This document shows, piece after piece, positions 1-64,000 of a DNA stretch of 64,000 bases. Origin of the DNA: Actinomyces sp. Marseille-P3109 (GTDB lineage Bacteria > Actinomycetota > Actinomycetes > Actinomycetales > Actinomycetaceae); the NCBI RefSeq assembly GCF_900323545.1, contig NZ_OOHN01000008.1, positions 701,941-765,940 of the forward strand. The letters are read 5' to 3'. The notes under the pieces are model-generated. The model was not told where the DNA came from, searched no databases, and saw only the letters and a program-made list of their open reading frames with translations. Positions within the stretch are counted from its first letter, which is position 1. Each line of letters starts with the position of its first letter. The position numbers were made by a program, and so were the translations under genes.

Positions 1-288
1 GGAGATGCCGCCGGCAGTGCCCACCCGGATGATCCGCTCCACCCCGAACTGACTGAACAGCTCGGTGGCGTAGATCGTGAAGGAAGGCTGTCCCATGCCC
101 GAGCCCATGACGCTCAGCGGCCTGCCGTCAATGGTTCCGGTGAAGCCCAGCATTCCGCGCACGTCGGTGACCAGGCGGGCGTCATCCATGAGGATCTCGG
201 CAATGCGTCGGGCTCGTTTGGGGTCACCTGGCATGAGGACGGCGGGGGCGAAGTCTCCGGGTTCTGCGGCGATGTGCGGGGTGGCCAT
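1..288 (-). CDS. deoD: Purine-nucleoside phosphorylase, N-terminal part (gene runs off the window)
   Basis: The first 96 codons of a DeoD-type (hexameric) purine-nucleoside phosphorylase, which cleaves purine (deoxy)nucleosides with phosphate in cytosolic nucleoside salvage. The visible residues begin [20 protein letters not shown] and continue through PGDPKRA (phosphate-binding loop), [18 protein letters not shown] and RVGTAGGIS, all hallmarks of the DeoD family. The ATG at 288 follows a good ribosome site (GAGAGGA, 291-297 on the plus strand). The gene is divergent from the metP-like gene. Only the N-terminal third or so is present, so the C-terminal catalytic part cannot be judged. Confidence 0.93.
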
Positions 289-412
289 GGGGGTCCTCTC
301 TGAAAGGGCGTGCGTGAGATGAGAGTATCCAGTGTGTCATAGATCGCGTGAGAAAGAATGAGGGTGGCCTGTGCAAATCGTCCGCATCGTGGACATCGCG
401 CGACACATCGTG

Positions 413-487
413 GTCGCTAGGACTAGCGTCCAGCGACAAAAGGGCCTGCGACCAATCCGCAGGAAAAGGCGGCCATCGGGCCGCCTT
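413..487 (+). promoter_or_regulatory. Structured 5' leader of the metP-like gene: three consecutive hairpins
   Basis: Three perfect or near-perfect stems lie back to back. 413-437: GTCGCT-A-GGAC, loop TAGC, GTCC-AGCGAC (10 pairs, one bulged A). 445-463: CCTGCG, 7-nt loop, CGCAGG. 466-487: AAGGCGGCC, loop ATCG, GGCCGCCTT (9 pairs), followed by a short T-containing tract. The ribosome site GGAAGG (503-508) comes 15 nt after the last stem. The last stem could be a terminator or attenuator in the leader. I do not recognise a named riboswitch class. Confidence 0.5.
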
Positions 488-514
488 CGTTTGTGACATC
501 ACGGAAGGTTGCTC

Positions 515-2095
515 ATGACCTCCAGGACAGGGGAGAGCGAGTCTCCTCAGGCGCCTCCGCGCGAGCAGTGGAGCGGTCAGCTCGGATTCCTCATGGCCGC
601 CATCGGCTCGGCGATCGGGCTGGGTAACATCTGGCGCTTCCCGGGCGTGGCCTACACCAACGGCGGCGGGGCCTTCGTCGTCCCCTATGTCATCGCACTG
701 TTGGCGGCCGGTCTGCCGATCCTCTTGCTCGACTACGCCCTGGGCCACCGTTTCCGCGGATCCCCGCCGGCGGCCTTCCGGCGCATGTCCAGCAAGCTGG
801 AGTGGCTGGGATGGTTCCAGGTCTTCATCTGCTTCGTCATCATGACCTACTACGCGGTGGTCGTGGCCTGGTCCCTGCGCTACATGTTCTTCTCCTTCAC
901 CATCGCCTGGGGTGACGACGCAGCAGGCTTCTTCCAGCGCTACATCGGGATGGACCGGCTCGGCTCCGAGGTCGGCTACTCACCGACAGTCGTCATGGGC
1001 GTGGCCCTCCCGCTGCTGTTCGTGTGGGCCTTCGGTCTGGTGGTGACCGCCCTGGGCGTGAGCGACGGCGTGGAGAAGGCCAACAAGATCTTCCTGCCGC
1101 TGCTGGTTCTCATGTTCGCCGCTCTGGTGGTGCGCGCCCTCATGCTCCCGGGTGCGGGGGAGGGGCTCAATGCTCTGTTCACCCCCAAGTGGTCGGCCCT
1201 CCTGGATTACCAGGTGTGGATGGCAGCCTTCGGGCAGATCTTCTTATCCCTGTCGGTGGGCTTCGGCGTCATGCTCACCTACGCCTCCTACCTCCAGCGG
1301 CGCCGTTCCAACCTGGTGGGCACCGGCCTGGTGGCGGGCTTCGCCAACTCCTCCTTCGAGCTGTTCGCCGGCATCGGCGTCTTCGCCACCCTCGGCTTCA
1401 TGGCGCACACGCAGCACGTCGGGATCAGCGAGATGAAGATCACCGGGCCCTCCCTGTCCTTCGTCACCTTCCCCACCGTCATCTCGCAGATGCCCGGCGG
1501 TGCGCTGTTCGGGGTGCTCTTCTTCGCCTCCTTCGCCATGGCGGGGCTGACGTCCTTCATCTCCATCATCCAGGTGGTGGCCGCCGGCGTGGGGGAGAAG
1601 CTCGACCTGACTCCGAAGGCGGCCTCCCTCATCGTCGGTATCCCGGCCGCCGTCCTGTCCTTCGTCCTGTTCGCCACCAGCTCGGGCCTACCGGACCTCG
1701 ACGTCGTCGACGCCTTCATCAACAACATCGGTGTAGTCGCCTCGGCCATCATCATGTGCGTGGTGGTGGCCTGGGTCCTGCGGCGCACCAGGCTGCTCCA
1801 GGACCACCTCAATGCCGTCTCCGAGTCGCGGATGGTCGGCCTGTGGTGGCGGGCCCTCGTCGGTGCCGTCGTCCCCGTCCTGCTGGGCTACATGTTCTTC
1901 CAGACCCTGTGGATGTATCTGTCCGAAGGATATGAGTCGGAGTCCTACTCCAGCGACTTCGTCATGGTCTTCGGGTGGGGGATGCTCCTGCTGGTCGCTG
2001 TTGCAACCGCGGTCATGACCCTCGTCCCCTGGAAGATCCCGGTGGACGAGTTCGAGCCCATTGAGCTCGAGGCCACCGCTGAGGAGGAGGACTGA
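515..2095 (+). CDS. metP: Sodium-dependent amino-acid importer of the neurotransmitter:sodium symporter family, MetP-like
   Basis: A 526-residue polytopic membrane protein of the NSS/SNF family. The family signature near residues 30-55 (IGLGNIWRFPGVAYTNGGG) is the TM1 sodium/substrate site, and about 12 hydrophobic segments follow. The protein ends with an acidic tail (EFEPIELEATAEEED). It is followed one base later by a 57-residue single-span protein of the MetS type. In Corynebacterium glutamicum the MetP-MetS pair imports methionine and alanine; that substrate is inferred here from the pairing, not shown. The ATG at 515 is preferred over the in-frame TTG at 509 because GGAAGG at 503-508 spaces correctly to 515. 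A three-hairpin leader precedes it. Confidence 0.85.
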   Translation: MTSRTGESESPQAPPREQWSGQLGFLMAAIGSAIGLGNIWRFPGVAYTNGGGAFVVPYVIALLAAGLPILLLDYALGHRFRGSPPAAFRRMSSKLEWLGWFQVFICFVIMTYYAVVVAWSLRYMFFSFTIAWGDDAAGFFQRYIGMDRLGSEVGYSPTVVMGVALPLLFVWAFGLVVTALGVSDGVEKANKIFLPLLVLMFAALVVRALMLPGAGEGLNALFTPKWSALLDYQVWMAAFGQIFLSLSVGFGVMLTYASYLQRRRSNLVGTGLVAGFANSSFELFAGIGVFATLGFMAHTQHVGISEMKITGPSLSFVTFPTVISQMPGGALFGVLFFASFAMAGLTSFISIIQVVAAGVGEKLDLTPKAASLIVGIPAAVLSFVLFATSSGLPDLDVVDAFINNIGVVASAIIMCVVVAWVLRRTRLLQDHLNAVSESRMVGLWWRALVGAVVPVLLGYMFFQTLWMYLSEGYESESYSSDFVMVFGWGMLLLVAVATAVMTLVPWKIPVDEFEPIELEATAEEED

Positions 2096-2096
2096 G

Positions 2097-2270
2097 ATGA
2101 CCGGAACCGCCGTACTCATCATGCTCGCAGCCATTATCATCATCTGGGGCGGCCTGGCGGTCTCCATCACCGCGCTCATCTCGCGTGGACGCCGCGAGGA
2201 CCGCGATGCCAGGGCAGAGGCCTCCGCACGGGCTCGCGAGCACATGCTCCATCCCGAGCAGATCGACTGA
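2097..2270 (+). CDS. metS: MetS-like small subunit of the NSS importer
   Basis: A 57-residue protein with one N-terminal membrane span (TGTAVLIMLAAIIIIWGGLA) and a basic/acidic cytosolic tail rich in Arg and Glu. Size, topology and position (ATG one base after the metP-like stop, with GAGGAGGAGG at 2081-2090 as ribosome site) match the MetS small subunit required with MetP in corynebacterial methionine uptake. It has no enzymatic motif. Translation is very likely coupled to the upstream gene. Confidence 0.8.
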   Translation: MTGTAVLIMLAAIIIIWGGLAVSITALISRGRREDRDARAEASARAREHMLHPEQID

Positions 2271-2297
2271 CCCGCCGTTGTCAAGAGACTGACTCCA

Positions 2298-2340
2298 CCA
2301 CCCGCCTAGGGCCCGGTTCGGCCGGTTTCCAGGCGGGTGG
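2298..2340 (+). terminator. 10-bp inverted repeat after metS, touching the next gene's start region
   Basis: CCACCCGCCT (2298-2307) and AGGCGGGTGG (2331-2340) form a perfect 10-bp stem with a 23-nt loop that has its own GC-rich pairing. It lies 28 nt after the metS stop and its right arm supplies the GGGTGGG that could act as ribosome site of the HAD gene. It may terminate metPS transcription or control access to the HAD gene; there is no clear U-tract. Confidence 0.5.
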
Positions 2341-2348
2341 GCCACAAT

Positions 2349-3212
2349 ATGCATATGACTCAGACTGAAGTGAGCTCCCAGGTGCTGCCCCGTCTGGTGG
2401 CCTTCGACCTCGATGACACGCTGGCACCCTCGAAGTCGGCCATGCCGCCCGCTATGGCTGCGGCCCTGAGGCGGCTGCTCGACGTCGTCCCCGTCTGCAT
2501 CATCTCCGGGGGACAGGTAGGGCAGTTCCACGACCAGGTCCTGGCCCACCTCGACGCCGATGCCGACGAGCTCTCCCGGCTCCACCTCATGCCCACCTGC
2601 GGCACGCGGTACTACACCTATGACGCCTCCCAGGCCGGTGCGGGCACCGAATCCTGGACTCTGGTCTACGCCAACGACCTCACGCCCGAGCAGATCCGCA
2701 CCGGCTTCGAGATCGTCGAGGCCCAGGCGCGCCGGCTCGGCCTGTGGGAGGAGCGGACCTGGGGGGAGATCCTGGAGGACCGCGGCAGCCAGATCACCTT
2801 CTCCGCCCTGGGGCAGGAAGCCCCTCTGGAGGCCAAACGCGCCTGGGACCCCACGGGGGAGAAGAAGGCCACCTTGCGCGACGCCGTCGCCCCGCTCCTG
2901 CCGGAGCTGGAGGTCCGCTCTGGCGGCTCCACGAGCGTGGACATCACCCTCAAGGGAGTCGACAAGGCCTACGGCATGAAGCGCTTGGCCGAGGTCACCG
3001 GGATCGCGCTGGAGGAGATGCTCTTCGTCGGCGACCGCCTGGACCCCGAGGGTAACGACTACCCGGTCAAGGCCCTGGGCGTGCCCTGCCAGGCCGTGGG
3101 CGGATGGCAGGACACCGTCACCTACGTCACCGCCCTGGCGAGCCTCATCGCAGCCCAGGAGCGCAACGGCGAGGACCACGGGACCCGGGTCTCCCTGGCC
3201 GCACGGCTCTAA
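2349..3212 (+). CDS. HAD-IIB family hydrolase (phosphomannomutase/sugar-phosphatase-like)
   Basis: A 287-residue cytosolic HAD-superfamily phosphatase. Motif I is DLDDTLAPSK (nucleophile Asp20, acid Asp22), motif II IISGGQ near residue 55, the motif III lysine lies in TLKGVDKAYGMKRL and motif IV is FVGDRLDPEGNDYPV with its metal-binding acids. The cap between motifs II and III is of the IIB (Cof-like) type. The substrate cannot be read from sequence; sugar phosphates are usual. ATG 2349 is chosen because GGGTGGG at 2335-2341 spaces well; ATG 2355 is an alternative. The next gene starts 8 nt after the stop with its own AAGGAGGG, so the two are probably one operon. Confidence 0.8.
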   Translation: MHMTQTEVSSQVLPRLVAFDLDDTLAPSKSAMPPAMAAALRRLLDVVPVCIISGGQVGQFHDQVLAHLDADADELSRLHLMPTCGTRYYTYDASQAGAGTESWTLVYANDLTPEQIRTGFEIVEAQARRLGLWEERTWGEILEDRGSQITFSALGQEAPLEAKRAWDPTGEKKATLRDAVAPLLPELEVRSGGSTSVDITLKGVDKAYGMKRLAEVTGIALEEMLFVGDRLDPEGNDYPVKALGVPCQAVGGWQDTVTYVTALASLIAAQERNGEDHGTRVSLAARL

Positions 3213-3220
3213 GGAGGGCC

Positions 3221-5230
3221 GTGGCACGCACGGATGCTGACACCGTTGCCGACCTGGTCTCCGGTGTGCTGACAGCCGCCCGCCGCTGCGGCGCCCTGGC
3301 TCTCACGATGCTGCTGTCGCTGCGCGGCTGGTGGCGCCGGCGTCGTTCTGGTACCCGCACGGTCATCGGTACCTCAGCGATGATTCTGGCCTCCAGCCTG
3401 GTCTCCCTTCTCCTGGGCCTGTCCACGGCGACGGCCTCGGCGCCGGTCGGCCCCCACGAGGCGACCTGGTCGACGACCCTGGACTCCACCATCACGCTCG
3501 ACCTCGGGCCGCTGGGGACCGCCTCGATGGAGTTTCCCGCGGGGGTCTTCGGGGTCAAGGTCGTCCTGGGCGAGATACCCGGTGACCCGGCTCCCAACGC
3601 CGCCAACGCCGCCAGTGTGGGGCAGTCGCTGTCCTCCGACGCCGCCTCCTACCTCTCGCTCGTCTCGCACCCCGACCTGACGATCCGACAGGGGCTCTAC
3701 GGTCTGGCGGGGGACGCCATGCGGCGGGCCGGAGTGATCGAGGCGATCTTCCTGTGCTGCGTGGCCGCCTGGCGCCTGGCTCCGACGAGGCCCTGGCGTG
3801 AGACCATCCGTGCAGGAGCATCGCACCGCTGGGCAACGACCGTGGCGGTCTCGGCGACTGTGGCCGCGGTGACCTCCCTGCTGGTCCCGGTGATGCGCAC
3901 AAACGCCGAGCACGGCTCCACCTTGTCCGTGCTGGAGGGGACCCCCTTGGCTCAGGCCCGTTTCTCTGGGCGCATCGCCGACGTCGTCACCGCCTACGGC
4001 CCCAAGGCACGCTCCTTCGTCGAGACCAACAACGACTTCTACGCCCAGGCCGATACCAACCTGCGCGCCGCATGGGAGGCCGCCGAGCAGACCGAGGGGC
4101 TGGTGGACGTCACAGCCGCCGACGGCAAGGTGGACACCGCGGACCTTCAGACCCGGTTCAGAGCCTCCTCCGCGAAGACCGTGGCGGAGGCCAGCCCCGC
4201 ATCGCCGCAGGAGGAGGCACCCCAATCTCCTGAGGGCCCGGCACCCACCGCGACGCCGTCGACCTCTGTGGCCCCGTCGGCCACGGCGCCGCCGGTGACG
4301 GGAGCCCGCTCGGTTCCCGAGCGCGGGCGTAGGACGGCCGTGCTCACCACCGATCTGCACTGCAACCTCGACGTCATCGCCTTCTCAGGGATCCTCGACC
4401 AGCTCTCCGGCGCGGATGTCCACATGGATGACGGCGACCTGACCATGACCGGCTCCGACCCGGAACGGGTGTGCGTCGACGCGTTGACCCAGGCGGTCCC
4501 GAGCTCGACGGCGAAGGTCGCCACGATCGGCAACCACGACTCCGATGCCACCGCCGCCCGCCTGCGCTCCCAGGGGTGGACCGTCACCGATGGCTCGGTC
4601 CAGACGGTAGCCGGAATCTCCGTGCTCGGGGACGACGACGCCGACCGTACGACGACGGCGGGCACCAAACCTCGCAGCGGCGAGACCACCGAGCAGATCG
4701 CCACCCGGCTGGCCAGGGTCAGCTGCGGGCGCACACCGGTCGACGTCGTTCTCATCCACCAGCCGGCCACCTTCGACCCCCTCATGAAGGAGGGCTGCGC
4801 GCCGCTGCTCCTGGCCGGGCACGTCCACGCTGAGCGGGGGATGACCACGGCGATCAGCCCCCAGACCGGCAGAGCCGTGACCGGGATCGTCTCCGGTGCG
4901 GGCAAGGGCGGCACCTCGCTGGGGTCGGTCACGGAGGACGCCTTCCTCCACGTCCTGTCCTTCGACTCAGCGGGAGCGCTGGTGGCCTGGCGCGCCGTCA
5001 TCCTCCACCCCGATGCCTCGGTGACGGTGGGGGCCTGGCGACCGGTACCGGGTATCTCCTCCGGCCAGGAGACGGCGACAATGGCCTCAACGCCCGATTC
5101 ATCGGCGTCGGCCTCCCCGGAGCAGGCACCGGCCGAGGTCCCCGCGGAGGCGCCGGCCGAGTCCCAGGAGGGCACAGAGCCGCAGGAGGGTGCCGAGTCC
5201 CAGGAGCAGGCCGAGTTTTCGGACGGGTAG
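3221..5230 (+). CDS. Membrane-anchored metallophosphoesterase
   Basis: A 669-residue protein starting at GTG 3221 behind AAGGAGGG. An arginine-rich N-terminus is followed by a hydrophobic segment near residues 42-65 (SAMILASSLVSLLLGLST), an extracytoplasmic-looking region, a second span near residues 165-220, a Pro/Ala/Thr-rich linker and then a calcineurin-like phosphoesterase domain. Metal ligands are visible in order: D378-L-H380, the acidic DDGD near 408-411, GNHD (437-440) and GHVH (533-536). The last 50 residues are low-complexity Glu/Pro/Ala repeats (EAPAESQEG type). The topology suggests the catalytic domain lies outside the membrane; the substrate is unknown. Confidence 0.8.
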   Translation: MARTDADTVADLVSGVLTAARRCGALALTMLLSLRGWWRRRRSGTRTVIGTSAMILASSLVSLLLGLSTATASAPVGPHEATWSTTLDSTITLDLGPLGTASMEFPAGVFGVKVVLGEIPGDPAPNAANAASVGQSLSSDAASYLSLVSHPDLTIRQGLYGLAGDAMRRAGVIEAIFLCCVAAWRLAPTRPWRETIRAGASHRWATTVAVSATVAAVTSLLVPVMRTNAEHGSTLSVLEGTPLAQARFSGRIADVVTAYGPKARSFVETNNDFYAQADTNLRAAWEAAEQTEGLVDVTAADGKVDTADLQTRFRASSAKTVAEASPASPQEEAPQSPEGPAPTATPSTSVAPSATAPPVTGARSVPERGRRTAVLTTDLHCNLDVIAFSGILDQLSGADVHMDDGDLTMTGSDPERVCVDALTQAVPSSTAKVATIGNHDSDATAARLRSQGWTVTDGSVQTVAGISVLGDDDADRTTTAGTKPRSGETTEQIATRLARVSCGRTPVDVVLIHQPATFDPLMKEGCAPLLLAGHVHAERGMTTAISPQTGRAVTGIVSGAGKGGTSLGSVTEDAFLHVLSFDSAGALVAWRAVILHPDASVTVGAWRPVPGISSGQETATMASTPDSSASASPEQAPAEVPAEAPAESQEGTEPQEGAESQEQAEFSDG

Positions 5231-5323
5231 GGCGCACGCGCCCCTGGTGGCATACGCTCGCATCCTGATGACCACACAACGCCCAGAAGAACTGATGACG
5301 CACCACCGGTGAGGAGACTGACG

Positions 5324-6058
5324 ATGTCGCGCATGCCCACAGATGCCGAGATCGATGAGATGAGCGAGGCCGAGCTCGAGGCCTACCTGGGATCATCCCC
5401 CGGCCGGGAGCTCGACCGGCGCACCCGCCGCGATCACGACGAAGACTCGGCCGACCGGCCTGCCTGGATGCGCCGCTCCGAGGCCGAGCGAAGCTTCGGC
5501 TGGCTGCTCGTCGTGTGCTCCCTCATCGGGCTCGTCGCCTGCTGGGAGCTCATCAGCTCCCAGATCAGGCTGCTGCGCAACCCGGATGCGGCGCTCGTGT
5601 GCGATGTCAACCCTCTGGTGTCCTGCGGCGACTCCCTCAACGTGTGGCAGGGCAACCTCCTGGGCGTGCCGAACTCCTTCATCGGGGCCATCGCCTTCGG
5701 TGCCCTGGCCGCGATCGGTGCGGCCCTGCTCGGCGGCGCACGCCTGCCGCGGTGGATGTGGTGGGGGCTGAGCGCCGGCAGCCTCGGCGGGATCGCCTTC
5801 GTCATCTGGTTCCTGGCCGTCTCCATCATGACCTTCGGCAAGCTCTGCCCCTTCTGCCTGGTCATCTGGTCCGTCACCATCCCGGTGGCCGCCCATTCCT
5901 GGGCCTGGGCGGCGGCCGGCGGGCACCTGGGGCTGCGGGACAACCTGGCCCTCGACCTGCTCAAGGCCCGCTGGTGGATCATGGCGGCGATGTACCTGGC
6001 CGTGGTCCTCACCATCATCATCGCCTTCGGCGGCCAGCTGGCAAGGTTGTTCGGGTGA
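5324..6058 (+). CDS. Vitamin K epoxide reductase (VKOR) family protein, disulfide-bond formation
   Basis: A 244-residue integral membrane protein with a charged N-terminal tail and about five spans. It carries both VKOR cysteine pairs: Cys93/Cys101 in CDVNPLVSCGD (loop cysteines) and the CPFC active site (Cys175, Cys178). Bacterial VKOR homologues reoxidise periplasmic/exported thiol oxidoreductases using quinone, replacing DsbB; that role is inferred. ATG 5324 is preferred over GTG 5309 because GAGGAG (5311-5316) spaces to it. Its stop overlaps the next gene's GTG by 4 bp, so it is translationally coupled to a DtxR-type regulator. Confidence 0.88.
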   Translation: MSRMPTDAEIDEMSEAELEAYLGSSPGRELDRRTRRDHDEDSADRPAWMRRSEAERSFGWLLVVCSLIGLVACWELISSQIRLLRNPDAALVCDVNPLVSCGDSLNVWQGNLLGVPNSFIGAIAFGALAAIGAALLGGARLPRWMWWGLSAGSLGGIAFVIWFLAVSIMTFGKLCPFCLVIWSVTIPVAAHSWAWAAAGGHLGLRDNLALDLLKARWWIMAAMYLAVVLTIIIAFGGQLARLFG

Positions 6059-6819
6059 CGCCGCCCGCGAGCAGGACGGCCTCGGCCGGGCCCGCCTGGA
6101 AGCCGTCGGTGGCGGGGGACTCGACCGTCACCCAGGACTACCTCAAGGTCGTGTGGGCCGCCTGCGAGTGGGGCGGGGCGGGTGCCTCCATCACCGGCCT
6201 GGCCAAGCGCATGGAGGTGGCGCCGTCGACCGCCTCGGAGAACGTGGCCCGTCTGGTGGAGGAGGGGCTGCTCGTCCATAAGCCCTACAGGGCCGTCACC
6301 CTCTCCGAGGAGGGCCGGCGCCGGGCCATGGGCATGATCCGTCGCCACCGCATTCTGGAGACCTACCTGGTCACCCAGCTCGGCTTCGGCTGGGACGAGG
6401 TGCACGCCGAGGCCGAGGAGCTCGAGCACGCCGTCTCCGAGCGGCTGCTGGAGCGGCTCGACGCGGTCCTGGGGCACCCCACCCGCGACCCGCACGGGGA
6501 CCCGATTCCTACGGCGGACGGTCGGCTCGTCGTGCCCGACCTGGTGCGCCTGGAGACCCTGCCGGTGGGAGCCGACGGCGTCGTCGGGCGGATCCAGGAC
6601 GACACCGAGACGCTGCGTCGCCTCCAGCGGGCCGGTATCGGGCTGGACAGTCGGGTGCGGATCCGTGACCGGGGAACCGTGGCACCTGCCGTGGAGGGCG
6701 GCAATCGCCGTCGGGCGACCGTTATCGCCCTGCTGGACCCGGAGGCCCCGCGCGGTGCGGCGCCCGCGGGAGCGCCGGAGGCCATCATCCCCGACGGCTC
6801 CCTGTGGCTATTGGCCTGA
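6055..6819 (+). CDS. Metal-dependent transcriptional regulator, DtxR/IdeR/MntR family
   Basis: A 254-residue protein with an N-terminal winged helix (TQDYLKVVWAACEW ... ITGLAKRMEVAPSTASENVARLVEEGLL), the dimerisation/metal domain (HRILETYLVTQLGFGWDEVHAEAEELEHAVSE contains the conserved His/Glu ligands) and a C-terminal SH3-like (FeoA-type) domain. It starts at GTG 6055, overlapping the VKOR stop by 4 bp (GTGA). The family represses iron or manganese genes when metal-loaded; which metal is used here cannot be decided. It is probably co-transcribed with the VKOR gene. Confidence 0.9.
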   Translation: MTPPASRTASAGPAWKPSVAGDSTVTQDYLKVVWAACEWGGAGASITGLAKRMEVAPSTASENVARLVEEGLLVHKPYRAVTLSEEGRRRAMGMIRRHRILETYLVTQLGFGWDEVHAEAEELEHAVSERLLERLDAVLGHPTRDPHGDPIPTADGRLVVPDLVRLETLPVGADGVVGRIQDDTETLRRLQRAGIGLDSRVRIRDRGTVAPAVEGGNRRRATVIALLDPEAPRGAAPAGAPEAIIPDGSLWLLA

Positions 6820-6870
6820 CAAGGGGCGGGGCCTGGACGGAACCGGGCGCGGCTGGGGGACAATGGGGCC

Positions 6871-7314
6871 ATGAGCACGATTTTCACCAAGATCATCAAT
6901 GGCGAGATCCCCGGCCGTTTCGTGTGGGCGGACGAGGTCTGCGTCGCCTTCGCCACCATTGAGCCGCATACCGACGGGCACGTCCTGGTGGTTCCGCGGG
7001 CCGAGGTCGACTCCTACGTGGATGCTCCCGACGACGTGGTGGCGCACCTGGCCGTGGTGGCCAAGCGCATCGGGGCCGCGCAGGTGCGCGTCTTCGGGGC
7101 GCCGAGGGCCGGGCTCATCGTGGCCGGCTACGGGGTTGACCACCTGCACCTTCATGTGCTGCCGATCCGCTCGGAGGAGGACCTGTCCTTCTCCTCGGCC
7201 CGCCACCCCGAGGGGGGCGAGCTCGACGCCGCCATGGAGCACCTGCGGAGCGGCCTCGTCGAGGACGGCTGGGGGGAGTTCGTTCCCGCGAGACTGGACA
7301 GTCCGGCAGTGTAA
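6871..7314 (+). CDS. HIT-family nucleotide hydrolase
   Basis: A 147-residue histidine-triad protein. The catalytic motif HLHLHVLP has His91, His93 and His95, and the N-terminus MSTIFTKIINGEIPGRFVWAD is typical of the HIT/Hint branch, which hydrolyses purine nucleoside phosphoramidates and similar. It starts 6 nt after GACAAT, so the message is probably leaderless. Convergent with the alpha/beta hydrolase, with a long hairpin between them. Confidence 0.92.
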   Translation: MSTIFTKIINGEIPGRFVWADEVCVAFATIEPHTDGHVLVVPRAEVDSYVDAPDDVVAHLAVVAKRIGAAQVRVFGAPRAGLIVAGYGVDHLHLHVLPIRSEEDLSFSSARHPEGGELDAAMEHLRSGLVEDGWGEFVPARLDSPAV

Positions 7315-7324
7315 CGGCGCACCG

Positions 7325-7382
7325 ACCGACCTTTTCTTCAAAGCCGACGCGGATACGCGTCATCTTTGAAGAAAAGGTCGGT
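7325..7382. terminator. Very strong bidirectional hairpin between convergent genes
   Basis: A perfect 19-bp inverted repeat, ACCGACCTTTTCTTCAAAG (7325-7343) against its complement at 7364-7382, encloses a second stem GACGCG/CGCGTC with a GATA loop. Arms start with T- or A-tracts that serve both strands. The right arm overlaps the last codons of the minus-strand hydrolase, whose stop lies at 7360-7362. Confidence 0.85.
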
Positions 7383-8022
7383 TTGCCATCAAAGCAGCCA
7401 CGACTTGCGGAAGCGACGTGACGCCGTCGGAGGCCAGGAAATGTCCCGCGCCTGGAACGGTGACGATATCGGCACTGAGTGCGGCGGCGAATCTCCGCGA
7501 AGCCTCTTGGGGGACGAGCGGGTCATTGTCGGAGTGAATGACTGTGGTGGGTCCCAGAAACGGGCGCAGCTCATCGGGGCTCACGCCGTCGAGAAAGCCG
7601 TTCAGTCCGGTGACGAGGAAATGGTCGAGCTCCGCCTCTCCCGTCGGAGGGAGCTGCTGCGCGAAGGGCGCGACGGCGATGAAGGCCGCCAGGTGCCGAC
7701 CGTCGCCGTTCACCGGCGAGCCGCACGCGATGACTCGCCCGATCGCCCGCAGTGCGGTCAGGCCGCCAAGACTGTGCGTCACGATTGCGAGCCCCGCCAG
7801 CCCGTCTGGCGACGTCCCGATTCTCTCGGCGATGGTCGACGCCCAGGCCGAGGCATCCGGAGTCTCCGGATGAGGGAGCTGCGGCACCTCAACATGGGGG
7901 ACGGTCCGCGCGAGCCAGGGAAACCAGTGGTCGTGGGGCCCCGCCCCGAAACCGTGAACGAGGATGACTCTGTCGAACCCGTGGAGTCTGTCGGAGGAAC
8001 AGTGTTCTGTAACGTGGTCCAT
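7360..8022 (-). CDS. Small alpha/beta serine hydrolase of the RBBP9/YdeN type
   Basis: A 220-residue cytosolic alpha/beta hydrolase. It shows the N-terminal VILVHGFGAGPHDHWFPWL, the nucleophile elbow THSLGG near residue 84, and late Asp and His candidates in SDNDPLVP and PGAGHFLASDG, which is the RBBP9/YdeN layout. Substrate unknown. It is divergent from a MerR regulator, with a MerR-style promoter in the gap, so it is the likely target. Its last residues (RPFLQR) are encoded inside the terminator hairpin. Confidence 0.83.
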   Translation of the reverse strand: MDHVTEHCSSDRLHGFDRVILVHGFGAGPHDHWFPWLARTVPHVEVPQLPHPETPDASAWASTIAERIGTSPDGLAGLAIVTHSLGGLTALRAIGRVIACGSPVNGDGRHLAAFIAVAPFAQQLPPTGEAELDHFLVTGLNGFLDGVSPDELRPFLGPTTVIHSDNDPLVPQEASRRFAAALSADIVTVPGAGHFLASDGVTSLPQVVAALMANRPFLQR

Positions 8023-8032
8023 GCCCCTGGAC

Positions 8033-8062
8033 GGTAGACATTCACGCCAGTGGCAAGGTCAA
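8033..8062 (-). promoter_or_regulatory. MerR-type promoter for the hydrolase gene
   Basis: On the minus strand TTGACC (8057-8062) is followed by 18 nt and TCTACC (8033-8038). The bases GACCTTGCCA beside the -35 match the left half of the classical MerR-family operator (ACCTTGCC...GGCAAGGT), while the right half is not conserved. A slightly long spacer is normal for MerR targets. Regulation by the adjacent MerR gene is inferred. Confidence 0.45.
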
Positions 8063-8092
8063 GCGGAAATGTTCGCCGGAAAGGAGCTCCTC

Positions 8093-8461
8093 GTGCGCAT
8101 CGGAGAGTTTGCCCGACAGGCGGGCGTCAGCCCCCGTTCCCTGAGGCACTACGAAGAGGCCGGTCTGCTCGTCCCTGCCCGGACCTCCGCCGGATACCGG
8201 GACTACAGCCCGAAGGACCTCGACGCCGTTGCACGCATCCGGCCGATCCTGGCCACCGGCCTCGGCGTCGCAGCCGCCCGGCGTTACCTGGACTGCGTCG
8301 AGGTCGCCGGTGACGATCGAACCGTCTCCATCACCATGTGCCCCAACCTACGTCGCGAGCTTGAGACGGTCGAGGAGCGGATCGCCCGGCACCGCAGTCG
8401 CCTGGCTTGCGAGCAGGACGCCCTCAACCGCTTCAGGGCTGCGGCTCGGGAAGAGGAGTGA
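8093..8461 (+). CDS. MerR-family transcriptional regulator
   Basis: A 122-residue regulator: N-terminal MerR helix-turn-helix with wing (IGEFARQAGVSPRSLRHYEE, then AGLLVPARTSAGYRDYSP), a linker and a C-terminal dimerisation coiled coil (RRELETVEERIARHRSRLACEQDALNRF). The effector domain is minimal; a Cys in ITMCPNL is the only obvious thiol. GTG 8093 is chosen because AAGGAG at 8081-8086 spaces 6 nt to it. It probably controls the divergent hydrolase gene. Confidence 0.88.
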   Translation: MRIGEFARQAGVSPRSLRHYEEAGLLVPARTSAGYRDYSPKDLDAVARIRPILATGLGVAAARRYLDCVEVAGDDRTVSITMCPNLRRELETVEERIARHRSRLACEQDALNRFRAAAREEE

Positions 8462-8611
8462 GGACGACACCGCTCAAACCCCAGTGGGCCCTCCGCCGAC
8501 GTGACCGGTCTCGCCCGCCCGTGGGGCGGACGCCGACGGGCCCCGCTGCCCCTGGGCGATAGGCTGTGCCCCGGCACCAGGAAGCACGAGTAGGAAAAGA
8601 GCACTGCCGCG

Positions 8612-11581
8612 ATGTCAGAGAGAACCGCACCGGGCGAGTCCGACACCCCCTACCGCTACACGGCGGAGCTGGCGGAGTCCATCGAGACCGCCTGGCAGGA
8701 CCACTGGGAGGCTGAGGGCACCTTCAACGCCGACAACCCCGTCGGCGCCCTGGCCGGGCCCGGCGCGGACAAGGAGAAGTTCTTCCTGCTGGACATGTTC
8801 CCCTACCCCTCCGGCAAGGGCCTGCACGTGGGCCACCCGCTGGGCTACATCGCCACCGACGTCGTCGCCCGCTTCACCCGCATGACCGGCAGGAACGTCC
8901 TGTACACGATGGGCTACGACGCCTTCGGCCTGCCCGCCGAGCAGTACGCCGTCACCACCGGCCAGCACCCGCGCATCTCCACCGAGGCCAACATCGCCAA
9001 CATGCGCCGCCAGCTGCGCCGCCTGGGCCTGTCCCACGACCCGCGCCGCTCCCTGGCCACCATCGACGTCAACTACGTGCGCTGGACCCAGTGGATCTTC
9101 CTGCAGGTCTTCAACTCCTGGTTCGACCCCGAGGCCCCGCGCCGCGACGGCCGCGGCAAGGGTGCGGCCCGGCCGGTTGCCGAGCTGCGCGACAAGCTCG
9201 CCTCCGGACAGGTCCCCGTCCCCGGCGACCACGACTGGAACTCCCTGAGCGCGGCCGAGCAGGCCGAGGTCATCGACTCCTTCCGCCTGGCCTACGTCTC
9301 CAACGCCCCCGTCAACTGGTGCCCCGGCCTGGGCACGGTGCTCGCCAACGAGGAGGTCACCGCCGAGGGCCGCTCCGAGCGCGGCAACTACCCGGTCTTC
9401 AAGCGCAACCTGCGCCAGTGGATGATGCGCATCACCGCCTACGGCGACCGTCTCGCCGAGGACCTGGACACCGTGGACTGGCCCGAGAAGGTCAAGCTCA
9501 TGCAGCGCAACTGGATCGGCCGATCCGAGGGCTCCGAGGTGACCTTCGCGGTGCCCGGGGCCGGTCAGGACGCGTCGCTGGGCGTCTACACCACCCGCCC
9601 CGACACGCTCTTCGGCGCCACCTTCATGGTCGTGGCCCCCGAGCACCCCATGCTGGGCGGCGTCGACTCCTCCGCCTCCGTGCGCACCGATGCCCAGATC
9701 GCCGATGACGCCGCGGCGCTGACCGTTCCGGCCGCCTGGCCGGAGGGCACCAAGGAGGCCTGGACCGGCGGCTACGCGACCCCCGCCGAGGCCGTGGCCG
9801 CCTACCGCGCCCGGGCCGCTGCGACGTCGGACGCCGACCGCACCGACGAGGGCCGGGTCAAGACCGGTGTCTTCACCGGCTTCTTCGGCATCAACCCCGT
9901 CAACGGCGGACAGGTGCCGGTCTTCGTGGCCGACTACGTCCTCATGGGCTACGGGACCGGCGCCATCATGGCCGTGCCCGCCCACGACGAGCGCGACTAC
10001 GCCTTCGCCACCAAGTACGACATCGACATCATCCAGACCATCGGCCCGGCCGACGACCCCCACGGCGTCGACCTGAGTGCCCAGGCCTACACGGGCGACG
10101 GCGTCGTCGTGAACTCCGCCCAGGGCGACCTGGACATCAACGGCATGAGCAAGGACGAGGCCAAGGCCACCATGATCGGCTGGCTGGAGGCCAAGGGCGC
10201 CGGCCGCGGCGCGGTCACCTACCGCCTGCGCGACTGGCTCTTCTCCCGCCAGCGCTACTGGGGCGAGCCCTTCCCGATCGTGTGGGACGAGGACGGCGGC
10301 GTCCACGCCCTGCCCGAGTCCATGCTGCCGGTCGAGCTGCCCGAGGTCACCGACTACTCGCCGCGCTCCTACGACCCCGACGACGCCGACTCCTCCCCGG
10401 AGCCGCCGCTGGGCAAGGCCACCGAGTGGGTCGAGGTCGAGCTCGACCTGGGCGACGGCCCCCGGACGTACTACCGCGAGACCAACACGATGCCGCAGTG
10501 GGCCGGTTCGTGCTGGTACGAGATGCGCTACATCGACCCCACCGATGAGAACGCACTCGTCGACCCGGCCAACGAGGCCTACTGGATGGGGCCGCGCCCC
10601 GAGGCCGGTAACGTCTCCGGCGGCACCGACCTGTACGTCGGCGGCGTCGAGCACGCCGTCCTGCACCTGCTCTACTCGCGCTTCTGGCACAAGGTCCTGT
10701 TCGACCTGGGCCACGTCTCCTCCTCCGAGCCCTACCACCGCCTCTTCAACCAGGGCTACGTCCAGGCCTACGCCTACACCGACTCCCGGGGCCAGTACGT
10801 TCCCGCCGACGAGGTCGAGGAGGTCGCCGCCGAGGACGGCACCACCACCTACCTCTGGCAGGGGAAGCCGGTGCGCCGCGAGTACGGCAAGATGGGCAAG
10901 TCCCTGAAGAACATCGTCACCCCCGACGACATGTACGAGGCCTACGGCGCCGACACCTTCCGCGTCTATGAGATGAGCATGGGGCCGCTCGACGCCGATC
11001 GTCCGTGGGACACCCGCGCCGTCGCCGGCAGTCAGCGCTTCCTGCAGCGACTGTGGCGCAACGTCGTCGACGAGACCACCGGCGAGCTGACGGTGGTCGA
11101 CGAGCTCGCCGACGAGCAGACCCGCCGGCTCGTGGCCAAGACGATCGTGGGCGTGCGCGAGGACTACGAGGGGATGCGCCTCAACACGGCCATCGCCAAG
11201 CTCATCGTCCTCAACAACCACCTCACTGGACTCAGCGCGGTCCCGCGCGAGGCCGTCGAGGCACTCGTGCTCATGACGGCGCCCGTGGCCCCGCACATCG
11301 CCGAGGAGATCTGGAAGCGCCTGGGTCACGAGCACTCGCTGGCCCACGAGGACTTCCCGGTCGTGACCGACGAGTCCCTGCTGGCCGCCGACAAGGTCAC
11401 CTGTGTCGTCCAGGTCAAGGGCAAGGTCCGCGACCGCATTGAGGTCGACCCCGGCATCTCCGAGGACGAGCTGGAGAGTCTGGCTCTGGCCGCCCCCGGC
11501 GTCATCCGCACCCTGGACGGGCGCGGTGTGCGCAAGGTGATCGTCCGCGCCCCCAAGCTGGTGAGCATCGTGCCAGAGTGA
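8612..11581 (+). CDS. leuS: Leucyl-tRNA synthetase
   Basis: A 989-residue class I aminoacyl-tRNA synthetase charging tRNA-Leu. The HIGH motif is HVGH (residues 72-75) after [10 protein letters not shown], a large editing (CP1) domain follows with TTRPDTLFG, and KMSKS appears as KMGKS (760-764). The C-terminal anticodon-binding part is complete. At 989 residues it is longer than the E. coli enzyme (860), with inserts between residues 165-200 and within the CP1/leucine-specific region, as is common in high-GC Gram-positives. ATG 8612; ribosome site AGGAAAAGAG is somewhat distant. It ends before a clear hairpin terminator. Confidence 0.98.
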
Positions 11582-11642
11582 CCGGGGAGATCGCTCCGAC
11601 GGCGTGGCTCACGGGCGCGCCGGAGTAGCGGAGGAGCAGCAC

Positions 11643-11681
11643 GCGGGGCTGCACGGACTATTCCGGTCGGTGCAGCCCCGC
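11643..11681. terminator. Hairpin terminator between convergent leuS and the HerA-like gene
   Basis: GCGGGGCTGCAC (11643-11654) pairs perfectly with GTGCAGCCCCGC (11670-11681), loop 15 nt; flanking GCAGC/GCTGC bases extend it. It lies 61 nt after the leuS stop and just before the stop of the minus-strand gene, so it can serve both. Confidence 0.75.
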
Positions 11682-11694
11682 TGCTGTGCCGGGC

Positions 11695-13740
11695 TCAGCG
11701 GCGCCTCAGGGTGCCGAAGATGGAGCGCGTGATCTCGCGGGTGATCTGGCGACCCACCGAGCCGATGGTCTTCTCAACCTCCCGCTGACGGCGCTCGGCG
11801 GCCCTCTCCGCCTCGCGCTGGCGGCGCTGGGCCTCCTTGACGGCCTCGCGCTCCAGGCGCTCGGCCTCCTTCTGACGCTGAGCCGCCTGGCGGGCGGCCT
11901 CCTTCTCCGCCGCCTTCTGGGCGGCGGCGTCGGCCTTGGCCTGCTCCTTGGCCGCCTGCTCGGCGGCGCGGGCGGCCTCGGCGGCCTCGGCATCGGCCTG
12001 GACCCGCTGGGCCAGCAGCTCGTAGGCGGACTCGTTGTCCACCCCGGTGGCGTACTTGGGCTTGAGCGGGGAGGAGGCCAGCACCTGGTTGACCGTGCCG
12101 TCCTGGGCCGGCCCCATGACGGCGGCGGGCACGTTGATGATCACCGGTGCCACCGGGGCCGGGCGTCCCTTCTCATCCAGGACGCTGACGACGGCCTGGC
12201 CGGTCCCCAGCGACGTGAGTACCCGGCTGAGGTCCACCGGGCTGACCGGGAAGGTGGAGACCGCCTTCTTGAGGTTGGCGGCGTCGGCCGGGGTGTGGGC
12301 GCGCAGGGCGTGCTGGACGCGGCTGCCGAGCTGGGCCAGGACCTCGTCGGGAACGTCCGTGGGGGACTGGGTGATGAAGACGATGCCCACGCCCTTGGAA
12401 CGGATGAGCCGCACCGTGCGCACCACGGCCTCCAGGAAGGCCTTTGAGACGCCGGAGAACAGCAGGTGGGCCTCGTCGAAGAAGAACACCATGGTGGGCT
12501 TGTCCGGGTCGCCGACCTCAGGGAGGGTCTCGAAGAGCTCGGCGAGCAGCCACATGAGGAAGGTGGAGAACAGCGTGCCCTGGGACTGGATGTCCGCCAG
12601 CTCCAGTGCCGAGATGACGCCCCGCCCGTCGGGCGAGACCCGCATGAGGTCGCGCACGTCGAGCGCCGGCTCACCGAAGAAGGCCTCACCGCCGGCGGCC
12701 TCCAGGGCGGCGATCTCACGCAGGATGACCCCGGCCGTCGCGGCCGAGACCCCACCAATGGTCTTGAGCTCCTCCTTGCCGGCGTCGGTGTTGGTCAGGT
12801 AGTCGACGACGGCGCGCAGGTCCTTGAGGTCCAACAGGGTCAGCCCCTGGCTGTCCGCCCAGTGGAAGACGAGCTGGAGGGCGGAGGCCTGCGTGTCGTT
12901 GAGGCCCAGGACCCGCGAGAGCAGGATCGGCCCGAACTCGGTGACCGTCGTGCGGATCGGGGTGCCGCTGATACCGCCGCTGGAGTCGCCTCCGCCGAGG
13001 TTGAACAGCTCGATGGGGAAGGACTGGCCCTTCCAGTCCTGGCCGGTGGAGCCGATCCGGGAGGCGATCTTGTCATTGGAGGCTCCCGGCTCGGCCAGGC
13101 CGGTCAGGTCGCCCTTGACATCGGCGAGAAACACCGGCACGCCAGCGCTGGACAGGCCCTCGGCCAGGAGCTGGAGCGTGCGGGTCTTGCCGGTGCCGGT
13201 CGCGCCGGCCACCAGGGCGTGCCGGTTGAGCAGTCCCAGCGGGATGCCGACCGACAGACCCTTGACCGCACCCGGCTCGCCGCCGGAGAGCGTGTCGAGG
13301 TAGGTGCCCACCGGCAGGGTGGGGGAGGAGAAGCCGTAGCCGGAACGCACCTGGGCCGTGTAGGCGGCCTCCTCGGCCGGGGGAGTCACCGCTGCCTGAT
13401 CGATCTGAGGAGCTTCTTCGCTCCGAGGCGCGGTGTCCTCCTGAGCCTGCGCAGCAGCAGGGGCCTCGGAGGCCGCCGGAGCCGCACCAGGATCTGCCGG
13501 AGGCATGGCCTCGGCCGGCTCCGCGGGGGCTGTCGCCGGAGCGTTCACAGCGGGTGCTGCAGCCGGCTCTGTACCGGAGTCGCCAACTGATTCGGTCGGG
13601 ACCGCATCGGCAGCGGCAGGACTGGAGGCGATAGCGGCGTCGAGGGCGGCTTGAGCGGCGGCGGCCTTGGCTGCGGCGGCTTCGGCGGCGGCTTGAGCGG
13701 CCTCGGCCTTGAGGCGTGCGATCTCAGCGGAGTCGGTCAT
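11695..13740 (-). CDS. HerA-like ATPase, DUF853 family
   Basis: A 681-residue protein. Residues 1-140 are Ala/Glu/Pro-rich low complexity. The ATPase core has Walker A GATGTGKT (near 178-185) and Walker B MVFFFDEAHLLF, and matches the HerA-type DNA-translocase/helicase C-terminal family (DUF853, E. coli YjgR-like). The last 110 residues form a strongly charged coiled coil (Ala/Lys/Glu/Arg repeats such as EAERLEREAVKEAQRRQREA). Cellular role is not established for the family. ATG 13740 follows a -10 TACGAT (13747-13752) by 6 nt, so the transcript is likely leaderless. Confidence 0.85.
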   Translation of the reverse strand: MTDSAEIARLKAEAAQAAAEAAAAKAAAAQAALDAAIASSPAAADAVPTESVGDSGTEPAAAPAVNAPATAPAEPAEAMPPADPGAAPAASEAPAAAQAQEDTAPRSEEAPQIDQAAVTPPAEEAAYTAQVRSGYGFSSPTLPVGTYLDTLSGGEPGAVKGLSVGIPLGLLNRHALVAGATGTGKTRTLQLLAEGLSSAGVPVFLADVKGDLTGLAEPGASNDKIASRIGSTGQDWKGQSFPIELFNLGGGDSSGGISGTPIRTTVTEFGPILLSRVLGLNDTQASALQLVFHWADSQGLTLLDLKDLRAVVDYLTNTDAGKEELKTIGGVSAATAGVILREIAALEAAGGEAFFGEPALDVRDLMRVSPDGRGVISALELADIQSQGTLFSTFLMWLLAELFETLPEVGDPDKPTMVFFFDEAHLLFSGVSKAFLEAVVRTVRLIRSKGVGIVFITQSPTDVPDEVLAQLGSRVQHALRAHTPADAANLKKAVSTFPVSPVDLSRVLTSLGTGQAVVSVLDEKGRPAPVAPVIINVPAAVMGPAQDGTVNQVLASSPLKPKYATGVDNESAYELLAQRVQADAEAAEAARAAEQAAKEQAKADAAAQKAAEKEAARQAAQRQKEAERLEREAVKEAQRRQREAERAAERRQREVEKTIGSVGRQITREITRSIFGTLRRR

Positions 13741-14102
13741 GGTGCCATCGTAAACGCCGAACCTGCCAGAGCGCTGCCCCAGGCGTGTCAAAGGCCTGAT
13801 GTGTCCGAGGAGCCACTCCCCGCTCCTTGTTCGTGGGCGCCTCACCGGCGCGAATGCCATTGACCATGACAAACGGCGAGAACTGTGGTCCTCGCGCAGT
13901 TTCAGACGCTGTGGGAGACGGGTACTCGGTAGACTAAGGTAGCCTCTGGGTTCGAGAGTACTGAGACCACGCGTCCAGCTCCGCACTTTCACCCGTCCCC
14001 TGTGCCGTGAGGTCTGCCCATCCCCATGTTGCCCCCTGCGTCGTCGTACCCGGATGTGCCGCGACTGCGGAGCCGGTTGCTGCTTCCAGCCCGTAGGATC
14101 GG
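13741..14102. other. Divergent intergenic region, 362 bp, no gene seen
   Basis: Holds the promoters of the HerA-like gene (TACGAT at 13747-13752, minus) and of the glycosyltransferase gene (TAGGAT just before its ATG). Short open frames here have no recognisable protein character. No tRNA or repeat was found. Confidence 0.5.
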
Positions 14103-15380
14103 ATGAGCGCCATGCGGATCGCCTTCTTCATCGACGACTACCTGCCCTCCGTCCACGGAGTAGCCACCTCCACCGCCACCTTCCGGGCGTCCCTGGAGCG
14201 CATGGGCCACGAGGTCTACGTGGTGGCGCCCAAGGCCGAGGGCCACGAGGAGACGGACGACCACATCATCCGCCTGCCCTCCTCGCGCTACTACGTCTTC
14301 GACAGTCGCGAGGTCGCCACCATCTACCCCGGTCTGGCCAGGCGCTTCGACGCCTACGACTTCGACATCGTCCACAGTCAGACCCAGTTCAGCCTGGGGG
14401 TTCTGGCCCACTGGGTGGCCAAGCGCCAGGACATCCCCCACGTCACCACCATTCACACCCTCTACACCGAGCTCATTGACGACTACCCGCTGGCCGTGGT
14501 CTCCGGACTGCTGGCCCTGTCCGTCGCCTTCCCCGTGGCGCTCAAATCGCTGCCGGTCCTGCCCCGACCCCACCGCGACTCCATCAAGCACCTCAACAAG
14601 CGCGACATGAAGACGGCGCTGTCCCGGCAGGGATGGCGGCTCACAGCGGCCTTCGCCAACAAGTGCGACGCCTGTCTGTCTCCCTCTCAGCACCTGGCGC
14701 AGATCCTCATCGACGACGGCGGCCTGACCGCCCCCTGCATGGTGCTGCCCAACGGACTGGACTCCAGCCGCTACCGGCGGGCCCGCGCCGTCGACTCGCC
14801 CGTTGCCAAGGCCCCCGGCGAGAAGATCATCATCTGCGTGGCCCGCCTCAGCCCTGAGAAACGACAGATGACGCTCATCGAGGCCATGCCCCACCTCGCG
14901 GGCATGCCGGTCAAGCTGGTGCTGGTGGGGCCCGGCCCCTCCCAGGAGGAGCTGGCTCAGCGCGCCGAGGAGCTCGGAGTCGCCGACCGCGTGGTCCTGG
15001 CCGGCAAGCGCTCGCCCGAGGAGGTGGCCGCCCTGCTCAAGCAGGCCGACGTCTTCTCCTTGGCCTCCTACCACTTCGACAACCAGCCCATGGTGTTCCT
15101 GGAGGCAGCCGCCTCCGGACTGCCGATCGTCTACTGCGACGAGCGGATGACCGAGTGCCTCACCGAGCGCAACGCGATCCTCACCGACGGGATCGAGGGG
15201 GAGGACTTCGCCCGGGTCTTCGCCTCACTGCTGTCCGACGACGACCGGCTCGCCGAGCTGTCCGACGGCGCTGTGGAGGCGGCCCGGCAGTTCGACTCCG
15301 AGACGATGACCAAGCGGCTCACCGACCTCTACAGCGACCTCCTCATCTCCCGCAGCGCTCGACAATCTGGCAACGGTTAG
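14103..15380 (+). CDS. Glycosyltransferase family 4 (GT-B), MgtA/PimB-like
   Basis: A 425-residue GT-B retaining glycosyltransferase. The N-terminal acceptor domain opens MRIAFFIDDYLPSVHGVATS, with the Gly/Val-rich nucleotide fold of lipid glycosyltransferases; the C-terminal donor domain has VARLSPEKRQ, LVGPGPSQEEL and the E-x7-E-type region VFLEAAASGLPIVY. Homologues glycosylate diacylglycerol or phosphatidylinositol at the membrane face; the acceptor here is not known. TAGGAT lies three bases before ATG 14103 and twelve before the in-frame ATG 14112, so the true start is uncertain by three codons. Confidence 0.85.
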   Translation: MSAMRIAFFIDDYLPSVHGVATSTATFRASLERMGHEVYVVAPKAEGHEETDDHIIRLPSSRYYVFDSREVATIYPGLARRFDAYDFDIVHSQTQFSLGVLAHWVAKRQDIPHVTTIHTLYTELIDDYPLAVVSGLLALSVAFPVALKSLPVLPRPHRDSIKHLNKRDMKTALSRQGWRLTAAFANKCDACLSPSQHLAQILIDDGGLTAPCMVLPNGLDSSRYRRARAVDSPVAKAPGEKIIICVARLSPEKRQMTLIEAMPHLAGMPVKLVLVGPGPSQEELAQRAEELGVADRVVLAGKRSPEEVAALLKQADVFSLASYHFDNQPMVFLEAAASGLPIVYCDERMTECLTERNAILTDGIEGEDFARVFASLLSDDDRLAELSDGAVEAARQFDSETMTKRLTDLYSDLLISRSARQSGNG

Positions 15381-15462
15381 CCGTTAGCCAGGGGGCCCGG
15401 CCGGCGCCATGACGGCCGGAACCTGTCTGATGAGCGTGAGGGATGCCGATAAGGTAGGCAGC

Positions 15463-16332
15463 ATGTCGCTCGCCCTCGTCACCGACTCCGCCGCCTGCCT
15501 GACGGAGTCCTTGGTGCGTGACCGCGCGATTGAGGTGGTCCCGCTCCACGCCGTCCCCGCTGAGGACGGCGGGCACGGCACCACGTCGCGCCCCAGCGTC
15601 GAGGAGCTGGCGGAGGCCTACCGCCGTGCGGCTCAGCGAGCCGAGGAGGTCCTTGCTGTCCACATCTCCTCGACCCTGTCCGGAACCCTGGACAACGCCC
15701 GCATCGCCGCAGCGCGGCTCACCGATGAGCACGGGAGCACCGGGCAGGGCGGGACAGAGAGGCGCAGGCGTCCGCAGTGGCTGCGCGTCGTCGACTCCGG
15801 CACCAGCTCCGGGGCGCTGGGTCTCGCGGTTCTGGCCGCCACTCGTGCCCACGACGCCCGCCGCGGTGCGGCACTGGCTCAGGCCAGCACGGCCCGCTCC
15901 TACCAGTACTTCATCGTCGAGGACCTGGGCCGACTGGCCCGCTCGGGACGGATCGACCGCACCACCGCACGCCTGGGCGGGGCGCTCGGAATACGGCCGG
16001 TCCTGGCCCTCACCCGCGACGGGATCCGTGCGGTGGAGACCGTGCGCGGAGCGGCCCGCGCCAGACGGCACCTCATCGAGCAGGCCGTTCGTGCCGCAGG
16101 CGGGACCGCCCTGTCCGGACCCAGGCACCCCGCCGACCCGGTGCGCCTCGTCATCCAGGGCGACGACGCCGACATGCTCGAGCAGCTCGAGACCGACCTG
16201 CAGGAGGCCATGGAGGAGGCGGGAGCCATCGTCACCGAATTGCTCACCCTCCCGATCGACGAGGCGACCCGCACCCATGTGGGACCCGGTGCCCTCGGCA
16301 TCGCCGTCGCCCCCGACCTCCGATCCCACTGA
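15463..16332 (+). CDS. DegV-family fatty-acid-binding protein
   Basis: A 289-residue DegV domain protein: N-terminal LALVTDSAACLTESL, the HISSTLSGTLDNARIAA lipid-carboxylate-binding motif, the DSGTSSGALGLAV motif and the conserved YFIVEDLGRLARSGRI. The C-terminal THVGPGALGIAV is also diagnostic. Family members bind fatty acids and act as FakB partners of the FakA kinase; no fakA lies nearby. ATG 15463 comes 7 nt after TAAGGT (15450-15455), indicating a leaderless message. Confidence 0.92.
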   Translation: MSLALVTDSAACLTESLVRDRAIEVVPLHAVPAEDGGHGTTSRPSVEELAEAYRRAAQRAEEVLAVHISSTLSGTLDNARIAAARLTDEHGSTGQGGTERRRRPQWLRVVDSGTSSGALGLAVLAATRAHDARRGAALAQASTARSYQYFIVEDLGRLARSGRIDRTTARLGGALGIRPVLALTRDGIRAVETVRGAARARRHLIEQAVRAAGGTALSGPRHPADPVRLVIQGDDADMLEQLETDLQEAMEEAGAIVTELLTLPIDEATRTHVGPGALGIAVAPDLRSH

Positions 16333-16340
16333 ATGACGAG

Positions 16341-16364
16341 GGGCACGGACACCTCACCGTGCCC
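16341..16364 (+). terminator. Hairpin after degV
   Basis: GGGCACGG (16341-16348) pairs with CCGTGCCC (16357-16364) across an 8-nt loop, starting 9 nt after the degV stop. No U-tract follows, as is common in high-GC actinobacteria. Confidence 0.6.
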
Positions 16365-16487
16365 ACAGCGCCATACGACGGTCCCACAACGACGCCCGGT
16401 TGCCACAGGCGGCCGGACGCGCCCCCTCTCCACAGGGCAGCCGGACCATCCGCGCGGCAGACCCGCTCACCACCTACCGTCACAGTC

Positions 16488-17294
16488 ATGAGCGCCAGGA
16501 GAGGTATCGGGAACCGGTCCCTGGACGACCTTGTGCGCATGGCCTGCTCAGCCGATCCCGAGGAGCCCGTTTGCCGGCCGCGACGCCTGGCAATCGCACC
16601 ACGAGCGGCCATGGTCGCCGGCGCCGTTCTCCTCGTCCTGGCTCTCGTCCTGGCACTGCGGACCGTCCTGTCCTCCACCGGCTCCGGCAGTGAGACGGCC
16701 CCGGCCACCGCCGCCGCGGGGACGGCCGCATCGATACGGTCACAGGCCCCGGCCACGGTACCCGTCACTGCACCAGTCACGGCTCGGGGCGGCGCCGTAC
16801 CAGGCGGTTCCACCGCCGGAGTCGGCAACTTCTTCGTCCACGTCACCGGGGCGGTCGCCAGACCGGGCGTCGTGACGCTGCGGGCGGGAAGCCGTGTCGC
16901 CGACGCCGTCGACGCCGCCGGCGGAGCGACCGCGGACGCGGACACCGAGCAGCTCAACCTCGCGCGTGTCCTGAGCGACGGCGAGCAGATCCGGGTGCCG
17001 CGCGTCGGCGAGGTCCTGCCCGATCCCGCCCCTCAACTCACCGGGACCGCCGGCCCCGGGGCGGGAGCAGCCTCGGGCAAGCCCGGCGATGGCGGCGCCT
17101 CAGGAACGGTCAACATCAACACGGCCTCCGCCTCCGAGCTGGAGAAGCTGCCCGGCATCGGTCCGGCCCTGGCCCAACGGATCGTGGAATACCGTGACTC
17201 CCACGGGCCCTTCGCCAACGTCGACGCACTCACCGACGTCCCCGGCATCGGAAAGGCCAAGCTGGAGGCCCTGCGGGAGCAGGCCACCGTATGA
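16488..17294 (+). CDS. comEA: ComEA-like DNA-binding competence protein
   Basis: A 268-residue bitopic protein: cytosolic N-terminus, one span near residues 45-65 (MVAGAVLLVLALVLALR), a Ser/Thr/Pro/Ala linker, a SLBB domain (FFVHVTGAVARPGVVTLRAGSRV) and a C-terminal double helix-hairpin-helix (VNINTASASELEKLPGIGPA ... DVPGIGKAKLEALRE). ComEA binds incoming duplex DNA at the cell surface and hands it to ComEC. ATG 16488 is 7 nt after TACCGT, so it is probably leaderless. Its stop overlaps the comEC ATG by 4 bp. Confidence 0.93.
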   Translation: MSARRGIGNRSLDDLVRMACSADPEEPVCRPRRLAIAPRAAMVAGAVLLVLALVLALRTVLSSTGSGSETAPATAAAGTAASIRSQAPATVPVTAPVTARGGAVPGGSTAGVGNFFVHVTGAVARPGVVTLRAGSRVADAVDAAGGATADADTEQLNLARVLSDGEQIRVPRVGEVLPDPAPQLTGTAGPGAGAASGKPGDGGASGTVNINTASASELEKLPGIGPALAQRIVEYRDSHGPFANVDALTDVPGIGKAKLEALREQATV

Positions 17295-19333
17295 GTGAAG
17301 GCCACAGCGTGAGTACCTCCCGGGCACCGTGGGACGACCCCGCACTGTATGAGAACCTGCGTCAGGAGCAGGACCGGCACCGACGCCGCAGGCGACATGC
17401 GCACGCGACCTCCTCCAAGGTCCCCGAGGCCCTCGACCTGCGCCTGCTCGCCCCAGCAGTCACCTGCTGGGCCAGCGCATGGTGGTCCGTCGGACGCGAT
17501 GGATCGGCGGCATGGAGACCGGTGCTCCTCCTGGCTGCCGGGTACGCCGCCCTGGCTGCGGCACTCGTCGTGCCCGTGCTGCGCTTCCGGCCACCGCGCC
17601 ACCGGGCCGACCCGCGTCCCGGAGCCCCGGAGCAGGACCCGCGAACCATCGGAACCATCAGCGCCAGCCTGCTCGTGTGCGCCCTGTGCGCTGCGACGGT
17701 CCTGGCCATCAGCGCCGCCCACCTGTGGTCCCGTCAGCGTGACCCGCTGACCATGGCGGTGGCCTCCGGACAACCGGTCACCCTCATCGGCACCGTCGCG
17801 CAGGAGCCGAGGGTGTCGGCCACCAGCCGCTCCACCCTGGTCATCACCGCCCTCGACGTCGAGCAGGTGGAGGGGAGACCCTCGTCCCTGCGCGCCACCG
17901 TCCTTGGCGACAAGCAGTGGCTGAGCCTGCCCATGGGCACCCGAGTCCAGGTGCGCACGCGCCTGAGGCCCACCGACCCCGGCCGTGCCGAGGCGGCCAT
18001 CATCCCCAAGCGCGCAGGCCTCAAGGTCCTCAGCCCACCGACCGGGGTGCTCGGAGCCGTCACCAGCATTCGCTCTGGCCTCGCCCAGGCCGTCGGGGCA
18101 CAGGGAGCCGGAAGGACGCAGGGCGCAGGAGGAATGGGGGAGGAGTCGGGTGTCTGGCCGCCGGGCGCCCGGGCCCTCGTGCCCGGCGTCGCCCTGGGCG
18201 ACGACCACGCCCTGCCGGCCCAGGTACGCGAGGACATGCGCATCGTCTCCATGACCCACTTGACGGCCGTCTCCGGGCAGCATGTCGCCATCGTCCTGGG
18301 CCTGGGCCTGGCAGCCCTCGGGGTGCTGCCCCGGCGGTGGCGGGCACTGCTCGGAGTGGTCCTGCTGACTGCTCTCGTGGTCCTGGTGCGCCCCTCGGGC
18401 TCCGTGCTGCGCGCGGCCACCATGGGGGCCGTCATGCTCCTGGGAGTCGTCGCCGGACGGCGTGCCGCTTCCGTGCCCGCCCTGTGCGCGGGCGCCATCG
18501 TCCTGCTGCTCATCGACCCCTGGCAGTCCCGGGACTACGGATTTGCCCTGTCGGTGGTGGCCACCGCCGGGATCGTCATCGGCTCCAAGCCCGTCGCGGT
18601 CCGCCTCTCCGGCCGCCTGCCCAGGTGGTTGGCTGCCGCCGTATCCCTGCCGCTGGTGGCTCAGGCCGCCTGCGGGCCGATCCTCGTCCTCCTCCAGCCC
18701 TCGGTGGGGGTCTGGTCGGTCCCCGCCAATCTGCTCAGTGAGCCGGCCGCCGTCGTCGCCACGGTCAGCGGGCTCCTGGCCGCGCTGATCTTCCCGGTCT
18801 GGCCCGCGGCTGCCACCGTCGTCGCCTGGCCGGCGCTCGCGGCCTGCTCCTGGATGGTGCGGGTCGCCGGGTTCTTCGCTCACCTGCCCGGTGCCACGCT
18901 GCCCTGGCCGGCCGGCCTCACGGGCGCCCTGGCACTGGGGGCCTGCGAGATCGGGGTCCTGATCCTGGCGGCTCCCCGCGCCCGCCAAGCCCTGATGGAG
19001 GGACTGAGACGGTTGACTCGGCCCGCTCATGGCAGGCTTGCCCCATGGCAGCGACCCGAACCTCCCGCTCCCGGGGCCAGCGCAACGCGCCGGCTGGAAT
19101 CCGCTGGGACCAGGCCCAGCTGGCGCCGATCGTCCTCATCCGTGCCGGCGAGGAGGTCCTCGCCGACCGCGCGGTATCGAGTCTTCTGGCGCAGGCCAAG
19201 GCCAAGGACCCGACCACCGAGGTCACGCGCCTCGAGGCCGCCACCTACGAGCCCCACCAGCTCGACACCCTCGTGTCGCCCTCCCTGTTCGGTGAGCCCC
19301 GGCTCGTCTACGTCCCCGCCCTGGAGCAGATGA
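17291..19333 (+). CDS. comEC: ComEC/Rec2 competence channel, competence domain only, with abnormal 3' end
   Basis: A 680-residue polytopic membrane protein that would form the DNA uptake channel. It has an N-terminal pair of spans, the ComEC N-terminal OB-like domain (VTLIGTVAQEPRVSA...) and the competence domain with HLTAVSGQHVAIVLGL, LRAATMGAVMLL and DPWQSRDYGFALSVVATAG. There is no metallo-beta-lactamase domain. After about residue 582 the frame enters holA in another phase and the last 96 residues are Arg/Ser/Pro-rich shadow sequence. Either the real gene ends near 19.0 kb and a small indel lost the stop, or the long overlap is genuine. Confidence 0.85.
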   Translation: MSEGHSVSTSRAPWDDPALYENLRQEQDRHRRRRRHAHATSSKVPEALDLRLLAPAVTCWASAWWSVGRDGSAAWRPVLLLAAGYAALAAALVVPVLRFRPPRHRADPRPGAPEQDPRTIGTISASLLVCALCAATVLAISAAHLWSRQRDPLTMAVASGQPVTLIGTVAQEPRVSATSRSTLVITALDVEQVEGRPSSLRATVLGDKQWLSLPMGTRVQVRTRLRPTDPGRAEAAIIPKRAGLKVLSPPTGVLGAVTSIRSGLAQAVGAQGAGRTQGAGGMGEESGVWPPGARALVPGVALGDDHALPAQVREDMRIVSMTHLTAVSGQHVAIVLGLGLAALGVLPRRWRALLGVVLLTALVVLVRPSGSVLRAATMGAVMLLGVVAGRRAASVPALCAGAIVLLLIDPWQSRDYGFALSVVATAGIVIGSKPVAVRLSGRLPRWLAAAVSLPLVAQAACGPILVLLQPSVGVWSVPANLLSEPAAVVATVSGLLAALIFPVWPAAATVVAWPALAACSWMVRVAGFFAHLPGATLPWPAGLTGALALGACEIGVLILAAPRARQALMEGLRRLTRPAHGRLAPWQRPEPPAPGASATRRLESAGTRPSWRRSSSSVPARRSSPTARYRVFWRRPRPRTRPPRSRASRPPPTSPTSSTPSCRPPCSVSPGSSTSPPWSR

Positions 19334-20076
19334 CCGACGCCCTCCTGGCCGACCTCCTCGCCTACGTGGGCGCCGCCGACCCCGAGGTCAGCGTCATCCT
19401 GCGCCACAACGGAGGCCAGCGGGGCAAGCGCCTGCTCGAGGCCATCAAGGCCTCGCCCTACCCGACCATCCAGTGCGACGCCATCAAGAACGCCAAGGAC
19501 AAGTCCTCCCTGGTCGTGGCCGACGTGCGCCGCGCGGGGCGGAGCATCGTCCCCGAGGCCGTCGGCGCCCTCGTCGACGCCCTGGGCAGCGACGTGCGCG
19601 AGCTGTGCTCCGCCGTCGACCAGCTCCTCGCCGACACCCAGGGCACCATCAGTGCCGACCACGTGCGCACCTACTACGCCGGGCGCATCGAGGCCACCGG
19701 CTTCACCGTGGCCGACGCCGCCGCGGCCGGCAACACCCCGGCCGCCATCACCGCCCTGCGCCACGCCGTGGCCACCGGCACCGAGCCGGTGGCCATCGTC
19801 GCCGCCCTGGCGATGAAGGTGCGCCAGCTCGCCCGGGTCGCGGCCGCCGGAGGCAGGCGCATGAGCCCGGCCGAGCTGGGCATGGCCCCCTGGCAGGTGG
19901 ACCGGGCCCGCCGCGAGCTCCAGGGCTGGTCCGACGACGCCCTGGCCACCTCGATCCTGGCAGTCGCCCGGGCCGACGCCGAGGCCAAGGGGGCCAGCCG
20001 TGACCCCGTCTACGCCGTCGAGCGGGCGGTGCTCACGATCTGCAACGCCCGCCGCTCCGGTACCCGCCGGCGCTGA
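19045..20076 (+). CDS. holA: DNA polymerase III delta subunit
   Basis: A 343-residue clamp-loader delta subunit. Recognisable stretches are LIRAGEEVLADRAV near residue 30, the PSLFGEPRLVYVPALEQM block, HNGGQRGKRLL, and the C-terminal domain with LLADTQGTISADHVRTYYAGRIEATGFTVADA split over residues 200-235. It opens the sliding clamp during loading. Start ATG 19045 follows CAGGCT by 6 nt. It lies after comEC as in most bacteria, and comEC's open frame overlaps its first 289 bases. Confidence 0.93.
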   Translation: MAATRTSRSRGQRNAPAGIRWDQAQLAPIVLIRAGEEVLADRAVSSLLAQAKAKDPTTEVTRLEAATYEPHQLDTLVSPSLFGEPRLVYVPALEQMTDALLADLLAYVGAADPEVSVILRHNGGQRGKRLLEAIKASPYPTIQCDAIKNAKDKSSLVVADVRRAGRSIVPEAVGALVDALGSDVRELCSAVDQLLADTQGTISADHVRTYYAGRIEATGFTVADAAAAGNTPAAITALRHAVATGTEPVAIVAALAMKVRQLARVAAAGGRRMSPAELGMAPWQVDRARRELQGWSDDALATSILAVARADAEAKGASRDPVYAVERAVLTICNARRSGTRRR

Positions 20077-20084
20077 GCCGCCTC

Positions 20085-20558
20085 TCAGACCCGCATGGCG
20101 GCCAGGGTGAGCGCCGTGGCCATCGCCGCACAGGCTGCCTCGTACCCCTTGTCCTCGTCCGAGCCAGGCCCGCCGCAGCGGGCCAGCGCCTGGGCCTCGT
20201 CGTCGCACGTGAGCACGCCGAAGCCCACCGGTACCCCGGTGTCGAGCGCCACCCGGCTCAGCCCGTCGGTCGCGGCCCGGCACACGTAGTCGAAGTGCGG
20301 GGTGCCGCCGCGGATGACGACGCCCAGCGCGACGACCGCCTCGGCACCGCCCCGCGCGGCGGCCGCGGCGAGCACCGGAAGCTCGAAGGAGCCCACCGCC
20401 CGCACGACGCTCGCCTGAGCTCCGGCCTCCTCGACGGCGCGCAGCGCCCCGGCGACCAGGCCCTCCATGACGCGCTCGTGCCACTGGGCGGCGACGACCG
20501 TCACCCTCATGCCTCGCGCGTGAGGTGCGCTCTGCTCAGGTGCCCCGGATCCGCTCAT
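20085..20558 (-). CDS. ribH: 6,7-dimethyl-8-ribityllumazine synthase
   Basis: A 157-residue lumazine synthase that condenses 5-amino-6-ribitylaminouracil with dihydroxybutanone phosphate. Visible motifs: [15 protein letters not shown] (substrate-binding Trp), [27 protein letters not shown] and [18 protein letters not shown]. The usual PxG-F-ELP and catalytic His (HFDYV) are present. ATG 20558 overlaps the ribBA stop (ATGA), so it is the last gene of the operon; a start at the internal Met17 is possible. Confidence 0.95.
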
Positions 20559-21886
20559 CGTGTCTCTCCCTCGTTCTCGTCGGTCGTGTGCCAGGGCGCA
20601 TCGTCGGCCGTCGCCTCACTGGGCGGCACGTCCGTGCGGGACCCGTTGGGCTCGAGCCCGGTGAGCAGATGGCCCATGCGGTCGCGCTTGGCGCGCAGGT
20701 AGCTGAGGTTCTCCCCGTTGGCGAAGGTCGGCGTCGGCGTCCTGGAGCGGACGCTCACGCCGTAGTGCTCCAGGCCCGCGACCTTGTCCGGGTTGTTCGT
20801 CATGAGCTCGACCGAGCGCACGCCCAGGTGCCGCAGCACCTGGGCGGCGGTGGCGTAGCTGCGGGCGTCGGCCGGCAGCCCCAGCGCGACGTTGGCGTCG
20901 AGGGTGTCCATTCCCTCCTCCTGCAGCGCGTAGGCGCGGAGCTTGTCGATGAGCCCGATGCCGCGCCCCTCGTGGTCGGAGGCGTAGACGAGGACCCCGC
21001 GGCCGCGGGCGCCGATCGTCTCCATGGCGGCGCGCAGCTGCGGCCCGCAGTCGCAGCGCAGGGAGGACAGGACGTCGCCGGTCAGGCAGGCGGAGTGGAC
21101 GCGGGTGAGGACGTCCTCACCGTCCGCGACGCGGCCGCACACGAGCGCGAGGTACTCGGTGCCGTCGACCCTGCTGCGCAGGGCGTGGGCGGTGAACTCC
21201 CCGTGCGCGGTGGGCAGGTGCGCAGAGACGGCCTCCTCGACGAGATCCTCGTGCAGCCACCGGTGGCGCTCCAGGTCGCCGACCGTGATCATGGGCATGG
21301 CGTGGGCGTCGGCGAGCTCTCGCAGCTGGTGTCGGCGCGCCATGGTGCCGTCGTCGTTGACGACCTCCACGAGGACGCCCACGGGCCGGTTGCCCGACAG
21401 GCGCATGAGGTCGACGGCGGCCTCCGTGTGACCGCGGCGCGTGAGGATTCCGCCCTCGCATGCACGCAGGGGGAAGACGTGGCCGGGGTGGACGAGGTCG
21501 GTCGGTGCTGAGTCCGGGTCCGCCAGGACACGGAGGGTGCGTGCCCGGTCGGCGGCGCTCACGCCCGTGGTGACGCCCGTGCGTGCGTCGGCGCTCAGTG
21601 TGAAGGCCGTCCTCTTGGGATCGGTGTTGTGCTCGGTCATCATGGGGATGCCCAGGCGGTCGAGCTCCTGGGCCGTCATGGGTGCGCAGATGATGCCGGT
21701 CGAGTGTCGGATCGCGAAGGCCAGTTGCTCGGTTGTGGCGGTCGCCGCGGGGAGGATGAGGTCCCCCTCGTTCTCCCGGCTCTCATCGTCGACGACCACG
21801 ACCATCCGGCCCTCACGGAGGGCGGTGAGGGCGTCCTCGACGCTGTCCATACGCGTTTCCGGGCGCACGCTCCTCGTGCTCAGCAT
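20555..21886 (-). CDS. ribBA: Bifunctional 3,4-dihydroxy-2-butanone-4-phosphate synthase / GTP cyclohydrolase II
   Basis: A 443-residue fusion. The RibB half (about residues 15-215) has [28 protein letters not shown] and the [13 protein letters not shown] [14 protein letters not shown]. The RibA half (about 220-420) has the zinc ligands in [17 protein letters not shown] and the [16 protein letters not shown] and TNNPDKV motifs. It supplies both precursors of riboflavin. The start ATG at 21886 overlaps the ribE stop by 7 bp; the stop overlaps ribH. Confidence 0.97.
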
Positions 21887-22554
21887 GCCTGCCGCCCCTC
21901 CTCGCTCAGGCGGGCGCCCAGAAGACGCTCGGCGTACTTGGCCATGACGTCGACCTCGAGGTTGACCCGTTCTCCCGGCCGCCTCGTGCCCAGAGTCGTG
22001 CGTCGCAGCGTCTCCGGGATGAGGCCGACGCTGAGCGACGCCCCTGCTCCCGGCGTGGGGGAGACGTCGGGGGCGGCGTCGTGCCGGGCTTCGTTGACGT
22101 CATCGACGTCGATGACGGTCAGTGACACCCCGTCGAGGGCGACCGATCCCTTGACGGCGACGTAGTGGGCGATCTCCCGCGGCAGGCCGACGCGCAGGAG
22201 GTCCCAGTGCTCGCCGTGTTGGCGGCCGAGGACCTCGGCGGTGGCATCGACGTGACCCTGAACGATGTGCCCGCCGAGCCGGTCGGTGGCGCGCAGGGCG
22301 CGCTCGAGGTTGACCGGGTCTCCCGGCGCCTGGGAGCCCAGGGTGGTGCGCGTGAGAGTCTCCGCCATGAGGTCGGCGGTGAAGGCGCTCCCGTGCATGG
22401 CGGCCACCGTCAGGCAGCACCCGTTGACGCTGATGGAGTCGCCCAGGCTCGCGTCCTGGGTGACGGTGGGCGCCTCGATCGTCAGCCGGGCGCAGTTCTC
22501 GACGGTCTCGAGCCGGACGATGCGTCCGAGCTCCTCGACGATTCCGGTGAACAT
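21880..22554 (-). CDS. ribE: Riboflavin synthase, alpha chain
   Basis: A 224-residue protein made of two lumazine-binding domains, each with the MFTGIVEELG- and GGHIVQGHVD-type signatures; the dismutation of two lumazines gives riboflavin. The first domain has DSISVNGCCLTV, the second GSVALDGVSLTV. Start ATG 22554 shares a base with the ribD stop (TGATG), so translation is coupled to ribD. Confidence 0.95.
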   Translation of the reverse strand: MFTGIVEELGRIVRLETVENCARLTIEAPTVTQDASLGDSISVNGCCLTVAAMHGSAFTADLMAETLTRTTLGSQAPGDPVNLERALRATDRLGGHIVQGHVDATAEVLGRQHGEHWDLLRVGLPREIAHYVAVKGSVALDGVSLTVIDVDDVNEARHDAAPDVSPTPGAGASLSVGLIPETLRRTTLGTRRPGERVNLEVDVMAKYAERLLGARLSEEGRQAC

Positions 22555-23600
22555 CAGTGACTCTCCTCGGTGTGGCGGCGGATAGGGGGATGAGTGCGGT
22601 CCCGGTGGTCCGGGCGCTGAGCGCTGTGCCGCGGCCTCGGGACCGCAGGGGCGTCGGGATGGGCGTCGTCGGCCCCCAGGTCACCGGAGAGGCGGACGGC
22701 GAGCCCGTCGCCCGCGCCGAGGACCTCGACGCGGGGATGACGCAGCCGCAGGGCGTCGGTGATCGTCGTCGCCCCGAAGTCGGCGACGGCGGCCGGTCCC
22801 GCGCCCAGAAGTGCGGGGGCCGTGTAGGCGACGACCTCGTCGACGACGCCGGCGCGCAGGAAGGCGGTCGCGAGGGTCGGGCCTCCTTCGAGGAGGACGT
22901 GGCGGATCTCGCGCTCGGCGAGCACGGCGAGGACGGTGCGCGGGTCGTGGTCGGGCAGGAGGAGGTAGTGGTCGTCGGCGAGCACCCTGGAGGTGGGAGG
23001 CAGGCGCCTGGATCCGACGACGACGCGCAGCGGCTGGAGGTGAGCCGGGGCGGGCTCTCCCGTCTCGTCGCGGACTGTGAGGGCCGGGTCATCGGCGAGG
23101 GCGGTGCCGGTGCCCACCATGACGGCGTCGCACTGACGGCGCAGGTGGTGGGCGTCGCGGCGGGCCGCCGCCGGGGTGATCCACCGGCTGGTGCCGTCGT
23201 CGGCGGCGATACGGCCGTCGAGGGTGGCGGCGAGCTTCCACGTCACCATGGGGCGGCCGCGGGTCACGGTGAGGAGCCACGGGCGGTTGAGACGCGCGGC
23301 GTCCTGGGAGCACAGCCCGCGCCGTACCCGCACGCCGGCGGCCTCCAGCGTCGCCGCGCCGCCTCCGGCCGGCTCGGTCGGGTCGTCCTGGGCGTAGATG
23401 ACCTCGGCCACGCCTGCGGAGAGGAGCGCCTGGACGCACGGGCCGGTGCGGCCCTCGTGGTCGCACGGCTCGAGGGTGACGACGACGGTCGCTCCCTGGG
23501 CGGAGGCGCCCGCCGCGGCGAGGTTCGCCAGCGCGTCGACCTCGGCGTGGGCGGTGCCGGCGCCACAGTGGTGGCCCTCGGCGAGGACGTCACCGTCGGC

Positions 23601-23668
23601 GGAGAGGACCGGATGACCTCGTTCACCCCCGTGCAGACGGCCGCGATGCAGGTCATCCGGTCCTCTCC
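23601..23668. repeat. 19-bp perfect inverted repeat inside the ribD 5' region
   Basis: GGAGAGGACCGGATGACCT (23601-23619) is repeated in reverse complement at 23650-23668, with a 30-nt spacer. Each arm holds a ribosome site (GGAGAGGA), CCGG and an ATG. On the plus strand the ATG at 23613 reads MTSFTPVQTAAMQ, which resembles a RibD N-terminus although ribD is on the other strand. Confidence 0.9.
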
Positions 23669-23709
23669 CTCGGGTGCGCTGGGGAGAGACACCGTCACGC
23701 CGGACCCGC

Positions 23710-23726
23710 CGGGTGCACGGCACCCG
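23710..23726 (-). promoter_or_regulatory. Hairpin between the FMN riboswitch and ribD
   Basis: CGGGTGC (23710-23716) and GCACCCG (23720-23726) form a 7-bp stem with a 3-nt loop, about 20 nt downstream of the aptamer on the minus strand. It is a candidate part of the riboswitch expression platform. Confidence 0.4.
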
Positions 23727-23746
23727 GCACGGCATTGTGTGTCCCG

Positions 23747-23871
23747 TGTGCGCTTCCCATCCGGACTCTCACCGTCGGTCCAGGAGTTTCACCTGGTCAG
23801 CCGGTCGCTGGATGCGACCGGGTCGCGGACTGTCACCGCCGGTTCGGACTTTCACCGACCCCAGAGCACAC
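23747..23871 (-). ncRNA. FMN riboswitch (RFN element)
   Basis: Read on the minus strand the region contains the conserved blocks GGTCGGTGAAAGTCCGAACC, GGCGGTGACAGTCCGCGACC, GGTGAAACTCCTGG, CCGACGGTGAGAGTCCGGAT and GGGAAG in RFN order, closed by GTGCTCTGG and the 3' pairing strand. FMN binding represses downstream rib expression. A -10-like TACATT (23892-23897, minus) precedes it. It controls ribD-ribE-ribBA-ribH. Confidence 0.95.
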
Positions 23872-24074
23872 GAGCTCATCTCGTTGGAGAGAATGTACCG
23901 CGCGCTAGTGCGCTCGGCCGCCTCCCCGCGCACATGTGACCAGCCCCACCTCGGCAGGGTGTCCGACCCGAGCCTGTTCTCATACGTGCTCGTACGTGAT
24001 GGTCGCGGACGACGCTCCCAGCTCGGGCGTCCGGATGCGGGCGGCACCGCGGGCAGGCCGCCTGCGCCCGGGCC

Positions 24075-25562
24075 TCACTTCTTGCGGTACAGGGACTTCG
24101 TGGCGAAGACCGGCTCGTTCGTCACCTGAACACCCAGCGCGCGGAAGATGCCCTCGTCCACCGACCCCAGGATCGTTGAGGTGTGGACGTCGCAGCCCCG
24201 CAGCGTCTCGAGCTGGTCGAGGGCCTTGCGGGCGTTGTCGTCCCCGTTGGCGGACACGGCCAGGGCGATGAGCACCTCGTCGGTGTGCAGGCGCGGGTTG
24301 CGGCTGCCCAGTCCCTGGGTCTTGAGCTTCTGGATGGGTTCGATGGAGGCCGGAGCCAGCAGGTCAACACCGTCATCGATCCCGGCCAGGACCTTGAGGG
24401 CGTTGAGCAGCATCGCCGAGGAGCATCCCAGCAGGGCCGAGGTCTTACCCGTCACGATGCGCCCGTCGGGCAGCTCGATCGCCGAGGCCGGCTCGCCGGT
24501 GGCCGCCGCCACCTCCAGCGTGGGCGGCACTACCGGACGGTCCTCCTTGCTGACCCCCACCTTGGCCATGAGCAGCGCGATCCGTTGGGACTGGACGGGG
24601 GCGATGAGCTCGCGCTTCTCGGTCACCAGGGCGCGGTAGTAGCGGCGGATGATCTCCTGGCTGGCGGCCTGCCGGCAGGCGTCGTCGTCGCTGATGCAGT
24701 TGCCGGCCATGTTGACGCCCATGTCCGTGGGGGAGGCGTAGGGCGATGATCCCAGGATCTCCTCGAACAGGCGGCTCAGGACCGGGAAGACCTCGACGTC
24801 GCGGTTGTAGTTGACGGTCTGGACGCCGTGGGCCGCCAGGTGGAAGGGGTCGATCATGTTGACGTCGTCGAGGTCTGCGGTGGCGGCCTCGTAGGCGATG
24901 TTGACCGGGTGGTCCAGCGGCAGGTTCCAGATCGGGAAGGTCTCGAACTTCGCGTAGCCCGAGGAGATGCCCCGCTGGTGGTCGTGGTAGATCTGGGACA
25001 GGCAGGTGGCCATCTTGCCGCTGCCCGGGCCGGGGGCGGTGACCACCACGAGGTCCCGGCTGGTCTCGATGTACTCGTTGCGCCCGTAGCCCTCCTCGGA
25101 GACGATGCGGGCGACGTCGCCGGGGTAGCCGGGAATGGGGAAGTGGCGGTAGACAGTGATGTCCAGCGCCTCCAGCTTGCGCTTGAAGTCGTGGGCCTGG
25201 CGGTTGTCGTCGGTCCACTGGGTCACCACGACGCTGCCCACGTAGAGCCCGTAGCTGCGGAAGGCGTCGATGTGGCGCAGAAGGTCGTCCTCGTAGGAGA
25301 TTCCCAGGTCCGCACGGACCTTGTTGCGGGCCAGGTCCTTGGCGTTGACCGCCATGACGATCTCGACCTCGTCGGCCAGCTCGGCGAGCATGACGATCTT
25401 GTTGTCCGGGGTGAAGCCGGGCAGTACGCGCGAGGCGTGCATGTCGTCAATGAGCTTGCCGCCGAACTCCAGATAGAGCTTGCCGCTGAACTGGGCGCGG
25501 CGCTCCGCGATATGGCTGGACTGCATCCGCAGGTACTTGTCCCGGTCGAATCCGATGCGCAA
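24075..25562 (-). CDS. DUF1846 (UPF0371) family protein
   Basis: A 495-residue cytosolic protein matching the DUF1846 family along its whole length: [17 protein letters not shown] at the N-terminus, [40 protein letters not shown] (P-loop-like glycine turn), and [19 protein letters not shown]. Structures of the family show nucleotide-binding-like folds, but the function is not established. The start codon is TTG at 25562, preceded by AGGAGAG with 6-nt spacing. It lies alone between the rib operon and rpsT. Confidence 0.93.
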
Positions 25563-25630
25563 TGGGCTCTCCTTGAGGCGGTCTGATGAACGTGGTGAGG
25601 GTCAGGGAACGAGTGCGGGAAAAAAGGGGA

Positions 25631-25656
25631 GGGCGCCTCCCGGATGGGAGGCGCCC
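25631..25656 (-). terminator. Intrinsic terminator of rpsT
   Basis: GGGCGCCTCCC and GGGAGGCGCCC (11 bp) around a 4-nt loop are followed on the minus strand by TCCCCTTTTTT. This is the clearest U-tract terminator in the window. Confidence 0.9.
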
Positions 25657-25682
25657 TTCGGATGCTCACTGCTGCGGTGGCC

Positions 25683-25943
25683 TCAGATGGAGGCGACGCG
25701 CTTGGCGAGCTTGGACTTGCGGTTGGCGGCCTGGTTCTTGTGGATGACACCCTTGGAGACGGCCTTGTCCAGCTTGCGGGAGGCGGCCTTGAGGTGCTCG
25801 AGCGCGGCGTCCTTGTCACCGGCCTCGACGGCCTCACGCACGCGGCGCACGTAGGTCTTGAGCTCGGACTTGACGGACTTGTTGCGCAGGCGGGCCTTCT
25901 CGTTGGTCTTGATGCGCTTGATCTGGGACTTGATGTTCGCCAC
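25683..25943 (-). CDS. rpsT: 30S ribosomal protein S20
   Basis: An 86-residue basic protein of standard S20 length: [20 protein letters not shown] at the N-terminus, [19 protein letters not shown] in the middle and [19 protein letters not shown] at the end. It binds the 5' domain of 16S rRNA. The start is GTG 25943. A strong terminator follows. Confidence 0.98.
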
Positions 25944-26171
25944 GGTGAAACTTTCTCGCGTCTGATTGGTCGATGGCCGGAGAGAGGGTTCGCGCCACGG
26001 GCTGACATGAGGTGGTGGGGCACCTGGCTGACCCGGTCGCCGGACCCCGCAGCCGGCCAGGCCAGAGGTCCAGTAGGCGACTGTATCATTCGCGATCCCC
26101 GCGGCCCCAGGCGCGAACCGGGGCGCAGGCGTGAGGTGCATCGCCCCTCGGGACGGCGTGCTCCGGGGCCC

Positions 26172-26828
26172 TCAGGCGTGCTGGCGGCGCAGGGCTGCGA
26201 TGACGCCGTCGAAGACCTCCCGGTCCATCGTGGCCCCCTCTCGGCGCACTGCGGCCGGCTCCACCAGGAGCAGACGGTCGAGGCGCACCTCGCTGGGGCG
26301 GCCCTGACGATCCCAGCTGCCGGTGCCGACGTCGTGCCAGAAGCGGCCCCACCTCGCCTCCTGGGCGGCGTCGCGGTCGTGGTCCTTGCTCGTCATCTGG
26401 GCCACGACGAGGCGGGCCTCGTGGCGGGCCAGGACCAGCACCGGCCGGTCCTTGCCCTGGGCGGGATCCTCCTCGAAAGGGACCCATGTCCACACGACCT
26501 CGCCCGGATCGGCGTCGCCGTCGGGATCGGGGGAGTAACTGAAGGCGGGCAGCCCCAGGGAGGCGACGTCGTAGACGCCGGCCCCCTGTGACGAAGTTGT
26601 CGAGGACTCGGAGCGCTGCGAGTGGGACGGAGCCGGCCGCGGACTGGAGGACGGCCGAGAGGACGATGCTTGAGCGCGCTGCTTGGGCCGGACCGCCTCG
26701 GCGGAGCCGGCTGCCGTGCCCTCGGAGACGCCCGACGGCGTCGAGGGCTTCTGGGCGAGTGCGTCGCTGACGGCCTTGGAGGCGGTGCGTCCGAGCAGAG
26801 TGAGGATCCGGTTGAGCAGGCTGGCCAT
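26172..26828 (-). CDS. PemK/MazF-like domain protein
   Basis: A 218-residue protein with a Ser/Ala/Pro-rich N-terminal 100 residues and a C-terminal PemK/MazF-like fold: GEVVWTWVPFEEDPAQGKDRPVLVLARHEARLVV, split here as VVWTWVPFEED and KDRPVLVLARH, then VAQMTSK and SEVRLDRLLLVEPAAVRREG. MazF proteins are mRNA endoribonucleases, but this long form has no adjacent antitoxin gene and an unusual N-terminal extension, so toxin activity is not implied. ATG 26828 is 7 nt after TAGGGT (minus), suggesting a leaderless transcript. Confidence 0.75.
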   Translation of the reverse strand: MASLLNRILTLLGRTASKAVSDALAQKPSTPSGVSEGTAAGSAEAVRPKQRAQASSSRPSSSPRPAPSHSQRSESSTTSSQGAGVYDVASLGLPAFSYSPDPDGDADPGEVVWTWVPFEEDPAQGKDRPVLVLARHEARLVVAQMTSKDHDRDAAQEARWGRFWHDVGTGSWDRQGRPSEVRLDRLLLVEPAAVRREGATMDREVFDGVIAALRRQHA

Positions 26829-26960
26829 GGGCGCCACCCTACCGCCGGGCGTCAGGGGAGATTCGCAGGCGACTCGGTGGTCCTCCCCTCCCGGCTTGGT
26901 GAGAGGGCCGCCGGTCATGCTGCCGATTACGGCTGGTGCGGTGCGGCGCGCCCGAGAAGC

Positions 26961-27137
26961 TCAGGGTCGTGGGAATCCTGCGGATAGCGTGTCCTGCGTG
27001 AGCAGGGAGATGGAGCCGTTCGGCTGGATCGCGACGTCGTCATCGCTGATCCACCACGGACCGCCGCTGCCCGTGACGCTCTTCAGTGTGAAGCCGGCGG
27101 GGAGCCGGAATCGCAGAACGACAGAGGTCGGGTGCAT
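26961..27137 (-). CDS. Small ORF or 3' remnant of a lost gene
   Basis: A 58-codon frame on the minus strand begins at ATG 27137 and includes RLPAGFTLKSVTGSGGPWW and DDDVAIQPNGSISLL before a TGA. The residue mix (Gly-Trp-Trp, alternating polar/hydrophobic, Asp-rich turn) looks like a beta-domain fragment of a surface or secreted protein rather than random frame. There is no ribosome site and its start lies in the loop of an inverted repeat, so it is more likely the end of a deleted gene. No function can be given. Confidence 0.35.
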   Translation of the reverse strand: MHPTSVVLRFRLPAGFTLKSVTGSGGPWWISDDDVAIQPNGSISLLTQDTLSAGFPRP

Positions 27138-27170
27138 CAAGACTGTCGTGCCCCGACCTCTGTCGTTCTG
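27114..27170. terminator. 19-bp perfect inverted repeat, probable terminator of the secreted-protein gene
   Basis: CAGAACGACAGAGGTCGGG (27114-27132) pairs with its complement at 27152-27170 around a 19-nt loop, ending 12 nt before the stop of the minus-strand secreted protein. Confidence 0.75.
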
Positions 27171-27182
27171 TTGTCCGCGCTC

Positions 27183-27851
27183 CTAACGAGGTGCTGCGTT
27201 ATCAGCGGGCTTCTGCACGGTTGCTGTGATCTTCTGGGGGGTGTTGTCTGCGGAGGTCGTGACGGTCGGTGAGAAGGAGTAGGTGTGCTCGCCCGATCCC
27301 GGGGTCACCGTGGTCGTTCCAAAGCTCAGATCGAGGTACGAGCCCTCCGAGCGCACCAGGTAATCGATCTTGTAGGTGATGCTCAGATGCTCCGGGGTGC
27401 ACGTGATGGCGTCGACCTGTCCGGCGCTGTCCCCGTATATTCCGTAATAGAGGTGCGCGAAGTATCTGAGGTCTGACTCGCTCAGCTTCCTGGTCCCATT
27501 TCCGGTCGGGGAGTCGTAGAACGATGCCGTACCGGCGACCCGGTCGCTCGCGAGGCAGTTCCACACCCACTGACCGGGGGCGGAGTCGGCCTCAATGGTG
27601 ACGGTGAGGTCCTTCTTCGGTGCGATGGTCGAGGGGACGCGCAGGCCCCAGGTGAGGCAGTCGGCGCTGGTGTCCGAACCCTGGCAGCCGGTGCCGCTCG
27701 AGTTGTAGATTCCGGAGGCGATGACGCTCTCGGAGGCGGGGGCGGCCTGTGCCGGCGAGGTGAGTAGGCCGGCGACGAGTAGGGGAAGGGCTGCGGCGAC
27801 GCCGGTGAAGCGTCGCCAGGATGAAGCTGGTCGTCGTTGTCGCAGATGCAT
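27183..27851 (-). CDS. Secreted protein of unknown function
   Basis: A 222-residue protein with a twin-basic N-terminus (RQRRPASSWRRF), a hydrophobic core (GVAAALPLLVAGLL) and a signal-peptidase site after AQA near residue 37. The mature part is Ser/Thr-rich with paired cysteines (GTGCQGSDTSADCLTW, WVWNCLAS, ITCTPEH), compatible with disulfides and a beta-sandwich. I do not recognise the family. ATG 27851 follows AAAAGAGG by 6 nt; the in-frame TTG at 27857 is less likely. It has its own promoter and terminator and no evident partner. Confidence 0.7.
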   Translation of the reverse strand: MHLRQRRPASSWRRFTGVAAALPLLVAGLLTSPAQAAPASESVIASGIYNSSGTGCQGSDTSADCLTWGLRVPSTIAPKKDLTVTIEADSAPGQWVWNCLASDRVAGTASFYDSPTGNGTRKLSESDLRYFAHLYYGIYGDSAGQVDAITCTPEHLSITYKIDYLVRSEGSYLDLSFGTTTVTPGSGEHTYSFSPTVTTSADNTPQKITATVQKPADNAAPR

Positions 27852-27899
27852 GAGCAACCTCTTTTCCGGGGTAGCCGGGACGGAAATGACTGCCCAGTT

Positions 27900-27928
27900 A
27901 ATATAACGTGGTGCACGTCACTCGTAAA
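27900..27928 (-). promoter_or_regulatory. Promoter of the secreted-protein gene
   Basis: Minus-strand TTTACG (27923-27928), a 17-nt spacer and TATATT (27900-27905). The spacer contains GTGCAC within a palindromic ACGTG-CACGT arrangement that could be an operator. Confidence 0.6.
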
Positions 27929-27977
27929 GAGGGGGTGCTGCCCCTGACTCTCAGCCATCACCCTGCAGGTGACCGTT

Positions 27978-28853
27978 TCAGTGCCGGCGCGTGGCCTCCT
28001 TCATGGCGGCGGTGAAGGCGACGAGCTCGCTGCGCAGCGCCCCGAGCGCGTAGTGGCGGCGCTCCTCGCTGCCGCGCTCGCCGTGCTCTCCGGAGGTAGC
28101 GGCCACGATCTCGGGGGCGTAGCGCTCCACGATCTTGACCGTGGCCGAGCCGCTGATCGCGCCGTCGGCGCCTGCGGCGATCGCCTCGGCGACCTGATCC
28201 GGCGTGGAGATGCCGAATCCCAGCATGACGGGGGCGGCGGCGTCGGCGCGCAGGCGCTCCACAGACTCAGCCAGCCCCACGGTGGACGAGGCCCTTTCTG
28301 TGCCGGTCACGCCAACCCGGGAGACGGCGTAGACGTAGCCCCGGGAAGCCGCTGCCACCGCGTCCAGGGTCTCGGCGGCGGCCGACGGCGGCGCGATGTA
28401 GACGGCGTCGACGCCGGCCCCCTCAGCGGCCCGGCTGAAGGGGGCTGATTCACGGATCGGGACGTCGGGCAGCAGCACCGAGTCGATACCGGCCCGCGCG
28501 CACTCGGCGTAGAAGCGCTCCAGGCCCATCGCGAAGGGGACGTTGCCGTAGATGAGCATGCCGATGGGCAGCTGCGGGTGGCGTCGGCGCACCCGCGCGA
28601 CCACCTCCAGGCAGTCGCGGAACCCCGCACCCGCGGCCAGGGCCCGCACGTGGGCCTTCTGGATCGTGGGTCCGTCAGCGACCGGGTCGGTGAAGGGCAC
28701 GCCCAGCTCCAGGGCGTCGGCCCCGCCGGCGATAAGGGCCTCGATGACGGCCTCGCTGGTGGCCGGGTCGGGGTCGCCGACCATGACGAAGGGGACGAAG
28801 GCGCCCTCGCCGCGCTCCTGGAGGGCGGCGAACATCGTGGGATAGCGGCTCAT
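27978..28853 (-). CDS. trpA: Tryptophan synthase alpha chain
   Basis: A 291-residue TIM-barrel lyase cleaving indole-3-glycerol phosphate to indole. Visible: the catalytic Glu in GGADALELGVPFTDPVADGP (with the Asp), the GFRDCLEVVARVR helix, LPDVPIRES and VSRVGVTGTERA of the flexible loop, and GFGISTPDQV for phosphate binding. ATG 28853 begins 2 nt after the stop of the fused trpCB gene. It is the last gene of the trp operon. Confidence 0.96.
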   Translation of the reverse strand: MSRYPTMFAALQERGEGAFVPFVMVGDPDPATSEAVIEALIAGGADALELGVPFTDPVADGPTIQKAHVRALAAGAGFRDCLEVVARVRRRHPQLPIGMLIYGNVPFAMGLERFYAECARAGIDSVLLPDVPIRESAPFSRAAEGAGVDAVYIAPPSAAAETLDAVAAASRGYVYAVSRVGVTGTERASSTVGLAESVERLRADAAAPVMLGFGISTPDQVAEAIAAGADGAISGSATVKIVERYAPEIVAATSGEHGERGSEERRHYALGALRSELVAFTAAMKEATRRH

Positions 28854-28854
28854 G

Positions 28855-31149
28855 TCAGAACTCCTCGTCCGGGCCGGTGGTCAGGCCGGTGCTCGCGGCG
28901 GTGCTCAGACCGGCGTACTCGGTGCGCTTGCCCATCTGCTCCACCATGCGCGAGGCCCGGGCCACGGCGCCGTCGGTGGAGAAGGAGCCGCCCAGCCGTG
29001 CCCGCACCTGGTCGAGGTCCTTGTCCCCGCGGCCGGACAGGCACACCAGCAGGATCGGGGGCTCGTCGCCGTCGGGCACCTCCCGGGCCATGGCCAGGGC
29101 CTGGGCCAGGGCGTGCGCCGACTCCACGGCCGGGATGATCCCCTCGTGGCGCGACAGCAGCCGGAAGGCCTCGATCGCGTCGTCGTCGCTGATCCCCACG
29201 TAGCGGGCTCTGCCGGTGTCCGACAGCCAGGCGTGCTCGGGACCCACACCGGGGTAGTCCAGGCCCGCCGAGACGGAGAAGGACTCCTCGACCTGGCCCT
29301 CGGAGGTGCGCATGAGGTAGCTGCGCGCCCCGTGGAGGATGCCCACCAGGCCCTTGTTGATGGGGGCGCCGTGGCGGGACGTGTCCAGCCCCTCACCGGC
29401 GGGCTCGACGCCGACGAGCTCGACGCCGGGGTCGTCGATGAACTCCGCGAACATGCCGATCGCGTTGGAGCCCCCGCCCACGCAGGCGATGACCGAGTTC
29501 GGCAGGCGCCCCGTGAGCCCCAGCACCTGGGCGCGGGCCTCCCGGGAGATCACCCGGTGATACTCGCGCACGATCGTGGGGAAGGGGTGGGGGCCGGCGG
29601 CCGTGCCCAGCAGGTAGTGGGTGTCGGCGAAGGACGCCGTCCAATCTCGCAGCGCCTCGTTGACGGCGTCCTTGAGCGTGCCGGCGCCGCTGTCCACCGG
29701 CACCACCGTGGCACCCATGAGCTCCATGCGCTCGACGTTGGACGCCTGGCGCACGACGTCGGTGGCCCCCATATAGATGGTGCAGTCCAGCCCCAGCAGG
29801 GCGCAGACCATGGCGGTGGCCGTCCCGTGCTGTCCGGCGCCGGTCTCGGCGATGATGCGCTGCTTGCCCATCCGCTTGGCCAGGAGGGCCTGGCCCATCA
29901 CCTGGTTGCCCTTGTGGGCGCCGCCGTGGACCAGGTCCTCGCGCTTGAGCAGGATGCGGGCGTTGCCCTCCAGGGGCAGGTTGCGCAGCTCGGTGACGGC
30001 CGTGGGGCGCCCCAGGTAGCGGGTCATGAGCGTGTCCAGCTCGGCGGCGAAGGCGGGGTCCGCCTGGGCATCGATGAAGGCGTCCTCGAGCTGGTCCAGG
30101 GCAGGAATGAGCAGCTCGGGCACGAACTGGCCGCCGTAGGGGCCGAAGAACGCGGGGAGGCGCGGGTGGTGCTCCGCCTGCCCGCCCTCGCCCGGCTCCT
30201 GGCCCGATGACGCCGCGTCCTGGCTCTGGGGCTGTCCGTCCCGCTGGGGCAGCGGGACCGCGGTGGCCAGATCCCGGGCGGCCTCGGCCGGGTCCGGGGC
30301 GCCGGACAGGGACGAGCCCACCAGGAGGGCGTCCACCAGGCCGGACAGGCGCCGCACGTCGTCGGGCGCGCCGACCCCCGACTCGCCGACGAGGACCACC
30401 CCGGCCGGAGCCAGCGGGGCCATCTCCTCGGTGCGCGCCAGGTCCGTCTCCAGGGTGCGCAGGTCGCGGTTGTTGATGCCGATGACCTCGGCGCCCAGCG
30501 CAGCCGCCCGGTGCATCTCCTCCGGCGTGGAGACCTCCGTGAGCACCTCCATGCCCAAGGAGTGCGCCAGCGCGGCCAGCTCGCGGTAGACGTCGTCGGG
30601 CACGACCGAGAGCATGAGCAGGACCGCGTCCGCCCCCAGGCTCCGGGCCGCCAGCACCTGGACCTCATCGACGATGAAGTCCTTGCACAGGACGGGTACG
30701 TCCACCACCTCGCGCACGGTCGCCAGGTCGTCGAAGGAGCCGTTGAAGCGGTCGGGCTCAGTGAGCACCGAGACCGCGGCGGCGTAGGGCGCGTACTGCG
30801 CGGCCAGTGAGGCCGGGTCGTAGTCGGAGCGGATGGTGCCGCGCGAGGGCGAGGCCGCCTTGCACTCCATGATGAGAGCCGGCTGCGGGCTGCGGCCCTG
30901 GCCGCTGCGGGTGCGCAGGGCGGCGGCGAAGGAGCGCTGCGAGCGCGGCAGATCCTCGGCGCTCAGGTGCCCGAAGCGGGCGCGCAGCTCCTCGATGCGC
31001 TCACGGCGCGCCTGGACGATCGAGTCCAGGACCGTGCCCGTGGCGATGAGCCGTGCCTCAATCGGCTCACGGTGCGCGCGCTCGCCGGGGCCCGGGAGCG
31101 GGGAGCCGGCATCCACGGAGTCAGTGGGGGCGGTGTCGGGGGTGGTCAC
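28855..31149 (-). CDS. trpCB: Fused indole-3-glycerol-phosphate synthase and tryptophan synthase beta chain
   Basis: One uninterrupted 764-residue frame. Residues 25-300 are Trp[14 protein letters not shown] (catalytic Lys), [23 protein letters not shown] and VLVGESGV. Residues 301-330 are a Gln/Gly/Pro-rich linker. Residues 331-740 are Trp[35 protein letters not shown] (PLP lysine Lys413), ETGAGQHG and [15 protein letters not shown]. The protein would convert the carboxyphenylamino ribulotide to indoleglycerol phosphate and condense indole with serine, leaving only TrpA separate. Start GTG 31149 with GAGGAGAG upstream. The fusion is intact, with conserved active-site residues in both halves. 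Confidence 0.93.
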
Positions 31150-31158
31150 GGTCTCTCC

Positions 31159-32259
31159 TCAGGCCCGCTCGGCGGCTGAATCGCCGGCCAGATCACTGGC
31201 TTTGGTCATGGACTCCAGGTGGCGGGCCACTTCGCCCGAGCGGATCTGCTCCAGCGCCATGGCGGTCCCGTCGGCCAGGTTGTCGGCAGGGCCGGCCAGA
31301 TACAGCAGGGCGCCGGCGTTGACGGCGATGGCGTCGCGGTGGGCGGGTCTTCCCTCACCCGAGATGGCCTCACGCAGCAGGCGGGCGTTGTCGGTCGGTT
31401 CCCCGCCCAGCAGCTCGGCCAGCTCGTAGGTCTCCACCCCCAGCTCCTCGGGCGTGACCTCGTAGGCCTTGACCCCGCGGGGAGTCGCCTCACGCACGAG
31501 GGTCGGCCCGTGGACGGCGATCTCGTCCAGGCCCGAGCCGTGCACGACGAGCGCACGCTTGCGCTCCAGCTGAACCATCGCCTCGGCGATCATGTCCAGC
31601 ATGTTCGGGTCCCACACGCCCATGAGCTGGAAGGTCAGGTGAGCCGGATTCACCAGCGGACCCAGGACGTTGAAGATCGTGGGGGTCGCCAGTGCCCGGC
31701 GCACCGGCGCCACGTGCCGCATGGCCGGGTGGTAAGCCTGGGCGAACAGGAAGGTGAAGTGGTCGCGGGCCAGCAGCTCGACCGCGGTGGCCGGCTCCAC
31801 GTCCAGGGGCAGCCCCAGCTCGGCGATGACGTCGGCCGCCCCCGTCTTGGAGGAGACGGCCCGGTTGCCGTGCTTGGCCACCGCGATCCCCATCGAGGCG
31901 GCCACAAGGCCCGCCCCCGTGGAGATGTTGATGGTGCCCACGCCATCGCCCCCGGTGCCGACGACGTCCACCAGTGGGAAGGTTACCGATGGGAAGGCCC
32001 GGGCGGCCTGGCGGAAGGCGCTTGCGGCCCCGGCGACCTCCTGGGGCTCCTCGCCGCGGGCGTGCAGCGCCGCCAGCAGCGCCGCCGTCTCCGCCTCGGA
32101 CAGGTCCCCGGCGCCCAGGGCAGCGAAGACCGTGGAGGCCTGCTCGCGGGTCAGGCGCCTGCCCTGAACGACTTCGCGCAGCAGCTCGTGGGCCTCCTGC
32201 GCCGTGGCAACATGCGTGCCGTCCGCAGCGGCGGGGGCCGCGCTGTTGGTCTCACTCAT
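31159..32259 (-). CDS. trpD: Anthranilate phosphoribosyltransferase
   Basis: A 366-residue class III phosphoribosyltransferase. The PRPP-binding DVVGTGGDGVGTINIST and the KHGNRAVSSKTGAADV loops are complete, and LGPLVNPAH with the LMGVWDP motif follow. It joins anthranilate to PRPP. The stop overlaps the ribosome site of trpCB; the ATG at 32259 lies about 110 nt after trpG, the widest gap in this operon. Confidence 0.95.
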   Translation of the reverse strand: MSETNSAAPAAADGTHVATAQEAHELLREVVQGRRLTREQASTVFAALGAGDLSEAETAALLAALHARGEEPQEVAGAASAFRQAARAFPSVTFPLVDVVGTGGDGVGTINISTGAGLVAASMGIAVAKHGNRAVSSKTGAADVIAELGLPLDVEPATAVELLARDHFTFLFAQAYHPAMRHVAPVRRALATPTIFNVLGPLVNPAHLTFQLMGVWDPNMLDMIAEAMVQLERKRALVVHGSGLDEIAVHGPTLVREATPRGVKAYEVTPEELGVETYELAELLGGEPTDNARLLREAISGEGRPAHRDAIAVNAGALLYLAGPADNLADGTAMALEQIRSGEVARHLESMTKASDLAGDSAAERA

Positions 32260-32370
32260 CGGTCTGTGGCTCCTTCACGGGTGGTTGAGGCTTGGGGCGC
32301 TCGGGGATGATTCTGCCCGAGCGGTGCGGCAGCTGTCGGGATCTGCGGGACAGCGCGGGGACGGCGTGGC

Positions 32371-33096
32371 TCAGGGGGTCCGAGCCAGGTCGGCGGTGAT
32401 GGCCTTGAGCAGGGCAGGTCCCTGCGGGGTGAGGATCGACTCGGGGTGGAACTGCAGCCCGACCGCCGGTACCGACCGGTGCCGGGCCGCCATGACGATG
32501 CCGCCGCTTCCGCCGTCGTCCACCGGTGCGGTGCGGGCCAGGCTGACGAGGGCCTCGGGCAGCGTGCGCGTGCCCAGGGAGTGGTAACGAGCCACGTCCA
32601 GTGGTCCGCCGTCGAGCACTGTGAAGGCCGGGTCGGTGCGGCCCGCCTCGGTGACCTCGACGCGGTCGGAGCGGCCGTGGACCGGACCCACCGGGGCGAC
32701 CCGCCCGCCGCAGGCCTCGACGAGGGCCTGGAAGCCCAGGCAGATGCCCAGCGTGGGAATCGCCTGATCCAGGGCGGTGGCGATGAGCTCCATGAGGCAG
32801 CCCGACGTCGCCGGGTAGCCCGGCCCGGGGGACAGGCACAGGACCGGGCGGCGCCCGGCCTCGCGCTCGGCCTCGGTGGGCTCGAGGGCGGCGAGCACCC
32901 GAGAGGCCTGCACGTTGTTTCGGTAGACCTCGATCTGGGAGCCGAGCGTGGCGAACTGTTCGACGAGGTTGTAGACGAAGGAGTCGCGATTGTCGAGCAG
33001 GACCACGCGGGCCGGGGCCTGGGCCGCTGCGGTGCTGCTGCCCTCGGGGTGCTGGCTCACGTCCTGTCCGTGGTGCTGAGTGCTGGTGATGGCCAT
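32371..33096 (-). CDS. trpG: Anthranilate synthase component II (glutamine amidotransferase)
   Basis: A 241-residue class I amidotransferase. The oxyanion strand LCLSPGPGYP, the nucleophile elbow TLGICLGFQALVEACGG (Cys) and the His-Glu of VGLQFHPESILT are all present. An N-terminal extension of about 28 residues precedes VVLLDNRDSFVYNLV. It delivers ammonia to TrpE and starts 3 nt after the trpE stop. Confidence 0.95.
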   Translation of the reverse strand: MAITSTQHHGQDVSQHPEGSSTAAAQAPARVVLLDNRDSFVYNLVEQFATLGSQIEVYRNNVQASRVLAALEPTEAEREAGRRPVLCLSPGPGYPATSGCLMELIATALDQAIPTLGICLGFQALVEACGGRVAPVGPVHGRSDRVEVTEAGRTDPAFTVLDGGPLDVARYHSLGTRTLPEALVSLARTAPVDDGGSGGIVMAARHRSVPAVGLQFHPESILTPQGPALLKAITADLARTP

Positions 33097-33099
33097 GGC

Positions 33100-34800
33100 T
33101 CAGGCCTCCTTGCCGGTCGGGTCGATGACGAGTGTGGCTCCCTGGGCTGCGGCGACCGCCTCCAGGACGGCGCGGGCCTTGTGGACGGTCTCGGCGGCCT
33201 CGGCCGCTGGGGAGGATGCCGCCACGATCCCGGCCCCGGCCTGGACCAGAGCGCTCCCGTTCGTCACGAAGCCCGAGCGGATGACGATGCAGGTGTCCAG
33301 CTCGCCGTCGCCGCGGATGTAGCCCACAGATCCGCCGTAGGAGCCGCGGCGCACGCCCTCGGCCTGGCGGATGAGCTCGGCAGCCCGCAGCTTGGGAGCG
33401 CCGGTGAGGGTTCCCATCGTCATGGAGGCGCGGAAGGCGTCCAGGGCGTCCAGGTCGTCGGCGAGCTCACCGGAGACCTCCGAGACCAGGTGCATCACCC
33501 GGCTGTAGCGGTCCACGCGCAGAAGGTCCTGGACGCTGCGGGTACCGGGGCGGCTGACTCGGGCGACGTCGTTGCGGGCCAGGTCCACGAGCATGACGTG
33601 CTCGGCGACCTCCTTGGCATCGGTGCGCAGCTCCAGCTCCAGGCGGGTATCACGCTCGTGGTCCACTGAACCGTCGGGGTGCAGCCCGCGCGGCCGGGTC
33701 CCGGCGATCGGGCGGATGGCGACCCGACCGGTGCGTGCCGAGTGCAGCAGCGCCGACTCCGGGGAGGCGCCGAAGAGCTCGAAGTCCGGGGCGGCCAGGT
33801 AGAACATGTAGGGGCTGGGGTTGGCGTGGCGCAGCACGTGGTAGGCGGCCAGTGTGTCCGGGCAGGCGATGGTGAAGCCGCGCGAGGGCACCACCTGGTA
33901 GACATCGCCGTCGGCGATGTAGCCGCGCATCTCCTCCACAACCGCCTCGAAGTCGGCATCCGAGGTGGTGGGCACGGCGCGCAGGACCGGGGAGTCGGCT
34001 GCGGCCGTGGGCGAGGCCGGAGCCTGCTCGGCTGCGTCGGCTGCAGTGTCGATGGCGCCGGCCAGCGCGTCCATGCGTCGCTCCAGGCCCGCGGCGTCGA
34101 CCGAGGCCCCCACCAGGGTCGCCTCCTGCGTGGGGTGGTCCACGACGAGGATGATGCGAGCGTCGTAGAAGAGGTAGTCCGGGCAGGTGTTGGCGCCCTG
34201 GGCCACCTCGGGCAGCGACTCGAAGGTGGACAGGTAGTCGAAGGCGAAGGCCCCCGCCTCCAGCGGCAGGTGGGGATGGTCGACCTCAGCCTGGGCCAGC
34301 ACCCGCAGGGGCTCGATCGTGGACAGGGCCGTCAGGCGCTCGCGCTCCTCGAGGGTGGGGTCGTCGTCGGCGCTGGTGGGCAGGGTGAGGGTGAGCCGGC
34401 CGGGGGAGCGGTCGGTGACGTGCTCGCCCAGGTGCTCCTCCAGGCGGGTCAGAGCCGCGAGGCCGTCGGGCCCGGCGTCCTCGCCGTCGACGACGTCCAG
34501 GGCCTCGGCGGTCACGGTGCCGCCCCAGCAGGTCAGCCTGGCCGAGGCCTCCAGGATGGCGACCGTGGTGCGCGAGGCCTTCGTCGTGATGTCGGCGCTC
34601 TCCAGCAGCACGCAGTCCACGGGGCGTACAGCCGCGTTGTCGTCTGCCGGGTTGCGGGTGGTGCGCAGCAGGCCGGCTCGGGTCAGGTGCTCCAGCAGCG
34701 CGCCGCCGTCGGAGGGGTAGCGCACCGGGCGCGTGAGGACAGTGGGTGAGGCTGCGGACGGCGTGGCCTGAGGTGCGGTGTCTGACACGGTGGGTGGCAT
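33100..34800 (-). CDS. trpE: Anthranilate synthase component I
   Basis: A 566-residue chorismate-utilising enzyme. The N-terminal feedback domain has LLESAD (the usual LLES tryptophan-inhibition motif), and the C-terminal domain has FELFGASPESALL, RPIAGTRPRG, DLARNDVARV, MGTLTGAPKLRA and GGSVGYIRGDGELDTCI. ATG 34800 is preceded by AGGAAAGAGG. It is the first enzyme gene of the operon, after a Trp-rich leader peptide. Confidence 0.96.
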   Translation of the reverse strand: MPPTVSDTAPQATPSAASPTVLTRPVRYPSDGGALLEHLTRAGLLRTTRNPADDNAAVRPVDCVLLESADITTKASRTTVAILEASARLTCWGGTVTAEALDVVDGEDAGPDGLAALTRLEEHLGEHVTDRSPGRLTLTLPTSADDDPTLEERERLTALSTIEPLRVLAQAEVDHPHLPLEAGAFAFDYLSTFESLPEVAQGANTCPDYLFYDARIILVVDHPTQEATLVGASVDAAGLERRMDALAGAIDTAADAAEQAPASPTAAADSPVLRAVPTTSDADFEAVVEEMRGYIADGDVYQVVPSRGFTIACPDTLAAYHVLRHANPSPYMFYLAAPDFELFGASPESALLHSARTGRVAIRPIAGTRPRGLHPDGSVDHERDTRLELELRTDAKEVAEHVMLVDLARNDVARVSRPGTRSVQDLLRVDRYSRVMHLVSEVSGELADDLDALDAFRASMTMGTLTGAPKLRAAELIRQAEGVRRGSYGGSVGYIRGDGELDTCIVIRSGFVTNGSALVQAGAGIVAASSPAAEAAETVHKARAVLEAVAAAQGATLVIDPTGKEA

Positions 34801-34829
34801 GGGGCCTCTTTCCTGAGATCGTGGGTCAG

Positions 34830-34863
34830 GCGGGCCTCTCAGTCATGCGTCGGGCGGGCCCGC
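34830..34863 (-). promoter_or_regulatory. Attenuator-like stem between trpL and trpE
   Basis: GCGGGCC (34830-34836) pairs with GGCCCGC (34857-34863) 20 nt after the leader stop on the minus strand. Nearby GGCTC/GAGCC segments inside and just after the leader coding region offer the competing pairings needed for attenuation. Mechanism inferred. Confidence 0.5.
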
Positions 34864-34883
34864 TGTGAGCGAGCCGGTACGTC

Positions 34884-34949
34884 CTAGCGCGTCAGGATGG
34901 CGGCTCGCCTCGAGGGGAGCCACCACCAGGTCGTGCGCCGTGTCGTCAT
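34884..34949 (-). CDS. trpL: Tryptophan operon leader peptide
   Basis: A 21-residue peptide reading MTTRRTTWWWLPSRR... with three consecutive Trp codons (residues 8-10), then TAG. It lies 83 nt before trpE on the same strand, the classic setting for ribosome-stalling control. ATG 34949 is 7 nt after TAGAGT, so the operon transcript would begin at or next to this start codon. Adjacent Trp codons this far above chance in so short an ORF make the call firm although it has no ribosome site. Confidence 0.88.
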   Translation of the reverse strand: MTTRRTTWWWLPSRRAAILTR

Positions 34950-35031
34950 GGCGGTCACTCTAACCCTGCCGGCCCCGGGAGACGAAACCGGTCTCACCAG
35001 CCGTCTTACCGACCGCCTTGCCGGTTGTTGT

Positions 35032-35574
35032 TCACAGCCGCCGGCCGACGGTCTGACGGGCACGCTCGCCGGCTTGACGGATGTCGGTCCGGTTCTCGGT
35101 GAGCTCTCCGGTGGAATCGTCACTGCGACGACGCCGGTGGCGCATCATGATGAGTGCGGCCAGGACCGCGGCGGCCAGGATGATGATGACGCGGCCGATC
35201 GGGCCGGTGAGCCAGGCCGTCACGATCGCCATGCCGATGGTTGTGTAGACGGCCGCCCAGACGATCGCCCCAGCGGCTGTGGCCACCACGTAGCGGCGCA
35301 GCGGCATGCGGGCCACGCCCGCGGAGATCTGGATGAAGCTCTGCAGGCCGACGGTCAGGAAGGACATCGGTACGGCCAGCACGCCCCAGCGGGCCGACCA
35401 CGACTGGGCGCGGGCGTACATGGGCGACTCGAGCAGCGAGGACCACCGGGTGCGCGCAGTTCCCGCCGTGACGCCCCGGCCGATCCAGTACATGGTGTGC
35501 GAGCGCATCATGCCCAGGCACCAGAAGAACAGGAACACCCAGGGATAGGGCAGGCTGTGGATCCATTCCAGCAT
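35032..35574 (-). CDS. DedA/SNARE-associated family membrane protein
   Basis: A 180-residue inner-membrane protein with re-entrant hydrophobic segments; RSHTMYWIGRGVTAG, SFLTVGLQSFIQISAGVARMPLRRY and a final double span (VWAAVYTTIGMAIVTAWLTG and IIILAAAVLAALIM) give the DedA layout, shown here in pieces. DedA proteins are linked to lipid-carrier translocation and membrane homeostasis. The C-terminus is basic and polar. A -10 TAGGGT and the palindrome at 35596-35607 lie upstream. Confidence 0.78.
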   Translation of the reverse strand: MLEWIHSLPYPWVFLFFWCLGMMRSHTMYWIGRGVTAGTARTRWSSLLESPMYARAQSWSARWGVLAVPMSFLTVGLQSFIQISAGVARMPLRRYVVATAAGAIVWAAVYTTIGMAIVTAWLTGPIGRVIIILAAAVLAALIMMRHRRRRSDDSTGELTENRTDIRQAGERARQTVGRRL

Positions 35575-35595
35575 GCGGGGAAGGCTACCCTATGA

Positions 35596-35658
35596 GACAG
35601 TACTGTCCCCTCACTCAATGTGTCAGTAATTGACGTATTTCTGAATGTGACGATACTG
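35596..35658. promoter_or_regulatory. Palindromic operators between dedA-like and XRE genes
   Basis: GACAGTACTGTC (35596-35607) is a perfect 12-bp palindrome; TACTGTC recurs just before the XRE start codon, and GTCA-N5-TGAC lies between them. The spacing places one site over the dedA promoter and one over the XRE -10 region, which fits autoregulation by the XRE protein. Confidence 0.5.
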
Positions 35659-35662
35659 TCGC

Positions 35663-35917
35663 ATGGTGGCAATCGTCAGAACAACCGTGAAGGAGCTGGG
35701 TGCGGCATTGGTTGACGCGCGGCTGTCGGCCGGGCTGACGCAGGAGGAGTTGGCGCGTCGCAGTGGTGTCTCCCGGAAGTGGATCGGCGCAGTGGAAGCC
35801 GGTGGCCGCCCCGGTGCCGAGGTCGGAAAGCTGTTTGCTGTACTTCGAGCGCTGGGGATGGGGGTACAGGTCGCCCCCACTGGGGACCAGCCCGTCCGCC
35901 CGGAGAATGAGGAGTAA
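35663..35917 (+). CDS. XRE-family helix-turn-helix regulator (HipB-like)
   Basis: An 84-residue protein dominated by one HTH_XRE domain: LGAALVDARLSAGLTQEELARRSGVSRKW in consecutive parts, then IGAVEAGGRPGAEVGKLFAVLRALG, the arrangement of HipB antitoxins. No hipA kinase follows; the next 360 bp are noncoding and AT-rich. It may be an orphan antitoxin or a simple regulator. The message is likely leaderless or nearly so. Confidence 0.8.
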   Translation: MVAIVRTTVKELGAALVDARLSAGLTQEELARRSGVSRKWIGAVEAGGRPGAEVGKLFAVLRALGMGVQVAPTGDQPVRPENEE

Positions 35918-36277
35918 CTGCGAAGTCTGGGGCTGCTGTAAATTGACTGACGACTATACCGGCATTGCTGGTTGAGAGCCTCTGATTGGATGGAGTGTGT
36001 CGGTGATGCCTGCTGTCTCAGGTTAGTTTCGCTGGCTTCAGTTCAAGTTGGTGTTCCCAAATTGTAGGCGATTGATCGCTATTCCGTATCGGGATCTCGT
36101 GAGAGAATACAAGGTTCGTGTGACAGTATTCCATCTTCAATGGAGGGCTGGGTGTTGAATTAGGGTGTCGTCGGTGTTGATCTTTCATGGAGGTCGCGGT
36201 GGGTTATGGTGCAGGGGTAATTTGCTTAGCTTACCCTCTTGAGATTAATTAAAGAACCCAGTTAAAGGAGTATTTCG
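35918..36277. other. AT-rich intergenic stretch upstream of the pentapeptide gene
   Basis: No coding frame with protein-like character. It contains GGGTAA/TTACCC (around 36217-36237) and TTAATTAA, and a good ribosome site AAAGGAG at 36264-36270. Base composition is visibly lower in GC than all flanking core genes. Confidence 0.5.
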
Positions 36278-37498
36278 TTGTTGCGACAGGCTCAGGTCCT
36301 CGAATTAGTTAGACATGCATTCCGGGCAGTGTGGGGTCGGGTGAGGCGATTCAAGTTCGTTATTTGCAGGCCTCGGCAATGGAGGTTGTTTGGAACTATT
36401 GTTGTTTGGGTGATTTTGACTGTCTGCGCATTCACCATGTTTGGCTGGGTGTGGGGAAGTGGGTCGTATTTATCTCCGCATCGAATTTTTGTCAACTGGA
36501 CTGGTGATGAACTGCAGACTGAGCCTTTCGAGCGTATTAAGGTTTCCTTGACCATGATTGGCGGTATCGGTGCTGTAGGTTATTTGGTGATCAAATATCG
36601 AGAACGTGCCGGTGTGGAACATGATGAGGCTGATGCCAAGCTTTTGTCTGCGGTTCAACAGCTCGGCAGCGATTCGCCTCAGGTTCGGATCGCAGGCGTC
36701 TATTCTCTGGCGGATTTGGCTGACACCTATGGTAGTTCTTATCATCAGCGTGTTGTCAACATTCTGTGTGGCTATTTGCGTGTTGAACGAGGGTGCTGGA
36801 ATTCTCCTGATGGCGCTGAGGTGCGCACTCGTGAGGAAAAAGACACTTTCGGTCTTTACTATGTAACGAATGATGGTCCGGTGGAATCTACTATTTTGAA
36901 TGTACTTGCGCGCCATCTTCGGAAAGAAAGGATCGATTCAGATTCTCGTCGTCAAGTTAAGCAGGATGTTGCTAACGATCAGTTATGGTGCGACTGTGAG
37001 ATTGACTTACATGGTGCGCATTTCACTGAACAAGTTCACTTCGAGGGAATCACCTGTCGTCGCCTCAATGCTAGTGACGCATATTTTCATAATTCTCTCA
37101 ACATGACGATGTCGATGTTTGCCGGAAATGTCTCATTTTATGGTGCAGTTTTTTCTAAATCTACTTGGTTTTCGAGTTCAAAGTTTCGAGCGTTCGCAAA
37201 TTTCAACAAGGTGACCTTTAGAGACTGTGCAACCTTCTCTAGAGTGTCTTTTGAGGGTGAGGCACGTTTTCGCGGAGTTAGATATGAGGAGGGTGGGCAT
37301 GGAGTTTTTGGGGGAGCGCGTTTTAATGTCTTATATTGGCATACTGATCCCCCGATTTTTGTAGTGGATCCACCGGGTGGCTTTGTCTCAGAGCTTCCTC
37401 CTGGTGCTGGTTGGGCAGATTTTTCTGGTGGATCCACTCTGGAGGTTGATGAGCCAGAGGTGTGGCGTCGCGAAAATAGAATTAGAATATCGGAATAG
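36278..37498 (+). CDS. Membrane protein with pentapeptide-like repeats, apparently acquired
   Basis: A 406-residue protein with an Arg-rich N-terminus, two spans (about residues 38-62 and 88-106), a conserved helical segment (LLSAVQQLGSDSPQVRIAGV, then YSLADLADTY) and from about 240 to 345 a run of A-x-F / F-x4 repeats typical of pentapeptide right-handed beta-helices (HGAHFTEQVHFEG, GAVFSKSTWFSSSKFR). The same architecture occurs in many bacterial proteins of unknown function. The start is TTG 36278, 7 nt after AAAGGAG. Two hand-counted lines give 53% and 38% GC against 63% in a lepA line, with many A/T third bases, so horizontal transfer is likely. It has no enzymatic motif. Confidence 0.75.
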   Translation: MLRQAQVLELVRHAFRAVWGRVRRFKFVICRPRQWRLFGTIVVWVILTVCAFTMFGWVWGSGSYLSPHRIFVNWTGDELQTEPFERIKVSLTMIGGIGAVGYLVIKYRERAGVEHDEADAKLLSAVQQLGSDSPQVRIAGVYSLADLADTYGSSYHQRVVNILCGYLRVERGCWNSPDGAEVRTREEKDTFGLYYVTNDGPVESTILNVLARHLRKERIDSDSRRQVKQDVANDQLWCDCEIDLHGAHFTEQVHFEGITCRRLNASDAYFHNSLNMTMSMFAGNVSFYGAVFSKSTWFSSSKFRAFANFNKVTFRDCATFSRVSFEGEARFRGVRYEEGGHGVFGGARFNVLYWHTDPPIFVVDPPGGFVSELPPGAGWADFSGGSTLEVDEPEVWRRENRIRISE

Positions 37499-37800
37499 GT
37501 TGCAGAGTTGATGTGTATTAAAAAGTTTGAGTACGTATCACACGGTTGCTGTCCGTCGATTGTTTGTAGTCGTGGGTATATTGGCGAAACAAATAGAGAC
37601 CTAATTTTCTGTTGCATAGATAGATAAAACGTGCGCGATTAATAGTGTTGCTTGATGCTATCGGCGGGCCCGAGATCTGCTCTGAGCGGCCGCACCTCAC
37701 ACCGTGGGCGGGCCCGGCGGGCTGGGGCGGCGGGCCGCCGTCGTGGGACACTTGGACCAGACCTACGCCAGTTTTGAGGAAGAGCCAGGAACCGATCTCC
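37499..37800. other. Intergenic stretch before lepA, no gene seen
   Basis: The first 140 bp stay AT-rich like the pentapeptide gene; composition turns GC-rich at about 37.66 kb, marking the right edge of the foreign segment. No tRNA, attachment repeat or transposase remnant is visible at either edge. Confidence 0.5.
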
Positions 37801-39684
37801 GTGTCACCGATCCCCACACCAGAGCAGATGACCAGCGTCCAGCCCGCCGCCACCGAGCAGGCGCGGTTGCGCAACTTCTGCATCATCGCGCACATCGACC
37901 ACGGCAAGTCCACCCTGGCCGACCGCATGCTCCAGGCCACCGGCGTCGTCCAGCCCCGCGATATGCGCGCCCAGTACCTGGACCGCATGGACATCGAGCG
38001 CGAGCGCGGCATCACCATCAAGTCCCAGGCCGTGCGCATGCCCTGGGCCATTGAGGACGGCGACGGCGTCACGCGCGCCTACGCCCTCAACATGATCGAC
38101 ACCCCCGGGCACGTCGACTTCTCCTACGAGGTCAACCGCTCCCTGGCGGCCTGCGAGGGCGCGGTCCTCCTGGTCGACGCCGCCCAGGGCATCCAGGCCC
38201 AGACCCTGGCCAACCTCTACATGGCCATCGAGGGCGACCTGACCATCATCCCGGTCCTCAACAAGATCGACCTGCCCGCCGCGGAGCCGGAGAAGCACGC
38301 CGAGGAGATCGCCTCCCTCATCGGCTGCGACGTCGACGACATCCTCAAGGTCTCCGGCAAGACCGGCCAGGGCGTGCCCGAGCTCCTGGACCGGATCGTC
38401 GAGACCGTCCCGCCCCCGCACGGCGACCCCGGCGCCCCGGCCCGCGCCATGATCTTCGACTCCGTCTACGACACCTACCGCGGCGTGGTCACCTACGTGC
38501 GCGTCGTCGACGGCGCCCTCAAGCCCCGCGAGCGCATCGAGATGCTCTCCACCGGGGCCGTTCACGACCTGCTGGAGATCGGCGTCATCAGCCCTGAGCC
38601 CACGCCGTCGGCCGGCCTGGGGGCCGGCGAGGTCGGCTACCTCATCACCGGGGTCAAGGACGTGCGCCAGTCCAAGGTCGGTGACACGGTCACCTCCGCC
38701 GCGGCCCCGGCCGCCGAGCCGCTGTCGGGCTACCAGGACCCCAAGCCCATGGTCTTCTCCGGCCTGTTCCCGGTGGACGGCTCGGACTTCCCGGCCCTGC
38801 GTGACGCCCTGGACAAGCTCAAGCTCAACGACGCCGCCCTGACCTACGAGCCGGAGACCTCGGTGGCCCTGGGCTTCGGCTTCCGCTGCGGCTACCTGGG
38901 CCTGCTGCACCTGGAGATCATTCGCGAGCGCCTGGAGCGCGAGTTCAACCTGGACATCATCTCCACCGCCCCCTCCGTGGTCTACGAGGTGACCATGGAG
39001 GACCGCACCACGCACACGGTGACCAACCCCAGCGAGTTCCCCGAGGGGAAGGTCGCTTCCGTCTCCGAGCCGGTCGTGCGGGCCACGATTCTGACCCCCA
39101 GCGAGTTCGTGGGCACGGTCATGGAGCTGTGCCAGTCGCGCCGCGGCACCATGCAGGGCATGGACTACCTCTCCGAGTCCCGCGTGGAGATGCACTACGT
39201 GCTGCCGCTGGCGGAGATCGTCTTCGACTTCTTCGACGCCCTGAAGTCGCGCACCCGCGGTTACGCCTCCCTGGACTACGAGATGGACGGCTCCCAGGAC
39301 GCCAACCTGGTCAAGGTCGACATCCTGCTCAACGGGGACAAGGTGGACGCCTTCAGCGCCATCGTCCACCGCGACTCGGCCTACTCCTACGGCGTCATGA
39401 TGACCAAGCGTCTCAAGGACCTCATCCCGCGCCAGCAGTTCGAGGTGCCCGTGCAGGCGGCGATCGGCACCCGGGTCATCGCCCGCGAGACCATCCGGGC
39501 CCTGCGCAAGGACATGCTCGCCAAGTGCTACGGCGGCGACATCACCCGTAAGCGCAAGCTGTTGGAGAAGCAGAAGGAGGGCAAGAAGCGCATGAAGGCC
39601 ATCGGTCGGGTCGAGGTCCCCCAGGAGGCCTTCATCGCGGCCCTCGGCGCGGACACGCCCACCGGTGCCAAGCCCGGCAAGTAG
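37801..39684 (+). CDS. lepA: Elongation factor 4 (LepA), ribosome back-translocase
   Basis: A 627-residue translational GTPase. G1 [10 protein letters not shown]2 [10 protein letters not shown]3 DTPGH, G4 NKIDLP and G5 SGKTG are present; the LepA-specific C-terminal domain ends in [20 protein letters not shown]. It binds stalled ribosomes in the cytosol or at the membrane. Start GTG 37801 is preferred (AGGAA at 9 nt), with ATG 37828 as an alternative giving 618 residues. Longer upstream reading is open but has no start signal. Confidence 0.97.
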
Positions 39685-39761
39685 CGGCGAGCGGCAGGCA
39701 GGTACGGGCACAGGACGACTCAAGGCAAGGACGTGCGGACCAGGGAAGGATGGGTACCGAC

Positions 39762-40586
39762 ATGGCTGAGATGGCAGGGAAGAACACGGAGAGCACGGTC
39801 GAGTTGGCATTGAGCGACGACGGTTCCGGCCTGGTCCTCACCCGCGAGCTGGCACGGGTCCTGGGCGAGCCGCACGCCGGCGCCGACGGCCGTCACCATG
39901 ACGAACCCTCCCCGTTCCACGACGGCGACCTGGTGGGAACCGTCAGCGCCGTGTGCGCCGTCCGGCGGCTGCGGCCCGACGCCGGCCCTGCGGGCGTCTC
40001 AGCGATCCACAAGGGCGCCGTCGACGGCCCGGTCGAGGTCGGCCGGACCGGGATCGTCACTGATGAGCACGGGGATCGCGCCCACCACGGCGGCACTGAC
40101 AAGGCCCTCTACGTCATGAGCGCCGCTGAGCAGCGCCACTGGTCGCAGGTCCTGGGCGGTATCGAGCCGGGCTGGCTGGGGGAGAACCTCCTCATCGAGG
40201 GTGATATCGACGACGTTGAGATCGGCGCGATCCTGTCCATCGGCGACCCGGCCGCCGGAGGAGTGCGGGTCAGGGTGACCGGTGTGCGCAACCCGTGCGC
40301 CACCTTCGCCCGCGGCGTCGGCAGGGCGGACTGGGTGGAGGTCTTCTCCGCGCGCAACCGGGTGGGCGTCTACCTGGCGGTACTCGCCGAGGGCGTGGTG
40401 AAGGTCGGCGACGAGGTGCGTGTGGTCGCCTCCCCGGGCCACCGGGTCACCTGCCGGCGCTGGTTCGCCCACCACGACCCGCGCGACGCCCAGGGGCTGC
40501 TCAACTCCGAGATCTTCGGCAACTGCGTCATCGCGCCCTTCACCAAGAAGTACGTGCGCGCTGCCGCCCACGAGCAGGTCGGCTGA
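39762..40586 (+). CDS. MOSC-domain protein
   Basis: A 274-residue protein with a Asp/Glu/His-rich N-terminal segment and a MOSC domain: HKGAVDGPVEVGRTGIVTDE, HHGGTDKALYVM, WLGENLLIEG and the conserved cysteine in GVRNPCATFARG. MOSC domains carry sulfur or molybdenum-cofactor ligands in detoxifying reductases and YiiM-like proteins. ATG 39762 is chosen (GGGAAGG 12 nt upstream); ATG 39750 directly abuts that ribosome site and is less likely. Between lepA and trmB, same strand. Confidence 0.88.
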   Translation: MAEMAGKNTESTVELALSDDGSGLVLTRELARVLGEPHAGADGRHHDEPSPFHDGDLVGTVSAVCAVRRLRPDAGPAGVSAIHKGAVDGPVEVGRTGIVTDEHGDRAHHGGTDKALYVMSAAEQRHWSQVLGGIEPGWLGENLLIEGDIDDVEIGAILSIGDPAAGGVRVRVTGVRNPCATFARGVGRADWVEVFSARNRVGVYLAVLAEGVVKVGDEVRVVASPGHRVTCRRWFAHHDPRDAQGLLNSEIFGNCVIAPFTKKYVRAAAHEQVG

Positions 40587-40661
40587 CGGTGCTGCTCAGC
40601 ACCGGACGGCACCAGGCCGACGGTATCGAGACGTCACAGAAGTAAAGGACCCAAGGCCCGT

Positions 40662-41672
40662 ATGGCTCAGCACCACCCGCCCCGCTCCCACGCCATCCAC
40701 TCGCGGGTGCGCTCCTTCTCACGCGCCGGCGGCAGGCTGCGCCCCCTCCAGGCCGAGGCCCTGGCCGAGCTTGGCCCCCGCTACGTCGTCAACGTGCCAC
40801 GCGCCGACGCCGTACGCACCGTGTCCCCGAGCTTCCGCCTCGAGCCGGACCGGCTCTTCGGGCACGTGGGTCAGGTGCGGCCGCTGATCGTCGAGGTCGG
40901 CTCGGGCAGCGGCGAGGCGCTGCTGGCTCACGCGGCCGCCCACCCGGGTGCGGACTACCTGGCGGTGGAGGTCTGGGAGACCGCGATCGCCCGGCTGGTG
41001 ACCTCGATCCACCGTCAGGGCCTGCACAACGTGCGTGTCGTTCCCGCCGACGCCTCCCAGCTGCTGGCCACGGCCCTGCCGGTGTCCTGCGCCAGCGAGG
41101 TGTGGGTGTTCTTCCCCGACCCCTGGCGCAAGCCCCGTCACCGCAAGCGCCGCCTGGTGACCACTGCGTTCGCCGATTCGGTGGCGCGGGTACTGCGTCC
41201 CGGCGGCGTGTGGCGCCTGGCCACCGACTGGGCCGACTACGCCTGGCAGATGCGCGACGTCATAGAGGACGTGGCGGCGCTGCCCACCGGCCTGCGGCCT
41301 GACGCGACCCTGCCCTACTTCCGGCACGACGACGCCGGCGCCCGCCCCGACCTGGGGGTCGAGACCGCCGAGGAGGGGAGCCTGGGCAACGGTCTGGACC
41401 CGGGGTCCCCGGCGGGCGTGCGCGGTGGCTGGTCGCCTCGCTACGAGGGACGAGTCATGACCCGCTTCGAGCAGCGGGGGCTGGATGCCGGGCGCACGAT
41501 CCGTGACCTGACCGCCGTGCGTACCGAGGTGGCCTGGATCCCCGAACGGGGCGCCTCCATGCTGGAGCGGCTGGAGGCGGAGGGGCAGGCCTGGGACCAC
41601 CTGGAGTCCCAGCCCTGGCGCCTGCAAGAGGGCCGAGGCGACGGCCTGCTCCACCCGGCGGACCGGCCGTGA
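40662..41672 (+). CDS. trmB: tRNA (guanine-N7-)-methyltransferase
   Basis: A 336-residue SAM-dependent enzyme making m7G46 in tRNA. Motifs: IVEVGSGSGEALLAHA (SAM-binding), YLAVEVWETAIARL, VWVFFPDPWRKPRHRKRRLV (the TrmB-diagnostic PDPW.K.RH.KRR) and LATDWADYAWQM. It is about 100 residues longer than E. coli TrmB through a C-terminal insert near residues 220-260. Its TGA overlaps the start of the next gene by 4 bp (GTGA). Confidence 0.95.
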   Translation: MAQHHPPRSHAIHSRVRSFSRAGGRLRPLQAEALAELGPRYVVNVPRADAVRTVSPSFRLEPDRLFGHVGQVRPLIVEVGSGSGEALLAHAAAHPGADYLAVEVWETAIARLVTSIHRQGLHNVRVVPADASQLLATALPVSCASEVWVFFPDPWRKPRHRKRRLVTTAFADSVARVLRPGGVWRLATDWADYAWQMRDVIEDVAALPTGLRPDATLPYFRHDDAGARPDLGVETAEEGSLGNGLDPGSPAGVRGGWSPRYEGRVMTRFEQRGLDAGRTIRDLTAVRTEVAWIPERGASMLERLEAEGQAWDHLESQPWRLQEGRGDGLLHPADRP

Positions 41673-42982
41673 GCGCAGCCGCCAGGCTGCCCCGCCGTGC
41701 CTGGCTCATGCTCATCGTCGTCGGCTTCCTCGGGTTCTGCGCGGTGCTACGGGCGCCGGTCGGCGTCATCCCGCCCTTGTTGACGCGCCTGGGGCGGGAC
41801 CTGGGCATGGGGGAGGTGGCACGCGGTGCGCTGACCTCGGTGCCCATCCTGTGCTTCGGACTGCTCACCCCGGTGGCCTCGCTCGTAGTGCGTCGTCTCG
41901 GCGTTAACACCGCAGGCCTGCTCACCCTCGGAATGGCTCTGGCCGGGGCGCTGCTGCGCTCGGCCGGAACGACCTGGGCGGCCTTCGCCGGAACCGTCAT
42001 CATCGGGGCGGGTCTGACGGTGGGCAACCTGGTGGCTCCCATGGTCATCGGCCGCGACTTCTGGCACCGCACGGCGCTGATGACCGGCCTGTACTCCTCC
42101 ACCTGCAACGTCATCGTCACCGCCGCCACCGCCCTGGCCGTGCCTCTCGCACTCGTCATCGGCTGGCAGGGCTCGGCCGCGGCCTGGACCGCGGTCCCGG
42201 TCCTGCTGGCCGGCGCCATGTGGCTGTGGGTCTTCCCTCCCGGCAGCCAGACACCCCGGCAGCGCCTGCGGGAGCGATCGGGCATGTCCTCCTGGGTGAC
42301 GGAGAGAGCCCTGGTCCGTCCGACGTCGTCCGGCCCCGCCGTCTGGAGACGCCCCCTGACCTGGGTGATGGCCGTGGCCTTCGCCGCCCAGACCTTCTCC
42401 TACTACGCGATCGCGGGATGGCTGCCCACGGCCCTGGTCGACGAGCTCGCCATGAGCGAGGCCGGCGCGGGCGTGGCCGCCTCCGTGTTCTCCCTGCTGG
42501 GAATCGTGGGGCCCCTGCTGGTCCCGGTGATGTTCGAGGCACTGCGGTGGCCGGCCGGCCGGGTACTCGGTGTCATCTGCGCCTGCTGGTTGACGCTGCC
42601 GATCTGCCTCGCGGTGGCTCCCGGCTACTGGCTGGTGCCCTGCATGCTCTCCGGCATCGCGCAGGGAGCATTCTTCGCCGCCCTGTTCACCTTGGTCATC
42701 CGCCGCTCGGAATCGGTCGACGAGAACCGTCGGACCACCGCTGTCATCCAGACAACCGGCTACTGCGTGGCCGCGGTGGGACCCGTGGTGATGGGCTGGG
42801 TCCATGAGCACAGCGGGGGCTGGGTGGCCCCTTTCGCCATGGTGACGGGGGTTCTGGTGCTTATGACCGTGTGCGCCCAGATCGCGGCCCGCACGGGCGA
42901 GCCCGCCAGAGGTGAGCGAGTCGTCCCGGCCAGTGTCCTGGAGGACGACGAGCAGACCAGCGCTCAAGGCGGCGCAGCATGA
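41669..42982 (+). CDS. Major facilitator transporter, CynX/NimT type
   Basis: A 437-residue MFS permease with 12 predicted spans. The N-terminal RAPVGVIPPLLTRLGRDLGM segment, with its GVIPPLL loop, is typical of the cyanate/2-nitroimidazole (CynX/NimT) group. Substrate not known. GTG 41669 overlaps the trmB stop; its own TGA overlaps the hemW ATG (ATGA), so trmB-MFS-hemW form a tightly coupled unit. Confidence 0.85.
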   Translation: MSAAARLPRRAWLMLIVVGFLGFCAVLRAPVGVIPPLLTRLGRDLGMGEVARGALTSVPILCFGLLTPVASLVVRRLGVNTAGLLTLGMALAGALLRSAGTTWAAFAGTVIIGAGLTVGNLVAPMVIGRDFWHRTALMTGLYSSTCNVIVTAATALAVPLALVIGWQGSAAAWTAVPVLLAGAMWLWVFPPGSQTPRQRLRERSGMSSWVTERALVRPTSSGPAVWRRPLTWVMAVAFAAQTFSYYAIAGWLPTALVDELAMSEAGAGVAASVFSLLGIVGPLLVPVMFEALRWPAGRVLGVICACWLTLPICLAVAPGYWLVPCMLSGIAQGAFFAALFTLVIRRSESVDENRRTTAVIQTTGYCVAAVGPVVMGWVHEHSGGWVAPFAMVTGVLVLMTVCAQIAARTGEPARGERVVPASVLEDDEQTSAQGGAA

Positions 42983-44253
42983 GCCCGGCCCAGCCGGTGG
43001 GCGAGCCCCTGCCGGGAGTCGGGGAGCTGCCGCAGCCGGTGGCCGCGCCCGCGCCGGACGGGAGCGAGCGCCCGTTCTCGGTGTACCTGCACGTGCCCTA
43101 CTGCCGGGTGCGCTGTGGCTACTGCGACTTCAACACTTACACGAACCTGACCATGGGGCAGGGCGCCTCGGCCGAGGACTTCGTGGGCACGCTCACCGGC
43201 GAGCTGCGCGCTGCACGCAGCGCCATGGACTCTGCGGGCCTGCCCGTGCGCCCGGCCCAGACCGTCTTCGTGGGTGGGGGAACACCCACCATGCTGCCCG
43301 CCTGCGACCTGGCGACCATGCTGGAGCTGGTGCGCGAGTGCTTCGGCCTCGCACCGGACGCGGAGGTGACCACGGAGGCCAATCCGGACTCCGTGGACGA
43401 GGCGGGGCTGGCGGCCCTCGCGGAAGGTGGCTTCACCCGGGTCTCCTTCGGGATGCAGTCGGCCGTACCCCACGTGCTGAAGGTCCTGGAGCGCACCCAC
43501 GAGCCCGCCCGGGTGCCCCGCGTGGTGGAGTGGGCGCGGCGGGCGGGCCTGAGTACCTCCCTGGACCTCATCTACGGGGCACCGGGGGAGTCGCTGGAGG
43601 ACTGGCAGCGCTCCCTGGACGCGGTCACCCGGATCGGCCCGGACCACGTGAGCGCCTACGCCCTGGTCATCGAGGAGGGCACCAGGATGTGGGGGCAGGT
43701 CCGCCGCGGCGAGCTGCCGATGCCCGAGGACGACGACGAGGCCACCAAGTACGAGATGGCCGATGCCGCCCTGCGCCAGGCCGGCTACGAGTGGTACGAG
43801 ATCTCCAACTGGGCGCGCCCGGGCGCCGAGTGCCGCCACAACCAGGCCTACTGGCTCGACTGGGACTGGTGGGGCGCCGGACCCGGAGCCCACTCCCACC
43901 TGGGCGACGTGCGCCTGTGGAACACCAAGCACCCGGTCGCCTGGGCCGGGCAGATCGCCACCGGCCACCTGCCCGTGGCCGGGCACGAGGTCATCGACGC
44001 CGACTCCCGTGAGCTGGAGCGGATCATGCTGGGCATCCGTCTGCGCGAGGGCATCGAGCTGGCGAGCCTCAGCGGCCCGTCGGGCGGCGTGCTCGACGAC
44101 GTCGGAGCCACCCCGCCGCACCTGGTGCCCGTGGTGGCCGGCCTCGTGGCCGATGGGTTGCTCGACGCCGGCGCGGCCATGAGGGGGCGGGCGGCCCTCA
44201 CCCTGCGCGGCCGCCTCATGGCCGATACCGTCACCCGCGCCCTGACCCAGTGA
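42979..44253 (+). CDS. hemW: HemW-type radical SAM protein (heme chaperone, coproporphyrinogen oxidase-like)
   Basis: A 424-residue radical SAM enzyme. The iron-sulfur motif CRVRCGYC (CxxxCxxC) lies in VYLHVPYC..., followed by VFVGGGTPTML, EANPDSV and SMDLIYG-like TSLDLIYGAPGE. The HemN-specific catalytic residues are replaced as in HemW. HemW inserts heme into respiratory enzymes rather than oxidising coproporphyrinogen. In many actinobacteria it lies between lepA and hrcA as here. Confidence 0.94.
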   Translation: MSPAQPVGEPLPGVGELPQPVAAPAPDGSERPFSVYLHVPYCRVRCGYCDFNTYTNLTMGQGASAEDFVGTLTGELRAARSAMDSAGLPVRPAQTVFVGGGTPTMLPACDLATMLELVRECFGLAPDAEVTTEANPDSVDEAGLAALAEGGFTRVSFGMQSAVPHVLKVLERTHEPARVPRVVEWARRAGLSTSLDLIYGAPGESLEDWQRSLDAVTRIGPDHVSAYALVIEEGTRMWGQVRRGELPMPEDDDEATKYEMADAALRQAGYEWYEISNWARPGAECRHNQAYWLDWDWWGAGPGAHSHLGDVRLWNTKHPVAWAGQIATGHLPVAGHEVIDADSRELERIMLGIRLREGIELASLSGPSGGVLDDVGATPPHLVPVVAGLVADGLLDAGAAMRGRAALTLRGRLMADTVTRALTQ

Positions 44254-44435
44254 GCCTGTGCTCGTCGATCCAAGTGCCGGGTGGATTGAAGGACGTTGCA
44301 TCCACGATCGAAGGAGTCCCTGCCGTGCCGTCCATCTGGCTCAAAAGCAGATGTCGCAGCAGGCGGGGTACTCCCGGCCTCTGTCTCCGTATCAGGATCA
44401 GCCCTCGCACAGCGGTGGGAACCGTTGAAGAGATG

Positions 44436-44469
44436 AAGCCGGACGTCGGATGCCGGCGATGTCCGGCTT
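44436..44469. terminator. Hairpin between hemW and the convergent EVE gene
   Basis: AAGCCGGAC (44436-44444) pairs with GTCCGGCTT (44461-44469), with further pairing inside the 16-nt loop. It ends just before the stop of the minus-strand gene and can serve both directions. Confidence 0.65.
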
Positions 44470-44483
44470 GAGCGCCCTGTCAT

Positions 44484-44942
44484 CTACGGCAGCATCAGAC
44501 GTGTCTGTGAGGGTACAGATGTTTGAGTGCTCTCGTCGTCCGACAGCATGTACTCCTGAATCGCCTGGAACAGCTCAGGCGGCAGCTCCACGTGGCCGAA
44601 GCGTAGCTTTGGTGCTACGTCGCTCCAGCCCGGCAGGGTGCGCAGAACATCAAGCGGCACTTCTCGCGCCGGCGTCTGCCACTCGATGTCGCGTCGATAC
44701 GGGACAAAACCGGGAAACATCTCGTGCTGGTAGACCTCGTCTCCAACGACCACTCCGCAGGCGGTGATCGCCTGGCAGGGCCGGTTCGACCTGAACTCCT
44801 GCTTCGGCGAGTAGTAGAGGAGGTAGTCGCCTCGTCGCATACGTTGAAGTGGTGCCTTCTTGCCGTGGCACAGCTGGCAGAACCCGTCAGCCACGCCCAG
44901 GGCCACATGATCCTTTGAAGCGATGCCAAGCCAGTATCTCAT
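44484..44942 (-). CDS. EVE-domain protein
   Basis: A 152-residue protein of the EVE (PUA-like) family: RYWLGIASKDHVALGVADGF, MRRGDYLLYYSPKQEF, ITACGVVVGDEVYQ and a C-terminal ELPPELFQAIQEYML. EVE domains are base-reader folds found with modified-DNA restriction systems and elsewhere; here no nuclease or methylase is adjacent. ATG 44942 follows AAGGA by 8 nt. The C-terminal 18 residues are polar and variable. Confidence 0.85.
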   Translation of the reverse strand: MRYWLGIASKDHVALGVADGFCQLCHGKKAPLQRMRRGDYLLYYSPKQEFRSNRPCQAITACGVVVGDEVYQHEMFPGFVPYRRDIEWQTPAREVPLDVLRTLPGWSDVAPKLRFGHVELPPELFQAIQEYMLSDDESTQTSVPSQTRLMLP

Positions 44943-45045
44943 CGTGCTGTCCTTCCTGTCGTGTCGGGTTCGGCCTGTACGCCGACGAGTGGCCGGTGTG
45001 GCCGCCAGGGCTCACTCGGCCACTCGCCGGCGTGAACGGCTCTGG

Positions 45046-45417
45046 TCATGACGCCTTCTCGTGAACGGTCATGGCGTAGCCGTCCGGATCGACGAAGGTG
45101 AACGTCAGGCCGAAGGGGCTGGGAGCGGGATCGGCCAGGATTGCTGTTCCTGAGGCCTCGAGCGAGTCGTGCAGCTCCTGAACCGCGTCGCAGTGCAGCC
45201 AGAGTGCCACCCCGAGACCGGGACGGGGAGCCTCAGAGAGATCAACTCCGGGCAGGGGCTCGCGAACCGCGAAGGGGATCGGCGTTGTGGCGAAGAGGAC
45301 GGCGCCAGGAGGTGAGGCCGGGGCACGGCGCAGCCCCAGGGCGTTCTCGTAGAACTCCGCGGAACGCTCGAGGTCGCTCACCTGCAGGGCGATGAAGTCG
45401 GGGCCGGTGACGGTCAT
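45046..45417 (-). CDS. VOC-family (glyoxalase/bleomycin-resistance-like) protein
   Basis: A 123-residue single VOC module, likely a dimer: IALQVSDLERSAEFYENALG at the start and DPDGYAMTVHEK at the end, with a metal-ligand Glu in the usual late position replaced by the VHEK glutamate. Substrate unknown. It is divergent from a MarR regulator and the gap holds a clear palindrome, so it is probably the regulator's target. Confidence 0.87.
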   Translation of the reverse strand: MTVTGPDFIALQVSDLERSAEFYENALGLRRAPASPPGAVLFATTPIPFAVREPLPGVDLSEAPRPGLGVALWLHCDAVQELHDSLEASGTAILADPAPSPFGLTFTFVDPDGYAMTVHEKAS

Positions 45418-45440
45418 GGAGATCTCCTCTCAGACGATGT

Positions 45441-45474
45441 ATGTCAGGTTTCTGACATGTCGAGAGTATGTCAG
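45441..45474. promoter_or_regulatory. MarR-type operator between VOC and marR genes
   Basis: ATGTCAG (45441-45447), GTTT, CTGACAT (45452-45458) is a perfect 7-bp inverted repeat; a further half-site TATGTCAG follows near 45468. It covers the divergent promoters. Binding by the adjacent MarR protein is inferred. Confidence 0.7.
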
Positions 45475-45483
45475 AATACTGCT

Positions 45484-45915
45484 ATGAGTCAAGACGACCC
45501 GAGGGAGCTCCTCGGCTATCAGCTCAAGCACGTTCAGGCTGCGCTTCGAACTCGCATGGATGAGGCACTCCGCCCCCTGGGACTGAGTGCTCCGCAATAC
45601 CTCTGCCTCGAGTTGCTCAGCCGCGCTCCGGGAGCCTCGACCTCCGACCTCGCCAGGGAGGCCTTCGTGACCCGCCAGACCATGAGCACGCTCCTGCGCG
45701 CCTTGGTGGATCGAGGTCTGGCTCAGCGTGCAGCCCAGGCGCCTTCCGGTCGTGCGCTGCCTCTGCAGCTCACCCCCGAGGGGCGGAGCCTTCTCAAGGA
45801 GGCGTCGAGGGTGACGGTGGAGATTGAGCGGGTCATGATTTCACCGCTCAGTGAGTCCCAGTTGCGTGCAGTGCAAGAGGCGCTGTCGGCCTGCATCGCT
45901 GCACTCGAGGAATGA
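45484..45915 (+). CDS. MarR-family transcriptional regulator
   Basis: A 143-residue winged-helix regulator: LGYQLKHVQAALRTRMDEAL dimerisation helix, recognition region STSDLAREAFVTRQTMSTLL and wing LPLQLTPEGRSLL. The ATG at 45484 lies directly after an AATACT box, so the message is short- or no-leader. An upstream in-frame ATG at 45457 would be inside the operator. Likely controls the VOC gene and itself. Confidence 0.88.
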   Translation: MSQDDPRELLGYQLKHVQAALRTRMDEALRPLGLSAPQYLCLELLSRAPGASTSDLAREAFVTRQTMSTLLRALVDRGLAQRAAQAPSGRALPLQLTPEGRSLLKEASRVTVEIERVMISPLSESQLRAVQEALSACIAALEE

Positions 45916-46064
45916 TGCTGACGTCGCGGGATGGTGGGCTGGAGAATATGGCCTGGAGCAGGAGGGAGGTCATTGTGGTCGTCGACCGGCTTCGGGTGGC
46001 TCAAGATCTCCCTCAGTCGGAGCGCATCCAGGAGGATCTCAGGGGGCGGTGATATCCTGCCTGA

Positions 46065-47036
46065 ATGACTACTCCGCAGTATCCAGGATATCCAGGCGAC
46101 GGTTCCCAGTCCGGCCACAACCCTCAAGGTGGAGGTGTCCCGGGCTACGGGGTGCAGCCCGGCTACGGTGGCAATCCGCAGGCGGGTGCCGCTCCGGGGT
46201 ATGGGCCGCAACCCGGCTACGGAGAACAGCCGGGTAGCAATCAGCAAGCCGGTGATGGCTCCCAGTCAGGAGGTGCTTCGGGTTACGGCCCCCAAGTCGG
46301 TGCGGCCCCGGGCTACGGCCCCCAAGTCGGTGCGGCCCCGGGTTACGGCCCTCAGCCCGGCATGGCTGCCGGGGGAGGGATGCCTCCCTACCCGGGGGGT
46401 GCCATGGGTGGCGTGCCGATGAGTGTTGGTGACGGCCTGTCCTGGGCCTGTTCCAAGTTCAAGGAGAACGCGCTCATTCTCACTGTTGGGATTGGTCTGT
46501 GGACTGTCCTCTCGAGGGCTGGGGTCGATGCCCGATTCACCATCAACGACCAGGAGTATGGTTTCAGTACGGGAATTCCTTTCGGTAACTTCATCTCCTT
46601 TGTTGTTGGGCTGTTCGCTCCCATCGTGATCGCCAACATGTCGCTCAAGGTGGCTTCCGGACGGCCTTTGGGATGGAGTGACCTTTTCTCATTCCCGAAC
46701 TTGGGGGCGGGTGTTTTAGCAGTCTTCCTCAGTACACTCGCCACGATGGTCGGCATACTCCTGTGTGTCGTCCCCGGTGTCATCGTGGCCTTCCTGCTCT
46801 ACTACTCTGTCTACTTCACCGTGGACAAGGGCGTGGACGGTATCGAGGGGATGAAGGCCTCCTGGGGCGTTCTGTCCAGCCACGTCGGCGAGCTCCTCCC
46901 CTTCGCCCTGATAGGTGTCGGTCTCTATATCCTTGGTGGGATCACCCTCATCGGCTGGCTCGTGACGGTGCCGTTGGTGGCGCTGATGACCGCTTACTCC
47001 TACGTACGCATCCAGGGCTACGACGTCGTTCGCTGA
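46065..47036 (+). CDS. Membrane protein with Gly/Pro/Gln-rich repeat N-terminus
   Basis: A 323-residue protein. Residues 1-115 are cytosolic low complexity built of GYGPQVGAAP-type units (a 30-bp DNA repeat is visible). Residues 120-320 hold about five or six spans, including FLSTLATMVGILLCVVPGVIV and LLPFALIGVGLYILGG. The middle YSVYFTVDKGVDGIEGMKAS motif occurs in integral membrane proteins of the DUF975/YciC type in actinobacteria. No catalytic motif. Function unknown, possibly a membrane scaffold or stress protein. Confidence 0.8.
   Translation: MTTPQYPGYPGDGSQSGHNPQGGGVPGYGVQPGYGGNPQAGAAPGYGPQPGYGEQPGSNQQAGDGSQSGGASGYGPQVGAAPGYGPQVGAAPGYGPQPGMAAGGGMPPYPGGAMGGVPMSVGDGLSWACSKFKENALILTVGIGLWTVLSRAGVDARFTINDQEYGFSTGIPFGNFISFVVGLFAPIVIANMSLKVASGRPLGWSDLFSFPNLGAGVLAVFLSTLATMVGILLCVVPGVIVAFLLYYSVYFTVDKGVDGIEGMKASWGVLSSHVGELLPFALIGVGLYILGGITLIGWLVTVPLVALMTAYSYVRIQGYDVVR
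46281..46350 (+). repeat. 30-bp tandem repeat in the Gly/Pro-rich coding segment
   Basis: Two nearly perfect copies of a 30-bp unit (46281-46310, 46311-46340; GGYTACGGCC CCCAAGTCGG...) and the start of a third, encoding GYGPQVGAAP. One silent difference (T/C) separates the copies. Looser copies lie upstream. Confidence 0.85.
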
Positions 47037-47191
47037 TTCCGCTACGTCCACCCGCTCTGCGCCCCGCGTGCCTTGGCCTGCGGGGCGCAGACTCGTCGTG
47101 GGCTGGAGGCTGCGCCGGCTCGGCTAGAGTGAGGGCCGACGACGAGCCTCGCCGTCATCCCCGAGACCTCCTGCACGCCCTAAGGACCTCC

Positions 47192-48235
47192 GTGCCTCCG
47201 AGCTCCTCCGCCCAGACCCCCAGCGTCGCGGATGACCGCCCCGCCCTCATCCTGGCGAACCTCGGCACCCCGGCCGCCCCCACTCCCAGAGCCGTCCGTT
47301 CCTTCCTGCGAGAGTTCCTCTCCGACCGCCGCGTCATCGAGATGAACCCCGTCCTGTGGCGCCCCGTCCTGGAAGGCGTGATCCTACGGGTGCGCCCGCG
47401 TGCCTCGGCCGCTAAGTACGTCACCGTCTGGCGCCCGGGACAGCAGGCCAGCCGCTCCGGCTCCCCGCTCATGCACTACAGCGAGCGCCAGGGTGAGCTG
47501 CTCCAGCGTGAGCTCGGCGAGTCGGTCTAGGTCCGTATCGCCATGCGCTACGGGCAGCCGTCCCTGCGTCGCGTCATGAGTGAGCTCATGGAGACCGGCT
47601 GCCGGCGGATCGCCCTCGTCCCCCTCTACCCGCAGTACGCCGCCTCCTCGGCGGGCACCGTCGTCGACGAGGCCGCCCGCTTCATCCTGGAGTCCCGCAA
47701 CCAGCCCGAGCTGCGCACCATCCGCTCCTTCGAGGCCGCCCCGGCCTATATCGAGGCCCTCGCCACCGCCCTGGAGCAGCACTGGCAGGTCCATGGCCGC
47801 CCCGACCCCGCCGCCGGCGAACGCCTCCTACTGTCCTTCCACTCCATTCCTCAGGCCATGCACGACGCCGGAGACCCCTACCGCGGCGAGTGCGAGCGCA
47901 CCGTTGAGCGCCTCTCCCAGCGGCTCGGCCTGCCCGATGGGCTCGCCCACCTCACCTTCCAGTCCGTCTTCGGGCCCGCCGCCTGGATCGGGCCGGCCAC
48001 CATCGACACGGTCGGCGAGCTGGGGCGCGCCGGCTGCCCCCGCCTCGACATCATCTGCCCCGGCTTCTTCTCCGACTGCCTGGAGACGCTTGAGGAGATC
48101 AACCAGCTCAACCGCGAGACCTTCACCACTGCCGGAGGCGGCAGCTTTCACTACATCCCCTGGGGCAACGACTCCGACGGCGCCGTTGCCACTCTGGTTG
48201 AGCAGGCCGGAAACGTCCTGACCGGCTGGATCTGA
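47192..48235 (+). pseudogene. hemH: Ferrochelatase (coproporphyrin ferrochelatase type) with an in-frame amber codon
   Basis: Full ferrochelatase homology runs in one frame from GTG 47192 (after AAGGA) to TGA 48235, 347 codons: LILANLGTPAAPTP at the start, SPLMHYSERQ, VPLYPQYAAS, the active-site His in LLSFHSIPQ and ICPGFFSDCLETLEEI with the catalytic Glu. A TAG at codon 113 (47528-47530) splits it. The reading frame continues without shift on the other side and residues flanking it fit the family (ELGESV, VRIAMRYGQPS), so a CAG to TAG change is the simplest explanation. Both halves keep the rest of the motifs. Without suppression only a 112-residue fragment would be made, unless translation restarts at ATG 47543. 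Confidence 0.85.
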
Positions 48236-48369
48236 GCCGGCCGGCCCCTCGCTCCGTCATCGGCCCCACAGCCGGTCTCAGCACGAGAGACCACAGGGCC
48301 TCACCGGGGAAACCGCTGCACGGGACGGTATGGTGACGTGAACAGCCCCGATTCTGTAAGGAAGTCGCC

Positions 48370-49809
48370 GTGCATCTTGAGTGGTGGTCCGTCCTGCCCT
48401 TCGCGGGCATGCTCGCCTGTATCGCCGTCCTGCCGCTGATTCCGACCACGGCGCACTGGTGGGAGAAGCACTCCAGCCAGCTGCTCATCGCCGTGAGCCT
48501 CGGTGTGCCGGTGGCCGCCTGGATGTGGGTGCTCGGAGGCTGGGAGGTCGTCTTCGCCGCCGTGGCCGAGTACCTCCAGTTCATCTGCCTCTTGTTCTCA
48601 CTGTTCGTGGTCTCCGGAGGCATCTTCCTCAAGGGCGACATCCGAGCCACGCCCCGCAACAACACGATCTTCCTGGCCATCGGCGGGGTCATCGCCTCCT
48701 TCGTGGGCACCACCGGTGCCGCCATGCTCCTCATCCGGCCCCTGCTGGCCACCAATAAGGAGCGCCGCTACCGGGTGCACACGGTGCTGTACACGATCTT
48801 CATCGTGGCCAACTGCGGCGGTCTGCTCACGCCCCTGGGCGACCCGCCCCTGTTCCTGGGCTTCCTGCGCGGCGTTCCCTTCACCTGGACCTTCAACCTG
48901 CTGCGCGAGTACCTCTTCGTCAACGTCATGCTGCTGGTGAGCTACTTCGCCCTGGACTCCTGCTACTACTCCCGGGAGCCCGCCAAGGCCGTGCACGACG
49001 ACGACACCGAGATCGAGCCGCTCGGCCTCAAGGGCTCGCTCAACTTCGTCTTCTTCGCCGTCATCATCGCCGCCGTCGCCTTCGCCCCGTCCATTGACGT
49101 CCACGCCATCGAGGAAGGGCACGCCGCCCTGGCCGACTGGATCCCCGTGCGCGAGTTCATCATGCTCGCCGCCGCTGCCAGCTCCTACTTCCTGGGAAGC
49201 CGCGAGGTCCGTTTCAAGGACAACCAGTTCACCTGGGGCCCGATCGCCGAGGTCGCCATCCTGTTCATCGGCATCTTCCTCACCATGATCCCGGCCCTGC
49301 ACTACCTCGACGAGGTGGCCGGCTCGCTGCCGCTCAACGAGGTCACCTTCTTCGTGTTCACCGGCGGGCTCTCCTCCGTCCTGGACAACGCCCCCACCTA
49401 CGCCACCTTCTTCGAGATGGCCGGGCAGGTCGCCCACCCCGGCGGTGACACCGTGGCCGGGGTCCCCGAGCTCTACCTCGTGTCCATCTCGCTGGGGGCC
49501 GTCCTGTGCGGCGCCATCACCTACATCGGCAACGGCCCGAACTTCATGGTCAAGTCCGTCGCCGAGTCCGACGGCGTTGAGATGCCCAGCTTCGGCGGCT
49601 ACGTGGGTCGCGCCATGAAGCACCTGGTGCCGGTCATCGCAGCCATGGTCCTGCTCTTCATCGCCCCGGGGGTCCTGTCGAAGGTCGTGGGCGGGGTGCT
49701 CACCGTCGCGCTCCTGGGACTCGACGCCCGCAGACTGGCCCAGTCCCGCCGTCTGGCCCAGTCCCGCCGACCGGTCCTGGCCGAACAGTCCGAAGGCGGG
49801 GACGACTGA
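48370..49809 (+). CDS. Sodium:proton antiporter of the NhaD / citrate-permease superfamily
   Basis: A 479-residue protein with about 12 spans of the ion-transporter superfamily. Conserved elements are VGTTGAAMLLIRPLL, the LTPLGDPPLFLG re-entrant motif, LSSVLDNAPTYATF and YIGNGPNFMVKS, as in NhaD-type antiporters. It would exchange sodium for protons across the membrane. GTG 48370 follows AAGGAAG. The C-terminus has a short duplicated RRLAQS unit (DNA repeat at about 49730-49780). Confidence 0.85.
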   Translation: MHLEWWSVLPFAGMLACIAVLPLIPTTAHWWEKHSSQLLIAVSLGVPVAAWMWVLGGWEVVFAAVAEYLQFICLLFSLFVVSGGIFLKGDIRATPRNNTIFLAIGGVIASFVGTTGAAMLLIRPLLATNKERRYRVHTVLYTIFIVANCGGLLTPLGDPPLFLGFLRGVPFTWTFNLLREYLFVNVMLLVSYFALDSCYYSREPAKAVHDDDTEIEPLGLKGSLNFVFFAVIIAAVAFAPSIDVHAIEEGHAALADWIPVREFIMLAAAASSYFLGSREVRFKDNQFTWGPIAEVAILFIGIFLTMIPALHYLDEVAGSLPLNEVTFFVFTGGLSSVLDNAPTYATFFEMAGQVAHPGGDTVAGVPELYLVSISLGAVLCGAITYIGNGPNFMVKSVAESDGVEMPSFGGYVGRAMKHLVPVIAAMVLLFIAPGVLSKVVGGVLTVALLGLDARRLAQSRRLAQSRRPVLAEQSEGGDD

Positions 49810-49889
49810 CCCGGCTGCCTGCCTGCTCACTGTCTTGCCACTGCACGGGACGGGGTCACTCAGGCCTCACGTGTGCGTAGCCTGAGTGC

Positions 49890-50515
49890 GTGCAGGTGGG
49901 ACATGTGATCCACAAGGTCAACGACCCTTCTCAGGCCGTGACCGATTTCGAGGCCAGGGGAGTCGTCGTCGAGTACAGCACCGTCAAGAAGCCGTACAAC
50001 GCGCTCATCTACTTCTCCCATGGCCCCTGCCCGGAGCTCTGGCGCGCACGGGAATGCCGCCGCTCCTGGGGCGCCTGCTCTCGTTGTGACCGCGCGGGGG
50101 CGCCGCCCGCCGCTTCCTGTTCTGAGATCGTGGCCCCGAGGGCCTGTGCGGCCTGTGCCTGGAGGACGACGACTCCGAGCTCGAGGAGGGGATGACTCGG
50201 CTGAACGGCAGGGGCCTGCACATCAAGACCAAGCGTATGGACCCCCGTGCGAGGGAGCTGCGCTATGAGGTCCTCTTCCCTCATGACGTCGACCCGCCGT
50301 TCCTCGTGAGCCACGTCAGCACCGGGTCCAGGCCTCAGGACCTCACCCATCCCAAAGGGACCGGCTCCATGACCCGCGTCGCCTATCCGTTGCCCGTGCA
50401 CAAGCGGGACACCGTCCGAGGACTGAACGACGACCAGCGGCTCGAGCTCGTGAAGCCCAGTCAGGCCATCAAGGTGACCTTCGATGACGACGGCGTCCTA
50501 TGCAAGCCCCTGTGA
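49890..50515 (+). pseudogene. Frameshifted glyoxalase-like (VOC) gene
   Basis: The pieces of one protein lie in different frames on the plus strand: GHVIHKVNDPSQAVTDFEAR and KKPYNALIYFSHGPCPELW from 49890; then GMPPLLGRLLSL in a second frame near 50052-50088, ending at a stop; then GPEGLCGLCLEDDDSELEEG and EVLFPHDVDPPFLVSH in a further frame to 50515. The residues fit a glyoxalase-like domain protein. At least two indels separate them. TAGCCT precedes the GTG start by 6 nt. The gene is decayed unless these are sequencing errors. Confidence 0.72.
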
Positions 50516-50544
50516 GAGGACTGCGGTCAGAGTCTTGAAGGGTC

Positions 50545-51642
50545 TCAGCGCGTGCCCGGGGCGGTGACGAAGTCGATGAGCTCCTCCATGCGGCCCAGCA
50601 GACTCGGCTCCAGGTCCTTGTAGGAGCGCACCGTCGCCAGAATGCGCTGCCAGCCCCTGGCGATGTCGGCCTGAGTGGCGTGCGGCCAGCCCAGGGCATC
50701 CAGGGTGCCGTGCTTGATGTCGGTGCCCCGCGGGATGTCCGGCCAGCGCTTCAGCCCCACCCGGGCGGGTTTGACCGCCTGCCACACGTCCACGTACGGG
50801 TGGCCGAGGACCAGCACGTTCTCCCCGCCGGGCATCTCGGCCACGCGCTGGGCGATACGCGACTCCTTGGAGCCGGTCACCAGGTGGTCCACGAGGACCC
50901 CTGCCCGCCGCTCGGGGGCCGGGCCGAAGTCGGCCATGACCTCCTCAAGGTTGTCGACGCCGTCGAGCATGAGGACGACGACGCCCTCGTGGCGCAGGTC
51001 GTCGCCCCACACCTTCTCCACCAGCTCGGCGTCGTGCTTGCCCTCCACCCAGATGCGCGAGGCGCGCGCCACCTTGGCCCGCTCGCCCTCGACGGCGTAG
51101 GAGCCCGACGCTGTCAGCCGTCTCCCGGCGGCGCTCACCGGCCCGGTGGGCTCGCGCCTGCGCGCCACCGGCGGGTCCAGGATGACCGGGTGTCCCTCGA
51201 TCCAGAACCCCGGCCCCAGGGCGAAGCCTCGCCGCGTGCCGTGACGGTCCTCCAGGACCACGACGTGCTGGCCGCCGGATTTCTCCACCGCCACCGCGGC
51301 ACCGACGAAACCGGTCTGCCGGTCCTCAACCACCAGGCCCGGCGTCACAGGCACGTGCACCGACTCCGGGCGCACGGCGCCGGGCCCCGTGCGGTGGGGA
51401 TTCACCGACAGGACGTCCCCGCCGTAAGGGTCGCTCGACGACGGCCGCCGGGCAGGAGACTTGTTCGCCTCCGCGGCCGCACCGCGAGCTGCGGGAGCCA
51501 CGCGGGAGCGCGAGCCGGCCGGGGCGCCCCGCGCCTGCTGCTTCTGCTCGGCCTCGGCGCGCGCCCTCAAGGCGGCACGGCGGGCGGCGGTCGAGCCGGG
51601 AACGGGGGAGCGATACGGGGCGGGCGTGTTCACCCTCGGCAC
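50545..51642 (-). CDS. DUF3097-family protein
   Basis: A 365-residue actinobacterial protein. After a basic, Ala-rich N-terminus of about 70 residues the conserved domain includes VHVPVTPGLVVEDRQTGFVG, RIWVEGKHDAELVEKVWGDD and VVLMLDGVDNLEEV. The EGKHD-x-n-LDGVD pattern resembles a Toprim-like metal site (Glu, then Asp-x-Asp). Function not established. The start is GTG 51642. Confidence 0.87.
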   Translation of the reverse strand: MPRVNTPAPYRSPVPGSTAARRAALRARAEAEQKQQARGAPAGSRSRVAPAARGAAAEANKSPARRPSSSDPYGGDVLSVNPHRTGPGAVRPESVHVPVTPGLVVEDRQTGFVGAAVAVEKSGGQHVVVLEDRHGTRRGFALGPGFWIEGHPVILDPPVARRREPTGPVSAAGRRLTASGSYAVEGERAKVARASRIWVEGKHDAELVEKVWGDDLRHEGVVVLMLDGVDNLEEVMADFGPAPERRAGVLVDHLVTGSKESRIAQRVAEMPGGENVLVLGHPYVDVWQAVKPARVGLKRWPDIPRGTDIKHGTLDALGWPHATQADIARGWQRILATVRSYKDLEPSLLGRMEELIDFVTAPGTR

Positions 51643-51670
51643 GGTAGGGGAAACTCACGGCCCCGGGGCG

Positions 51671-51723
51671 TTGGACCCGCCGGGTCACGGCGTAGGATGG
51701 CACTCACGTGGGGTGAGTGCTAA
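51671..51723 (+). promoter_or_regulatory. CIRCE operator and heat-shock promoter of hrcA
   Basis: ATGGCACTC, 9 nt, GAGTGCTAA (51697-51723): the right arm is a perfect CIRCE half and the left arm differs at two outer bases from TTAGCACTC. TTGGAC (51671-51676) and TAGGAT (51693-51698) form a promoter with a 16-nt spacer whose -10 overlaps the operator, so HrcA binding would block initiation. Confidence 0.92.
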
Positions 51724-51775
51724 ATCGCTCGCCGGCGCGCACCGGCGTGCGGGCGGCAGCGCACCAGTACTGCAT

Positions 51776-51805
51776 CAGCACTGGACCAGCACTGGACCAG
51801 CACTG
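51776..51805 (+). repeat. 11-bp tandem repeats in the hrcA leader
   Basis: Two perfect head-to-tail copies of CAGCACTGGAC (51776-51786, 51787-51797) and most of a third lie between CIRCE and the hrcA start. The unit also partly resembles ACTG-rich sequence just upstream. Confidence 0.85.
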
Positions 51806-51851
51806 AAACCACTGAGATCGTGTCCTGGCACTGACGAGAGGAGGAGGACCC

Positions 51852-52934
51852 ATGGCCAACGACCGACGTCTCAAGGTCCTGTCCGCCATCGTCACCGACT
51901 ACGTGCGCACCCGTGAGCCCGTGGGCTCCAAGGCCCTCGTGGAGCGCTACCGCCTGGGTGTCTCCCCAGCCACCATCCGCAACGACATGGCGGCCCTGGA
52001 GGACGAGGGCTACATCCATCAGCCGCACACCTCCGCCGGGCGCGTGCCGACCCAGAAGGGCTACCGGCTCTTCGTCGATGAGGTCGCCCGCATCAAGCCC
52101 CTGTCCGCCCCCGAGCGCGCCGCCATCACCGCGCTCCTGTCCGGGGCGGTCGACCTGGAGCAGGTCGTGGCCCGCACCGTGCGGGCCCTGGCGCAGCTGA
52201 CCGGCCAGCTCGCCGTCGTCGAGTACCCGAGCCTGAGGTATGCGGCCCTCCAGCACCTCGAGCTCGTGGCCCTGGGGCCCGAGCGCGTCCTGCTGGTCAT
52301 CATCACTGACACCGGTCGCGTCGACCAGCGCACCGTGACCCTCAGGTCCCGGGCCGGGGCGAGCCCCCGCCACGACGGAGGCTTCGAGGTCACCGACGTC
52401 GTCGACCCCCTCGCCCTGGAGCGCCTGCGCACCCGCCTCAACGGCGCCCTCGTGGGCCGCCGCGCCGCCGACGTCGCCCCCATCCTGGCAGCCCTGGCCG
52501 AGCAGGCTCCCGCCGACGAGCGGTTCCTGCTCGAGGCCGTGGTCGATGAGCTCATCGCCGCGCTGCGCCCCGATGCGGAGGAGCGGCTCGTCGTCGCCGG
52601 CACCGCCAACCTGGCCCGCTCCAGGCCGGACTTCTCCGCCCTGGGTCCCCTGCTGGACGCCATCGAGGAGCAGGTCGTCCTGCTGCGCCTGTTCACCGCC
52701 GACGACGCCCCGACCGGAGAGAACCGGATGCGCGTGAGCATCGGCTCGGAGAACAAGGACGATGCCCTGGCCGAGGCCTCCGTCGTCACCACCACCTACG
52801 GGCCGGGGACCGGTGAGGCGGTCGCCCACCTCGGGGTCATCGGCCCCACCCGCATGGACTACCCGGCCACCATGACCGCCGTACGGGCCGTGGCCCGCTA
52901 CCTGTCCAGGTTCCTGTCCCCACCGGAGACGTGA
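51852..52934 (+). CDS. hrcA: Heat-inducible transcription repressor HrcA
   Basis: A 360-residue repressor of class I heat-shock genes. The N-terminal winged helix is SAIVTDYVRTREPVGSKALV and GVSPATIRNDMAALEDEGYI; the GAF-like domain and the DMEEQV-type insert VDPLALERLRTRL follow. It binds CIRCE, needs GroE for activity, and here autoregulates through the CIRCE 130 bp upstream. Start ATG 51852, ribosome site GAGAGGAGGA. Confidence 0.97.
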   Translation: MANDRRLKVLSAIVTDYVRTREPVGSKALVERYRLGVSPATIRNDMAALEDEGYIHQPHTSAGRVPTQKGYRLFVDEVARIKPLSAPERAAITALLSGAVDLEQVVARTVRALAQLTGQLAVVEYPSLRYAALQHLELVALGPERVLLVIITDTGRVDQRTVTLRSRAGASPRHDGGFEVTDVVDPLALERLRTRLNGALVGRRAADVAPILAALAEQAPADERFLLEAVVDELIAALRPDAEERLVVAGTANLARSRPDFSALGPLLDAIEEQVVLLRLFTADDAPTGENRMRVSIGSENKDDALAEASVVTTTYGPGTGEAVAHLGVIGPTRMDYPATMTAVRAVARYLSRFLSPPET

Positions 52935-53014
52935 GAACCGGCCGGCCCGGGCCGGTCCCAGAGCGATTCAGTCAAGCACGTCACCAGACATCCACCGCAA
53001 AGTCGTAGCCGTAA

Positions 53015-54151
<1,137 letters not shown>

Positions 54152-54199
54152 CGAAGCGGCCCGCGGTCTGCGGCCCGCAGCCCAGTTCCTCGCCTGCGG

Positions 54200-55000
54200 C
54201 TAGTTGGCCTGAGGCGACTCGGGCCAGTAGTGGGAGTCCGGGATCGCCCGCGCCCCGAAGATCGCCTGGCCCACCCGTACGCAGGTGGAGCCGCCCTCGA
54301 TCGCGGCCTCGAAGTCCCCGCTCATCCCCATGGACAGCAGCCCGTCGCCGACGGTGCCGGCCTGCAGGGCGGCGTCGCGCAGCTGGCGCATGATGCGGAA
54401 GCACTCGCGCACGCGCGCCGCGTCGTCGGTGTGGGCGGCCAGGGTCATGAGTCCGCGCACCTGCAGCGAGGAGTAGGCCGGCAGCGCGGCGAGGAAGGCG
54501 GCGACGTCGTCCGGCTCCAGCCCGAACTTGCTGGTCTCGCCCGAGGAGTTGACCTGCACGTAGACGTCCAGGCCTCGCCCGGCCGCCTGGAGGCGGCGGT
54601 CGAGGGCCTCGGCCAGGCGCAGGGAGTCCAACGCCTGGAACTCGTCGGCGAAGGCGGCCACGTTCTTGGCCTTGTTGGTCTGCAGGTGGCCGATCACCGA
54701 CCAGGAGATGCCCAGGTCCGCCAGGTTCTCGCTCTTGCGCTGGGCCTCCTGGACCTTGTTCTCACCCATCTGGGTGATGCCCGCGGCGAAAGCGGTGCGC
54801 AGGCGCTCCTCGGGGACGGTCTTGGAGACGGGCAGCAGGCGGATCTCGGCGGCGTCCCGGCCGGCGCGCTCGGCGGCGGCGTCGATCCGGGCACGGATGG
54901 CGGCCAGGTTGCGGCGGAAGTCCTCCACCGTGACGGCGGTGGCGTAGGCGGGGGCCGCAGACGACTGCGGGGAGCGGGAGGCGGCTGAAGGCTCGGTCAT
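54200..55000 (-). CDS. PLP homeostasis protein (YggS/PROSC family)
   Basis: A 266-residue single-domain TIM barrel. LLPVSKTVPEERLRTAF has the PLP-binding Lys, MGENKVQEAQRKSENL the usual GENYVQE-like motif, GHLQTNKAK the PLP phosphate site, and MGMSGDFEAAIEGGSTCVR the final loop. It buffers pyridoxal phosphate. ATG 55000 is 8 nt after TAGCGT. Divergent from rsmE with only 58 bp between starts. Confidence 0.92.
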   Translation of the reverse strand: MTEPSAASRSPQSSAAPAYATAVTVEDFRRNLAAIRARIDAAAERAGRDAAEIRLLPVSKTVPEERLRTAFAAGITQMGENKVQEAQRKSENLADLGISWSVIGHLQTNKAKNVAAFADEFQALDSLRLAEALDRRLQAAGRGLDVYVQVNSSGETSKFGLEPDDVAAFLAALPAYSSLQVRGLMTLAAHTDDAARVRECFRIMRQLRDAALQAGTVGDGLLSMGMSGDFEAAIEGGSTCVRVGQAIFGARAIPDSHYWPESPQAN

Positions 55001-55058
55001 GCTTGCTGACGCTAGCACCGGCGGCCACCGGTTCGACACCGCCCGTAGGCTTGGGGGC

Positions 55059-55871
55059 GTGACCGCACCCGTCTTCCTCTTCACGCCCGAGACCATCGAG
55101 CCCGCCGACGCCGCCGCATCGGCCGAGCCCGGCACCATCCTCATGCTCACCGGGCCCGAGGCCCGCCATGCCGTGACCGTCAAGCGTCTGCGCATGCAGG
55201 AGCGTATGGACCTCGTTGACGGGGCCGGCCTGCGCCTGGTGTGCGAGGTGACTGGGGCTGGCGTCGGCGGGGCCAAGGACCGCCTGGCCGTGCGGGTCCT
55301 GGAGCGGATTGAGGAGCCGGCGCCACCGCTGCGGCTGACCCTCGTCCAGGCCCTGGCCAAGGGCGGGCGCGACGAGCAGGCCGTTGAGACCGCCACCGAG
55401 GTCGGGGCGGAGCTGGTTCTGCCGTGGCAGGCAGAGCGCTGCGTGTCCGTGTGGCAGGGGGCCAAGCAGGCCAAGGGGCGCCAGCGGTGGCAGGCCACGG
55501 CGCTCCAGGCCGCCAAGCAGGCCCGGCGCACCCGCGTGCCGGAGGTCGAGGAGGTCCGGGACACCCGGGCGCTGATCGACTGGGTGAGGCGGATGGAACA
55601 GAGCGGGGGAGTGGTGCTGGTCCTGCACGAGGAGGCCAGGACTCCGATCAGCACTGCGATGGAGACGGTGCGTCTGCCCGCGCCGGGAGCGGCGCCGCCG
55701 GTGCTGGCTGTCGTTGTGGGCCCCGAGGGCGGTATCAGCCCCGAGGAGACGGGCGCCCTGGAGGCAGCCGGAGCGATGACGGTGCGGCTGGGCCACCACG
55801 TCATGCGCACCGCCTCAGCCGGCCCTGTCGCCCTGGCCGTCCTTGCCCACACCAGCGGTCTGTGGGAGTGA
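55059..55871 (+). CDS. rsmE: 16S rRNA (uracil-1498-N3)-methyltransferase
   Basis: A 270-residue SPOUT methyltransferase. GPEARHAVTVKRLRMQE binds RNA, LVQALAKGGRDEQAVETATE and GPEGGISPEETGALEAAG carry the knotted SAM site, and LGHHVMRTASAGPVALAVLA closes the trefoil. GTG 55059 follows TAGGCT by 7 nt. It is usual for rsmE to follow dnaJ; here yggS is inserted on the opposite strand. Confidence 0.94.
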   Translation: MTAPVFLFTPETIEPADAAASAEPGTILMLTGPEARHAVTVKRLRMQERMDLVDGAGLRLVCEVTGAGVGGAKDRLAVRVLERIEEPAPPLRLTLVQALAKGGRDEQAVETATEVGAELVLPWQAERCVSVWQGAKQAKGRQRWQATALQAAKQARRTRVPEVEEVRDTRALIDWVRRMEQSGGVVLVLHEEARTPISTAMETVRLPAPGAAPPVLAVVVGPEGGISPEETGALEAAGAMTVRLGHHVMRTASAGPVALAVLAHTSGLWE

Positions 55872-56282
55872 GGTTCGCGAGCCCGTTGTGAGTTGCGAGC
55901 GGTCCGCCCGCCTCTCGATGGGGACGGGGCAACTCCTCTGCTCTCCTACCGGCTTGTGTCGGTCTCTCGGTAGAGGTGTTGTGGCTGCGTGATGGTTGCT
56001 GGAATCCTGCGAGGTCAGGTGGCACAGATCCACGAGAGATGGCCACTTCGGCCGCCGCCGTGGCCCAGGGCGCTCATGTCGAGCAGAGATCAATCGGCGT
56101 CAGCTCGCATGGCGGGATGCGAGCGACGGTTACGGAGCTGAAGCGGCCCGTATACGGCCTTGAAGGTGGCATCACTGGGGTGCACCGTTGTGGACCGTTC
56201 AGCGCCGTGGAAGCGTAGCGCGGCTGCTTCCCAATGGGGCGGATCGCGGGCATGCTCTGTTTATGAACGAGACGAGTGAACG
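55872..56282. other. 410-bp stretch between rsmE and tetR without a recognisable gene
   Basis: Several short open frames on both strands have no protein character or ribosome site. No hairpin terminator with a U-tract and no tRNA was seen. The TetR promoter presumably lies in the last 100 bp. Confidence 0.5.
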
Positions 56283-56900
56283 ATGAGCCCGCGGGGGCGG
56301 CGCCCGGCGGGAAGCCCGGACGCGCGCGAGGCCATCCTGGCGGCGGCTCGCATCGCCTTCGCCCGCGACGGCTACCAGACCTCCCTGCGCGGCATCGCGC
56401 GCGACGCGGGCGTCGATCCGGCCCTGGTTCACCACTACTTCCCGGACCGCGCCACGCTCTTCGCCAAGGCCGTCATCGAGTCGACAGCCGGGGTCGACGC
56501 CAACCTCATGCATCGCGCCGCAGGTATGACCGAGCTCGAGCCGGAGCAGCTGGGGGAGGGGATCGTGCGCGCCTTCGTCTCCCTGTGGGACGACGCGGGC
56601 GCGGACCGCTTCACGGCGGTCATCCATGCCGCCCTCGGCCAGGGGAACGACATCGAGCCCTTCCGCGACTTCATCGCCACCGGGATCCTCTCGCCGATCG
56701 TCACCCACTTCTGCTCCGACCGCCCTCAGCTGCGCGCCCAGCTCATCGCCAGCCAGATCATCGGGCTCGGCCTGGCCCGCTGGGTCGCCCGCATGGACCA
56801 GATCACCGGTCTCGACGTCGAGGCGGTCGCCGCACTCGTCGGCCCCACCATCCAGCGCTACGCCTTCGACGACCTGCCCGACGTCGCGGATCCCTCCTGA
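56283..56900 (+). CDS. TetR-family transcriptional regulator
   Basis: A 205-residue regulator: N-terminal helix-turn-helix (AREAILAAARIAFARDGYQT, then LRGIARDAGVDPALVHHYFPDRATL) and a C-terminal TetR ligand domain of the TetR_C type found with ABC exporters (IIGLGLARWVARMDQI). It lies before a two-gene ABC exporter whose start is covered by a perfect palindrome, so it is the probable repressor of that unit. Confidence 0.9.
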   Translation: MSPRGRRPAGSPDAREAILAAARIAFARDGYQTSLRGIARDAGVDPALVHHYFPDRATLFAKAVIESTAGVDANLMHRAAGMTELEPEQLGEGIVRAFVSLWDDAGADRFTAVIHAALGQGNDIEPFRDFIATGILSPIVTHFCSDRPQLRAQLIASQIIGLGLARWVARMDQITGLDVEAVAALVGPTIQRYAFDDLPDVADPS

Positions 56901-57097
56901 TCACTGAGATCGGTTGAGGTCTCCGAGTCGAGTTTTGTCCGTTTGGGACGACTTTGAAGCTGCGTTTCTGGCTTGGGACCCAGCTAAGTCGCCCTGACCT
57001 GCACAGATGTGAACTGCTCTGGCTGAAGGGACGTTCAAGGTCGTCCCATGCGGACAGTTTCCAGCTCCAGGCTCTGGACAGCGGGTCGCCGTCGACC

Positions 57098-57117
57098 TAT
57101 ATTCATCATATGATGAA
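57098..57117 (+). promoter_or_regulatory. Leaderless promoter and TetR-type palindrome over the ABC exporter start
   Basis: TATATT (57098-57103) lies 6 nt before ATG 57110, and TTCATCATATGATGAA (57102-57117) is a perfect 16-bp palindrome centred on the start codon. A bound TetR dimer would cover the -10 end, the transcription start and the first codons. Confidence 0.75.
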
Positions 57118-57940
57118 AAGCGATGAAGGAGACGCGCCCCGGGAGTCGGGGGCCAGCAACCGATCGCACGACTCCAGCCCGAACTCCGCGGCTGCTGCTG
57201 CGGCATTGCCGGCCGTCACCGCGACGGACCTGCGCGTGAACCGCGGGCGCAAGGAGATCCTTCACGGCCTGGACCTGAACCTGGAGTCCGGCACCATCAC
57301 CGGTCTGCTCGGCCCCTCTGGCTGCGGCAAGACCACCCTCATGCGCACCATCGTCGGCGTCCAGCGCTACCGCGGGCAGGTCGAGGTCCTCGGGTACGGC
57401 CCCGGCGCCGCCGCCGTACGTGACCGCGTCGGCTACGTCACCCAGGATCAGGCCGTCTACACCGACCTGACGGCCCGCCAGAACCTGCGCTACTTCGCCT
57501 CACTGGCCGGCAGCCGGGCCCGCGACCTGGACGAGGTCCTCGACGTTGTCGGGCTCACCGCTCTGGCGGACCGGCCCGTGTCCACCTACTCCGGCGGCGA
57601 GGCCGGGCGCGTGAGCCTGGCCTGCGCACTCGTGGCCGACCCCGACCTGCTCGTCATGGACGAGCCCACCGTCGGCCTGGACCCCGTCACCCGCGAGGAG
57701 CTGTGGACCACCTTCCACGCCCTGGCCGAGCGCGGCGCCACCCTCCTGGTCTCCAGCCACGTCATGGACGAGGCCTTCCGCTGCGACCAGGTCCTCCTCA
57801 TGCGCCAGGGCCGCATCCTGGCCACCACCACGGCCAAGGACCTCCTGTCCAGCACCGGGGCGGACACGGTCGACGCCGCCTTCCTGGCCGTCATCGCCGA
57901 CTCCGAAGGCCGGCCCCAGCAGAAGGGAGGGCAGCGCTGA
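57110..57940 (+). CDS. ABC transporter ATP-binding protein (drug/ABC-2 exporter type)
   Basis: A 276-residue ATPase. After a 35-residue polar N-terminus the domain has Walker A GPSGCGKTT (68-76), Q-loop VTQDQAVYTD, signature YSGGEAGRVSLA (degenerate LSGGQ), Walker B LLVMDEPTVGLDP and the H-loop in LLVSSHVMDEA. It powers the adjacent ABC-2 permease. The stop shares one base with the permease start (TGATG). Probably repressed by the TetR protein upstream. Confidence 0.9.
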   Translation: MMKSDEGDAPRESGASNRSHDSSPNSAAAAAALPAVTATDLRVNRGRKEILHGLDLNLESGTITGLLGPSGCGKTTLMRTIVGVQRYRGQVEVLGYGPGAAAVRDRVGYVTQDQAVYTDLTARQNLRYFASLAGSRARDLDEVLDVVGLTALADRPVSTYSGGEAGRVSLACALVADPDLLVMDEPTVGLDPVTREELWTTFHALAERGATLLVSSHVMDEAFRCDQVLLMRQGRILATTTAKDLLSSTGADTVDAAFLAVIADSEGRPQQKGGQR

Positions 57941-58686
57941 TGCACCTGCGCACCTACCTGGCCACCACCCGCCGCATCCTCACCCAGCTGCGCGCCGACC
58001 GGCGCACGGTGGGCCTCATCGCGATCGTGCCCGCCGCGCTGTTGACTCTGCTGTACTTCGTTTACCGCGACTACCCCGGCGCGGACATGCTGTTCAACCA
58101 CATCGCCGTCTCCATGATGGCGATCCTGCCGACGACGGTCATGTTCCTGGTCACCAGCGTCGCCATGCTGCGCGAGCGTGTGAGCGGCACCCTGGAGCGG
58201 CTGTGGACCACCCCGATCCACCGGGCCGACCTCCTGTTCGGCTATGCCACCGCCTTCGCGTTGACCGCCGTCATCCAGTCCCTCATCCTGTGCGCCGTGG
58301 CCGCATGGGGACTGGACGTGGACATCTCCGCCGCCTGGGGGTGGGTGGTGCTCACCGCCCTGGTCGACGCCTTCGTCGGGGTGTCCCTGGGGCTACTGGT
58401 CTCGGCCTTCGCGCGCACCGAGTTCCAGGCCGTCCAGTTCATGCCGGTGGTCATCGCGCCCCAGCTGTTCCTGTGTGGGCTCCTGGTCAGCCGCGACCAG
58501 CTGCCGCGCGCCCTGGAGGTGATTGGCGACGCCCTGCCCATGAGCTGGGCGGTCGACGCCGTCACCGAGCTCACGACGGCCAGCGAGCCCTCCGACGATT
58601 TCTTCCGATACCTGGCCTACCTGGTCTGCTTCGGCCTGGTGGTCCTGGGGGTGGCGGCCTCCACCGTGCCGCGCAAGACTCGCTGA
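57940..58686 (+). CDS. ABC-2 type permease
   Basis: A 248-residue membrane protein with six spans of the ABC-2 (drug/antibiotic or glycan) exporter family: LIAIVPAALLTLLYFV, AVSMMAILPTTVMFLVTSVAMLRERVSGTLERLW (in two parts), LPMSWAVDAV in the late loop. It pairs with the upstream ATPase. Substrate unknown. AAGGGAGG precedes ATG 57940. Confidence 0.87.
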   Translation: MHLRTYLATTRRILTQLRADRRTVGLIAIVPAALLTLLYFVYRDYPGADMLFNHIAVSMMAILPTTVMFLVTSVAMLRERVSGTLERLWTTPIHRADLLFGYATAFALTAVIQSLILCAVAAWGLDVDISAAWGWVVLTALVDAFVGVSLGLLVSAFARTEFQAVQFMPVVIAPQLFLCGLLVSRDQLPRALEVIGDALPMSWAVDAVTELTTASEPSDDFFRYLAYLVCFGLVVLGVAASTVPRKTR

Positions 58687-58773
58687 GTCGGGAAGAGTCC
58701 GCAACGGCGGGCGCGAGGGCGAGGACCTTCGTGCCCGCCGTGCGGTGGTGCGGGGTGGGGTTAGGGTTGCCTT

Positions 58774-59643
58774 ATGTGGATCGTCTTCGCCTGTGGATCA
58801 GCACTTTTCGCTGGCATCACCGCCGTCCTGGCCAAGGAGGGGATCCGCACCACCGACTCGACCGTGGCGACGGCGCTGCGCACCTTCGTGGTGCTGGCGG
58901 GCGCCTGGGGCATGGTCCTCATCGTCGGCTCGCAGGCAGAACTGGCTCACCTCGACGCCCGTAGCGCCGAGCTGCTGGTGCTCTCAGGGCTGGCGACCGG
59001 GGCGTCCTGGCTGTGCTACTTCAAGGCGCTCCAGCTCGGCAACGTCAGCAAGGTGGTTCCCATTGACAAGCTGAGCACGGTGCTCACGGTGCTGCTGGCC
59101 CTCATCTTCCTGGGGGAGAGGGTGAGCCTCATTGGGGCGCTCGGGGTTGTGCTCATCACGGCCGGGACACTGTTGATGCTCGACGCCGACGACCTGCGCG
59201 GTCTGCCCCGGGCCGTGCGTGACGGTGGAGGCTGGTTGCTCTATGCGCTCGGCTCCGCGTTCTTCGCCGCGCTCACCGCGATCCTCGGTAAGGCCGGCAT
59301 CACGGGGGTGGAGTCCAACCTCGGTACCGCGATCCGCACCGGGGTGGTCCTGGTGATGGCCTGGGTGATGGTCGTGGTCACCGGAAAACTCCGGGAGGTC
59401 CGTACCGTCCCGCGTGGCGAGCTCGGCTTCGTCCTGGCCTCCGGGGCTGCGACGTGTGCCTCGTGGCTCTGCTACTACCGGGCCCTCCAGGACGGTCCTG
59501 CCAGCGTGGTGGTCCCCATCGACAAGCTGAGCGTGCTGGTCACCGTTCTCTTCTCAACCCTTGTCCTGCGGGAGGTTGTCGGTAGGAGGCACCTCGTCGG
59601 GCTGACTCTGCTCGTTAGTGGGACTCTCGCCATGCTGATGTGA
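58774..59643 (+). CDS. EamA/DMT-family transporter
   Basis: A 289-residue, 10-span drug/metabolite transporter with internal duplication: SWLCYFKALQLGNVSKVVPI in the first half and SWLCYYRALQDGPASVVVPI in the second, each before DKLS. ATG 58774 is 6 nt after TAGGGT, so probably leaderless. Substrate not known. Convergent with an AraC regulator. Confidence 0.9.
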   Translation: MWIVFACGSALFAGITAVLAKEGIRTTDSTVATALRTFVVLAGAWGMVLIVGSQAELAHLDARSAELLVLSGLATGASWLCYFKALQLGNVSKVVPIDKLSTVLTVLLALIFLGERVSLIGALGVVLITAGTLLMLDADDLRGLPRAVRDGGGWLLYALGSAFFAALTAILGKAGITGVESNLGTAIRTGVVLVMAWVMVVVTGKLREVRTVPRGELGFVLASGAATCASWLCYYRALQDGPASVVVPIDKLSVLVTVLFSTLVLREVVGRRHLVGLTLLVSGTLAMLM

Positions 59644-59763
59644 AGGAAGGCCGTGAGGATGATTGACAAGCGTGCTAGCCATCCGTGTTTGCCCAGGTCG
59701 GTAGTTACTCTCCTCAGCCCGTGAATAAGCCTCCACGCGCTCCAAAGCACCGGTGGGAAGCGG

Positions 59764-60708
59764 TTAGTGGGGGCGTGACGTGGCAGCCTCGGCGCGGAAC
59801 TCACGGGGGCTGAGGCCGTATCGGCTCTTGAATGCGGAGGAGAAGCTGAAAGGACTGGCATACCCCACCCGGTGGGCGATGGCGGACAAGGTGGCATCGC
59901 TGCGATCCAGGAGATCGGCAGCCATTGCCAACCTCCACTGGGTCACGTAGGTCATGGGGGAGACGCCGAGCGTGGCATTGAAACGCCTCGTGAGAGAGGC
60001 CCGGGAGCCTCCTGCTAGAGCCGCGAGCGACTCCACCGTCCACTTTCGCGAGGGGTCCGCCTGCACCGCCTCCGTGGCCCTGCGTACCACGTCATCCCGG
60101 GAGGCGGAGAGGAGACTGACATGGTTCTGCGTCCCAGTGTTGATCCAGGCACGCAGCGTGGTGACCAGCAGGACATCCAGGAGCCTGTCCAGGACACTGG
60201 ATTGGGCGAACCCGTCATGGACGGTCTCGCGGTTCAGCAGACTGACCAGCTCCGGGTCAGGGGCGCTCACCAGGAACCACGGCGGCAGCGACTGCAGCAT
60301 CAGTCGCCCCAACTCGGAGTGGTGCCGGTAGGTGCCCACCAGCAGCTGATCCTCGCCCTGCGGATCATTGCCCCAGGTGCGCACCCCGGTGCTCAGCTCG
60401 TCGGACAGGTCTCGGCCGTCTGGGCCTGAGCAGACCTGGCCGGCCCCGATCCTGGTACCACCGTCGTGGTCCTGGTCCGAGCTCAGGGTGTAGATAGTAG
60501 GAGAGCGCACCACAAGGATTTCACCGGCCTCGAATCGGTGCGGGCGTGATCCGTTCGCAGTGACCCACCCCCCGCCGCTCAGTGCGGGGATGATGGATAG
60601 CGGCGCCTTGTCCTCCACTGACAACGACCAGGGACGCCCCATGACCACGCGCAGCAGGAAAGCGTCGCGAGCGTGAGGCTGGGCCAGGAAGTCCTCCAGC
60701 AGGTCCAT
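59764..60708 (-). CDS. AraC-family regulator with cupin domain
   Basis: A 314-residue regulator: N-terminal cupin-like sensory domain (residues 1-180) and C-terminal double helix-turn-helix with the AraC pattern LTRRFNATLGVSPMTYVTQW, then LSAIAHRVGYASPFSFSSAF and a GLSPREFR tail. ATG 60708 is 7 nt after TAGACT. It is divergent from DUF1772 and NmrA-like genes, which it probably controls. Confidence 0.9.
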   Translation of the reverse strand: MDLLEDFLAQPHARDAFLLRVVMGRPWSLSVEDKAPLSIIPALSGGGWVTANGSRPHRFEAGEILVVRSPTIYTLSSDQDHDGGTRIGAGQVCSGPDGRDLSDELSTGVRTWGNDPQGEDQLLVGTYRHHSELGRLMLQSLPPWFLVSAPDPELVSLLNRETVHDGFAQSSVLDRLLDVLLVTTLRAWINTGTQNHVSLLSASRDDVVRRATEAVQADPSRKWTVESLAALAGGSRASLTRRFNATLGVSPMTYVTQWRLAMAADLLDRSDATLSAIAHRVGYASPFSFSSAFKSRYGLSPREFRAEAATSRPH

Positions 60709-61059
60709 ACCTCTGAGTCTAAGTGGTTGATTCCAAGGTGGTGTGGGGCGACCGCACCGTTGCTGTGTATCGATACCGAACGATGTTTCCTGTGCTGCGC
60801 CTGCAAGCACCCGGACGGTTGGGCCGGCTCAACGGCACCACCGGCACCCCTGCCCTACGCTCCCTGACCCCCGACGACCACGAGCCACACCCTCTGGATT
60901 CAACCATCGAGGGGTGCTTCGAGCCGATGTCGCATGAAGGTGAGCCGCCGGCCCATGGAGCCGTGGACGCCTCGCCGATGGAATGAAGGTATGCAAGCAG
61001 CGATCGGAGAAGCGCTGCCTGGCGTCGGTTGTCACCCCGGTTCTTCGGAGGAGAGAGTC
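60709..61059. other. Divergent 350-bp promoter region between araC and DUF1772 genes
   Basis: Contains TAGACT for the AraC gene and the palindrome GTATCGATAC (60767-60776). An overlapping weak open frame runs through it but has no start signal or protein character. Confidence 0.5.
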
Positions 61060-61557
61060 ATGTCACTGAACAATATTGTGTCCGCATGCGCTGCGGTCGG
61101 ATCCGCCGTTGTCGGGGGCGTCTACACCAACTTTTCGGCCAGGGTGATGCCTTGGCTGGGTTCGTTGCCGGACGCTGAGGCGATCGAGACCATGCAGAAA
61201 TTCAACCGCACCGCCGTGCAGGTGCCGTTCACGACCTTCTTCTTTGGCACAGCGATCGCCAGCACGTGGACAGTGGTGCACAACGTGCGTAAGACGGATC
61301 GGGGTATCGGAGACCAGTTCTCCGCTGCGGGAGGCGTTCTGTATCTGGCGGGCTGGGTGCTGACCATCGTCTACAACGTTCCGCGCAACAACCGCCTGGC
61401 CGACGTGGTAGCGGGAACTGCTGAGGGAGCCCGGGTCTGGCACATGTACCTGGATGAATGGACCTCCGCAAACAGCGTGCGAGCCGTTCTCTCACTCCTG
61501 GGTGCTGTGGCACTGGGAGTTGGAACTGCCATGAACATTTTTTCCAAATCGCGATGA
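61060..61557 (+). CDS. DUF1772 (anthrone-oxygenase-like) membrane protein
   Basis: A 165-residue protein with four predicted spans, matching the DUF1772 family: GGVYTNFSARVMPWLGSLP, MQKFNRTAVQVPFTTFFFGT, the conserved YNVPRNNRLADV and HMYLDEWTSANSVRAVLSLL. The family includes fungal anthrone oxygenases; in bacteria it usually sits beside AraC and NmrA-like genes, as here. ATG 61060 follows GGAGGAGAGA. Confidence 0.87.
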   Translation: MSLNNIVSACAAVGSAVVGGVYTNFSARVMPWLGSLPDAEAIETMQKFNRTAVQVPFTTFFFGTAIASTWTVVHNVRKTDRGIGDQFSAAGGVLYLAGWVLTIVYNVPRNNRLADVVAGTAEGARVWHMYLDEWTSANSVRAVLSLLGAVALGVGTAMNIFSKSR

Positions 61558-61682
61558 CCGGCAGGGGCGGCTGACAGGCGCCGGCCTATCGACGTCGAGT
61601 AACCAGACCGTGCTGCAACGACGCTCGTGCCAACTGCGTGCCCTTGCTTGAAAAGAATCAGCCATACAGAACAGGAGCCATC

Positions 61683-62549
61683 ATGTACGTCATCTCTGGA
61701 GCCAGCGGCCGTATCGGTTCAGTCGTTGCCGACCGCCTGCTCGATTCCGGACTCCCCGTCCGTGCTGTCGTCCGTCGTCCAGAAGCAGCCGCCGATTGGG
61801 CCTCCCGAGGGGCTGAAGCGGTCGTCTTGGACCTGCGCGACAGCCAGAAGCTCACCGAGGCCCTGAACGATGCGACGGCCTTTTTCGCCATGCTGCCCTT
61901 CGATCTTTTCGTGCCGGACCTGGATCAGTACGCCGTGGAAGTGGTGCAGTCGGTCTCCAACGCGGTCAAGGACGCCGGCGTTCGCCACACGGTGATGCTC
62001 TCCTCCGGCGGTGCGGATCTGACCGAAGGCACCGGACCGATTCTGGGCCTGCACCACATGGAACAGGCGCTCGCACGGACGGGCACCGCCTTGACTGCAC
62101 TGCGCCCGGGACACTTCCAGGAGAAGTTCGGGGATGTCCTCGGAGCCGTTCTGCACGAGGGGGTCTTCCCGGTTTTCGCCTCAAGCGCGGACACGCCGCT
62201 GCCTATGGTGGCCACACGTGACATTGCGGAGATCGCGGTCCAGGAGCTGCTGGCGGATACACAGATCAGTGAGGCTGTGGACATCGTGGGTCCGGAGTAC
62301 ACGGAGCGCCAGGTTGCTCAGTCGCTGGGTGACGCCCTGGGCAAGCCGCTTGAGGTCGTACCAATCCCCGAGCCCGGTTGGATGGACGCCCTGGTGGAGG
62401 CCGGCTTCGCGCCGCACGTCGCGGAGAGCCTGGCAGACCTGTACCGGGCGGACGAGCACAAGCGGCTAGGGCCGCGCGGTGATCGGCGCATCCGTGTAGC
62501 CACTGACATCGACACCACGGTCCGGCACGTGCTCGCACAGGAGGCATGA
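61683..62549 (+). CDS. NmrA-like NAD(P)-binding oxidoreductase
   Basis: A 288-residue Rossmann protein of the atypical SDR/NmrA group: nucleotide-binding VISGASGRIGSVVADRLL, then RAVVRRPEAA, VMLSSGGADLTEG and LTALRPGHFQEKF. No classic YxxxK pair, as in NmrA-type quinone oxidoreductases and redox sensors. AGGAG precedes ATG 61683. It follows the DUF1772 gene by about 125 bp. Confidence 0.88.
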   Translation: MYVISGASGRIGSVVADRLLDSGLPVRAVVRRPEAAADWASRGAEAVVLDLRDSQKLTEALNDATAFFAMLPFDLFVPDLDQYAVEVVQSVSNAVKDAGVRHTVMLSSGGADLTEGTGPILGLHHMEQALARTGTALTALRPGHFQEKFGDVLGAVLHEGVFPVFASSADTPLPMVATRDIAEIAVQELLADTQISEAVDIVGPEYTERQVAQSLGDALGKPLEVVPIPEPGWMDALVEAGFAPHVAESLADLYRADEHKRLGPRGDRRIRVATDIDTTVRHVLAQEA

Positions 62550-62763
62550 TCCCTCTCCTCACGTTGACAGTTCCCCGGATGACAGCGGCTCGGTCTGGCG
62601 GCATCCATCTACATCGGACTGGAGACCTGAACCGGAGAAACGCCGATCGGCCCAGCGGACCCAGATGATGACGACGGCGCCTTGATGTGGTGGCGGCGTG
62701 CGATTCGGCCCAGGGCGACATGCCCTCGGCGTCTTTCGGGCCAATCATCTAGGATCGACAGTG

Positions 62764-63976
<1,213 letters not shown>

Positions 63977-63987
<11 letters not shown>

Positions 63988-64000
63988 GGTCATCAACGAG
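63977..64000 (+). CDS. ybeY: Endoribonuclease YbeY, first 8 codons
   Basis: ATG 63977, after GGAGAGGA, reads MTTEVINE to the window edge and overlaps the phoH stop. The position directly after phoH is where ybeY lies in most bacteria. Eight residues alone do not prove the family. Confidence 0.6.

Follow-up and report, generated by a model that had tools for sequence, protein, structure and literature searches.

The riboflavin operon studied here raises the question of how its first gene, ribD, apparently came to lose the beginning of its own product. The operon lies on the minus strand of the window, a 64-kb stretch of DNA from contig 8 (positions 701941-765940) of an oral Actinomyces genome assembled to 3.15 Mb in 8 contigs (G000), and comprises an FMN riboswitch, ribD, ribE, ribBA and ribH (Table 1). 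The ribD locus gives one full-length match in this genome. The body of the gene holds the reductase domain and the rest of the deaminase domain, and its frame extends without a stop as far upstream as an ATG at 23735, with the first kept RibD residue at residue 44 of the open frame. As the first-pass annotation had pointed out, the end of RibD homology coincides with a perfect 19-bp inverted repeat, whose arms, GGAGAGGACCGGATGACCT and AGGTCATCCGGTCCTCTCC, lie at 23601-23619 and 23650-23668 on either side of a 30-bp spacer. At the same place, a second inverted-repeat scan returned 32-nt arms that are 81% complementary. The plus strand of this piece reads GGAGAGG, ATG and MTSFTPVQTAAMQ within a 460-aa plus-strand ORF. 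Its earlier reading as a reversed RibD N-terminus was borne out by relatives, whose RibD begins MTSFTPVQTAAMRRAL or a near variant.

Over the whole 64-kb window, perfect inverted repeats were ranked by length, spacers of up to 120 bp being allowed. The repeat at ribD ties with two others as the longest and the next longest is 12 bp, while in order-2 Markov simulations (n = 6) the longest perfect repeat did not exceed 14 bp. The other two 19-bp repeats, at 7325-7382 and 27114-27170 with spacers of 19 to 20 bp, appear to be intergenic or just beyond ORFs and look terminator-like.

Table 1. Features of the rib operon and of the rebuilt ribD start (window coordinates)
Feature	Position	Strand	Evidence or remark
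ribH, lumazine synthase, open	20085..20558	-	
ribBA, open	20555..21886	-	
ribE, riboflavin synthase, open	21880..22554	-	
Kept ribD body, original frame (LSADGDVL to stop)	22554..23606	-	TIGR00326, PF01872, PF00383
393-aa open frame holding the ribD body	22554..23735	-	first 43 residues unrelated to RibD
130-aa out-of-frame product from native ATG	23264..23656	-	
49-bp inverted copy of ribD start region	23601..23649	+	100% to G001 reverse complement; four-point fit
Inverted copy if 8-bp overlap is assigned to body	23609-23649	+	
Left arm of perfect 19-bp inverted repeat	23601..23619	+	repeat scans, four-point fit
8-bp microhomology common to left arm and body	23601-23608		8/9 proxies
30-bp spacer, reversed RibD N-terminus (part of SFTPVQTAAM)	23620..23649	+	
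Right arm, kept native ribD start	23650..23668	-	single identical copy in relatives
Native ATG in right arm, out of frame with body	23656-23654	-	
Ribosome site GGAGAGG in right arm	23668-23662	-	
FMN riboswitch of rib operon	23744..23873	-	Rfam RF00050, 92.6 bits (gathering score, 66.2)

Relatives of the Actinomyces naeslundii/oris/johnsonii group show the state of the ribD start before the event. Alignment with the ribD of relatives, the check proposed with the first-pass annotation, took in 21 relatives, of which two (G004 and G070) yielded no row. All 19 displayed have an ordinary RibD start with the first helix and NPxVG (PNPRVG in 15, ANPLVG in 4). Both elements are absent from the ORF of the window, in agreement with the earlier statement that the first helix and PNPxVGxV are gone. 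Relatives sharing the rebuilt 5' end, with a conserved protein upstream, had been named as a finding that would overturn the earlier reading of the locus; none of the 19 displayed shares this 5' end, and none of them holds an intermediate of the change. A search of the rebuilt N-terminus (residues 1 to 54) against the protein database returned 46 candidates, none at an E value of ≤10; since the database consists of representatives of 90% clusters only, a lesion-bearing relative could be hidden within a cluster. In each of the 8 relatives' loci that hold the arm sequence it is present once. Their downstream sequence, which had been expected to match the arm imperfectly, proved to be GTCATCCTCTCC, the arm without 5 bases, and by this alignment the ancestral quasi-palindrome is one of 12 paired bases and a 5-base bulge.

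PNPRVG lies close to the start in 60 of the 65 protein-database hits at an E value of ≤1e-100, the exceptions being P0038, P0048, P0049, P0050 and P0054. The protein most similar to that of the window past the lesion is P0016 (321 of 328 aligned positions identical, the highest of seven proteins compared), and it keeps the ordinary RibD start. P0016 is missing 20 residues in its reductase half, between two VLA stretches. In P0038, a RibD of the group, 17 residues including PNPRVGCVIL are missing, apparently between two SPDG-type repeats, and by this comparison it is a separate loss of the PNPRVG motif. P0048, from a 240-kb contig, is a RibD of 261 aa whose call begins only at VAEVIY; it may represent a further strain in which the deaminase half is broken.

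Alignment of the region with relatives by blastn divided the query into a forward segment (1-111), a reverse segment (112-160) and a second forward segment (153-361), with the 49-bp reverse segment being 100% identical to Actinomyces sp. oral taxon 170 F0386 (G001). On the sense (minus) strand, the normal ribD start GGAGAGGACCGGATGACCT is thus followed by an exact reverse complement of 49 bases of the G001 start region and then by the normal RibD body. This arrangement, a left flank, the reverse complement of a nearby ancestral fragment and a right flank, is that of a four-point template switch, and the ordinary start in the 19 relatives displayed resolves the direction of change as descent from the ordinary ancestral sequence. 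With G001 as the ancestor, an ungapped fit of one such switch leaves 1 mismatch over 116 bases (23553-23668). The corresponding fits leave 4 to 7 mismatches with A. johnsonii CCUG 34287 (G060), A. naeslundii NCTC 10301 (G025), A. oris P6N (G065), G007, G010 and G003; for G063 and G011, which are more distant, the figures are 15 and 18. An oral-taxon-170-like parent sequence would therefore explain all 116 bases with a single mismatch.

Measured from where GGAGAGG begins in G001, switch point 3 lies at 0, point 1 at 19, point 2 at 49 and point 4 at 126, so that 107 bp were replaced by 49 with a net change of -58 bp and a frameshift. An inversion of the spacer keeps its length and therefore cannot restore the frame, which upholds the earlier remark that neither orientation does so. 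From the ribD start, 69 to 77 bp of coding sequence are absent. An 8-bp complement (GGAGAGGA/TCCTCTCC) is present at the body junction in 8 of the 9 ancestor proxies; in these, since TCCTCTCC is the reverse complement of GGAGAGGA, the junction is ambiguous over at least 8 bp. G001 differs by one base at this junction, giving a unique solution, and the start-side junction has an overlap of ≤2 bp. The 19-bp repeat is a by-product of the event, 19 bases of flank having been copied in inverted form and also left in place.

We propose, with a probability of about 0.8, that a single inter-strand template switch replaced 99 to 107 bp of the ribD start with an inverted copy of 41 to 49 bp, the ranges being set by the 8-bp microhomology. 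The first-pass annotation had left the choice between a template-switch or fold-back event and an artefact; the relatives now supply the pre-event sequence and one switch fits it, one that would act between strands and not by self-folding. According to the portion of PMC7954356 that sets out the four-point model, the nascent strand can fold on itself only if point 2 lies behind point 1. At ribD, point 2 lies ahead of point 1 (order 3-1-2-4), and therefore self-folding of the nascent strand is excluded and a switch between strands is inferred; reading the event from the opposite side leads to the same conclusion. Synthesis likely arrived from the body side, because the 8-bp complement could prime the first switch there, and the other junction overlaps by ≤2 bp. 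Under this model, a strand copied from the body towards the start would halt in the TCCTCTCC codons, and its 3' end (GGAGAGGA) would anneal on the opposite strand, where the complement of the ribosome site lies. Synthesis would continue for about 41 bases back across the start region, after which the strand would rejoin its original template a short way inside the start codon, with the rest skipped. The native ATG would be left out of frame and enclosed in a hairpin, residues 1 to 36 would be lost, as would deaminase activity, and the cell would depend on imported riboflavin.

The ribD lesion is a known kind of mutation in an unusually clear case. It resembles the short-range switches described in the excerpted text of PMC7954356 in that the flanks and the inverted fragment all come from local ancestral sequence and an inverted repeat results, the point order deciding between an intra- and an inter-strand origin. 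However, the majority types given there, from great apes, are 1-4-3-2 and 3-2-1-4, whereas the ribD case is 3-1-2-4 with a 58-bp net loss, is bacterial and breaks a gene. Quasipalindrome switching in Escherichia coli, as presented in passages of PMC7202029, likewise makes an imperfect repeat in a bacterial gene perfect, but in that model the nascent strand templates itself and few bases are changed, while at ribD the position of point 2 ahead of point 1 excludes self-templating and the copied fragment spans the spacer. Related as well is the yeast REG2 case in PMC8604942, where one inferred intermolecular switch perfected an arm and inverted the spacer; there the spacer is 5 bp and only amino acid replacements resulted, in contrast to the 30-bp spacer, deletion and frameshift at ribD.

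If the lesion were old, the ribD body might be expected to have decayed. Past the lesion, ribD has 4 protein-changing and 1 silent changes unique to the window, six relatives taken together have 32 and 51, and the excess of protein-changing substitutions in the body is not significant (Fisher p = 0.15). G003 was left out of this count because its ribD is split between two contigs, which overlap by 21 bases and show no sign of insertion. Pairwise dN/dS values, obtained with 6 of 8 sequences, were 0.35 to 0.53 for the ribD of the window against 0.26 to 0.49 between relatives and, from small counts, 0.36 to 0.70 against 0.19 to 0.39 for ribE. Relaxed selection on the ribD body was set aside, a ratio of 4:1 against 32:51 not being evidence of decay. 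The lesion is therefore either recent or an artefact.

In the latter case, the organism would have a normal ribD, and its consensus sequence would have been altered by an assembly error or by a fold-back chimera formed during library preparation or amplification. The undetectable decay is in keeping with this, as is the lack of the rebuilt N-terminus in any other protein among the cluster representatives. P0054, from a 1315-base metagenome contig, consists of the opposite strand of ribD joined to the sense strand, and therefore fold-back chimeras of ribD do exist in public assemblies. However, the assembly is near complete (99.98%, 8 contigs, with this contig at 3.09 Mb), and the event is short, with two junctions, a precise 8-bp complement and resumption of the same gene, rather than a long fold-back arm. 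We therefore consider an artefact unlikely.

Two alternatives in which the event is real account for the locus less well. Two or more events, one correcting an arm of the quasi-palindrome and another deleting sequence and inverting the spacer, could have drawn on the 12 bases that the ancestral downstream arm already pairs with the start region, and arm correction together with spacer inversion is described in yeast (PMC8604942). A single switch leaves only one mismatch, though, and no intermediate was found among the 19 relatives displayed, so that this less simple path has very little probability. Perfect repeats flanking a short spacer by a ribosome site would also suit a programmed switch, with a recombinase flipping the spacer to turn ribD on and off, or a small mobile element. 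Against this, the piece is the start of ribD itself, with one full-length locus match in the genome and a single-copy arm in the 8 loci of relatives; a flip would keep the length and restore the frame in neither orientation, with 69 to 77 bp of coding sequence still absent. This reading, the least probable that we considered, was rejected on the missing coding sequence, the single locus and the single arm in relatives.

Given the single inter-strand switch, what remains of RibD can be set against the features of a functional bifunctional enzyme. Residues 1 to 36 of ordinary RibD are lost, including the substrate-contacting Asn-Pro, and the complete deaminase domain with the Asn-Pro of PNPxVG is lacking: PF00383 is matched only from profile position 33 onwards (40.1 bits), compared with position 6 (61.5 bits) in P0001. 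The zinc motifs HAE and PCxxxxxxxxC are present, as AHAEV and EPCDHEGRTGPC, and so is the reductase domain (PF01872, 153.3 bits). An Asn-to-Asp change in EPCDHEG is not specific to the window, since G001 and G028 carry it as well. In the part of PMC3668577 that deals with the substrate site, Asn28-Pro29 of Acinetobacter baumannii RibD are placed at that site, and the oxyanion-binding residues, including Asn28, are described as strictly conserved except for Arg84. The lost Asn-Pro would be the equivalent of this pair, because its spacing to the zinc histidine matches through an alignment with E. coli, and the remnant very likely lacks a working deaminase. No second RibD-type deaminase is among the four PF00383 hits of the genome. 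The three proteins other than ribD carry motifs that we take to be TadA-like, guanine-deaminase-like and Cdd-like, and a second copy or replacement deaminase was rejected, as these hits are not RibD-type.

The native ATG and its ribosome site are predicted to be hidden in the 19-bp stem, their mean unpaired probability being 0.0, compared with about 0.20 in G001 and G060. A 100-nt stretch of the window outdid every one of 200 shuffles in folding (z = -4.17), and a 116-nt stretch of G001 no better than shuffles (z = 0.74). In the G001 and G060 folds, the ribosome site pairs with TCTCTCCCC just upstream (window 23650-23700, minus strand), and this predicted pairing is probably the translation-blocking hairpin of the riboswitch.

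The cell may plausibly tolerate the loss of RibD, because a RibX-like permease stands beside an FMN riboswitch in all 49 genomes of the genus surveyed, whereas lumazine synthase was matched in only 21, with no match in 28. By comparison of coordinates, a permease match (E ≤ 1e-40) lies within about 300 bp of a riboswitch in each genome. Every genome has an FMN riboswitch, exactly two in the same 21 genomes with ribH and one in the others. Riboflavin synthesis is thus patchy across the genus, and the importer candidate is universal. In the genome of the window, the second riboswitch (G000:C8 1017159-1017309) is adjoined by a PF00528 permease and an NMT1-type binding protein (PF09084), and by gene content this locus has the ABC permease and NMT1-type protein behind an FMN riboswitch by which RibXY importers are defined in the portion of PMC4418817 concerned. 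The same portion reports that RibXY of Chloroflexus was shown to transport riboflavin, and by analogy the Actinomyces importer candidate may carry it too. A partial pathway is seen in G031, which has a RibD with ANPLVG and RibD_C, no lumazine synthase match and a single FMN riboswitch. The permease match falls in two overlapping pieces in G003 (G003:C9:5369-6344) and contains stop codons in G019 (2) and G015 (1), possibly reflecting frameshifts or alignment ends. A literature search on riboflavin auxotrophy in oral Actinomyces returned nothing on the subject by title.

These observations present, in a bacterial chromosome, a nearly base-perfect case of complex inverted template switching in which both junctions can be read from relatives and the switch-point order excludes the usual self-fold model. 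They also expose an annotation trap, since the remnant scores above the cut-off of the RibD model TIGR00326 (270.3 bits against 156.35) and would probably be named a working bifunctional RibD. A wider and rather improbable extension is that, in oral Actinomyces, the beginning of the rib operon is by its nature a hotspot of mutation and ribD loss a recurrent first step in losing synthesis, as hinted by the 28 of 49 genomes without lumazine synthase and by the separate in-frame RibD losses in P0038 and P0016. Complementary A/G- and C/T-rich tracts, found at the ribosome site, in an upstream stretch that can base-pair with it and in the Ile-Leu-Ser codons, would then invite template switches and slippage, and lineages with a universal riboflavin importer would give up riboflavin synthesis starting from ribD.
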